From NCBI GenBank assembly GCA_003162635.1, contig PMNE01000014.1, positions 8,898 to 52,779 of the forward strand: a DNA stretch of 43,882 nucleotides, written 5' to 3'. Numbering within the stretch: the stretch's first letter is position 1; every line of letters starts with the position of its first letter. The translations under genes and the position numbers were made by a program. Below, piece after piece: positions 1-43,882 of this stretch. Source of the stretch: Ignavibacteriota bacterium (GTDB lineage: Bacteria; Bacteroidota; Ignavibacteria; UBA10030; UBA6906). The notes below the pieces were generated by a model. The model saw only the letters and a list, made by a program, of their open reading frames with translations, had not been told where the DNA came from and did not search any database.

Positions 1-81
1 CCGAAGGGGGACTTGAACCCCCACGACCTTGCGGCCACTAGCTCCTGAAGCTAGCGCGTCTGCCAATTTCGCCATCCGGGC
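1..81 (-). tRNA. tRNA-Leu (anticodon CAG), 3' end truncated by the window edge
   Basis: Reverse complement reads GCCCGGATGGCGAAATTGGCAGACGCGCTAGCTTCAGGAGCTAGTGGCCGCAAGGTCGTGGGGGTTCAAGTCCCCCTTCGG: acceptor strand, D arm, anticodon stem CTAGC/GCTAG with loop TTCAGGA, variable arm, T arm GGGGGTTCAAGTCCCCC. Confidence 0.95.
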
Positions 82-116
82 GTCAACATAAGTCTCAGCG
101 ATGATCTGCTACTGAT

Positions 117-395
117 TCAATCGGACTGCGTACCGCTTATCCTGCTGCGCTGAGAAGCTATCAGATTTTTCAAGAATTCTCTTCCGCAACCGGACTTCAA
201 ATACACTTCCTCTTTCCTGGCCTCTCCACGAGTCTCGAAACTCTCAGAGTGAATCACGGCAAAAGGACGATACGATCGTGTAGTTCGTTCCCTCCCTGCG
301 TTGTGCCTGGCAATACGATTGGGCAAATCTGAGGTGAGGCCCACATAAACGTAATTCCTCACCAAGCTATGAATAGCGTAAACACTCCAAGCCAT
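117..395 (-). CDS. small GIY-YIG domain nuclease (UvrC/YhbQ-like, 92 aa)
   Basis: VYAIHS...YVYVGLTSDLPNRIARHNAG is a GIY-YIG core, followed by the family-typical ...ARKEEVYLKSGCGREFL. Shine-Dalgarno-like AGGAGAG lies directly upstream of the ATG. Confidence 0.88.
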   Translation of the reverse strand: MAWSVYAIHSLVRNYVYVGLTSDLPNRIARHNAGRERTTRSYRPFAVIHSESFETRGEARKEEVYLKSGCGREFLKNLIASQRSRISGTQSD

Positions 396-403
396 CTCTC
401 CTA

Positions 404-461
404 CCTAAAGCTAGCGCGCCTGCCTGCCGGCAGGCAGGTCTGCCAATTTCGCCATCCGGGC
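404..461 (-). pseudogene. 5'-half fragment of tRNA-Leu, interrupted by a 20-bp palindrome
   Basis: Plus-strand CCTaAAGCTAGCGCG-[20 bp]-TCTGCCAATTTCGCCATCCGGGC matches 44-81 of the intact tRNA-Leu with one mismatch; similarity stops at the anticodon loop. Confidence 0.88.
419..438. repeat. 20-bp perfect palindrome CCTGCCTGCCGGCAGGCAGG
   Basis: CCTGCCTGCC is the exact reverse complement of GGCAGGCAGG; removing it restores the contiguous tRNA-Leu 5' half. Confidence 0.9.
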
Positions 462-686
462 ATATACCACACTTCTCTGCGGCTCATCAACCCACAATAA
501 AGCAAAGATAGGCAGAATCCGGCGGAAAATCAATCACCACTGTGTTGATCTTGTCAATACTCTCACCGATATTTCTCATGTCTGCGTCGTGCGTTGATTT
601 CAAACCATCTGTCCACACGTTTTGGTTGATCCGGCTTTGCCAATGCGCCTCTGCTTGCACCAAAGAACAATGTCGAAACCGCATTC

Positions 687-1235
687 ATGTTTACGCTGAT
701 CGGATTTTGCTTCTTCACACTGCTCCTCGTTTATTTGTCCCGCCGTGCTCTTCGGAAGGTGGGATCCCACGGATTCTATCGCTTCTTTGCGTGGGAAGCA
801 CTCCTCGTCTTGATCTTTCTGAATGCGGATGCATGGTTCACGGATCCGCTCTCCTGGTACCAGGATATTTCATGGGTCCTCCTGGTCCTCTCTCTCATTC
901 TTGCCGCTGAAGGGTTTCGCCTCCTGCGCCGCATGGGCGGCCACCATGCTCTTCGGGAAGATCCGACGCTGATGGGATTCGAAAAAACGGAACATCTCGT
1001 GACGAGCGGCCTCTATGCCTACATCCGTCATCCACTCTATGGCTCACTCCTCCTATTGACGTGGGGAGTGTTCTTCAAGGATCCTTCCTGGATTGGCACT
1101 CTGCTTGGGATCGCAGCGAGCGTGCTCCTTCTAGCGACATCGATGGCCGATGAGCAGGAGTGCCTCCGCTTTTTCGGTCCTCCGTACGCCGCTTACATGG
1201 CCCGGACAAAAAGATTCATTCCCTTCGTATTCTGA
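687..1235 (+). CDS. isoprenylcysteine carboxyl methyltransferase / PEMT-like membrane methyltransferase family protein
   Basis: Multiple TM segments plus LVTSGLYAYIRHPLYGSLLLLTWG and C-terminal DEQECLRFFGPPYAAYMARTKRFIPFVF, typical of the ICMT/methyltransferase family. Confidence 0.78.
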   Translation: MFTLIGFCFFTLLLVYLSRRALRKVGSHGFYRFFAWEALLVLIFLNADAWFTDPLSWYQDISWVLLVLSLILAAEGFRLLRRMGGHHALREDPTLMGFEKTEHLVTSGLYAYIRHPLYGSLLLLTWGVFFKDPSWIGTLLGIAASVLLLATSMADEQECLRFFGPPYAAYMARTKRFIPFVF

Positions 1236-1336
1236 CAGGGTACTCTGTGAGCGCCGGAGATTACGGGTCTCGGCTTTCCCGTTCCCTCCGGTTTCCCTTC
1301 TGTGCATTCCTGTTCCTCCATGGAGATGGTCCGAAG

Positions 1337-2041
1337 CTATACTGGAAACTCTGCATCATCCTGCCGCTTGTAGGGTCCACGTGTAAGAGGTTTTTCGTCG
1401 TTTGTCAACAGCGGCTGAAACGCAGAGGGAGGGCGGAAGGATCGGAGGAAGACCGCCACCGCCCAGGCCACGCCCGCAACGATGGCGGCGATACTGATGA
1501 TCAATCCTCCGTAGTAGAAGAGATCCGCCAGCGTGTCCGCAGAGTCCATCATGTCCCACTCCGACAACAACTCGTGCCAATCGTGGCCGACTTTGTCCCC
1601 TCCGAGCAACGGCAGAAAGCGGACCGGAGCATCACGCATGTACAGGCTCACGTCCATCATGTTCTCGCCGGTCCAGAAGAGGGGGAAGGGAGCGACCTGC
1701 GAACGTTGCTTTACAGCGATGACAAACCAGAGGAAGGGAAACATGATCTGCCAGAACGAACCTCCCAGAACGTAGAGCGTCCTGCCGAAGAAGCGGAAGA
1801 GGAAGTGCCCCCCTTCGTGCAGGGGGAGAAAGGTGAACGTGCGAACGATCCAAAGGAGTGCGTTCCCGCGATTGCCGGGAATGTACCGGGCAAACGTATC
1901 TATCGCCTGGAAGAGAAAAACGGTGAGGAAAGCGTACACGCCGATCCTGAACAAGAGAGGAACGTATTGTTCGACGGGATCGAGCGGGGTAGTGACAACC
2001 GGGGGCCGGCCTTGTGTGGACACGGGATATCCTCGTTTCAT
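1337..2041 (-). CDS. membrane protein with HEGGH motif, putative zinc metallopeptidase-like
   Basis: MKRGYPVSTQG start; several TM stretches; FLPLHEGGHFLFRFFG contains HExxH, and GHDWHELL lies downstream. Confidence 0.55.
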   Translation of the reverse strand: MKRGYPVSTQGRPPVVTTPLDPVEQYVPLLFRIGVYAFLTVFLFQAIDTFARYIPGNRGNALLWIVRTFTFLPLHEGGHFLFRFFGRTLYVLGGSFWQIMFPFLWFVIAVKQRSQVAPFPLFWTGENMMDVSLYMRDAPVRFLPLLGGDKVGHDWHELLSEWDMMDSADTLADLFYYGGLIISIAAIVAGVAWAVAVFLRSFRPPSAFQPLLTNDEKPLTRGPYKRQDDAEFPV

Positions 2042-2192
2042 TGTCGTGCGCGGCCCCGCATCGCATTGCGCCGATGGCGATCTGAGTGGGGAAAACAGTA
2101 GGCTCCCGGGGGAACGAGGCGCACTTTCGTGCGGCGGCTGGAACGTTACCAATGAGCGAAGATCGGGGATCGTTGCCGCAAAGCGGGATGGG

Positions 2193-2378
2193 CTATCTGT
2201 GCATCGTTTCCTGAATGGCGCGGACGGTGCGCTCTTCCGAATACCCGTTGATGTAGTAATGCTTGATGACTGTTTCCCACCAGGACGAGGGAATCACTGT
2301 TTTGTCCGATTCGGTCAGCTTTGTGTACACCCTTTCCTTAAAGGTCAGGAAATACTTGTCATCCTCAATGGGCTGCAT
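2193..2378 (-). CDS. small conserved hypothetical protein (61 aa)
   Basis: MQPIEDDKYFLTFKERVYTKLTESDKTVIPSSWWETVIKHYYINGYSEERTVRAIQETMHR; protein-like composition with an ATG start. Confidence 0.5.
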   Translation of the reverse strand: MQPIEDDKYFLTFKERVYTKLTESDKTVIPSSWWETVIKHYYINGYSEERTVRAIQETMHR

Positions 2379-2519
2379 CTCGTTCCCTCGATATGCTTCA
2401 ATGTAACGCGGTCGTTCCTTGGAAGCAAGCGGCTTTGTGTGCGGTGTGTCACAGGCGGTGAACCGGGTTTTTCTTACTATCAAACAACCAGTTAGCACAT
2501 TTCCCGGAGGAACCGGTTG

Positions 2520-2702
2520 ATGTTCCTGGCCAATGTTTCCACAGGTATTCCGATGATCAGGATATGGAAGGTCGCAGCGGTTGCCGCGTTGGTGGCAATA
2601 CCACTTATCATCCTCAGCACGAAGAAGCCGCCCGAGAAGAAGTACGTCCCGGAGAGTGGCGACTCCAATGATATTTTCGATCGGGAATTGAGCGCAGAGT
2701 AG
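2520..2702 (+). CDS. small membrane protein, hypothetical
   Basis: GGAGG about 10 nt upstream of ATG; MIRIWKVAAVAALVAIPLIILSTKKPPEKKYVPESGDSNDIFDRELSAE has one TM helix and a polar tail. Confidence 0.5.
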   Translation: MFLANVSTGIPMIRIWKVAAVAALVAIPLIILSTKKPPEKKYVPESGDSNDIFDRELSAE

Positions 2703-2809
2703 CGGCGGGTTGATTCGCGTTCCCGTTCGTCTTCGGAGAACGTTCCTGTGCATGAGCCGGGAGGGGAGCAGTGGTGCCCCCCTTTGGCACATGCGGGGGA
2801 GTTTTCGCC

Positions 2810-5125
2810 TCAGAAGCTTATCGTTCCCACCCCTTCTTCCCCTTCTCTCCATTTCGACGTCGAGTGCTTATCGCATTTTCCGGGGCGTGTCCTCTCTGTG
2901 AAGTACTCTGTTTCCGTCGTCGGACAATACTCTGTGGCGAGTTTCTTTGTCTCGGAGCAGATCTTTTCCTGGAACACCCCGTCCGGCTTTTCAAAGTACT
3001 CCAGCGGCATCGCAAGTGAAGGATCGTCGTACACGTACTTCATGAACCGTCCCCAGATGGGAGCTGCCGCGCGGCCGCCCTGGCCGTCCCACGTCTTGAA
3101 ATGAACGCTCTCGTTGTCGAAGCCCACCCAGGCCGCGGCGGAAATCTGGGGAGTGTACCCGACGAACCAGGCATCGGCAAATTCCTGCGTCGTTCCGGTC
3201 TTTCCCGCGGCAGGAAGCTGGAAGAAATCGCGGACGTGACTCCCCGTGCCGCCGTTGACCACGCCCTCGAGCATTGATGTCATGATGAACGCAGTTTGAT
3301 CGCTGAAGACCTCCCGGCGCCTGGGGAAATTCTCCTCCAAAGTGGTTCCGTCCTTGTCCTCGATCTTGAGGATGGCAATGGGTTCGACGGCGACCCCGTG
3401 ATTAGGGAAGACGCCGAACGCCGATGCCATCTCAAGCGGTGAGATGTCGCCCACGCCGAGGGCCAGGGAGGCATACGGAGGGAGCGGCGAAGAGATCCCC
3501 ATCCGTCTGGCATAGTCGATGACCTGGTTCACCGGGGCGATCTCCATGATCGCTCTCACCGCAACAAGGTTGATCGACCTTTTGATCGCTTCCCTGATGG
3601 TTGCTTTTCCGCCGAACTCTCCGTCGGAATTCGAGGGCCTCCAGCTCTTCCCGTCTTCCATCATGACCATCACAGGCTGGTTCTGGATCTCAAAGCTCGG
3701 CGCATAGCCGTTGTCGATGGCCACCGTGTACACGAAGGGCTTGAACGCGGATCCCACCTGCCGCCGGATTTGTGTGACGTGGTTCAGACCGTACTTGAAG
3801 TTCTTGAAATTTGATCCGCCGACCATAGCCAGAATGCCGCCGCTTTTGGGATCGAGGGCGACAAACCCCGTCTCGATATTCTGCGCCACGCGTTTCGTCG
3901 AATCGACCCACGCGCGATCCGACCGGAGCGCCGCGTACACGCTGTCACGAGCCGTCGCGGACTCCGCCTTCCTGTACTCGGGCGAATTCTTGATGGTATA
4001 CTCGATCACGCGCGCCAGGGCATCCGGTTCCTTGCTCCAGTTCCACTCCTTGTCGAACAGCTTCTGGTACTCAGCGAGGTGCTCCTCCACCGCCCTGTTG
4101 GCATGCCGCTGCATGCGGCTGTCGAGCGTCGTGTAGACGGAGATTCCATCACGGTAGATGTCGAAACCGTATTTCTCCGCCTTCTGGAGAAGCTGTTGGC
4201 GGATGTATTCGACGAAATGAGGTGCAATGCCGGCAAAACTGAATTCGTCCGCCGATTTCAACTGAATCGGTTCGTTCTTCGCTTCGTCCGCCTGCTGCTC
4301 GGTGATGTATCCGTACTTCAACATCTGGGAGATCACAGTGTTTCGCCGTGAAAGCGCCCGCTCGGGATGCTTCCCTGCGGGATCGTAATACCCGGGGCCT
4401 TTCAGGACGGCAATGAGCGTTGCGATTTCACCCAGCGACAGATCGGCAGGGTCCTTGCCGAAATAAACCTGGGATCCCGCGGCGACGCCATATGCGCCTT
4501 TGCCGAAATAGACGACGTTCAGATAAAACTCGAGGATTTCATCCTTGGTGAATGTCTTCTCGATCTGCACAGCCGTCATGAACTCCCGGATCTTCCTCGT
4601 GATGCTGTCGAAGATGTTCCTATCGGCATGCCCAAGATAGAGGTTTCGGGATAGCTGTTGGGTAATGGTGCTCGCTCCCTCCTTCAGCCGAAAGGCAAAC
4701 ACGTTCTTGACCATGGCCTTCATGAAGCGGACAAGATCGACTCCCCAGTGACTGTAGAAATCCTTGTCTTCTGTGGCGAGCAAGGCGTTGACCACCGAGC
4801 GGGGAATGTCTGCGAGCGCGAGGTGTGAGCGATTCTTGATGTAGAAGCGATCGAGGACCTCGCCGTCGGACGAGAAGACCGTTGTGGCCAGCTCCGGTTT
4901 CGGGTTCTCAATCCGCTCCAGTGACGGAAGGCCCGAGAGAAGATAGTCCACGTAGATCCATGAAGCGGACAGGAACACGATGGCGATGGCGAGGATGACG
5001 GTTGATTTCCTCGAAAGACGGAAGGACCTTCGCCGGCGCTGGTTCTTTTTCCGGTACGTCGGGTCACTGAAATATTTTTTCATTTCCTCGGATGAGTATT
5101 TGTCCCCGTTCTGTTCCTCAGCCAT
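2810..5125 (-). CDS. penicillin-binding protein 1A family (glycosyltransferase 51 / transpeptidase)
   Basis: ATEDKDFYSHWGVD, GASTITQQLSRNLYL, FYLNVVYFGKGAYGV; transpeptidase motifs GSAFKPFVY, SINL, KTGTTQEFADAWFVGYTP. Confidence 0.95.
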   Translation of the reverse strand: MAEEQNGDKYSSEEMKKYFSDPTYRKKNQRRRRSFRLSRKSTVILAIAIVFLSASWIYVDYLLSGLPSLERIENPKPELATTVFSSDGEVLDRFYIKNRSHLALADIPRSVVNALLATEDKDFYSHWGVDLVRFMKAMVKNVFAFRLKEGASTITQQLSRNLYLGHADRNIFDSITRKIREFMTAVQIEKTFTKDEILEFYLNVVYFGKGAYGVAAGSQVYFGKDPADLSLGEIATLIAVLKGPGYYDPAGKHPERALSRRNTVISQMLKYGYITEQQADEAKNEPIQLKSADEFSFAGIAPHFVEYIRQQLLQKAEKYGFDIYRDGISVYTTLDSRMQRHANRAVEEHLAEYQKLFDKEWNWSKEPDALARVIEYTIKNSPEYRKAESATARDSVYAALRSDRAWVDSTKRVAQNIETGFVALDPKSGGILAMVGGSNFKNFKYGLNHVTQIRRQVGSAFKPFVYTVAIDNGYAPSFEIQNQPVMVMMEDGKSWRPSNSDGEFGGKATIREAIKRSINLVAVRAIMEIAPVNQVIDYARRMGISSPLPPYASLALGVGDISPLEMASAFGVFPNHGVAVEPIAILKIEDKDGTTLEENFPRRREVFSDQTAFIMTSMLEGVVNGGTGSHVRDFFQLPAAGKTGTTQEFADAWFVGYTPQISAAAWVGFDNESVHFKTWDGQGGRAAAPIWGRFMKYVYDDPSLAMPLEYFEKPDGVFQEKICSETKKLATEYCPTTETEYFTERTRPGKCDKHSTSKWREGEEGVGTISF

Positions 5126-5217
5126 GACGTGTCTCCCGACCTTGCTTCATGATATCGTTCATTTTCTGATCCCCGCGATGTCGTCCCGCACCAAGAGCAT
5201 GATCTCTGCAACCGCCA

Positions 5218-5946
5218 TCATGACGGCAGGTGCCAGGACTTCACATCGATCATTCCTCCCGTCATCTCGGCATACGAATTGTGTGTTATCCAATCGCCGA
5301 GGTTGATGTAGATGCCATTCCCCACCGTGATGCGCGTCGGAATGTGCCTGTGTCCCATGACGACAATATTGCAGCCGTGATCGATCGCCTCGCGCGCATA
5401 GCGGATCATTCCCTCCTCTTCGCCGTAGTGCTTCTGCGTCGTGTACTCCCTGCTGGAACGGGATGTGCCGCGCGCCAGACGCACGCCGATGTCGGGATGA
5501 AGCCATCGATACGCACGAACAGCCAGCGGGTTGCGCAGGACCGGCTTCACGAGTCGGTACCCCCGATCGTTCTCCGCGAGCCCGTCGCCGTGATGGAGGA
5601 GGATGCGTTTTCCCTGAACAACCTCTTCGAACGGTGCGCGGTGAAGTACGACGCCGATCTCCGTCTCGAAAAAGTCTCCCATCCAGCAATCGTGATTGCC
5701 CACGAGGTATTGGATCGGCTTCCCGGCGTCCGTGAATCGTTGCAAGGCGGCGAGTGTCCGGTGGAACCCCCGGGGGATCACCGTTGCGTAATCAAACCAG
5801 AAATCGAAGAGATCGCCGAGGATGAACAGCTCTTCTGTGGAAGGGAAGATATGATCGAAGAAAGCAAGGAGCCGGTTCTCCTTTTGCTTCTCGACGCTGC
5901 GCGGTCCTAGTCCGAGATGCGCGTCAGATATGAAGAATGCTGCCAT
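5218..5946 (-). CDS. lpxH: UDP-2,3-diacylglucosamine diphosphatase
   Basis: Calcineurin-like motifs FISDAHLG, LGDLFDFWFDY, VGNHDCWM, LHHGDGL, GHRHIPT, plus LpxH-like length and layout. Confidence 0.88.
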   Translation of the reverse strand: MAAFFISDAHLGLGPRSVEKQKENRLLAFFDHIFPSTEELFILGDLFDFWFDYATVIPRGFHRTLAALQRFTDAGKPIQYLVGNHDCWMGDFFETEIGVVLHRAPFEEVVQGKRILLHHGDGLAENDRGYRLVKPVLRNPLAVRAYRWLHPDIGVRLARGTSRSSREYTTQKHYGEEEGMIRYAREAIDHGCNIVVMGHRHIPTRITVGNGIYINLGDWITHNSYAEMTGGMIDVKSWHLPS

Positions 5947-5950
5947 GGTG

Positions 5951-6382
5951 CTACCGGGCGACCATCATGGGGAAATCGATTCTCTTCGTTGCCCGCACGC
6001 ACCATCCTTCGGCATCCGAACAGTAGTAGTACACGAGGGTGGCGTGGAGGGCCTGTCGGCCTCTGGGGGTCTCTTTTCTGACGGCAATGGTTTGCCTGAC
6101 GATGATTGCCCCCGTGCCGGCCGCCTCCCCGGCATGCCTGTCAAGCGTCGGGCTCCCTTCGGTTTCAGCGTAGGAAGCCGAGTCGAACCTCACTTCGGGA
6201 AGGGGTTCGTCCGGAATATGGATTCCGGGGGGAGGGACGAGCGTGAGGCGGACTTCCGCCTCTCCCCCGGTCCACACAGTATCACCCGCAATTTCCCCCC
6301 GTACGGCTATTTCCTCCGCCTGCCGGTATGCCGGCGCGAGGGTCACGAAGAGGAAAAGAGGGAGAAGAGTTCCTGAGAGCAT
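5951..6382 (-). CDS. secreted/periplasmic protein, similar to DsbD N-terminal-type domain
   Basis: N-terminal signal peptide; beta-rich body; YYYCSDAEGWCVRATKRIDFPM resembles the DsbD alpha-domain family. Confidence 0.5.
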   Translation of the reverse strand: MLSGTLLPLFLFVTLAPAYRQAEEIAVRGEIAGDTVWTGGEAEVRLTLVPPPGIHIPDEPLPEVRFDSASYAETEGSPTLDRHAGEAAGTGAIIVRQTIAVRKETPRGRQALHATLVYYYCSDAEGWCVRATKRIDFPMMVAR

Positions 6383-6467
6383 CGGTACATCCGAGTTTCG
6401 TGAAAAGCGGGGATCTCTCCCCGGGTCTCTATCCTTGAAATGTACGAACCTTCCGGCGGAAAGTAAA

Positions 6468-7784
6468 TCAGCGTCCGGGTGCGGTGCCGGCAGGCGTTGT
6501 CCGGTCCGGTTCCTTCACCCCCTGCATCAGGATGAGGCCTGCAAGGAAGAATGCGCCGATCACTAGGGTGGCAAACCGCTCGTTGGTGAGATCCGCGACG
6601 ATGCCGTAGACCAGCGGCCCCACGACGGCTGAGGCCTTGCCGCAAAGCCCGTCGTAGAAGCCGAAAAACTCTGCCTCTTGTGTCCGTGGCGTCAGCAGGG
6701 CCATGAGACTCCGGCTTGCAGATTGCGAAGAGCCGATGGCGATGCCGGCGGCGAAGGCGACGATGTAGAACTGCCCGACCGTCTGCACAAGATATGCGCC
6801 CATGGCGATGGCGATCCAGATGCAGAGCGTGATGGTGATGGTCTTCTTTGGGCCGATGGCGTCGGTGATCACACCGAAGACAAGTGATCCCGCGACGGCG
6901 CTCGTTTGGACGATGGCGAAAAAGACGATGATAGCCGCATCGCTCATGTGGAGGACCTCCCCCGCAAAAATCGCGGCGAATGCGATGACGGTCAGTATCC
7001 CGTCGTTATAAATAAAGAACGCGATGAGAAATCGGGCAAGAGAAGGATGTTCATGTTTGATGAACAGCGACCGGAACGTGCCCGCCGACTTTGCGATTCC
7101 CGCGCGGAGGACCGAAGGAGGCCGTTCGCCTGCGGGGGGAGGTTCGTGGACGAAGAAGAAGAGGGGGAGCGAGAAAAACATGAAGAATACCGCGGCGACG
7201 ACGAAGGAAAGACGAACGTAGAACAGATAGAGCGGGTCGGCGGCGTCGGGAAGCATCATCCTGACAATCAACAAGACGGCGAGTGCCCCGGCGTATCCCA
7301 TCGCGAAGCCGTATCCCGACACGCGCCCATAGGAGTTGCGCGATGTAATGCCGGGCAGGAATGCGTCGTAAAAGACCAGTCCCCCTTCAAACCCGATATT
7401 GGCGGCCACGAACAGGAGGAGGCCGGTGAGGACCATCCCTTCGCGAACGAAAAACATCATTGCGGTAGCGATGACCGACACAATCGTAAAGAGGAGGAGA
7501 AATCGCTTCCTGTTCCGGGAGAAATCCGCGGCTGCCCCCAGAGGCGGGGCGAGGAGGGCCGCGAAGATCATCGAAAGACTGACCGCAAGTCCCCAGAGCC
7601 AGCGGCGTCCCCCCGCGACAGTGTGGGTGAAGTAGCGGGAGTAGATAACGGTGACGATAATGACGGAGAAGGCCGTGTTGGCGAAGTCGAAGAGGGTCCA
7701 TGCGAGAATCTGCCAGCGGGATGCCGGTGCCTCATGGCGAGGCGGCGCGGGTGCGGAAGGAGCAGGGGATGAAAGGGACTGCAT
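6468..7784 (-). CDS. MFS transporter, UMF1/Atg22-like family
   Basis: 12-TM profile; WTLFDFANTAFSVIIVTVIYSRYF and PPLGAAADFSRNRKRFL are typical of UMF1. Confidence 0.85.
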   Translation of the reverse strand: MQSLSSPAPSAPAPPRHEAPASRWQILAWTLFDFANTAFSVIIVTVIYSRYFTHTVAGGRRWLWGLAVSLSMIFAALLAPPLGAAADFSRNRKRFLLLFTIVSVIATAMMFFVREGMVLTGLLLFVAANIGFEGGLVFYDAFLPGITSRNSYGRVSGYGFAMGYAGALAVLLIVRMMLPDAADPLYLFYVRLSFVVAAVFFMFFSLPLFFFVHEPPPAGERPPSVLRAGIAKSAGTFRSLFIKHEHPSLARFLIAFFIYNDGILTVIAFAAIFAGEVLHMSDAAIIVFFAIVQTSAVAGSLVFGVITDAIGPKKTITITLCIWIAIAMGAYLVQTVGQFYIVAFAAGIAIGSSQSASRSLMALLTPRTQEAEFFGFYDGLCGKASAVVGPLVYGIVADLTNERFATLVIGAFFLAGLILMQGVKEPDRTTPAGTAPGR

Positions 7785-7838
7785 GGAGTGTTACGGGATG
7801 GTTGGGAGACAAACGGTGCGGGTCATCTCTCTCATGCG

Positions 7839-8330
7839 CTACCCGCCGATTGGCTTCTTCCGGGCCGATGCCGGTCCACGGTTTTCGCCTTCGTATAATC
7901 CGCGTCCGGCCTTCGTCAATTCCCCCGCAGATTTCATGTCGGCAAGAACGGCGTCGAGGATCCCGTTCACGAATTGGCCGCTGCGCGCGGTGCTGAAGAG
8001 CTTGGCGAGCTCGATCGACTCGTTCATGGAGACTTTGGGAGGGATTTCCCTAAAATAGAGAAGCTCGCAAATACCCATGCGGAGAATGACGCGGTCTAGG
8101 ATCGCTATCCGCTTGAAGTCCCAATTGGTCACCTTCTCGCGGATGACGCGGTCGATGTCCATCGTGTGATCGATCGTCTGTGCCACGAGCTTCTTGGCAA
8201 ATTCGTACGCGGCCGGATTGGACCGGAGGCCGGGAAGGATGGTTTCGATGACGTGCTCGACGGAATCGCCGCTGATCTCGTGTGCGTACAGGGCCTGCAC
8301 GACCTTCTCTCTGATGATTCGTCTTCTCAC
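7839..8330 (-). CDS. nusB: transcription antitermination factor NusB
   Basis: RRRIIREKVVQALYAHEIS ... ITNWDFKRIAILDRVILRMGICELLYFREIPPKVSMNESIELAKLFSTARSGQFVNGILDAV-type sequence. Confidence 0.93.
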   Translation of the reverse strand: MRRRIIREKVVQALYAHEISGDSVEHVIETILPGLRSNPAAYEFAKKLVAQTIDHTMDIDRVIREKVTNWDFKRIAILDRVILRMGICELLYFREIPPKVSMNESIELAKLFSTARSGQFVNGILDAVLADMKSAGELTKAGRGLYEGENRGPASARKKPIGG

Positions 8331-8372
8331 AGGCGGCTATTCCTTTCGTTGCGATGGCTGATGGGCGGCACA

Positions 8373-9152
8373 TCAACCCGGCAGGGAAATGCGCGGGGCG
8401 TTGCGCAGCGGGTGCCTGTCGACAAGCACCGATGTCTTGAACACGGCATTGATGCGGCTCTCCGTAAGCACTTCCGATGGCGTTCCCACGGCGACGAGAG
8501 TCCCATTCGCCATCATCGCAATCCTCTCGCTGAAGATGGCGGCGAGATTCAAATCGTGCGATACCGACACGACGGTCAGGTGGGAATCTCTGTTGAGACG
8601 CTGCAGCAGGGTGAAGACTTCAATCTGGTGCGCGATGTCGAGATGCGCGTTCGGCTCGTCCAGGAGAATGATGCCCGGTTCCTGAGCGAGGGCACGCGCG
8701 ATGAGCACCCGCTGTCTTTCCCCTCCCGAGAGGTCGGTGATGGCATGATCCGCAAGGTGCGTGATATCGGTTAGAGCCATGACCACCCGCGCCCGTTCTC
8801 TGTCGGCCGGCTTCTCGAACGCAAGCCCGCGGGTGTGGGGCGCGCGTCCCATGAGGACGACATCCTCGACGCTGAACGGGAATTGGATCGCGCTGTCCTG
8901 GGGGACGAAAGCGATCCGACGTGCAATGGCGGCCCGCGCCAGACGCGTCAGAGGCAGTCCGTCGAGCATGATCGTTCCCCGCTGAGGAAGAAGGATTCTG
9001 TCGAGAAGTCGAAGGAGGGTGGTCTTGCCGGAACCGTTCGGGCCTATGAAAGTAAGGAATTCGCCTGCTTGCACCGTTAACGACACATTTCGCACAACCG
9101 GGACGGCCGGTTCATATCCAAAAGAAACGTTGTCAACATTGATCGCGTGCAT
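8373..9152 (-). CDS. ABC transporter ATP-binding protein (FecE/BtuD/HmuV type)
   Basis: Walker A GPNGSGKTTLL, signature LSGGERQRVLIARALAQEP, Walker B IILLDEP, SHDLN. Confidence 0.92.
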   Translation of the reverse strand: MHAINVDNVSFGYEPAVPVVRNVSLTVQAGEFLTFIGPNGSGKTTLLRLLDRILLPQRGTIMLDGLPLTRLARAAIARRIAFVPQDSAIQFPFSVEDVVLMGRAPHTRGLAFEKPADRERARVVMALTDITHLADHAITDLSGGERQRVLIARALAQEPGIILLDEPNAHLDIAHQIEVFTLLQRLNRDSHLTVVSVSHDLNLAAIFSERIAMMANGTLVAVGTPSEVLTESRINAVFKTSVLVDRHPLRNAPRISLPG

Positions 9153-9237
9153 GAACCTTCAAACGCAAAATGTTCCTCTCCGCCGCACACCGCATGCCGG
9201 TCGATCGCAGGACGGTGACCAAGTATCACGATAGATC

Positions 9238-9266
9238 AATTTACAGAGAAAGCGAGAGGAACGCAA
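9238..9266 (-). promoter_or_regulatory. candidate sigma70-type promoter for the ABC ATPase gene
   Basis: Minus strand TTGCGT-17 bp-TAAATT, between the kinase stop and the ABC ATPase start. Confidence 0.4.
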
Positions 9267-9280
9267 TACGATCAGCGAAT

Positions 9281-11560
9281 TCACGTGGGAAGGTCAAGAA
9301 CCTCCCTGACCTTCCGGAGGACATCGCTCATCTGGAACGGCTTTGCGATAAACGCCTTCGCACCGGCGACGAAGAGCTTGGACTTCAACGCAGGGCTCAG
9401 GTAGCCGCTTGCCAGCATGACCTTTGCCGGCGGGTTCGCCTGCCGTATCGCAAGGAACAGGTCGTGCCCCGACTGCTTCGGCAGTCCCATGTCGGTGACC
9501 ACCAAGTCGATGTCCGCCAGGTGCTCTTTGTATATCTCGAGCCCCTTCATGCCGTCGGAGGCGGTAAGCACCTTGTAGCCCTTGGAGGTGAGCACCTCCT
9601 GAAGGAGGTACAACAGTGCCTCTTCATCTTCAACAACGAGAATGGTTTCCTTCCCTCCCGGGACGGTACTGAATGCCGGGGGCCTCGGCTCTTCCTGCTC
9701 GACATGCATTGCAGGCAGGAAAAGCGAGAACGTCGTTCCTCCGCCGATCGTGCTTTGGACATCGAGGAAACCGTCATGGTTTCTGACGACGCCGTACACC
9801 ATCGCGAGCCCAAGGCCGTGCCCTTCCGGCTTCTCCGTCGTGACAAACGGTTCGAAGATCCGTACCCGCATCTCTTCCGCCATGCCGGTTCCGTTGTCGC
9901 TCACGGTGATTCTGACATATTGCCGTGCCGTTGCCTCAGGGAACTTCGCATGGATCGACCTGCCATCGACGACGGAAGCGGCAATGGCGATCTTCCCTTC
10001 TGCGGTATGAGCGGCAAGAATGGCATCCCTCGCATTGAGACACAGGGTGAGCAGACTCTGGAAAAGGTTGTCCTGATGCGCTTCCATCATGGGAAGGTCG
10101 GGAGGAACGTCAGTCTCGATGCGTATATTTTCCTCGATGGCACTCTTCAAGGACTCGGTAAGGTCGCGGAGAACCACGGAGATCGCGAGCGGCGCGCGTT
10201 GAGTTTCCTCTTCGCGGGAAAACATGACAAGTCTCTTGGCGATGTCGATTCCGCGCTTGACTGCTCCTTCTCCCATCGTCATGTACTTTTCCATCGTAGG
10301 ATCCGTCCCCCCGCGTGAACGCATGAGGGTGATTGTGCCGAGGACGACGTTGATGATGTTATTGAAATCGTGTGCCATGCCCCGCGCCATCTGGCGGAGA
10401 CTCTCCATTTTCTGCGCTTGGCGGAGTTGTTCCTCGATGAGGCGTTCCCTTGTGATGTCCTTCTTGACTGCAACGTAGTTCACGATCATCCCGCTCGTAT
10501 CCCGCACGGGGGAGATCGTCATTTCCTCCTGGTACGTCGATCCGTCCTTCTTCCTGTTCACGATCAGGCCCGCCCACACTTCGCCCCTCAGAAGCGTCGA
10601 CCACAATTCCCGGTAAAACTCATCCGTTTGCTCCCCGCTCTTGAGGATCCGCGAGTTCTGTCCGATCGCCTCTTCCTTCGGGTATCCCGTGACCCTTTCG
10701 AAGGAAGGATTGACGTAGCTGATGGTACCCGCCGCATCGGTGATGACGATTGATTCCGCGGACTGTTCCACGGCGGAGAAGAGGCGGGCCCGCTCTTCCT
10801 CAATTGTTTTTCTCTCCGTGACATCGAGGAGCGTCCCAAGAAGCGATGGTCTGGAACCATAGAGCGTCACAGTCCCGTACAATTCCAGATTGTTGCTCGT
10901 TCCATCCCGTCGCTTTCCCCGGAAACTGCGATGGAATGTTCCTTCCCGCTCGAGCAATCGCGCCTCGATTTCGCCCATGACCTCCCGGGCATCGCGCTCC
11001 GCGATGAGATCCTTCATTGTCAGCGACGCCATCATTTCGGAGGCGTCATAGCCGAAGATCTGCGCGAACTTCGGGTTGACGTGGATGAACCGCCCGTCCT
11101 GCAGCAGGTACACTCCCACGAGGGATTGCTCCACAATGGTGCGGAATTTTTCCTCCGCTTCCATCAGCACCTGCTCGGCCCGCCGCCGTTCGGTAATGTC
11201 GCGCCCGACGATGATCACCTTATCGGTATTCCCCTGCGCGTCACGCACCACGTTTCCATGGGACTCGATGAAGCGGATCCGACCGTCGGGCATGGCGAAC
11301 CGGTACACGATGCGTTGTCCAACGCCCGTCCGGACGGTTTCGTCAAAAACCTGTCTGACTTTTTGTTTATCGTCGGGATGGATCTCTCCGAACGAGTCGG
11401 AGCCGCGAAGGCCCGCCCTCGAGCCGAAGATCCCCTCGTAGGATGGACTGTTGTAAAGGCGTTTACCGTTGAGATCGACGACTGCGACGAGGTCGTCGAT
11501 GTTGGCAAGAATGAGGTGGAGAAGCCGTTCCGTCTCTGAAGTGTGCTCTTCCTGCTTCAT
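9281..11560 (-). CDS. PAS domain hybrid histidine kinase with C-terminal receiver domain
   Basis: Three PAS-like modules, ARGMAHDFNNIINVVLG (H box), VSDNGTGM / GHGLGLAMVYG (HATPase), and [16 protein letters not shown]...LVVTDMGLP (REC). Confidence 0.92.
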   Translation of the reverse strand: MKQEEHTSETERLLHLILANIDDLVAVVDLNGKRLYNSPSYEGIFGSRAGLRGSDSFGEIHPDDKQKVRQVFDETVRTGVGQRIVYRFAMPDGRIRFIESHGNVVRDAQGNTDKVIIVGRDITERRRAEQVLMEAEEKFRTIVEQSLVGVYLLQDGRFIHVNPKFAQIFGYDASEMMASLTMKDLIAERDAREVMGEIEARLLEREGTFHRSFRGKRRDGTSNNLELYGTVTLYGSRPSLLGTLLDVTERKTIEEERARLFSAVEQSAESIVITDAAGTISYVNPSFERVTGYPKEEAIGQNSRILKSGEQTDEFYRELWSTLLRGEVWAGLIVNRKKDGSTYQEEMTISPVRDTSGMIVNYVAVKKDITRERLIEEQLRQAQKMESLRQMARGMAHDFNNIINVVLGTITLMRSRGGTDPTMEKYMTMGEGAVKRGIDIAKRLVMFSREEETQRAPLAISVVLRDLTESLKSAIEENIRIETDVPPDLPMMEAHQDNLFQSLLTLCLNARDAILAAHTAEGKIAIAASVVDGRSIHAKFPEATARQYVRITVSDNGTGMAEEMRVRIFEPFVTTEKPEGHGLGLAMVYGVVRNHDGFLDVQSTIGGGTTFSLFLPAMHVEQEEPRPPAFSTVPGGKETILVVEDEEALLYLLQEVLTSKGYKVLTASDGMKGLEIYKEHLADIDLVVTDMGLPKQSGHDLFLAIRQANPPAKVMLASGYLSPALKSKLFVAGAKAFIAKPFQMSDVLRKVREVLDLPT

Positions 11561-14500
11561 GGTGACTTTCCCTCCGTCTGGTGTTCCGGGTGATCAAGAA
11601 CTTCGCGGATAATGCGAAGTATATCGCGCGCCTGATACGGTTTCTGGATGAACGCTTTTGCTCCCGCAGACGAAAGATGAGACCGCAGACCGGGTTCCAG
11701 GTACCCGCTGGCAAGAACGATAGGTGCCGCCGGATCGAGTTCTCGGATTCGTGCAAAAAGATCCTGTCCCGACATGCGGGGAAGGCCCATGTCGGTCAGG
11801 ACGACGCCGATCTCCTTCCTGTACTCACGGTACACCGCCAGTCCCTCTATGCCGTCCGCCGCCTTGAGCACCCGGTACCCGCTCCCCTCAAGAAGCTCCG
11901 CCAACAGGTCCCTGAGTGCCTTCTCATCCTCTACCACGAGAATCGTCTCCGTGCCGCCGGTAATGGGCCGCTCGTCGGAGATGCTCCCCGCCGACGGTGC
12001 TGCCGTGCTTGCCTGGATATAGACGTGAAACGCCGAACCCTTCCCCGGTTCACTCTCCACATCGATGAAGCCGCGGTGGTTCTTCACGATGCCATAAGCA
12101 ACTGCGAGGCCGAGGCCCGTTCCCTTTCCCGCCGGCTTGGTGGTGAAAAACGGCTCGAACACCCGGCTGCGGATGAGGTCGGTCATCCCTGTTCCATTAT
12201 CGATGACGGAAATGCGCACATAAGAAGGGGCGACGGCCTCTTTGAACCGTTTCCGAAGTGCTTCGCCATTCTCCAGCGCTGCGACAATGGTCAGGGTCCC
12301 CGTCCCCGCCTCGGGGCGCGCTTCGAGGATTGCATCGCGGCCGTTGATGCAGAGGTTGAGGAAGACCTGCCCTAACTGTCCCGGATCAGCGAGGATGCTG
12401 GGGATGTCCGGCGGTATTTCGGTAACGATGTCGATCGTTTTCTCGATCGTGTGTTCCAACACCCGGGTTAATTCCTCGGTTGCTTCCGCAAGTGTCACTG
12501 TGCGCAGGGTCAGCTGTCCTTCCCGTGAAAAAGTCAGCAGCCGTTTGGCCACATCGGCGCCCCGTCCCACGGCTCCCTCACCAACCTCCACATAACGGGC
12601 GAGGGAAGGATCCGTTAACCGCGGCTTGAGGAGCGAAAGCGCTCCCTGAATGACACCGAGGACGTTGTTGAAGTCGTGCGCAATGCCTCCGGCAAGGTGC
12701 CCCAGACTTTCCATCTTCTGCGTCTGCCTCAACCGCCGTTCCATCTCCACTTCCTGGGTCATATCCCGCTTGACGGCCACATAGTTGACAATCTCGCCCG
12801 TGGCATCGCGCACCGGCGAGATCACCATCTGTTCTTCATACAGGGAGGTGTCTTTCTTCCTGTTCGTAACGTGTCCCGACCAGACTTCTCCGCGGGTGAT
12901 CGTTTCCCACATCTCTTTGTAAAAGGCGTCGTCGTGCACGCCGCTCCGTATCAAGCGCGGATTCTTCCCCAGCGCCTCCGCGCGGGAGTAGCCCGAGACC
13001 TTCTCGAACGCCGGGTTCACATAGACAATGGTCCCATCGGCCTCTGTGACCACGATTGATTCCGCGGCCTGTTCTACCGCCATGTTGAGCCGGGCAAGTT
13101 CCCCTTCTTCATGCTTCCGCTGTGTCACATCCCTGTCGATGCCGCGGTATCCTTTGAGATGTCCCTGCTCATCAAAAATGGGGAGTCCGCTGGTCTCAAT
13201 GACCACCGTGCTCCCGTCTTTGCGGGTGTAACTGTTCTCAAAGCCCGCATAGGGCTCGCTGCGCGAGATATAGCTCAAGAGCTGCATCGACCCCCGCTGG
13301 ACATCCGCGGGGTGCATGAAATCCCGTGCCCGCCTTCCCAGGACTTCCGTCGGATCGTATCCGAGGAGGTCACGCACCTTCGGACTTGCATAGGTATATC
13401 GCCCGTCGGCGTCGGTTTCCCATAGCCAGTCCGGTATCGCTTCGACCATCGACCGGAATCTTCTCTCGCTTCGGTAGAGAGCGTATTCTGCCTCCTTTCT
13501 GCGGGTAATATCGGTGATGTTCGCCACGACTGCGTAAGGACGTTCGTCGGCGGAGCGAAGGAGCGGGCGGGTATTCACGGAAATCCACCGCCGTTGCCCG
13601 GAACGGGTGCGGAATCCCACCACAAGGTCCGAGTGGGGAGCCCCTGTGCTCAATGTGAGGGCGATAGGATCCTCGCTTGCGGCCAGGGGTGAGCCGTCTT
13701 CATGGGTCAGATCGCCGAGCATGCTGTTTCTCCGCAGCTGCGCGATTTCCTCGGGACTCAGGTCGAGGATGCGCAGCGCGCTCGCGTTCCAGCTGACAAT
13801 ATCTCCCTGCTCGTCGTGCAAAACGATGCCGTCGCTCATGCCTGCGATGATGGTCCGGTGCTTCTCCTCGCTTTCGCGCAGAGCAGCTTCCGTCTGCTTC
13901 CTATCGATGGCCACTGCGATATGGCGCGATATGTACGTGAGGAATTCCATATCCTTCGGACCAAAACGGATGGCGTCGGAGTAGCTCTGCACCACAATGA
14001 CGCCGTGGATGGTGTCATGAAGGATCAGCGGGACGCCAAGCCAATCGACGGAAGGACCGCCGATGAGCACGACTTCACCCTGATCGACGAGGTGCTGGAA
14101 GACCTCGGGGGAGGCAAGGATGGGTTTCCCCGTCCGGAGGACGTATTCTGTCAATCCCCGTCCAAGTTTGTGGGGCGGAGGGGGAGGATCGAATTCATCA
14201 ACGAAGTACGGGAAGCTGAGATCCTGCGTCTGGGCGTCGTAGAGCGCGATATAGAAATTCCGCACATACATCATTTCGCCCAACGTCGCATGGATGGCGG
14301 CGTACAATTCGTTCATGTCCCGTACCGTACTCGCCTTTTCCGTGATCTTGTAAAGCGCAAGCTGGAGTGTCTCGCTCCTCCTCCGTTCGGTGACGTCAAG
14401 CAGTGTCCCGATGATCGCCGGCTGCCCCTGGTAGGTCGTCCGGGCCGCCGAGACCTCGAGGTCGATCAGGATGCCGTCCTTCCGACGAAGACGGATTGCC

Positions 14501-15213
14501 TGCCACGCAGCATGGAGCGACTGTTCGAGCCCGCGACGGATAATCTCTTCCGTGATCGTCCCACCGTTGTCGTCCAAGATGTCGAACAGCTTGATCTTGT
14601 CAATAAGCTCGTCCGCCCTGTAGCCGGTGAGTGTCGTGATGAGCGGATTGACATATTTGACGTAGCCGTCCTGCGCGATGAAAACGCCGACGAGGGAGTG
14701 CTCAACAAGGCCATGGAACATGGCCTCACTCTCGCCAAGTTTGCTCCGGGTTTGCTGTTGTGTCGTGATGTCGTTCGAGATGACGACGACAAAGCAGATC
14801 TTTCCTTCTGCATCCCTGATGATGTGTCCCTGGGATTCGATGAATCGAACGGTCCCGTCGGGGAGGAGGAAACGGAAGGTTGCTTTCTGTCCTTCGCCTG
14901 TGCGGATCGTCTCGCGGAAGACTTTCTCGATGTGTTCCCGATCGTCGGGATGGATTTCGACGAACGACGAGGTGCCTTTGAGCGATGCAGGATCGCCGAG
15001 GATGCTCCGGTACGACGGACTGTTGTAAATCCTCTTGCCAGTCCGATCAAGGACCACCACGAGATCCCGGACGGAATTCAGGACAAGATCGAGCAGCTTG
15101 TCGCTGCCGATGAGGCTGCCAAGGGCGTCGATGGGTGAGGGAGTGCGATCCGGGGGGGAGCTCGTTGTGCGTTGCTTTGCGCCCGAGTGAGGGCGTGCGG
15201 GTTTCTTCATCAC
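11557..15213 (-). CDS. large PAS/GAF hybrid histidine kinase with C-terminal receiver domain (1218 aa)
   Basis: Multiple PAS/PAC repeats, GAF-like region ([25 protein letters not shown]...), [40 protein letters not shown] with VVLTDMGLP. Confidence 0.92.
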
Positions 15214-15427
15214 GGGGCATCGGAGAACTTGTGGGAACGTACGCCGCGGGGCCTCCCGTGCTTCGGAATCCCTTGGTTGCCGGAATGGTCCATGCGAATC
15301 GCCGCGATCGATCGGGGAGAATGGGCACCCATGTGTGTGCCCGTTGCAGGCATTACCATCAAAATAGGGGGAAGTCGCGACTCATGCAAGGGGAGTCGAC
15401 CGGGAGATGCGCAGGCGTGTCCCAGAG

Positions 15428-16438
15428 TCAGTTTCTCTTCAACAGATAGACGAACAGGGGGGCGCCGATGGCGGCGGTGACCGCACCAACGGGGATCTCC
15501 GTCGGCGCCAGCACCGTGCGGGCGATGAGATCCGCTCCTACGAGAAACGTTCCTCCCAGAAGGAATGAAGCGGGGATGAGGAGCCGGTGGTCCGGTCCAA
15601 AGAGCATCCGGCACATGTGCGGGATGATGAGGCCCACGAAACCGATGACGCCGCTTACGGAAACGACCAATCCCGTGACAAATGAGGCAAGGAGATAGGC
15701 GAATTTCTTCACCGCGGCGACGTTGACGCCCAGTTGCATCGCAGTTTCCTCGCCTGTTGCGATCAGGTTGAATGCCTTGGCTTGCCACAAAAACAGGGTG
15801 CAGGCGATGACAACGGGCGGACCGACGATGACCGCCGCTGTCGGCGTAGCGGTGCTCAGGTTTCCCATGAGCCAGAGGAACGCGCTCCGCAATTCCTGGT
15901 TGACGATGGCGATGACAAGCAGGACGGCTGCATTGAAGAATGCGCCGATCATGACGCCGGAGAGGAGAAGGGTGTACGGATCCAGCCGGCCGTGTCTGCG
16001 TGCAACGGCGTAGACGAGGAGCATGACTGCGGCGGATCCGGCAAACGATGCCAGGGGAGTCGCAAAAGCAGACGCACCGCCGGCAAGGCTCATGGCGAGG
16101 ATGGCTCCCATGGTGCCGCCGCTCGAGATGCCAAGGATATACGGCTCAGCGAGGGGATTACGAAGGAGGGCCTGGAAGACAAGTCCCGCCACGGAGAGTC
16201 CCGCGCCGACGATGATGGCAAGGATGACCCGCGGCAACCGCAGTTCAAGGACGATCATCCTCTGGGCGTCGGCGACGGAAGGGTCGAGGGTCAGTGATGC
16301 GAGCACATCCCTCAAGGAGATGGAGACGCTGCCGATAGAGAGGGCGGCGAGCGACACGCACACAAGTCCCGCGAAGAGAAGGGCCGATACGAAAACCGTC
16401 CGACGCAGTGTGAGGGGGGGAGCCGACCTTTTACGCAC
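15428..16438 (-). CDS. FecCD-family ABC transporter permease (BtuC-like)
   Basis: LRLPRVILAIIVGAGLSVAGLVFQALLRNPLAEPYILGISSGGTMGA and GVIGFVGLIIPHMCRMLFGPDHRLLIPASFLLGG. Confidence 0.93.
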   Translation of the reverse strand: MRKRSAPPLTLRRTVFVSALLFAGLVCVSLAALSIGSVSISLRDVLASLTLDPSVADAQRMIVLELRLPRVILAIIVGAGLSVAGLVFQALLRNPLAEPYILGISSGGTMGAILAMSLAGGASAFATPLASFAGSAAVMLLVYAVARRHGRLDPYTLLLSGVMIGAFFNAAVLLVIAIVNQELRSAFLWLMGNLSTATPTAAVIVGPPVVIACTLFLWQAKAFNLIATGEETAMQLGVNVAAVKKFAYLLASFVTGLVVSVSGVIGFVGLIIPHMCRMLFGPDHRLLIPASFLLGGTFLVGADLIARTVLAPTEIPVGAVTAAIGAPLFVYLLKRN

Positions 16439-16444
16439 GGTGGG

Positions 16445-17434
16445 TCACCTGTGGCTCCCTACTGCATTCCACATCGCAGCGACAATCTTCGCGATCCCCG
16501 CTCCGGATACGGCAGAGATCGGGAAGACCGCGGTCTTTCCCAGTTTCAGCTTGCTCAGGGTCTTGATCTGGGAAGGATCAAGCGTGTCAATCTTCGTGAG
16601 CGCGACGATGCGGGGTTTTCGTGCCAGATCCTCGCTGAACAACATCAATTCCTTGTCGAGCACCGCATAGTCGGCCTTCGGATCCTCACGCGTGCAATCA
16701 AGCAGGAAAACGAGAACGTGGGTCCGTTCGATATGGCGCAGGAACTGTATGCCCAATCCTTTTCCTTCATGCGCCCCCTCGATGAGGCCCGGGATGTCGG
16801 CCACCACAAAGCTCTTCCCCATGTCGATGCGCACAATCCCCAGGTTGGGCACAAGGGTGGTGAATGGGTAGTCGGCGATCTTCGGCCGCGCCGCAGATAT
16901 GACGGAAATGAGTGTTGATTTTCCTGCATTGGGAAAGCCGACCAGACCGACGTCGGCAAGCAGCTTCAACTCAAGCTCAAGCTCCCGCTCTTCTCCGTGC
17001 TCCCCCTGTTCAAATTCGCGCGGTGCCTGGTTTGTCGACGTGGCGAATTCCGCGTTCCCCCTGCCTCCCCGTCCCCCCCGCGCCGCCACAACCTCCTGGC
17101 CGTGTTCGATCATATCGGCGATGATCTCTCCGCCTCCGGCAACACGCAGGATCGTCCCCACAGGAACCTCGAGAGTGACATCCTTGCCGCTGTGTCCCGT
17201 TTTCCTGGCACCGAGTCCGTGTTCCCCCCGCGGGGCGTTATAGATCTTTCGGTACTGATAGTCGAGAAGCGTGGCAAGATGGCGGTTTGCCCGGATGATC
17301 ACTGAACCGCCGCGTCCGCCGGTTCCCCCGTCAGGTCCCCCCTTGGGGACGAACTTTTCCCGGCGGAAGCTGACGCAGCCGACGCCGCCTGATCCGGCCT
17401 TCACCTGGATGATTGCAGAGTCGATGAACTTCAT
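16445..17434 (-). CDS. obg: GTPase Obg/CgtA
   Basis: [46 protein letters not shown] motifs [27 protein letters not shown]. Confidence 0.96.
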
Positions 17435-18753
17435 TGTTCGTTTTCCTCATCGTTCAGGTAGCGTCGATGGATCGCGTCGGTGAATTCCACCACATCCGCG
17501 TCAAAAGGATCGAGGCCGTTGGTGTGATAGAGCTTATTCAGGAACAGCGCCGCATCTTCCCATGTTCCTGTATCGTTGAGCGTGGTGATGGCGGTGTCAT
17601 ACTCCTCCTCGCTCTTCCGGAAGAGCATCTTGATGAACCGGCTGCGGAGATCGTCCGGGATCATGTCGTTCAGATCGGCCGGGTCCCGCGGAGGGAGGGG
17701 CGGACGATCGAGTCCGGCGAACGTGAGAGAGAGGGGAATATTCCTGCCGCCGATGGCATGATCCGGCGGCGGTCCGGGCTTCGCCGGTTCCTCCTCTCGT
17801 GCCGGAGGTGCGGGCGGCTCTCCGAGCGTTGGGAGATCCCATTGAATGGTGGGTTGTGGAAGGGACCCGGTGAGGAGCGGTTCCGGCTCTTTCGGCTGTT
17901 CCTCCGGGGAAGCGCCGTCCGGGACCTGTTCATTCGCTGCAGGCGACGGAATCTGCGTCTGCGGGGCCACGCCCACGGATTCCTCCTTGTGGCCGAGGTA
18001 AAGATCCTCGACCAGAGTCGTCAACTCGTCCAGTGTGAGATCGGCCTTGTCGCGGACCCTGCAGATGCTTTCGATGTAATTCCGCAGGATGTCCATCTTC
18101 TTGTCTTCAAAGAAGATCAGGATGGGTTTCAGCGGGATGGCGACGTCCGGAGGCGTGTCGCGCAAGAGCACGAAATCGAAGATCGGTTTCGCGAGAAGCG
18201 CCAGCTCGCGTGCATTATGCTGTATGATGATCTGTTCATCGATGGATCCCACGAGGGACCGGAATTGCTGCCGCTCCACGTTCTCCCATCGACGCCGTCG
18301 GGCGATCCGTTCGGCGAATTCCCGATAGTACGAATACTCCGCCATATGGCCGAACTTTCGGACCATCGTTTCCACGGGTACCTGGTCCGTCTCCGCGAAG
18401 ATGAAGTTTTCCATGGTCCACTGGGGGCGGCAGAGGAAATTCTCAAGAAAATGGACGGCGTTCTCCAGAACGATGAGATACTCGCTCCGCGGGAAGACGT
18501 ATGTCCGCGCGAAGGTCTGGAGAAACGCGCGCGTGAGACGATCCGTCGAGGGGAGAGTCCGGTCGACCCGGGAACAATGCGGTTGCGCAAAGAGCTCATC
18601 GGCCAGGACCTGAAGAGTGTCTGCCTGGATGTACGCCTTAATGCCGCGCGGTATGTCCGAGGAAAGGATGTCCTGCAACATGATCCCTTCCCCCGTCCCG
18701 ATCGTTCTTTCCGTGAGCGCCGCGATAATGGCGTCGGTCTGTGTTTCAAGCAT
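17431..18753 (-). CDS. hypothetical protein (440 aa), translationally coupled to obg
   Basis: Long ORF with ATGA overlap to obg; acidic/proline-rich C-terminal half; no recognised family. Confidence 0.75.
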
Positions 18754-18755
18754 GC

Positions 18756-21700
18756 TTATCCCGTTTTCTTCTTGACGATGGCTTTGACGCGGTCGATCTC
18801 CTTGCGTGCTGCCGCCTTGAACGACTCGTCGATTCCCGTCCGATCCACGATCTGCCGGTACATCGTCAGCGCCTGGTCGAATCGTCCCATTTTTTCGTAC
18901 GACTGTCCGGACATGTAGAGAGCGTTGGCCGTCCAGTCGATCTTTCCCTTCTTCGTCACAAGGTAGGGAACTTTCAGGAAGTCGAGGATCGCCTGCTGAT
19001 AGTCGCCTTTATTGTAATTCGCCTCCGCGATGTAATAACGGAGCTCTCCTTCCAGATCGCTACCTGCCTCGTCAAGGAGCGTCTGCAGTTGGAGGACCGC
19101 CTGATCGTAATACCCGAGGCGGTCGTAGAGAATCCCTATCTTGATCTTCTTGTCAAGGGCATCTTCGCTGTTGGGGTAGAGCTCGAGGTACTTGCGCGTC
19201 AGCGACAATGCTCCATCGAATGCGCCGGCGCCTTCGTACGTTTCGATCAGGTTGCTCATTGCCGATGGGAGGAGGTCGGGATCGGCGTTGGGGTCATCGA
19301 CGACCATCTTATAGTGTTTGATCGCTTCGTCCCACTTCTCCTTTCCGTATTGGAGGTTGCCCAGGGCAAGATGCGCGCGGGGGATGATCGGTGCATCGGG
19401 GTGCTTCTGGAGGAGAGTCTCAAGCTGCTGGATCGCCTCCGCGGGATGATCGGTTGCCTCAAGGGTCTTGGCAATCCAATACACGGATGCAGGCGCCGAT
19501 GGCGCATCGTCGAACTTGTCGGCCACGCGCTGGAAGGCTTTCATGGCCTCGCCGTACTCCTCACGGCGGAAATGGTACGAACCTTTCTCGAGTTCGAAGA
19601 GCGCCTGTTCGTTTTCGGTATCGCGGTACTTCTTTGCGAACCCGGCTGTGCCCCGTTCCGCACCCGCGGGGTCGTCGCTCCGGAACAACGCCACGATCGT
19701 CTGTGCATCATCGTAGCGCCGATCGGTGTCGCTCTGGGCTGCGGCGGAGAGCGCGGCGTACTGCCGGACGGCGTCGGCGTAATCGCCGTTGCCGAAGAGC
19801 AGGTCGGCAACTTCCCGAGAGACGGTGGTCCCCGGAGAAAGCGCCTCCGCCTCCCGGAAGAATGCTGTTGCAACATCGCGCTCCCCTTCGTTCTTCGCGA
19901 TCTCGCCGAGGGCTGCATAGGCCTCACCGGCCCGCTGCTTGTTGGCCCCGGATGCTGCGACCGCTGTGAGATATGTCCTGGCGTCCTTGATGTTGCCCGC
20001 GGCCTGGCAGGCCTTCCCGAGCGCAAGGAGAAGTGTGCCTTCCGGTGCCCCGTCGGTGAGGGGGTCCTGGAGAGATCGCTGGTAGAGCTCTGTGTAGACG
20101 GCAAGTGCCCCGGCGTTGTCGCCCGAAGCGGAGAGAGCTTCAGCAAGGGGCAGTGAGGCTTCGTGCGCTGCATGGGTCGTGGGGAACGACGCCAGCAATT
20201 GCCGGTAGAGAACGGCGGCCCTTGCAGGATCCTTTGCACGAACAAGCTCCGCGAGACGGGAAGTCGTTTCCGCCGCGTGCGCTCCCGCCGGATGGGCGAT
20301 CAGAGAGGCCTCGCCGACTGCTCGCGCACTGTCCTTCAACCCGAGTGCAAGGAGTGTCGTGAATCGGTGGAAACCCGCCTCTTCAGCGATGGAGGAGTCG
20401 CGCGTTGTCCGTTCCGACTCGGTGAACATCGCGAGTGCCGGGGCAAGACTGTCGGCCTTCAGCTCCAACGTCCCAAGAAGCAGGGTGACAGCGTCTCTCC
20501 GGGGAAATGCGGCAGAAGGCGCGAGAAGAGGGGCGGCAGCAGCGAAAGCGTCATGCAGGTTCGTTGCGCTGAGGCGGAGTATTGCGAGCGCCGCCTCCTC
20601 AGATCGGGGAGACACCGGCGCGGTGGCAAGGAACGACCTGTATGCCTGTATCGCTTCCGGCGCGGATCTCCCGTCTTTCCAACTCATATAGTCATAACAT
20701 TGCGCCTTGTGAAACATGGCATCGGCTGCCCGGGGGGCATCGAGGCCGGCCTCAAGCGCATCGCCAAACTGCACAGCAGCGGCGGCATAGTTCTTCAATT
20801 CGGTGAAATAAATCTCCCCGAGCCGGAAGGCGAGCCCCGCCCTGTCCTTTTGCGCAACCATGTCCCCGACAAGGAGAGCAAGCTTTTCGAGGCCCGCATC
20901 CTTGTCCTTTGCTTCGAACGTCTCAATGGTCCGTATGCGCTCGTCGGCTTTGCCACGATCATCCGATGAGGGGGAAACCGTTATCAGTGTGCGATAGACC
21001 TGCAGGGCATGGTCGAAATCCCGGAGACGCTCCGAGCAGCGGGCGGCGTTGAGGAGAGCTTCATCGGCGACCGTGGAAGAGGGGAAGCGCCCGGCAAGAG
21101 ATTCGTACGTGGCAATGGCCTTTCGTTCGTCTTTGATGTTCTGCGCGCAGATGTCGCCGATCCGAAGGAGCACCTCCGGCGCAGCAGGATCATCCGGGTA
21201 GGCCTCGACGAACGATTCATACTGCTGGACGGCAGAAGCGAAATTCGATTGTTCCTTCGCATTGCCCGCCAGGCGTATGCGCGCGCGCCGCCGCAGGATG
21301 TCCGGCGCATTTCCCGATAACAGACGGGTGCATGCGTCGTTCGACCGCCGAAAATCCTTCCCGTGCGCAGCAACCACGGCAAGTTTCCAGAGTGCGGTGG
21401 TGGTCCGATCGTCACGTGGTCCCGCAGCAATGCACTTCTCGTACGATGCCATGGCGCCGCTATTCTCTCCCATCGCGGCCTGCGCGTCTCCGTATCCCAT
21501 GAGGCCGTCACGGATGAGGGAAGAATCCTCCCCACTCTTCGCGCTCAATCCTTTCTTGAAATTCTCCAGCGCCTCCGGGTATCGGCCGCCTGCGGCGAGA
21601 ATCTTGCCCAGGTTCAGATACGCTCCCTGAAGGGCGGAACTGGATTTGTACGTGGCGATGATCTCCTGGTAGTTCGCCCGTGCCTGCGCCGTTCTCCCCT

Positions 21701-22388
21701 GCGCCTGGTAGATGCTCCCGAGCACAAGAAGAGCTCCGGCGCGTGCATCGGGGGATGGGTCTCCTTCGATGACGCGCTTCAATTCGTTCTGCGCCTGTAC
21801 GAGATTTCCATCTTCGAAGTAGAGCTTTCCGAGCTCTGTCCTTGCGCCGATGACGGCGCTGCTTGAGGGGTACTCCTGCAGGACGACGCGCAAGGTATTC
21901 CGTCCGCTCTCCCGGTCCCCCGCGAGAAGGAAGAACCTGCTTGCCCGAAGCAGGGCATCGGGGGCGATGGTACTCTTGGGGTGGAACACCTTGACCCTTT
22001 CAAAAGCCAGGGCTGCCTCGTGGGGGTTGCCGAGTGCCGCGTAACAGTCGCCGACATTCCACCAGGCATCCGGCGCCTTGGGATTCTCCTGAAATGTCAG
22101 GGCAAAATTCTGAAATGTCAGCCGCGCCTCTTCGTACTTCTTCAGCTTCATTTGGGCGAGGCCGAGCGTGAAGCGGGCGTCGATTCCTTGCGTGGTCGTA
22201 GGGAAGGAGGAAATGAACTGCCGGAGCTGTTCCGCGGCGAGATCGTAGAGTCCGTCATTATACAGGTTTACAGCGAGCTTGAAATCGGCGTTTTCTCTGG
22301 TATTCTGGCCAAATCCCGGGACGGCCAGAACAAGAACACAGACGAATGCCTGGGCAAGAATTGCGAGGGGTCGCATCTTTTTCATCAA
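18756..22388 (-). CDS. large tetratricopeptide-repeat protein with signal peptide (1210 aa)
   Basis: Signal peptide AILAQAFVCVLVLAVPGFGQ; repeated TPR-like units (e.g. NLYNDGLYDLAAEQLRQFISSFPTT, AQMKLKKYEEARLTFQNFA). Confidence 0.88.
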   Translation of the reverse strand: MMKKMRPLAILAQAFVCVLVLAVPGFGQNTRENADFKLAVNLYNDGLYDLAAEQLRQFISSFPTTTQGIDARFTLGLAQMKLKKYEEARLTFQNFALTFQENPKAPDAWWNVGDCYAALGNPHEAALAFERVKVFHPKSTIAPDALLRASRFFLLAGDRESGRNTLRVVLQEYPSSSAVIGARTELGKLYFEDGNLVQAQNELKRVIEGDPSPDARAGALLVLGSIYQAQGRTAQARANYQEIIATYKSSSALQGAYLNLGKILAAGGRYPEALENFKKGLSAKSGEDSSLIRDGLMGYGDAQAAMGENSGAMASYEKCIAAGPRDDRTTTALWKLAVVAAHGKDFRRSNDACTRLLSGNAPDILRRRARIRLAGNAKEQSNFASAVQQYESFVEAYPDDPAAPEVLLRIGDICAQNIKDERKAIATYESLAGRFPSSTVADEALLNAARCSERLRDFDHALQVYRTLITVSPSSDDRGKADERIRTIETFEAKDKDAGLEKLALLVGDMVAQKDRAGLAFRLGEIYFTELKNYAAAAVQFGDALEAGLDAPRAADAMFHKAQCYDYMSWKDGRSAPEAIQAYRSFLATAPVSPRSEEAALAILRLSATNLHDAFAAAAPLLAPSAAFPRRDAVTLLLGTLELKADSLAPALAMFTESERTTRDSSIAEEAGFHRFTTLLALGLKDSARAVGEASLIAHPAGAHAAETTSRLAELVRAKDPARAAVLYRQLLASFPTTHAAHEASLPLAEALSASGDNAGALAVYTELYQRSLQDPLTDGAPEGTLLLALGKACQAAGNIKDARTYLTAVAASGANKQRAGEAYAALGEIAKNEGERDVATAFFREAEALSPGTTVSREVADLLFGNGDYADAVRQYAALSAAAQSDTDRRYDDAQTIVALFRSDDPAGAERGTAGFAKKYRDTENEQALFELEKGSYHFRREEYGEAMKAFQRVADKFDDAPSAPASVYWIAKTLEATDHPAEAIQQLETLLQKHPDAPIIPRAHLALGNLQYGKEKWDEAIKHYKMVVDDPNADPDLLPSAMSNLIETYEGAGAFDGALSLTRKYLELYPNSEDALDKKIKIGILYDRLGYYDQAVLQLQTLLDEAGSDLEGELRYYIAEANYNKGDYQQAILDFLKVPYLVTKKGKIDWTANALYMSGQSYEKMGRFDQALTMYRQIVDRTGIDESFKAAARKEIDRVKAIVKKKTG

Positions 22389-23533
22389 CGAAAACTACGA
22401 CTTATTTCCCTGTCCCGCAACCCGCGAAGGCGCTCCAGATCCATCCTCTCTTTCCGTTCTTTCCAGCTCTCCAGGATCCGCCCATCGTGGATGTTCAAGC
22501 CTGGAATCGACTTCTTCCCCATGTGAACGACGAGGTCGGGGTTCAGGATGTTCAAGCTGACGATCATGAAGGCGAGCATCACCATCTCTTTGCCTGACGC
22601 AACCCGGTCAAGTGCGAGAAGGAGGAAGGGAATGAGCGGGAGGAGGTAGGCGCGGTCGAGCGGGAGGAGAAAGAACTGGAGGAGGGCGACAGGGATTGCC
22701 ACGGATGCAGCAACGAGAATGGGATCCCGTTGACGAAGGCGATCCGCAACAACAGTCTTTCGCCGAATCAGGATGAAGCCGCCGGTCATGAATGCCCCGG
22801 GGCCAAGAGCGTACACCAGCCGGTACGAGAAATCGATGATCCGGTCCCCAAATGCCGGATGGACGTCGCTCATTTGGATGCTCGTTGCGATCAACCAGTC
22901 GATGGGTCCGCCAGAGGTGATCAGAACAGGAAGAAAGGCCGTGAGGAATGTCACCGCTGTCGTGACGGCAAAGACGAATAACGGTCGCTTCGACGTCCCT
23001 TGCGTCCACAGAATTGCCATCAACGGAAGCGCCATCGAAAGATTGGACGGACGAAACCCTGCCGCGCACCCGGCAAGCACCCCGGCAACGAGTGCCCGCT
23101 TCCGGAGGGCGGCATCAACGGCTGCAACGACGCACAGGAGCGACCAGAGATAGTCCATCGTCACGGAAGCGTTGGGAAGAACCAGCGGGGCAAGAGCAAG
23201 AGAAAAGAAAAGCCAACGGGGATGTCGTCCTTCGCGCACGGCAATCCGGCGCCACACGAGAGCGAGCGCGACGGTGATCAGGAGCGTCCCTGCATTGGAC
23301 GCCACACAGCCGCCCATGCCCACCAGAGGTGCGTTCAGGAGTTCGTGCAGGGGGTAACCCGGAAGTCGTGAGGATGTGTACCTTCCGCTCTCCCAGATGG
23401 ATTGCGAGCTCCGTGCCACGCTCCAGGCGTCCGGATCTCCGCCATAACCCCAGGAGAGGACCGGAACACTTATCGCAAGCAGGAGAACAAGTGCAATGAG
23501 GAGTTCAGCGAGAAGGGGATGTTTGGTGAACAT
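22385..23533 (-). CDS. polytopic membrane protein, mannosyltransferase/GT-C-like
   Basis: Start at MFTKHPLLAELL; YGGDPDAWSVARSSQSIWESGRYTSSRLPGYPLHELLNAP is the GT-C-like first loop; about 10 TM segments. Confidence 0.6.
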   Translation of the reverse strand: MFTKHPLLAELLIALVLLLAISVPVLSWGYGGDPDAWSVARSSQSIWESGRYTSSRLPGYPLHELLNAPLVGMGGCVASNAGTLLITVALALVWRRIAVREGRHPRWLFFSLALAPLVLPNASVTMDYLWSLLCVVAAVDAALRKRALVAGVLAGCAAGFRPSNLSMALPLMAILWTQGTSKRPLFVFAVTTAVTFLTAFLPVLITSGGPIDWLIATSIQMSDVHPAFGDRIIDFSYRLVYALGPGAFMTGGFILIRRKTVVADRLRQRDPILVAASVAIPVALLQFFLLPLDRAYLLPLIPFLLLALDRVASGKEMVMLAFMIVSLNILNPDLVVHMGKKSIPGLNIHDGRILESWKERKERMDLERLRGLRDREISRSFR

Positions 23534-23687
23534 GGCATGGAATATCGGAAATTTGTCTGACGCGGGCAAGAGTGGCGGCGAATCTGGAAGGCATTTGTCG
23601 ATCAGGCGAGGGGAAGTCCGGCCTCCCGCCGTTGGATGATCGGGTCGGCCCATCCCCTCTTTTTCGGGGCGGCGGTCAGGCGATCCC

Positions 23688-25217
23688 TCAGGAATGGATT
23701 TTTCTCAGAACGACATATTCCTTTTCTTTCTCCTCAATCCGGAAATGTTGTCCCGAGAGACGGAAGCGGGCGACACTTTCATAGTGGTCCCGAAACCAGG
23801 CGCGTTGGTCCCCGTTCACAAAGAGGGGATCCTCCGTTCCCTCACTTCTGTTCCGTTCAAGTGCTGCAGCGTACTGAACGATGTAGTCGGGGTCGAGCGC
23901 TTGGAGTGCCGCGACATACCAGCCGGCGCCGGCGCGTCGATAGGGGACAATGCGCGGCGTGACCAGCCCGATCTCATCCATGATCTTCCTGTCAGGGCCC
24001 GCATAGTATCCGATATAGCCGATGGGTTCGAGGAGGATACTCGCCCCGGATTCGGTGTGCTCCTTCAACCAGACGCCGATTCCCTTGCGCAATCCGTTTT
24101 CCACCTCCTGCACGTCGCGGGATCGTTGCATCCGTCCCCCGAGCGCAAGAATATTGATGGAAACAAAGAGGAGGAACGCTCCGGTGAGAAGCAGAGAGGA
24201 CATGCGCGGCTGCCGCTCCTTGAGTCTTGCGAGCGCCCACCCTGTTGCCGCTGCAACGCATATCGATGAAATGAAAACGGCGGGGACGATGTACCAGGCA
24301 AAGATCAGCGTTCCCGACATCATGTAGGCGACAGTATACATGAGGAAGAACACAGCGATGGGAAGGAATATCCCCCGCCGGATGACGAGGATCAGCAGAC
24401 TGCCCAGCACGACGAGAGTCCAGAGACTCTTCACGATGAGCTTGGACACTCCGGTCTCCCCCAAAGGAGTGAAGACGTTGAGAAACGGCGGTGCCGAAGT
24501 CGCCACCCCGAGATGATACACCGCTCTCTTTGCTTCGAAGCTCTGTGGTAGAACCGTGCCGAACGTTGCTGCAGCAAAAACGATCCAGGGAAGACAAAGA
24601 AGAACCATAATCCCGGTCTGTCGGGCCGTCCATCGCCAGTCGTGGAAGAGCGACCAAAGGAGCATGATTCCCGCAAAGAGAATGCCGTCGATTCTTGTCA
24701 GGAGCGTCAATGCCAACCCGAGCGCGAACGCGCTGTTCCGTCGCTGCAGTCCCAGCAGTGCAATGGACATGGAGAGGAGAAGGAGGGGCGTCTCCATTCC
24801 CGACACGCAGATGCGCACGATCCAGGGTGACGTTGCGAAGATACCGGCGAAGAGGAGCGGTGCGAAGCTATTGTCTTTCCGGAGGAGGAGGAGGAGAAGA
24901 AGGAGTGTACCAACATCGCAGGCGATGCCGATCACCTTTGCCGCTTGCGCCAGGTCGGTGACGCCGGCCGTCCGCGCCGAGGCCAGAAGGAGCGTCCAGA
25001 GGGGAGTCGTCGTGCCGAGTACATACTCCCCCGTGTTGTAGGTGAATCCCCTCCCGTCGGCGATGTTCTCGGCATACCGGAGCGTGATCAGGGAATCTTC
25101 CAGGGTCTCGCCTGCGCTTTGCCAGAACCAAACGCGGATGGCGATTGTCGTCGCAGCAAGAAGCGCTGCAACGGCGATCATGCCCCACGAGGACGGCAGG
25201 CGGATTGCCTTCATCAT
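23688..25217 (-). CDS. polytopic membrane protein, glycosyltransferase (GT39/arabinosyltransferase-like)
   Basis: WQSAGETLEDSLITLRYAENIADGRGFTYNTGEYVLGTTTPLWTLLL is typical of GT-C family membrane glycosyltransferases. Confidence 0.65.
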   Translation of the reverse strand: MMKAIRLPSSWGMIAVAALLAATTIAIRVWFWQSAGETLEDSLITLRYAENIADGRGFTYNTGEYVLGTTTPLWTLLLASARTAGVTDLAQAAKVIGIACDVGTLLLLLLLLRKDNSFAPLLFAGIFATSPWIVRICVSGMETPLLLLSMSIALLGLQRRNSAFALGLALTLLTRIDGILFAGIMLLWSLFHDWRWTARQTGIMVLLCLPWIVFAAATFGTVLPQSFEAKRAVYHLGVATSAPPFLNVFTPLGETGVSKLIVKSLWTLVVLGSLLILVIRRGIFLPIAVFFLMYTVAYMMSGTLIFAWYIVPAVFISSICVAAATGWALARLKERQPRMSSLLLTGAFLLFVSINILALGGRMQRSRDVQEVENGLRKGIGVWLKEHTESGASILLEPIGYIGYYAGPDRKIMDEIGLVTPRIVPYRRAGAGWYVAALQALDPDYIVQYAAALERNRSEGTEDPLFVNGDQRAWFRDHYESVARFRLSGQHFRIEEKEKEYVVLRKIHS

Positions 25218-25263
25218 TCGCAGCCACGGTGCGGTACGGCCGGACCCGGAAGCAATGCGTGGC

Positions 25264-26025
25264 TCATGCAAGCTTGGCCCTGAGATATTCTCTGTTCAAA
25301 CGCGCGATGTGGGAAACGGAGATCTGTTTGGGACATTCCGCCTCGCAGGCGTAGGTGTTGGAGCATGCGCCGAAACCTTCGGCGTCCATCTGTGCGAGCA
25401 TGGCTTCGACGCGCGCCTTCCGCTCCGCCTGTCCCTGCGGCAGCAGGGCAAGTTGCGACACTTTGGCGGCGACAAACAACATTGCCGATCCATTCTTGCA
25501 GGCGGCAACGCAGGCGCCGCAGCCGATGCAGGCGGCTGCATCCATTGCCTCTTCGGCCGTTTCCTTCGCGATGAGGATGGTATTGGCGTCGGGGGCGCCG
25601 CCGGTGTGGACAGAGACGAATCCTCCTGCAGCCATAATGCGGTCGAAAGCCGAACGGTCGACCACGAGATCCTTGATGATAGGAAACGGTTTTGCCCGCC
25701 ACGGTTCGACGGTGATGCTCTCGCCGTCATGGAAAGTTCTCATGTGAAGCTGGCAGGCCGTGACGCCCTTCAATGGACCGTGTGCGCGCCCGTTGATATA
25801 GAGCGAGCACGTACCGCAGATCCCTTCCCGGCAGTCATGGTCGAATGCGATGGCATCATCCCCTTTGCGGACGAGTTCGAGATTCAACAGGTCGAGCATT
25901 TCGAGGAACGACATGTCGGGAGAAACGTCGGACAGGACATAGTCGACGAACCGCCCTTCGGAATCGCTGTCACGTTGCCGCCAGACCTTCAGCGAGATGG
26001 TCATTGTTCCTGACATTGGTGTCAC
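25264..26025 (-). CDS. sdhB: succinate dehydrogenase/fumarate reductase iron-sulfur subunit
   Basis: [52 protein letters not shown]. Confidence 0.95.
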
Positions 26026-26028
26026 TCC

Positions 26029-27942
26029 TCACTTGTAGCTGCGTTGACTCGGTTTTACGTATTCGAACGCCAACGGCTCCTTGTGGAGCTTGGGTTTTGC
26101 CCCGGTGCCCGCATATTCCCACGCGGCGACATAGGAGAACTTTGCGTCGTTCCGTTTGGCCTCTCCCTCCGGCGTCTGGCTCTCCTCGCGAAAGTGCCCG
26201 CCGCACGATTCATTTCTGTGCAGGGCATCACGGACCATCAGCTCTCCCAATTCGAGGAAATCGACAACCCGGTGAGCCTTCTCCAGTTCCTGGTTGAACC
26301 CGTCAGGCGTTCCCGTGATCTTCACGTCCTTCCAGAACCGCTCGCGAAGCGCAGGGATGAGCTTCAGCGCCTCTTCAAGCCCGGCCTTGTTTCTCGTCAT
26401 CCCGCAGTGCTCCCACAGAATCTTCCCAAGTTCTTTGTGCAATACGTCGACGGGGGTGCTCCCTTGCACATCCATCAGCTTCTGCGTCAGTGCGGCAATT
26501 CCCGCTTCGGCTTTCTGCACGGCCGGATGCGACTCCTCGATTTTGGGGAATGACGTGGATGCGAGATAATCGCCGATCGTGTATGGGATGATGAAGTATC
26601 CATCGGCGAGTCCCTGCATCAGCGCGCTTGCACCAAGCCGGTTCGCGCCGTGGTCGGAGAAGTTTGCCTCACCGAGAACAAAGAGACCCGGGATCGTGCT
26701 CATGAGGTTGTAGTCAACCCACAGGCCTCCCATGGTGTAATGGACGGCAGGGTATATGCGCATGGGCGTTCCATACCCGTCCTCTCCGGTGATCTGTTTG
26801 TACATGTCGAAGAGGTTTCCGTATTTCTCCTCCACCCATGCCTTGCCATGGCGTTCGATGGTATCGGCAAAATCGAGATAGACCGCCAGACGGGTCGATC
26901 CCACTCCGTGGCCCTTGTCGCACATTTCCTTCGCACGGCGCGAGGCAACATCGCGCGGGACAAGGTTGCCGAACGAAGGGTACAACCGCTCAAGGTAATA
27001 GTCCCGTTCATCTTCGGGAATACTGTTTGGTGCCCGGTCGTCTCCTTTTTTCTTCGGCACCCAGATGCGCCCGTCGTTGCGCAGGCTCTCGCTCATTAAT
27101 GTGAGTTTCGACTGATGCCCGCTGGACACCGGAATACATGTGGGATGGATCTGTGTGAAGCAGGGGTTGGCGAAGAGTGCCCCCCGTTTGTGTGCGCGCC
27201 ACGTTGCCGTCGCGTTGCACATCATCGCGTTGGTGGAAAGGAAGAATGCGTTGCTGTACCCTCCCGTGGCAAGGAGTACGGCATCGCCGAGGAACGATTC
27301 AAGAGTTCCTGTCGTGAGATTGCGCGCTACGACGCCGCGGGCACGGCCCTCAACGACCACGAGATCGAGCATCTCCCGGCGCTCGAAGAACCGTACCGCA
27401 CCCGTCCCCATTTGCCGGATGAGGGCGGAATAGGCGCCGAGAAGGAGCTGCTGCCCCGTTTGGCCCCGTGCATAGAAAGTCCGCGACACCTGTGCCCCTC
27501 CAAAGGAGCGGTTGTCCAGCATTCCGCCATACTCCCGGGCGAAAGGGACCCCTTGCGCCACGCATTGATCGATGATTGCGCCGCTGACCTGGGCAAGCCG
27601 GTACACGTTTGCCTCGCGGGACCGGTAATCGCCTCCCTTGACCGTGTCGTAGAAAAGCCGGAAAACACTGTCCCCGTCGTTCGGGTAGTTTTTCGGTGCA
27701 TTGATTCCTCCCTGTGCCGCGATGCTGTGGGCGCGGCGGGGCGATTCATGATAGGAGAGGGTGGTCACCTGGTAGCCAAGCTCCGCAAGGGAAGCGGCGG
27801 CCGATGCGCCCGCGAGCCCCGTCCCGACCACAATCACGTGGTACTTCCGTTTGTTTGCAGGGTTCACCAGTTTCATGTGGAAACGGTGATTATCCCATTT
27901 CTTTTCAATGGGTCCGTCAGGGATTTTGGAGTCGAGAATCAT
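26029..27942 (-). CDS. sdhA: succinate dehydrogenase/fumarate reductase flavoprotein subunit
   Basis: [107 protein letters not shown]. Confidence 0.95.
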
Positions 27943-27960
27943 GGTGGGGATTCCCCTCAG

Positions 27961-28614
27961 TTAAGAGAGCCAGAGGAAATAGAGCGGAATGGCCGCGAAG
28001 CAGACCGGGATGAGAAGCCAGAAGATCACGCTGACCGCATCGATCAGATTTTCGTACCGGGTGTTTCGCAGTCCCAGCGTCTGGAACGCAGATGCGAATC
28101 CGTGCTTCAGATGATAACCGAGGAATCCGAGGGCCGCGATGTAAAAGGCATCGTACCAGGGATTGCGGAACGCATCGCGGACCATATGGAACATGGTCGC
28201 CCCCGTCGGGAAGAACCGGGACGTGACAAAGAAGGTATTGACATGGACAACGAGAAAGACGAAGACAAACGCGCCGGTGATGAACGCCACCCGCGACGCG
28301 AGGGTGCTGGTCTCTCCTGGCTTGGTCACCGCATAGCGGACGGGACGCGCGCGCCTGTTTGCCACCCAGAGAACTGTCCCCACGAACGCATGGAGGAGAA
28401 ATCCGGCAAAGAGCACGATCTCCAGGGGGCGGATGAGGGGGTATGTCGCCATGAACTCGGCATACGTGTCAAACGTCGCTCCGCCATCGCGCCCGAAGAG
28501 GAACAGGTTGATGGTGAGATGCAGCAGCAGGAAACTGCACAGGAAGAAGCCCGAAAGAGCCATCAGCAGCTTCTGCCCGACAGAGGAGGTGATCAGCGAG
28601 GTTTCTTTACCCAT
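27961..28614 (-). CDS. sdhC: succinate dehydrogenase cytochrome b subunit (type B-like, single membrane subunit)
   Basis: SVGQKLLMALSGFFLCSFLLLHLTINLFLF; five-TM layout; gene order with sdhA and sdhB. Confidence 0.88.
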   Translation of the reverse strand: MGKETSLITSSVGQKLLMALSGFFLCSFLLLHLTINLFLFGRDGGATFDTYAEFMATYPLIRPLEIVLFAGFLLHAFVGTVLWVANRRARPVRYAVTKPGETSTLASRVAFITGAFVFVFLVVHVNTFFVTSRFFPTGATMFHMVRDAFRNPWYDAFYIAALGFLGYHLKHGFASAFQTLGLRNTRYENLIDAVSVIFWLLIPVCFAAIPLYFLWLS

Positions 28615-28665
28615 GGTGTATTTCCAGTGACGTACCGGAGGATTTCTTCGGACATGGTGGGCACA

Positions 28666-28694
28666 AATTTACGAAAGAATGAGGTGTGGTGCAA
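28666..28694 (-). promoter_or_regulatory. candidate sigma70-type promoter of the sdhCAB operon
   Basis: Minus strand TTGCAC-17 bp-TAAATT located just upstream of sdhC. Confidence 0.5.
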
Positions 28695-28725
28695 TGGCTC
28701 CGTTGCTGACTGCAGAAAGGATTGC

Positions 28726-29604
28726 TCAGTGTGCCGCCACGGGCCGGACGAAACGGACGACGGAGATGATGCTTCCGGCAAATCCCAGAAGGATCCCTGC
28801 GCACACCAGACCGCCGTAGAACGCCGGAGCCATGCGGAGGTACGGAGCGAACTCAGCGGAGACGAGCCGGGCACCGTACCCCAAAAGGCCGGCGAGGAGA
28901 GCGGCGGCGAGAAGGCCGCCGCACAAACCCTGCACCGACCCCTCGAGCAGGAAGGGAAGCCGTATGAATCCCCTCGTTGCACCCACCAGTTCCATGGTCT
29001 GGATGAGCGATTGTTTCGCGCGGATTGCCAGGCGGATGGTGTTGGAGACGAGAAAGATGGCCGAGAGACTGATAATGAGTCCCAGTGTCAGCATGACTTT
29101 GTTTAATCCTGCTGCCCGTTTGTCGATGAGTTCCAGAAGTGCTTTCCGGTACACGACGCTCTCGATCCCCCGCATGGCGACGAGTCGGTCGTAGACTTCC
29201 TGCGTTCCCGTCGATGTACGGTACTGAGGGGTGAGGGTGATTTTCAACGAGGGGGGGAGGGGGTTGAAGTCAAGGACCGTTGTGATATCTTCCCCAAATT
29301 CCTGCTTGAAAATGCGGACTGCATCGTCCTTCGAGATGAACAGAACATTCTCCACGCCGCGCAAGGAAGAGACAGCAGTGACGAGCGAATCGATCTCTCC
29401 TTCCGTCGCGGGTTCCACAAGGAATGCCTCCATCTCAAGCCGGGCGCGCAGGGCATCCACCAGCCGTCCTGCATTGACGGTGATTGCCACGAATGAGCCC
29501 AGCAAAAGCAGGGAGATGCACACCGTGATGATCGAAAGGAGAGAAGAGATCTTTGCCCGGCGGAATCCGGAGAAACTCTCGCGCAACGTATAGGAGATGC
29601 TCAT
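28726..29604 (-). CDS. ftsX: cell division protein FtsX
   Basis: MSISYTLRESFSGFRRAKISSLLSIITVCISLLLLGSFVAITVNAGRLVDALRARLEMEAFL; FtsX extracellular domain and C-terminal TM bundle. Confidence 0.88.
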   Translation of the reverse strand: MSISYTLRESFSGFRRAKISSLLSIITVCISLLLLGSFVAITVNAGRLVDALRARLEMEAFLVEPATEGEIDSLVTAVSSLRGVENVLFISKDDAVRIFKQEFGEDITTVLDFNPLPPSLKITLTPQYRTSTGTQEVYDRLVAMRGIESVVYRKALLELIDKRAAGLNKVMLTLGLIISLSAIFLVSNTIRLAIRAKQSLIQTMELVGATRGFIRLPFLLEGSVQGLCGGLLAAALLAGLLGYGARLVSAEFAPYLRMAPAFYGGLVCAGILLGFAGSIISVVRFVRPVAAH

Positions 29605-29613
29605 AAGGTCGGA

Positions 29614-30150
29614 TTAGAAATTGGACTGGTCGCGCCAGCGGAAGATCTTCCAGGGGTCGGACACCCTGTCGCGCTGGAGCGTCAGACTCGCATACCCGTC
29701 CACCTGCTCGATGTCGCTGGGGTTGAAGACAACCGTAAGAGTGAAGCCGCGGAGGACATCCACCGAGGTCGAATCGGACGTCGAGGACACATAGTTGGTC
29801 CAGATGAGGTCCAGCTTCTGCGCATTCTGAAAGAGACCGTATGTGCTCCGCATCTCTTCATCCCGTCCCCACGTGATGTCGATCCCCTGCGTGTAGTCAC
29901 GATACACAAAAATGAATTGCGCGTCAAGGAGTTGCCCATAGATGGTGGTGTCGCGGAATGTGTAGGCCGCCTGAAAACACTGAAAGACGCCGTCAATGGT
30001 GTGCTGATCGCAGGCAGCTGCCGCGGGCGTATCGTCACGTCCCGGAGCGAAGGGGTTCAGGCACCCTGCCGCAATGACGGAGCAGAGTGCCAGCGCGAAG
30101 AGCTGCGCTGCGGCAACAGGGCCGGACCGCCGGCCTCCGCTCTTCTTCAA
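29614..30150 (-). CDS. hypothetical lipoprotein (paralogue of the upstream gene)
   Basis: TTG start overlapping the upstream TGA stop (TTGA); signal peptide with lipobox-like VIAAGC; C-terminus DPWKIFRWRDQSNF. Confidence 0.6.
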   Translation of the reverse strand: MKKSGGRRSGPVAAAQLFALALCSVIAAGCLNPFAPGRDDTPAAAACDQHTIDGVFQCFQAAYTFRDTTIYGQLLDAQFIFVYRDYTQGIDITWGRDEEMRSTYGLFQNAQKLDLIWTNYVSSTSDSTSVDVLRGFTLTVVFNPSDIEQVDGYASLTLQRDRVSDPWKIFRWRDQSNF

Positions 30151-30797
30151 TTGCTGAATTTCCCCTTGAACACGCTCCACGTCGTGTCGTTCGTCGTCTT
30201 GAAATCGGTCCACCGGTAAATTGACCAGATATTGTTCCCGTTCCGCCCGAGTGTGAACCGGAGATTCCCGCGCGCGATCGTCGGAAAGGATGGGTCGGTG
30301 TGTTCGAAGGTCAGGATATAGTCATACTCGAGCTGGGCGGAATCGCTCGAGAAGAACTGTGACTTCTGCGTCAGCACCAAACTGGAAGTGGACGTGGCTT
30401 TCACCCGGACCGTCAGGTTCTGGAAATACTCCTGCTCAGAGGTGATCGTCCAACTTTGAAAGAGTGAGGCGTACTGCGCCGCTCCCTCCGAGGATGGCAC
30501 GAACGTAAAGGCCGGCACGCCGGCAGCGCCGTCCGAGAAGCACAGGACGTAGTTCGGAACGTCCCGCTGCTCCACGGCAAGCTGCAGGTTGGTGATCACC
30601 GTCAGCGGTTCAGTGGCGGAGGTGAATCCTCCGCTCGGTGCAGTAGGGTTTTCGGGCGTGCGCGTTTCGAAAAGGCCGCAGCCGCCCGCTCCCGCGAGAA
30701 TCACAATAACTGCGGCGAAAGCCGATCGCCCTGCTGTGCGGACAAACCGTCTACAGGGAGATGCGTCCCTCAAGGGCGCGTGTAAGCGTTGCTTCAT
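30147..30797 (-). CDS. hypothetical lipoprotein
   Basis: Start [11 protein letters not shown]; signal peptide with lipobox-like LAGAGGC; C-terminus [16 protein letters not shown]. The start overlaps the recR 3' end and is uncertain. Confidence 0.6.
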
Positions 30798-31347
30798 CTG
30801 CAAACTCCAAATCACCCCCAACAGGAATCCCGCGTGCCAGGCGTGAGACGGCGACGCCGAGCGGCTTCAGGAGGCGGGTCAGGTAAATCGTTGTCGCTTC
30901 CCCTTCGACGTTCGGATTCATTGCGAGGATCACTTCAACCACCGTTCCATCGATGCGGAGGAGAAGCTCCTTGACCTTCAGGTCGTCGGGGCCGATCCCC
31001 TCCAGGGGGGACAGGGAGCCGCCCAGGACATGATACAAACCGCGAAACTCATTCGTCTTTTCCAGCGCGATCACATCGTTCGGTTCCTCAACGACGCAGA
31101 GGATGCTCCTGTCGCGCTTGGCGCTGGAGCAGATTGCGCAAGGATCCTCTTCAGTGATGTTGCAACAGACAGAGCAGGGGCGAATCTTGTCCTTGAGGTT
31201 TACCATGGCTTTGGCCATGCGGACGACATCTTCACGCTGCTGTTTGAGGAGGTACAGTGCGAGGCGTTGCGCGGATTTGCGGCCGATGCCTGGGAGCTTC
31301 GAGAACTCTTCGATAAGCTGTTGGAGCGCTTCCGACGTGTACAGCAT
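30751..31347 (-). CDS. recR: recombination protein RecR
   Basis: [25 protein letters not shown]4 zinc finger [51 protein letters not shown]. Confidence 0.96.
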
Positions 31348-31402
31348 AAGGTGTCAGGCCCCTCGTCGCGGATGGGAAAGCGGGAACCGTCTGCGGGGCA
31401 TG

Positions 31403-31741
31403 TCAGAGACCGGGCATGGAGAGGCCCGGGATCGATGGCAGCATGCCGTTTGTCGCCTTTGCCATCTCCTCCTGCGCCATCTTCCCCGCGTCGTCCAGCG
31501 CCTTGTTTGCGGCGGCAAGGACCAAATCTTCCAGCATTTCGACATCGGCGGGGTTCACCACTTCCTTGTCGATGGCGACCTTGACGATGTGTTGTTTCCC
31601 GTTGGCGGTCACTTTCACCATTCCTCCCCCCGCTTCCCCAACGACGGTCTTTCCTTCCAACTCCTCCTGGGTGCGTGCGATCTTTTCCTGCACCTTCTGG
31701 ATTTGCTTCATCATCCCCTGCATGTTCGGCATTCCCGCCAT
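31403..31741 (-). CDS. YbaB/EbfC family nucleoid-associated protein
   Basis: MAGMPNMQGMMKQIQKVQEKIARTQEELEGKTVVGEAGGGMVKVTANGKQHIVKVAIDKEVV. Confidence 0.92.
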   Translation of the reverse strand: MAGMPNMQGMMKQIQKVQEKIARTQEELEGKTVVGEAGGGMVKVTANGKQHIVKVAIDKEVVNPADVEMLEDLVLAAANKALDDAGKMAQEEMAKATNGMLPSIPGLSMPGL

Positions 31742-31774
31742 CGCTCGTTCCGCCCTAAGGTTGATAATGTTTGA

Positions 31775-31803
31775 AGTATATCTGTTTTGCCCCGGAAAGT
31801 CAA
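31775..31803 (-). promoter_or_regulatory. sigma70-type promoter for ybaB-recR
   Basis: Minus strand TTGACT-17 bp-TATACT upstream of the ybaB ATG. Confidence 0.65.
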
Positions 31804-31814
31804 ACCCGACTTCC

Positions 31815-31843
31815 TTGACTTTCGCGTGGAAATCGGTTAAATT
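31815..31843 (+). promoter_or_regulatory. sigma70-type promoter for uppS and the downstream envelope gene cluster
   Basis: Plus strand TTGACT-17 bp-TAAATT upstream of uppS. Confidence 0.6.
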
Positions 31844-31905
31844 TTCATTTCCATCCGTGTCCGCCTCTATGGGGATGCGCATTTTCACGACGCGGAGTCG
31901 ATCCC

Positions 31906-32739
31906 TTGGGAAAAGGTCCACAGCTGGCCACAGGCGAAGACGCACGAGTGCAGGAGAAGCTGCGGACATCGGGAGAAATCCCCGGGCACATTGCCGTCAT
32001 CATGGACGGCAATGGGCGATGGGCGAAGAAGCGCGGGCTGCCGAGAACCGCAGGTCATTCGGAAGGCGTGGAATCGGTCCGCGATACCGTGGAAGCGTGC
32101 GGCCAGCTTGGCGTCCGGTATCTTACCCTCTATGCGTTCTCCACGGAGAACTGGAAAAGGCCGAAAGAAGAAGTCTCCCTGCTCATGCGTCTGCTCCTGA
32201 AGGCGTTGCGCGACGAGACAGACCGCCTGCATACGAATAATGTCCGGATCCAGGCGATAGGCGACATCGATGCTCTCCCGCGAGAACTGCAGAACGAACT
32301 CCTCGAAGGTATTCAAAGGACGAAGGACAATACCGGTCTGACGCTGATCCTTGCGCTGAGTTACAGCGGGCGGTGGGATTTGACGCACGCCATGAGACGG
32401 ATTGCGCGGGAAGTGGTCGAGCACGGACTCACCGAAGACCACATCACGGAAGAGATGATCAGTTCCCACATCTCCACCGCTGGCATCCCCGATCCTGATC
32501 TTCTGATTCGAACGAGCGGCGAATTCAGGATCAGTAATTTCCTTTTGTGGCAGCTTGCCTACACGGAGATCTATATCACACCGAGGTTCTGGCCCGGTTT
32601 CCGCAGAGATGAACTGTACGAGGCGATCCGCGACTATCAAAAGAGGGAGCGCCGGTTTGGTATGGTCAGCGAACAATTGCACGGCTCGCAGACGGAAGTC
32701 GGCGCCGGGCGGTTTATGAAGAGTCTTACAGGACAGTGA
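31906..32739 (+). CDS. uppS: isoprenyl transferase (undecaprenyl diphosphate synthase)
   Basis: HIAVIMDGNGRWAKKRGLPRTAGHSEGVESVRDTVEACGQLGVRYLTLYAFSTENWKRP; DPDLLIRTSGEFRISNFLLWQLAYTEIY. TTG start is uncertain. Confidence 0.95.
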   Translation: MGKGPQLATGEDARVQEKLRTSGEIPGHIAVIMDGNGRWAKKRGLPRTAGHSEGVESVRDTVEACGQLGVRYLTLYAFSTENWKRPKEEVSLLMRLLLKALRDETDRLHTNNVRIQAIGDIDALPRELQNELLEGIQRTKDNTGLTLILALSYSGRWDLTHAMRRIAREVVEHGLTEDHITEEMISSHISTAGIPDPDLLIRTSGEFRISNFLLWQLAYTEIYITPRFWPGFRRDELYEAIRDYQKRERRFGMVSEQLHGSQTEVGAGRFMKSLTGQ

Positions 32740-32740
32740 T

Positions 32741-35116
32741 ATGAAGAAGTGCGTTTTCGCAGTCGTGGCGGCGGGTTCAGTCCTGTGGGCCACATCATGT
32801 ACGTACGCCCAGCAGGCCCCCCAGCCTCAGGAGGTCGCCAAGATCCTCGGCATCTCCGTGGAAGGGAACACTCTTGCGGATCCGGCGGCGGTCATCGCGA
32901 ATTCCGGCCTCAAGGTTGGCGATGATATTATCATGCCAGGCGACCAGGTGTCGCAGGCGGTGCGGCGGCTGTGGAACCTGAGACTCTTTGACGATATCCA
33001 GATCAACGTCGAGAAAAGGGTGGGCAGCGGCCTCTACCTGGTGATTGTGGTGAAAGAATTCCCGCGGTTCGAACGGACGGAGATCATCGGCCGCAATGAG
33101 GTCAGTGAAGACGATATCACCAAGAAGATCAACTACGTCCGCGGGCAGGTCTTCCCTTCCCAGGAGACCATCCGCATCAAGAAGGAAATCAAGAAGCTGT
33201 ACGAGAAGGAAGGGTATCTTCTGGCGAAGATCAACGTCGACGTCGTCCCTTCCGATACCGTTAAGAACAGGGTGGTCGTCCGTGTCACCATCGACGAGGG
33301 TGAAGAAGTCAAGGTGGGACACATTCTCTTCGAGGGGAACACCGCTTTCGACAGCGGGGACCTGAAAGGGGCGATGGACGAGACCTCGGAGAAAGTGTGG
33401 TGGAAGTTCTGGTCGTCAGCGAAATTTGACCAGAAGAAATATGACGACGACAAGAAGAAGATCATCGACTTCTACCGGAAGAACGGTTACCGCGACGCAC
33501 AGATCGTCTCGGATTCCATCTGGTATTCGGAAAACAAAGAGAGGATGTCGATCCTCATCCGGGTTCACGAGGGGGAGCAGTACAGGATCCGCCATATCGT
33601 CTGGCAGGGGAACACCGTGTACCCTGCGGAAGAGCTCAACCGCCGCCTCGGAATGTCGACGGGGGACATCTACAATCAGGAGAAGTTCGAGCAGAATCTC
33701 CGCGGGAATGAAGCGCAACTTGATGTTGCCTCGCTCTATCTTGACAACGGCTATCTTCGGGTCAACCTTGAACCGGCAGAAACGCGCATCGGCACGGATT
33801 CCGTGGACATCACGATCAATGTCTATGAGATGAGCCAATTCCGCATCGGACAGGTCATGATCAGGGGAAATACGAAGACGCAGGAGAAGGTCATCCGGCG
33901 GGAACTTTACACGCGGCCGGGAGACTACTTCAACCGGGCGGCCATCATGCGGAGTCTCCGCGAATTGCAACAATTGAATTATTTTAACCCCGAGAAGATC
34001 AAGCCGGATTATGCGCTGGTTGATGACAAGACGGTCGATCTGACGTATGACGTGGAGGAAAAGTCGAGCGACAATATCAACGCTTCCGTCGGTTACAGCG
34101 GGGCATTCGGCCTGACGGGAGGCCTGGGGTTCACCATCAATAACTTCTCGATCGCGGAACCCTTGAGCGGCGGGGCAGGCCAAGTGCTCAGCTTCCAGTG
34201 GCAGTTCGGCGTGGGGGCAAGCTACCGGACGTTTAACATCGGCTTCACGGAACCCTGGTTGATGGGCAAGCCGACTCTTCTCGGTGTCAATCTCTACGAT
34301 ACGCGGCAGAATTACGTCTACGATCTGCAGCAGACGGGGGCGTCGATCCGCATCGGACGGCGCTTCAAGTGGCCGGACGATTTCTTTCGCGGCGACTGGA
34401 TCCTGACGGGGCAGCATAACAATGTGCGGTATGGTGCAGGCATCTACGCGGTGGGGGTCACGACGCAGACCAGCATCACACAGATCATCTCGCGCAACAG
34501 CGTGGATAATCCGATCTTCCCTGTCACAGGGTCGACGCTCTCGCTGTCGGCGGAGCTCTCCGGCGGGCCGTTCCTCCCCGGCAACGTGAATTTCCACAAA
34601 TGGATCCTGTCGTCGGAATGGTACATGCCCCTTGCCAACAGCACCCGGCTTGCCCTGTACCTGAGCTCGACGTACGGCTTCCTCTCCCCGATCGGTTCGG
34701 GAGCTTCGATCTCGCCTATCGATTTTTTCTTTATGGGGGGGACCGGTCTCGGGTACATCTCCACGATCCCGCTGCGTGGGTATGAGGACCAGTCCATCGG
34801 ACCGCGGACGGCCAGCGGAAGCATCACGGGCGGCTACGCCATGACGAAACAGACCATGGAGCTTCGCCTCGCCGCTGCCATCAACCCGATCCCGATCTAC
34901 TTTCTTTTGTTCGCGGAAGGTGGGAACGTGTACGCTTCCCTCTCACACGCAAACTTCTTTGACCTGGATCGCTCCGCCGGGTTCGGCGCGAGGATTCAGA
35001 TCGCCCCGATCGGCCTGATCGGGTTTGATTACGGCTACGGTTTCGACGATGTGTATCCGAAGGACGGACATGCCGACGGGTGGCATTTCCACTTCGTTTT
35101 CGGCAAGGGCTTCTGA
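32741..35116 (+). CDS. bamA: outer membrane protein assembly factor BamA
   Basis: Signal peptide, five POTRA-like repeats, C-terminal Omp85 barrel with RGYEDQSIGPRT and final aromatic FVFGKGF. Confidence 0.94.
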   Translation: MKKCVFAVVAAGSVLWATSCTYAQQAPQPQEVAKILGISVEGNTLADPAAVIANSGLKVGDDIIMPGDQVSQAVRRLWNLRLFDDIQINVEKRVGSGLYLVIVVKEFPRFERTEIIGRNEVSEDDITKKINYVRGQVFPSQETIRIKKEIKKLYEKEGYLLAKINVDVVPSDTVKNRVVVRVTIDEGEEVKVGHILFEGNTAFDSGDLKGAMDETSEKVWWKFWSSAKFDQKKYDDDKKKIIDFYRKNGYRDAQIVSDSIWYSENKERMSILIRVHEGEQYRIRHIVWQGNTVYPAEELNRRLGMSTGDIYNQEKFEQNLRGNEAQLDVASLYLDNGYLRVNLEPAETRIGTDSVDITINVYEMSQFRIGQVMIRGNTKTQEKVIRRELYTRPGDYFNRAAIMRSLRELQQLNYFNPEKIKPDYALVDDKTVDLTYDVEEKSSDNINASVGYSGAFGLTGGLGFTINNFSIAEPLSGGAGQVLSFQWQFGVGASYRTFNIGFTEPWLMGKPTLLGVNLYDTRQNYVYDLQQTGASIRIGRRFKWPDDFFRGDWILTGQHNNVRYGAGIYAVGVTTQTSITQIISRNSVDNPIFPVTGSTLSLSAELSGGPFLPGNVNFHKWILSSEWYMPLANSTRLALYLSSTYGFLSPIGSGASISPIDFFFMGGTGLGYISTIPLRGYEDQSIGPRTASGSITGGYAMTKQTMELRLAAAINPIPIYFLLFAEGGNVYASLSHANFFDLDRSAGFGARIQIAPIGLIGFDYGYGFDDVYPKDGHADGWHFHFVFGKGF

Positions 35117-35172
35117 CAGCTGTGTTCTACATTCTCCATCACCAATCCACACTCATTCGCAGGGGTAAATCA

Positions 35173-35700
35173 GTGAAGACATGCCTTCTTTCTTTGATGA
35201 CCGCGGGGATGCTGCTCGGAACGGCAGGCGCCATCGCCCAGCAGCGGATCGCCTACGTCAACTCCACCAAGATCTTCCAGGAACTTCCCGCCGCCCAGGA
35301 AGCACAGAGGAAGATCGACGGGATCAGCAAGCCCCTGCAGGACTCCCTTGATACTATGCAGAAGGACCTGCAGGCGCAGTACGAGGAATATCAGAAAAAG
35401 GAAGCGCTGTACAACGACGCCACCAAGAAGAGCGAGCAGCAGCGGCTCATCGAGTACGAGCGGCGTGTCCAGCAGTTCCGTACTGAAAAGTTCGGACAGG
35501 AGGGCGATCTGGCAAAGCAGACCGAGTTGATCATCAACCCGATCCGCGACAGGATCAAAGCCGCCATCGCCGCTGTCGCGAAAGAAGAACGGTACAACTT
35601 CGTCTTCGACAAGACCGATCAGATTCAGATTCTCCTGTACGGCGATGCGAAGGACGATGTCACGTACAAAGTGATCGACAAGCTGAAACGCGGTAAGTAG
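35173..35700 (+). CDS. OmpH/Skp family periplasmic chaperone (copy 1)
   Basis: GTG start; signal peptide; QQRIAYVNSTKIFQELPAAQEAQRKID, coiled coil, IAAVAKEERYNFVFDKTDQIQILLYGD. Confidence 0.85.
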   Translation: MKTCLLSLMTAGMLLGTAGAIAQQRIAYVNSTKIFQELPAAQEAQRKIDGISKPLQDSLDTMQKDLQAQYEEYQKKEALYNDATKKSEQQRLIEYERRVQQFRTEKFGQEGDLAKQTELIINPIRDRIKAAIAAVAKEERYNFVFDKTDQIQILLYGDAKDDVTYKVIDKLKRGK

Positions 35701-35722
35701 TCATCTCCGGGGAGGGGTTCGT

Positions 35723-36244
35723 ATGAGACGGATGCTGTTCGTTGCGCTGGTCCTTGCCTGCGCATGTGCGGGGGCCAACGCCCAGATGAAGATCGGCTAC
35801 ATCAACTCCGAGACCATCATGGCGACATTACCGGAGGCGGTGGATGCGCAGAAATCGCTCGATCTGCTCGTTTCCGGCTGGGAGACCGAGCTGCAAAAGA
35901 TGCAGGCCGACTGGAAGAAGAAGTTCGATGAGTACGACAAGAAGAAACTGATCCTGACCGATCAGGTCCGCGCCGATCAGGAAAAGCAACTGCGCGACCT
36001 CGACCAGAGCATCACTGACTACCGGAACAAAAAATTCGGCCAGAACGGTGAACTCTTCCAGAAGCAGAATGAGGTGATGAAGCCGTTGCAGAACAAGATG
36101 TTCAAGGTGCTTGAGGACATTGCAAAGGAAGACGGCTTCGACTACGTGTTCGACAGGAGCGGTGAAGTTTTGCTGCTCTACGCGAACGACAAGTACGACC
36201 TCACGCAGCAGGTGCTCACACGCATGCAGCGGTTCGGCAAGTGA
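35723..36244 (+). CDS. OmpH/Skp family periplasmic chaperone (copy 2)
   Basis: Signal peptide; MKIGYINSETIMATLPEAVDAQKSLD, coiled coil, LEDIAKEDGFDYVFDRSGEVLLLYAND. Confidence 0.85.
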   Translation: MRRMLFVALVLACACAGANAQMKIGYINSETIMATLPEAVDAQKSLDLLVSGWETELQKMQADWKKKFDEYDKKKLILTDQVRADQEKQLRDLDQSITDYRNKKFGQNGELFQKQNEVMKPLQNKMFKVLEDIAKEDGFDYVFDRSGEVLLLYANDKYDLTQQVLTRMQRFGK

Positions 36245-36254
36245 GCAATCCGAC

Positions 36255-37325
36255 ATGATGACTGTCCGTGATATTGCCGGCGCGCTGCGGGCGGATGTCG
36301 AAGGGGATGCCTCGCTTCCGATTCGCCGGGTTGCAAAGATCGAGGAAGCGGAGTCGGCGGACATCACGTTCGTGGCCAACCCGAAATATTTAAAATATCT
36401 TGACGCGACAAGGGCGGGTGCGGTGATCATCGGCAGGAAGATCTCCGCCTCGTCACGCCCGGACGGGCGCAACCCGGTCTATCTCCGCGTCGACGATCCC
36501 TACGCCTCTTTTCTGAAAGTCCTTACCCTTTTTCAGCCCCCCGAAGACCCCCTCCCCCCCGGTATCCACCCGAGTGCGCTCGTCGATCCTTCCGCGACAT
36601 TGGGAAGCGACGTCCGTATCGGTGCCTTGGCGGTCGTCGGGGAACGGTGCACGATCGGCGACGGCTCAGTCATCATGCAGGGGGTTGTCGTGGGAAGGGG
36701 GGTAACGGTGGGCAGGCGCACGCTCCTCCATCCCAACGTCACCATCCGTGACGGGTGTGCGATCGGGAGCCGGGTGGTGATCCACGCAGGGACGGTGATC
36801 GGCAGCGATGGGTTCGGGTTTGCCCCTCTTCCCGACGGGACGTACGAGAAGATCCCCCAGTTGGGGATTGTTGCCATCGGGGACGATGTCGAGATCGGCG
36901 CAAATTGCGCCATTGACCGGGCGACCATGGGAGAAACACGCATCGAACGAGGAGCCAAACTCGACAACCTGATCCAGATCGCCCACAATGTCGTCGTCGG
37001 AGAGAACACCGTCATGGCGGGACAGTCGGGCGTCTCAGGCAGCACCAAGATAGGGAAGAGGAACATGATTGGCGGGCAGGTGGGGTTTGCAGGGCATCTG
37101 GAGATCGCCGATGACAGCAAGTGGGCGGCCCAAAGCGGCGTACACAAATCGGCTCTTCAGCCCGGCGGCTCGTATTTTGGGACCCCTGCCAGAGGGTTTC
37201 GTGAGGCCTCGAAGATTCACGGTGCAATGGCCCAGCTCCCCGATGCCCTGAACACGATCCGTCAGCTCACGGCGGAGATCGCTCAGCTCCGGAAGGAAAT
37301 CGAAGCTCTCAAAGCGCAGCCCTGA
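36255..37325 (+). CDS. lpxD: UDP-3-O-(3-hydroxymyristoyl)glucosamine N-acyltransferase
   Basis: Left-handed beta-helix hexapeptides; GSDGFGFAPLPDGTYEKIPQLGIVAIGDDVEIGANCAIDRATMGETRI. Confidence 0.94.
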   Translation: MMTVRDIAGALRADVEGDASLPIRRVAKIEEAESADITFVANPKYLKYLDATRAGAVIIGRKISASSRPDGRNPVYLRVDDPYASFLKVLTLFQPPEDPLPPGIHPSALVDPSATLGSDVRIGALAVVGERCTIGDGSVIMQGVVVGRGVTVGRRTLLHPNVTIRDGCAIGSRVVIHAGTVIGSDGFGFAPLPDGTYEKIPQLGIVAIGDDVEIGANCAIDRATMGETRIERGAKLDNLIQIAHNVVVGENTVMAGQSGVSGSTKIGKRNMIGGQVGFAGHLEIADDSKWAAQSGVHKSALQPGGSYFGTPARGFREASKIHGAMAQLPDALNTIRQLTAEIAQLRKEIEALKAQP

Positions 37326-37382
37326 GGACGGTCGGGATGCACCTCGTCCCGGGGCCTTGCTTCTCAGTAACGTGGAGCCATC

Positions 37383-38855
37383 ATGCTCGTTCAACAGCGT
37401 ACCATCAAACACCCGGTGTCCATGAGCGGCACCGGACTCCACACCGGCAATATCGCCACGATGACCTTCAAGCCGGCGCCGGAGAACTACGGCATCCGCT
37501 TCCGCCGCATCGACCTCGGCGGCTCCCCTGAAGTCCCCGCCGACGTCGACCACGTCGTCGACATTTCCCGCGGCACGACAATCGAAGTGGGCGATGCGAG
37601 GGTCCATACCGTCGAGCATGTCATGGCTGCGATCGTCGGATTGCAGATTGACAACATCCTCATCGAACTTGATGCCAACGAGCCGCCGGTCGGCGATGGG
37701 AGCGCCAAGCCCTACGTCGAAGTTCTGCTCCGGGCGGGATTCGAAATGCAGGAGGCGGCGAAGGACTATCTCATCATCGATCAGACCGTCCACTATCACA
37801 ATGAGGAGAAGAAGGTCGATATCGTCGCACTGCCGACCGACGACTACCGGATTACGGTGATGGTGGACTACAACAACCCCGCTCTGGGGAGCCAGCACAC
37901 AGGTCTCTTCAACCTTGAGAAGGAGTTCGTGACCGAGTTTGCGCCATGCCGGACGTTCTGCTTCCTGCATGAAGTGGAGCTCCTCCATGAAGCCGGACTC
38001 ATCCGGGGAGGAAACCTCGACAATGCCATTGTCATCGTCGATCGCAAGCTCGACGATGCAGAGATCAAACGCATCTCCGTGAAGCTCGGGATCAAAGACG
38101 CGGTGATCCTCGGGAGCAACGGCGTTCTCAACGACCGGCCGCTGCGCTTCCCGAACGAGCCGGCGCGACACAAGCTCCTCGACCTCATGGGAGACCTCGC
38201 GCTCATCGGTGTTCCCCTAAAAGCGCAAATCCTCGCGGCGCGGCCGGGGCACGCCAGCAACATCGAATTCGCCAGGATGATCCGGAAGCTCTACCAGAAG
38301 AAGAAAATCATCCGGAAATACCAGCACGAAAGGAAAGAGGGGGTTGTCTTTGATATCAACGCCATTAAGAGGATTCTCCCTCATCGGTATCCCTTCCTGC
38401 TGATCGACAAGATTATCGACTTCCGGATCGACGAAAAGATCGTCGGAGTCAAGAATGTCACCATCAACGAGCCCTTCTTCGAAGGGCACTTCCCCGGCCA
38501 ACCGGTGATGCCGGGCGTCCTTATCCTTGAGGGGATGGCCCAGACCGGCGGTATCCTCCTCCTCAATGGCATCGAGAATCCCGGCGACCTGCTCGTCTAC
38601 TTCATGTCGATCAACAACGCCAAGTTCCGCCGCCCTGTTCTTCCCGGTGACCAGCTCGTCTTTGAGCTTACCCTGATCAGCAGGAAGAGCAAGATCTGTC
38701 AGATGAAGGGGATGGCCTTTGTGGACGGTACGCTGGTTGCGGAGGCGGAGATGATGGCCTCGCTCGTCCCCCGAAACGCCGCGCAACAGAAAACGGGAGG
38801 AGAAAGCGGTTCTTCTTCGAATCCTCTTTCCCGCTCTACTCCAACAATGAACTGA
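37383..38855 (+). CDS. lpxC/fabZ: bifunctional UDP-3-O-acyl-GlcNAc deacetylase / 3-hydroxyacyl-ACP dehydratase (LpxC-FabZ fusion)
   Basis: LpxC: SGTGLHTGNIATMTFKPA, VEHVMAAI, TFCFLHEVE; FabZ: INAIKRILPHRYPFLLIDKIIDF, NEPFFEGHFPGQPVMPGVLILEGMAQTGG in one ORF. Confidence 0.95.
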   Translation: MLVQQRTIKHPVSMSGTGLHTGNIATMTFKPAPENYGIRFRRIDLGGSPEVPADVDHVVDISRGTTIEVGDARVHTVEHVMAAIVGLQIDNILIELDANEPPVGDGSAKPYVEVLLRAGFEMQEAAKDYLIIDQTVHYHNEEKKVDIVALPTDDYRITVMVDYNNPALGSQHTGLFNLEKEFVTEFAPCRTFCFLHEVELLHEAGLIRGGNLDNAIVIVDRKLDDAEIKRISVKLGIKDAVILGSNGVLNDRPLRFPNEPARHKLLDLMGDLALIGVPLKAQILAARPGHASNIEFARMIRKLYQKKKIIRKYQHERKEGVVFDINAIKRILPHRYPFLLIDKIIDFRIDEKIVGVKNVTINEPFFEGHFPGQPVMPGVLILEGMAQTGGILLLNGIENPGDLLVYFMSINNAKFRRPVLPGDQLVFELTLISRKSKICQMKGMAFVDGTLVAEAEMMASLVPRNAAQQKTGGESGSSSNPLSRSTPTMN

Positions 38856-38863
38856 CACAGCAC

Positions 38864-39664
38864 ATGAATGCGACAATTGATCCCCGTGCCGTGGTGAGCC
38901 CGAAGGCCCGCCTCGGCACGAATGTTTCCATCGGTCCTTTCACTATCGTGGAGGATGGGGCGGAGATCAGCGACGGTACGGTCATCGAGGCGAATGCGTT
39001 GATTGGAAGAGGAGCTCGCATTGGGAAGGACTGCCACGTCCACCACGGTGCCGTGATCGGGCATGTCCCCCAGGATCTGAAATACAACGACGAGTCAACC
39101 ACCTGCGAGATCGGCGAGCGAACGACCGTGCGGGAATATGCCGTATTCCACCGCGGAACGGGGGAGGGGGGACGCACTGTCATCGGGAGCGATTGCTTCC
39201 TGATGGCGTTCACCCATGTCGCCCACGATTGCCGTCTCGGCAATCACGTCATCATGGCCAACGCCGTCATGATGGCCGGACACTGCGAGGTGGGTGACTG
39301 GGTCACTCTCGGCGGCATTACACCGATCCACCAGTTCGTCCGGATCGGCTGCCACGCCATGGTGGGAGGCGGGTTGCGTGTCCCGAAGGATGTTCCGCCC
39401 TACATTCTTGCGGGGGGCGAGCCGCTGGTCTTCGAAGGACTGAATTCTGTCGGGCTCCGACGGAGGGGTTTCCTTCCGCAGACGCTTGCTGCGCTGGATA
39501 GGGCATATGAGATCATCTATCGATCGAAGCTGAACGTCTCCCAGGCAATCGCGCGCATTCGTGACGATGCGTCCCTCATGGGTCACCCGGAGGTGGCCAC
39601 GGTTGTTGAGTTCGTCACGGGGAGCAAACGGGGTATCATCCCGGGCCCCCGGTTGCGCGCCTGA
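38864..39664 (+). CDS. lpxA: acyl-ACP--UDP-N-acetylglucosamine O-acyltransferase
   Basis: Hexapeptide repeats; HHGAVIGHVPQDLKYNDESTTCEIGERTTVREYAVFHRGTGEGGRTVIG; C-terminal GLNSVGLRRRGF. Confidence 0.94.
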   Translation: MNATIDPRAVVSPKARLGTNVSIGPFTIVEDGAEISDGTVIEANALIGRGARIGKDCHVHHGAVIGHVPQDLKYNDESTTCEIGERTTVREYAVFHRGTGEGGRTVIGSDCFLMAFTHVAHDCRLGNHVIMANAVMMAGHCEVGDWVTLGGITPIHQFVRIGCHAMVGGGLRVPKDVPPYILAGGEPLVFEGLNSVGLRRRGFLPQTLAALDRAYEIIYRSKLNVSQAIARIRDDASLMGHPEVATVVEFVTGSKRGIIPGPRLRA

Positions 39665-39668
39665 GACC

Positions 39669-40460
39669 ATGGAGAGTTCTCCCTGGACTTTTCTTGACAC
39701 GGGCAAACGAAGCGGCGCCTACAACATGGCGTACGATGAGGCGCTTGCCCGCGAACTGGCGCAGAGGCCGGGAACGCCGACGCTTCGTTTTTTCGAGTGG
39801 CAGCCGTGGGCGATTTCGCTCGGTCACCATCAGAAGACGAGCGATCTGGACGAGGGACGCTGCAAAGCCGACGGCATCGACATCGTCCACCGCCCGACAG
39901 GCGGGCGGGCCATTTTCCACGCCGAAGAACTGACGTATAGCGTCGTGATGGCAGCCGGCAGGAAGAGCATCCTTCAGGTGTACAACGACATCAGCCGTGC
40001 CTTGATCCGTGGCCTTGCATTGTACGGTGTTGACGCCGCGCTGCAGAAGGTCCAGCCGAATTTCTCCGAGGAATACCGGAGCCCCTCCTCTGTTCCCTGT
40101 TTCAGCAGTTCGGCCCGGTATGAGATCGAGTGGGAAGGGAGGAAACTCGTGGGGAGCGCGCAGAGGCGTTTCCACGAGGGAGAGCGCGATGTTGTGCTCC
40201 AGCACGGATCGATTCTTTGCGGTCCGGCCCATATGCGCCTGGTCGACTATCTTGCTGTCACGGATCCGGCGGTCCGCGGGCAGATCCGGCGAACGCTGAC
40301 AGAAAAGACCGCCGATCTCGGGATGATCACGGGGAAGACCGTCGAGAGAGAAAAGCTGGCGGCCTGCCTCCGCCGCGGGTTTGAGGAGGCATGGGGGATC
40401 ACCTGGGAAGAGAGATCAGTGCCGAAAAACTTCATGCACAAGGGAGCCGGACTGCCATGA
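39669..40460 (+). CDS. octanoyltransferase LipM-like (BPL/LPL catalytic family)
   Basis: [83 protein letters not shown] with the PCF cysteine typical of LipM; VLQHGSIL. Confidence 0.78.
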
Positions 40461-41278
40461 GCGTATCTCGAACGAAGAACCCGCGCGTCGTCACGACGAG
40501 GACGTTGACGACAATGAAACGGATGGGGGAAAGGATCGCCATGCTGACGGCGTACGACTACCTCGTGGCGAAATATCTCGACCAGGTGGGAATTGACATC
40601 ATTCTCGTCGGCGATTCTGTCGGCAATGTCGTCCAGGGACACGAGACGACGCTCCCCGTGACGGTGGACGACATGATCTACCATGCGAAGGCGGTGAAGC
40701 GCGCGGTGAAGAACGCGCTCATCGTCGTTGACATGCCGTTCATGTCCTACCAAACCAGCATCGATGATGCCGTGCGGAACTGCGGCCGGGTCATGAAGGA
40801 GGTGGGGGTGGGAGCGGTGAAACTGGAAGGGGGGGAGTACATTGCCGATATCGTCCGGCACCTCGTGAAGATCGGGATTCCCGTGATGGGACACCTGGGT
40901 CTCACGCCCCAGTCGATCAACAAATTTGGCACATACGAAGTGCGGGCCCAGGACAGGCGGGAAGGTGCGCAGGTGCTGCGGGATGCGAAAGTGCTTGAGG
41001 ACGCCGGAGTGTTCGCCATCGTGCTGGAGAAGATTCCGTCGAAGCTCGCCCGCAATGTGTCGGCATCGGTGAAGATTCCCACGATCGGAATTGGTGCGGG
41101 CCCCTTCTGCGACGGGCAAGTGCTTGTTGTGTACGACATGCTCGGGTTGACGGAAGAGTTCAAGCCGCGGTTCGTCCGGAGGTATGCCGAGCTGGCGGAT
41201 ATCTTGCGGGGGGCGTTTCGCACCTACATCGGGGATGTCAAGGGGAAGAGCTTCCCGACCATGAAAGAAAGCTATTAG
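40457..41278 (+). CDS. panB: 3-methyl-2-oxobutanoate hydroxymethyltransferase
   Basis: [83 protein letters not shown]. Confidence 0.96.
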
Positions 41279-41283
41279 AGGCT

Positions 41284-42054
41284 ATGGCACTTCACGTCTT
41301 GATCAGCAATGATGATGGGATCGCGGCACCGGGGATTCATGCCCTGGTGAAGGAGATCAGGAAAATCGCCAAGGTGACGGTGGTGGCACCCGATCGGCAA
41401 CAGAGCGCCGTCGGTCACGCCATCACCATGAACTACCCGCTCCGTGCCATCCCGTATGAAAGGGACGGCGAGTTCTTCGGCTATGCGGTGGACGGGACGC
41501 CGGCGGATGCGGTAAAGCTGGGAGTTCGGTACCTCCTGAAGGAGAGACCCGATCTCGTCGTGTCGGGCATCAACCATGGGTCCAATACGGCGATCAACAT
41601 CCTTTATTCGGGAACCGTTTCCGCAGCGACGGAAGGGACGGTGCTGGGGATCCCGTCGATCGCGGTGTCGCTCACGACATATGACGAGGCGGATTTTACG
41701 TACGCGGCGAAGTTCTCCGCCCGCCTGGCGGCGGTCGTTCTGGAGAGGGGTCTGCCGGCAGGGACGTTGCTGAATGTCAATGTTCCCGCGGTTTCTCCCG
41801 AGCGGATAGCGGGGATCCGGATCACCCGGCAGGGAAAATCGACGTGGGAGGACACATTCGATGTGAGGCGCGATCCTGCCAATCGTGAGTATTTTTGGTT
41901 GACGGGACGGATGGTGACGACCGATACCGATCCGTCCACCGATCAGATTGCTATAAAGGAGAATTATATCTCTATCTCTCCCATCCGGTACGATTTGACC
42001 GATGCGGCAATGGTGGAAGCAATGAAGGAGTGGGGCGTCGGGGACCTGAAGTAG
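41284..42054 (+). CDS. surE: 5'/3'-nucleotidase SurE
   Basis: LISNDDGIAAPGIHALVKEI; DRQQSAVGHAIT; VVSGINHGSNTAINILYSGTVSAATEG. Confidence 0.95.
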   Translation: MALHVLISNDDGIAAPGIHALVKEIRKIAKVTVVAPDRQQSAVGHAITMNYPLRAIPYERDGEFFGYAVDGTPADAVKLGVRYLLKERPDLVVSGINHGSNTAINILYSGTVSAATEGTVLGIPSIAVSLTTYDEADFTYAAKFSARLAAVVLERGLPAGTLLNVNVPAVSPERIAGIRITRQGKSTWEDTFDVRRDPANREYFWLTGRMVTTDTDPSTDQIAIKENYISISPIRYDLTDAAMVEAMKEWGVGDLK

Positions 42055-42303
42055 CCGGCCAGTTGTCCTCAGGTGCCTTCCGTGACGGTCCCGAAGAGGC
42101 CCGGCCGCCTGCCCGACAGCCGCACGACCGGCAACAGTTCTTCCCCACCGTTCCTTCAATAAGTAATCTCATTTGGCAATGATACGTTAGATTGTAAGGA
42201 ATTATACTGTTTTATGCTTCATATCGTCGTCTGATTGATTCCGAGACCTTTTTTTTGTAGGTTACGAACGGGAGTTTCAAGGAACAAGAACGAACAGAAG
42301 ACT

Positions 42304-43269
42304 ATGAAGAGAATAGGGGTGTATACAAGCGGGGGAGATGCGCCCGGGATGAACGCATGCGTGCGTGCGGTGGTGCGGGCCGGTTTATACAACGGCTGCG
42401 AGATGGTGGGGATTCAGCACGGATATGAGGGAATGATCGAGGGAAAATTTGTGGATCTGGATGCGCGGGCGGTTGCGAACATCATCCAGCGGGGGGGGAC
42501 CATTTTGCGGACGGCCAGGTCCGAGCGGTTTCGCACTCCCGAGGGGCGTGTGAAGGCGGCGGAAAATCTTAAGGGGGCCGGGGTTGAGGGGTTGGTGGCG
42601 ATAGGAGGGGACGGCACGTTTCAGGGGGCGGTGCGTCTGAACGAAGAGCACGGCGTTGCCATTGTCGGTGTTCCCGGGACGATCGACAACGATCTGTTCG
42701 GGACGGATTTCACGATCGGTTACGACACGGCGGTCAATACCGCGATGGAGGCGATCGACAAGATCAGGGACACGGCGGCGTCGCACGATCGTCTCTTCTA
42801 TGTGGAGGTCATGGGGAGGGATGCGGGGTTCATCGCGCTGGATGTCGGGATTTCGAGCGGGGCGGAGTTTGTGGCAATCCCTGAGGCAAAGACGAATGTG
42901 CAGGCATTGCGCGAAGAATTGGAGGCTTTCAAGGGGGTGAAATCGAGCGCCATCATCATTGTGGCGGAGGGAGAGGAAGAGGGGGGTGCCTTCAGCCTGG
43001 CCGAGAAAATCAAGGATGCCGCAGGATATGATTATCGCGTCTGCGTCCTCGGCCATATTCAGCGGGGAGGGAGTCCGACGGCCAGCGACCGCATTCTCGC
43101 GAGCCGACTGGGGATTGCCTCAGTGGAAGCGTTATTGGAGGGGCAGACCAATGTGATGGTGGGGATCATCCATGGCCGGATCACCTTCACGCCATTGCGT
43201 ACGACATGGACCCAGCGAAAGACGGTAGACAACGAGTTGTGGCGTCTATCGAAAATACTCTCATTGTGA
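42304..43269 (+). CDS. pfkA: ATP-dependent 6-phosphofructokinase
   Basis: MKRIGVYTSGGDAPGMNACVRAVVR; GGDGTFQGA; GVPGTIDNDLFGTDFTIGYDTAVNTAMEAIDKIRDTA; VLGHIQRGGSPTASDR. Confidence 0.95.
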   Translation: MKRIGVYTSGGDAPGMNACVRAVVRAGLYNGCEMVGIQHGYEGMIEGKFVDLDARAVANIIQRGGTILRTARSERFRTPEGRVKAAENLKGAGVEGLVAIGGDGTFQGAVRLNEEHGVAIVGVPGTIDNDLFGTDFTIGYDTAVNTAMEAIDKIRDTAASHDRLFYVEVMGRDAGFIALDVGISSGAEFVAIPEAKTNVQALREELEAFKGVKSSAIIIVAEGEEEGGAFSLAEKIKDAAGYDYRVCVLGHIQRGGSPTASDRILASRLGIASVEALLEGQTNVMVGIIHGRITFTPLRTTWTQRKTVDNELWRLSKILSL

Positions 43270-43278
43270 AGATTTCTG

Positions 43279-43307
43279 TTGACTTTTTGGACTCAAAGCA
43301 TTATCAT
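43279..43307 (+). promoter_or_regulatory. rRNA promoter P1
   Basis: TTGACT-17 bp-TATCAT followed by ATAAGCCC, upstream of 16S. Confidence 0.65.
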
Positions 43308-43370
43308 ATAAGCCCTTCCCTGAAACTGCGGTACTTCTGCAGATAAAGTTGCAAAGGTTCCCTTCAGGTA

Positions 43371-43399
43371 TTGACAAACAGGGCAGAATTTCGTATCAT
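43371..43399 (+). promoter_or_regulatory. rRNA promoter P2
   Basis: TTGACA-17 bp-TATCAT followed by AGAAGCCC, upstream of 16S. Confidence 0.75.
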
Positions 43400-43441
43400 A
43401 GAAGCCCGCTCAAATTGCGGCCGGTTCCTCAAAAGACCGTT

Positions 43442-43454
43442 GTTCTTTGAAAAA
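43442..43454 (+). promoter_or_regulatory. boxA-like antitermination element in the rRNA leader
   Basis: TGTTCTTTGAAAA matches the bacterial rRNA boxA (TGCTCTTTGAAAA-like), placed between P2 and 16S. Confidence 0.65.
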
Positions 43455-43577
43455 TAGTGTGCATAGCCATACGTCAATCTTAGCAGAGTGTTCACCTTGG
43501 CTAAGATTCCCTCCGCAGAAGCGGCGGAGGGGGTAAATGCCAAACATCAGACTCAACAGTTGTGAGTGTAAAAACCT

Positions 43578-43882
43578 ACAACGGAGAGTTTGATCCTGGC
43601 TCAGGACGAACGCTGGCGGCGTGCTTAACACATGCAAGTCAACGAGAAAGGGGTAGCAATATCCCGAGTAAAGTGGCGCACGGGTGAGTAACACGTAGGC
43701 AATCTGCCTTTAGGACGGGGATAATTCCGCGAAAGCGGGACTAATACCCGATAATGCAGCGGCACCGCATGGTGACAGTTGTTAAAGGCCCGCAAGGGCG
43801 CCTATAGATGAGCCTGCGCCCCATTAGGTAGTTGGTGAGGTAACGGCCCACCAAGCCTGCGATGGGTAGCTGGTCTGAGAGG
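43578..43882 (+). rRNA. rrs: 16S ribosomal RNA, 5' part (runs off the window)
   Basis: AGAGTTTGATCCTGGCTCAGGACGAACGCTGGCGGCGTGCTTAACACATGCAAGTC ... GTGGCGCACGGGTGAGTAACACGT ... AGGTAGTTGGTGAGGTAACGGCCCACCAAGCC. Confidence 0.98.

Follow-up and report, generated by a model that had tools for sequence, protein, structure and literature searches.

The closest described counterpart of the element reported here is SegB of phages T4 and T6, a free-standing GIY-YIG homing endonuclease that is enriched near tRNAs, amplifies tRNA segments and has no isotype preference; its mapped motif, RAWTSGAAC, is the reverse complement of the tRNA T-loop sequence GTTCSAWTY (PMC13096335). The present element is like SegB in that it has a GIY-YIG nuclease and no intron, adjoins and breaks tRNA genes, and shows tandem amplification of tRNA segments, and the SegB motif fits the T-loop, the interruption point of many of the element's displaced tRNA copies. 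It differs in being located on bacterial chromosomes phylum-wide, in having only a catalytic domain of about 90 aa, in carrying a tRNA part that rebuilds the target, with displaced copies that are broken by hairpins, and in having lineages that, as judged from the nuclease tree, keep to one tRNA identity. The GIY-YIG enzymes of group I introns (I-TevI type) have the same catalytic fold, and some insertions of the element are in the anticodon loop, but the element has neither intron RNA nor a DNA-binding tail, and its tRNA is restored at the DNA level. Integrase-borne tRNA islands likewise keep the tRNA whole through a partial duplication, whereas the element lacks an integrase, is 300–450 bp long, and has internal tRNA edges and hairpin-broken copies. 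The Rickettsia palindromic elements and other small palindromic repeats are also short palindromes inserted in genes; the hairpins of the element, in contrast, are at recurrent points of displaced tRNA pieces and are inherited with the element. The small UPF0213/SLX1-like proteins are the closest in profile and fold, and the one relative examined, in Listeria, is neither tRNA-linked nor repeated. A literature search found no description of an element of this kind, with only SegB coming close.

The window, the whole stretch of 43,882 nucleotides that was analysed, corresponds to C81:8898-52779 of the parent contig in a draft genome of 3.1 Mb with one detectable PF01541 gene. The element is at its left end and is organized as follows:

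1–81, minus strand: tRNA-Leu(CAG), 81 of 85 nt in the window, 3' end cut (Rfam RF00005, 42.3 bits)
82–116, minus strand: spacer from the nuclease stop codon to the 5' end of the intact tRNA (sequence)
117–395, minus strand: GIY-YIG nuclease gene, 92 aa, single catalytic domain (ORF; Pfam PF01541, E=8.8e-15, cut-off passed)
398–402, minus strand: AGGAG, ribosome-binding-site-like, 2 nt upstream of the ATG (read from the sequence only)
404–418, minus strand: displaced tRNA-Leu 5' part, tRNA positions 24–38, one mismatch, ending in the anticodon loop (alignment)
419–438, no strand: perfect 20-nt palindrome CCTGCCTGCCGGCAGGCAGG at the D-loop end, AGA^CGCGC (alignment)
439–461, minus strand: displaced tRNA-Leu 5' part, tRNA positions 1–23, 100% identical to the intact copy (alignment)

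Direct reading of the sequence confirmed the order given in the first-pass annotation, in which a tRNA-Leu 5' half, a GIY-YIG open reading frame and tRNA-Leu(CAG) follow one another on the minus strand, and its count of a single mismatch in the 38 nt of tRNA homology, the palindrome aside, is also correct. The AGGAG directly abuts the tRNA-derived part of the element. The last four nucleotides of the intact tRNA (NNAC, C81:8894-8897) fall outside the window, for which reason ARAGORN finds no tRNA in the window alone; the full gene is predicted in the parent contig (L007:8894-8978). The arrangement is far beyond chance, as the matches stand out in their own genome and more than 90% of homologous loci share the architecture.

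Two features lie just outside the window. The two N at C81:8896-8897, next to window position 1, are tRNA positions 82–83 of the intact tRNA-Leu and represent an assembly join; in the relative L208 an N gap is located exactly at the equivalent tRNA end. A second tRNA-Leu(CAG) is present on the same contig (C81; L007:7151-7349), 1.7 kb before the window start, and carries a 5' half copy broken by two different hairpins, with no nuclease between them; this is probably a relic, or else a unit in which the nuclease gene was never present. The close spacing of the two tRNA-Leu(CAG) loci depends on the NN join.

Of 150 related genomes, 107 have homologues of the nuclease, which also occur in named genomes of Flavobacteriales, Aquimarina and Algoriphagus. 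The first locus set (74 loci, L013–L086, the window's own locus included) contains 88 GIY domains, of which 66 are no more than 300 bp from an intact tRNA, always on the same strand (66/66). An intact tRNA gene is present in 66 of the 74 loci and partial copies of the neighbouring tRNA in 62, with the pieces arranged around the nuclease gene and on its strand; the neighbouring tRNAs include those for Leu, Ser, Arg, Pro, Cys, Gln, Met, Asn, Gly, Ala, and Val. The other eight loci lack an intact tRNA; seven of them have tRNA fragments beside the nuclease gene instead, and a search of such loci with Rfam for other RNA targets found none. A second set, an independent phylum-wide draw of 297 genomes, has the nuclease family in 197 and yielded 37 new loci, with a tRNA within 300 bp in 34, on the same strand in 34/34, and partial copies in 33; with both sets pooled, 100/100 nearest nuclease–tRNA pairs are on one strand. 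Loci of the similarly sized toxin family ParE (PF05016), used as a control, have a tRNA in 0 of 30 cases. The first-pass annotation had held that the idea of a mobile unit would fail if neighbourhoods across the family had no enrichment of tRNA fragments; the enrichment is overwhelming in both sets relative to the control. Genomes encode up to 11 copies of the nuclease among the relatives, and up to 19 in the phylum set, at different tRNAs.

A few members have other surroundings. L037 (G098:C19), whose nuclease is within a 248-aa open frame, and L272 (G350) have no convincing tRNA or fragment nearby, and L068 (G113:C20) contains four nucleases across 8.5 kb together with tRNA-Met fragments, with no intact tRNA in 10 kb.

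The loci display two layouts. In the 5' type, represented by the window, the order is 5' part, nuclease, intact tRNA; in the 3' type, which is at least as common, it is intact tRNA, nuclease, and 3' part of the same tRNA. The duplication can extend beyond the tRNA part into the flank: L045 has the terminator behind each of its two copies, and in L034 it is the upstream region that is repeated. There are also regular tandem arrays, several of them in single-contig genomes, with units of 295–450 bp:

L078: tandem array, 427-bp units
L257 (G358): tandem array at tRNA-Leu(CAG), 450-bp units
L263: tandem array, 345-bp units
L260: tandem array, 306-bp units
L261 (G411:C1:63500-66500): tRNA-less tandem array of tRNA-Leu half, palindrome and nuclease, 295-bp units

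No intact tRNA is found within the 3-kb stretch of L261, and in general the arrays multiply the nuclease and the broken tRNA piece, not the intact tRNA. No integrase is present within the array units, which contain the nuclease alone. In L257 there is also a broken tRNA half with no adjoining nuclease.

Comparison of occupied and unoccupied sites bears directly on mobility. In a survey of tRNA-Leu(CAA) in 30 genomes chosen blind to the nuclease, many of which are syntenic at this locus, partial copies are present at all 7 sites that have a GIY-YIG gene or a relic of one, against 1 of the 23 that have neither (Fisher p=4e-6). At tRNA-Leu(CAG), among genomes of the window's family, there are ten single tRNAs with neither half nor nuclease, and the unit is present in the window and in G003. 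The first-pass annotation had proposed a mobile unit of about 0.4 kb with the nuclease as its only protein, which would be refuted if relatives lacking the nuclease kept the tRNA half; on these counts they generally do not, and the proposal is supported, with mobility inferred and not demonstrated. Successive states can be seen at a single tRNA-Lys/tRNA-Leu locus within one genus: G049 has the empty site, in G091 the site is occupied, G092 was invaded twice and its first nuclease is truncated, and G069 retains a relic. Broken nuclease copies also occur among the relatives, and the loci show the presence, absence and decay at orthologous sites that are expected of a free-standing homing gene.

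What happens to the tRNA is clearest in L018 and L055, which belong to one genus and have flanks that are approximately 88% identical. In L018 the 3' end of the intact tRNA-Ser(GCT), which includes an encoded CCA, is new, as is the terminator, and the displaced copy beyond the nuclease has the native 3' end without CCA, followed by the native flank that directly trails the tRNA in L055. In this pair, the only one of its kind, the element brings its own tRNA 3' half and pushes the native half aside with its flank. A tRNA-Ser(GCT) with an encoded CCA is located beside CCA-less native copies at L018:1352-1444 and at L034:1836-1928, in two families, and the encoded CCA at both is a remnant of the donor that supplied the replacement half. 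An element with 83% identity is present in two genomes, at tRNA-Arg(UCG) in L030 and at tRNA-Arg(ACG) in L057, and the homology spans only from the tRNA start to the end of the displaced copy.

Two further comparisons were set aside. An orthologous empty site for the tandem pair of L069 was sought in its genus, and the relative has an N gap exactly there. L147 and L148 (G034 and G054) have matching flanks and the element in only one of them, with tRNA-Leu(CAA) in opposite orientations, and were not used as an empty and occupied pair.

Short inserts interrupt the displaced copies, and hairpin folding is seen in 59 of the 76, compared with 5 of 76 control stretches. The most conspicuous insertion point is GTTC^RA in the T-loop, with 17 inserts in the first set and four in the second, spanning Ser, Leu, Arg, Ala and Cys tRNAs and having hairpin sequences that are unrelated to each other. 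In 5' copies the inserts are at the D-loop end (Leu AGA^C, Arg GATA^GA): 15 of the 20 reliable 5' copies spanning the D-loop are interrupted within it by a strict rule, and three of the remaining five (L017, L043 and L044) have the same kind of insert one base outside the D-loop or at the alignment edge. Several other insertion edges are in the anticodon loop, and the Ser(GCT) copies are additionally split within the anticodon (TTTG^CTAA). A general avoidance of tRNA helices is not supported (24/76 inside, 27.6 expected, z=-0.87); what holds for the hairpins is that they recur at exact points, GTTC^RA foremost. The window's palindrome is at the same D-loop-end point in the Leu-clade 5' copies L014, L016, L017, L043, L229, L238 and L257, whereas L015 and L044 have an extended or variant hairpin at that point, and the presence of the palindrome at this place in loci of several families indicates that the Leu-clade palindrome travels with the element. 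We infer that the recurrent hairpin points are nuclease break sites, or are near them, which is supported by the SegB motif being the reverse complement of the T-loop, although there are no cleavage data. A possible second role is that the hairpins cut the repeat homology, such that recombination spares the element.

The nuclease lineages follow the tRNA and not the host. The amino acid identity of the tRNA requires 13 changes on the nuclease tree, against a minimum of 10 and 48.5 when shuffled (0/200 shuffles are as low), whereas host family requires 39, against 49.8 when shuffled. Target fidelity across horizontal spread passes this test; the tree is short (78 columns) and has many open forks, which makes the number of origins an approximate figure. 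In several genomes there are nucleases linked to two or three different tRNA types.

The protein itself is a member of the GIY-YIG superfamily by its PF01541 domain, its conserved Tyr/Tyr/Arg/His/Glu residues and its fold. Residues Y6, Y17, R27, H31 and E63 are invariant in an alignment of 23 sequences (A1), and AlphaFold2 gives a confident single GIY-YIG domain (pLDDT 94.8), with UPF0213, SLX1 (PDB 1zg2, 1ywl, 6seh) and the I-TevI catalytic domain as the nearest in sequence profile and fold. No DNA-binding domain is recognisable beyond the catalytic domain, either with Pfam or in the AlphaFold2 model, and the specificity for tRNA could thus reside in recombination rather than in the nuclease. 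No NCBIfam model matches the nuclease above its cut-off, and PADLOC has no match for the element. A PHROG match to homing GIY-YIG proteins is weak (E=0.005); only the catalytic fold is shared with SegB-type enzymes, and there is no close phage homologue. Plasmids, phages and viral contigs were searched for a vehicle and have no homologue except a distant Listeria gene of housekeeping type, and a phage or plasmid vehicle was rejected.

We considered four other explanations of these loci. The nuclease could be a resident UPF0213/SLX1-like housekeeping enzyme that is near tRNAs by chance, the pieces being decayed tandem tRNA duplicates, much as the first-pass annotation had allowed for the window in suggesting a decayed tRNA-Leu pair beside a resident gene. 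Its sequence and fold are indeed closest to those proteins, and tandem tRNA genes are common, but a resident gene would not be expected at many different tRNA sites per genome, with presence and absence at orthologous sites, with hairpins at identical points across taxa, or without partial copies where the nuclease is absent, a point on which the blind tRNA-Leu(CAA) survey contradicts it. UPF0213 should be a single conserved gene without mobile context, and is not matched by a family with up to 11 or 19 copies per genome; the Listeria relative, a single gene in a trmN6-rsmI neighbourhood without a tRNA, illustrates what a housekeeping-type gene looks like. This explanation is not tenable family-wide, and we regard it as very improbable. 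We give still less credence to the nuclease being encoded by a group I intron of a tRNA, or by the relic of such an intron. GIY-YIG enzymes are known from group I introns, the anticodon loop, where several of the insertion edges are located, is a known intron position, and there is a weak NCBIfam match to a group I intron endonuclease (E=0.0036, far below the cut-off); against this, Rfam finds no intron RNA in the window or the other loci scanned, the tRNA is whole and uninterrupted with a second partial copy present, and the units are only 295–450 bp.

The other two explanations accept a link between nuclease and tRNA and read it differently. SegB amplifies tRNA segments in phage T6 (PMC13096335), and the tandem arrays could reflect a similar accordion, in which selection for tRNA dosage or tRNA-targeting defence favours ordinary tandem duplication of the tRNA region, with the nuclease driving local amplification and not homing between chromosomes. 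That the arrays multiply the nuclease with a broken piece and not the intact tRNA, that most sites have single units, and that lineages cross host families with fidelity to the target all make this unlikely, though it cannot be dismissed outright. Alternatively, the hairpins may be the mobile unit, with dispersed palindromes entering tRNA copies and the nuclease mobilising them as RAYT enzymes do REP elements. Consistent with this, the same palindrome is dispersed in many genomes, its copy number is weakly correlated with the nuclease count (Spearman 0.39, uncorrected for relatedness), and unrelated hairpin sequences are found at the same point; however, most dispersed copies examined are away from tRNAs, and some palindromes are also present in genomes lacking the nuclease, and we consider this reading improbable.

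We favour, with good though not complete confidence, a minimal selfish element of the free-standing GIY-YIG homing type that is specialised on tRNA genes, for which cleavage and transfer are inferred. It has one GIY-YIG gene of approximately 80–95 aa on the tRNA strand, with the intact tRNA on one side and a hairpin-broken displaced piece on the other, and as expected of a free-standing gene it is outside introns and inteins, at tRNA genes. The anatomy, the same-strand rule, presence and absence, tRNA half replacement (in one clear pair), fidelity, arrays and decay are observed. By analogy, the best reading is that the element behaves like a free-standing homing endonuclease, with SegB as the nearest and homing itself inferred. 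The nuclease would cut the tRNA gene on a chromosome that lacks the element, and recombinational repair, with the tRNA sequence as its guide, would copy the element in; as seen in the L018 and L055 pair, the incoming tRNA half with its own flank would leave the host with one working tRNA, and the native half would be displaced. Repeated events could give rise to tandem arrays, and later decay of the nuclease could leave only broken tRNA pieces. The hairpins, whether at the T-loop GTTC^RA, the D-loop end or the anticodon loop, may label the displaced copy's cut site or destroy it, and may block the recombination between the two tRNA copies that would excise the element.

Several points stand against this homing interpretation, among them the lack of a recognisable DNA-binding domain and the reliance on a single pair for direct evidence that a native half is displaced with its flank. 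The restored tRNA is intact and should remain a target, and how it escapes cutting is unexplained: it is the displaced copies that are interrupted, while the intact tRNA keeps the target sequence. Cutting of the donor allele by free-standing GIY-YIG enzymes is usually inefficient, according to the SegB paper (PMC13096335). There are also broken halves without a nuclease, at L257 and at the second tRNA-Leu of the window's genome.

There is a substantial chance that the element is a class of its own, and it seems to rank among the smallest known mobile elements. We know of no free-standing homing endonuclease with a restored target and a hairpin-broken copy. A stronger version, which we advance only tentatively and which may well prove wrong, is an autonomous class of approximately 300–450 bp in which the bare GIY-YIG domain recognises conserved tRNA loops (with the break at C56/R57 of the T-loop or at the D-loop end), brings in a replacement tRNA part as it inserts, and closes off the displaced copy by a hairpin placed precisely where the break occurred; if true, little known self-mobilising DNA would be as small, and there would be a target-repairing insertion mechanism of which we found no description. 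The element may approach the lower size limit of autonomous mobile elements, and it illustrates insertion into an essential gene with a working copy handed back. It also turns the anonymous 'GIY-YIG nuclease family proteins' present in 197 of 297 genomes into one explained system of tRNA-gene selfish elements, links chromosomal elements to SegB, the phage system in which tRNAs are amplified to counter defence, and accounts for many pseudo-tRNA fragments and probably for assembly breaks at tRNA genes.

The palindrome was also considered as a genome-wide hallmark of the element and was rejected, being dispersed, with most of the copies examined away from tRNAs. The CCTGCCTGCCGGCAGGCAGG-type palindrome is a mobile palindromic repeat, with 22–89 dispersed copies in G018, G060, G081 and G087, and 0–14 in the other relatives.
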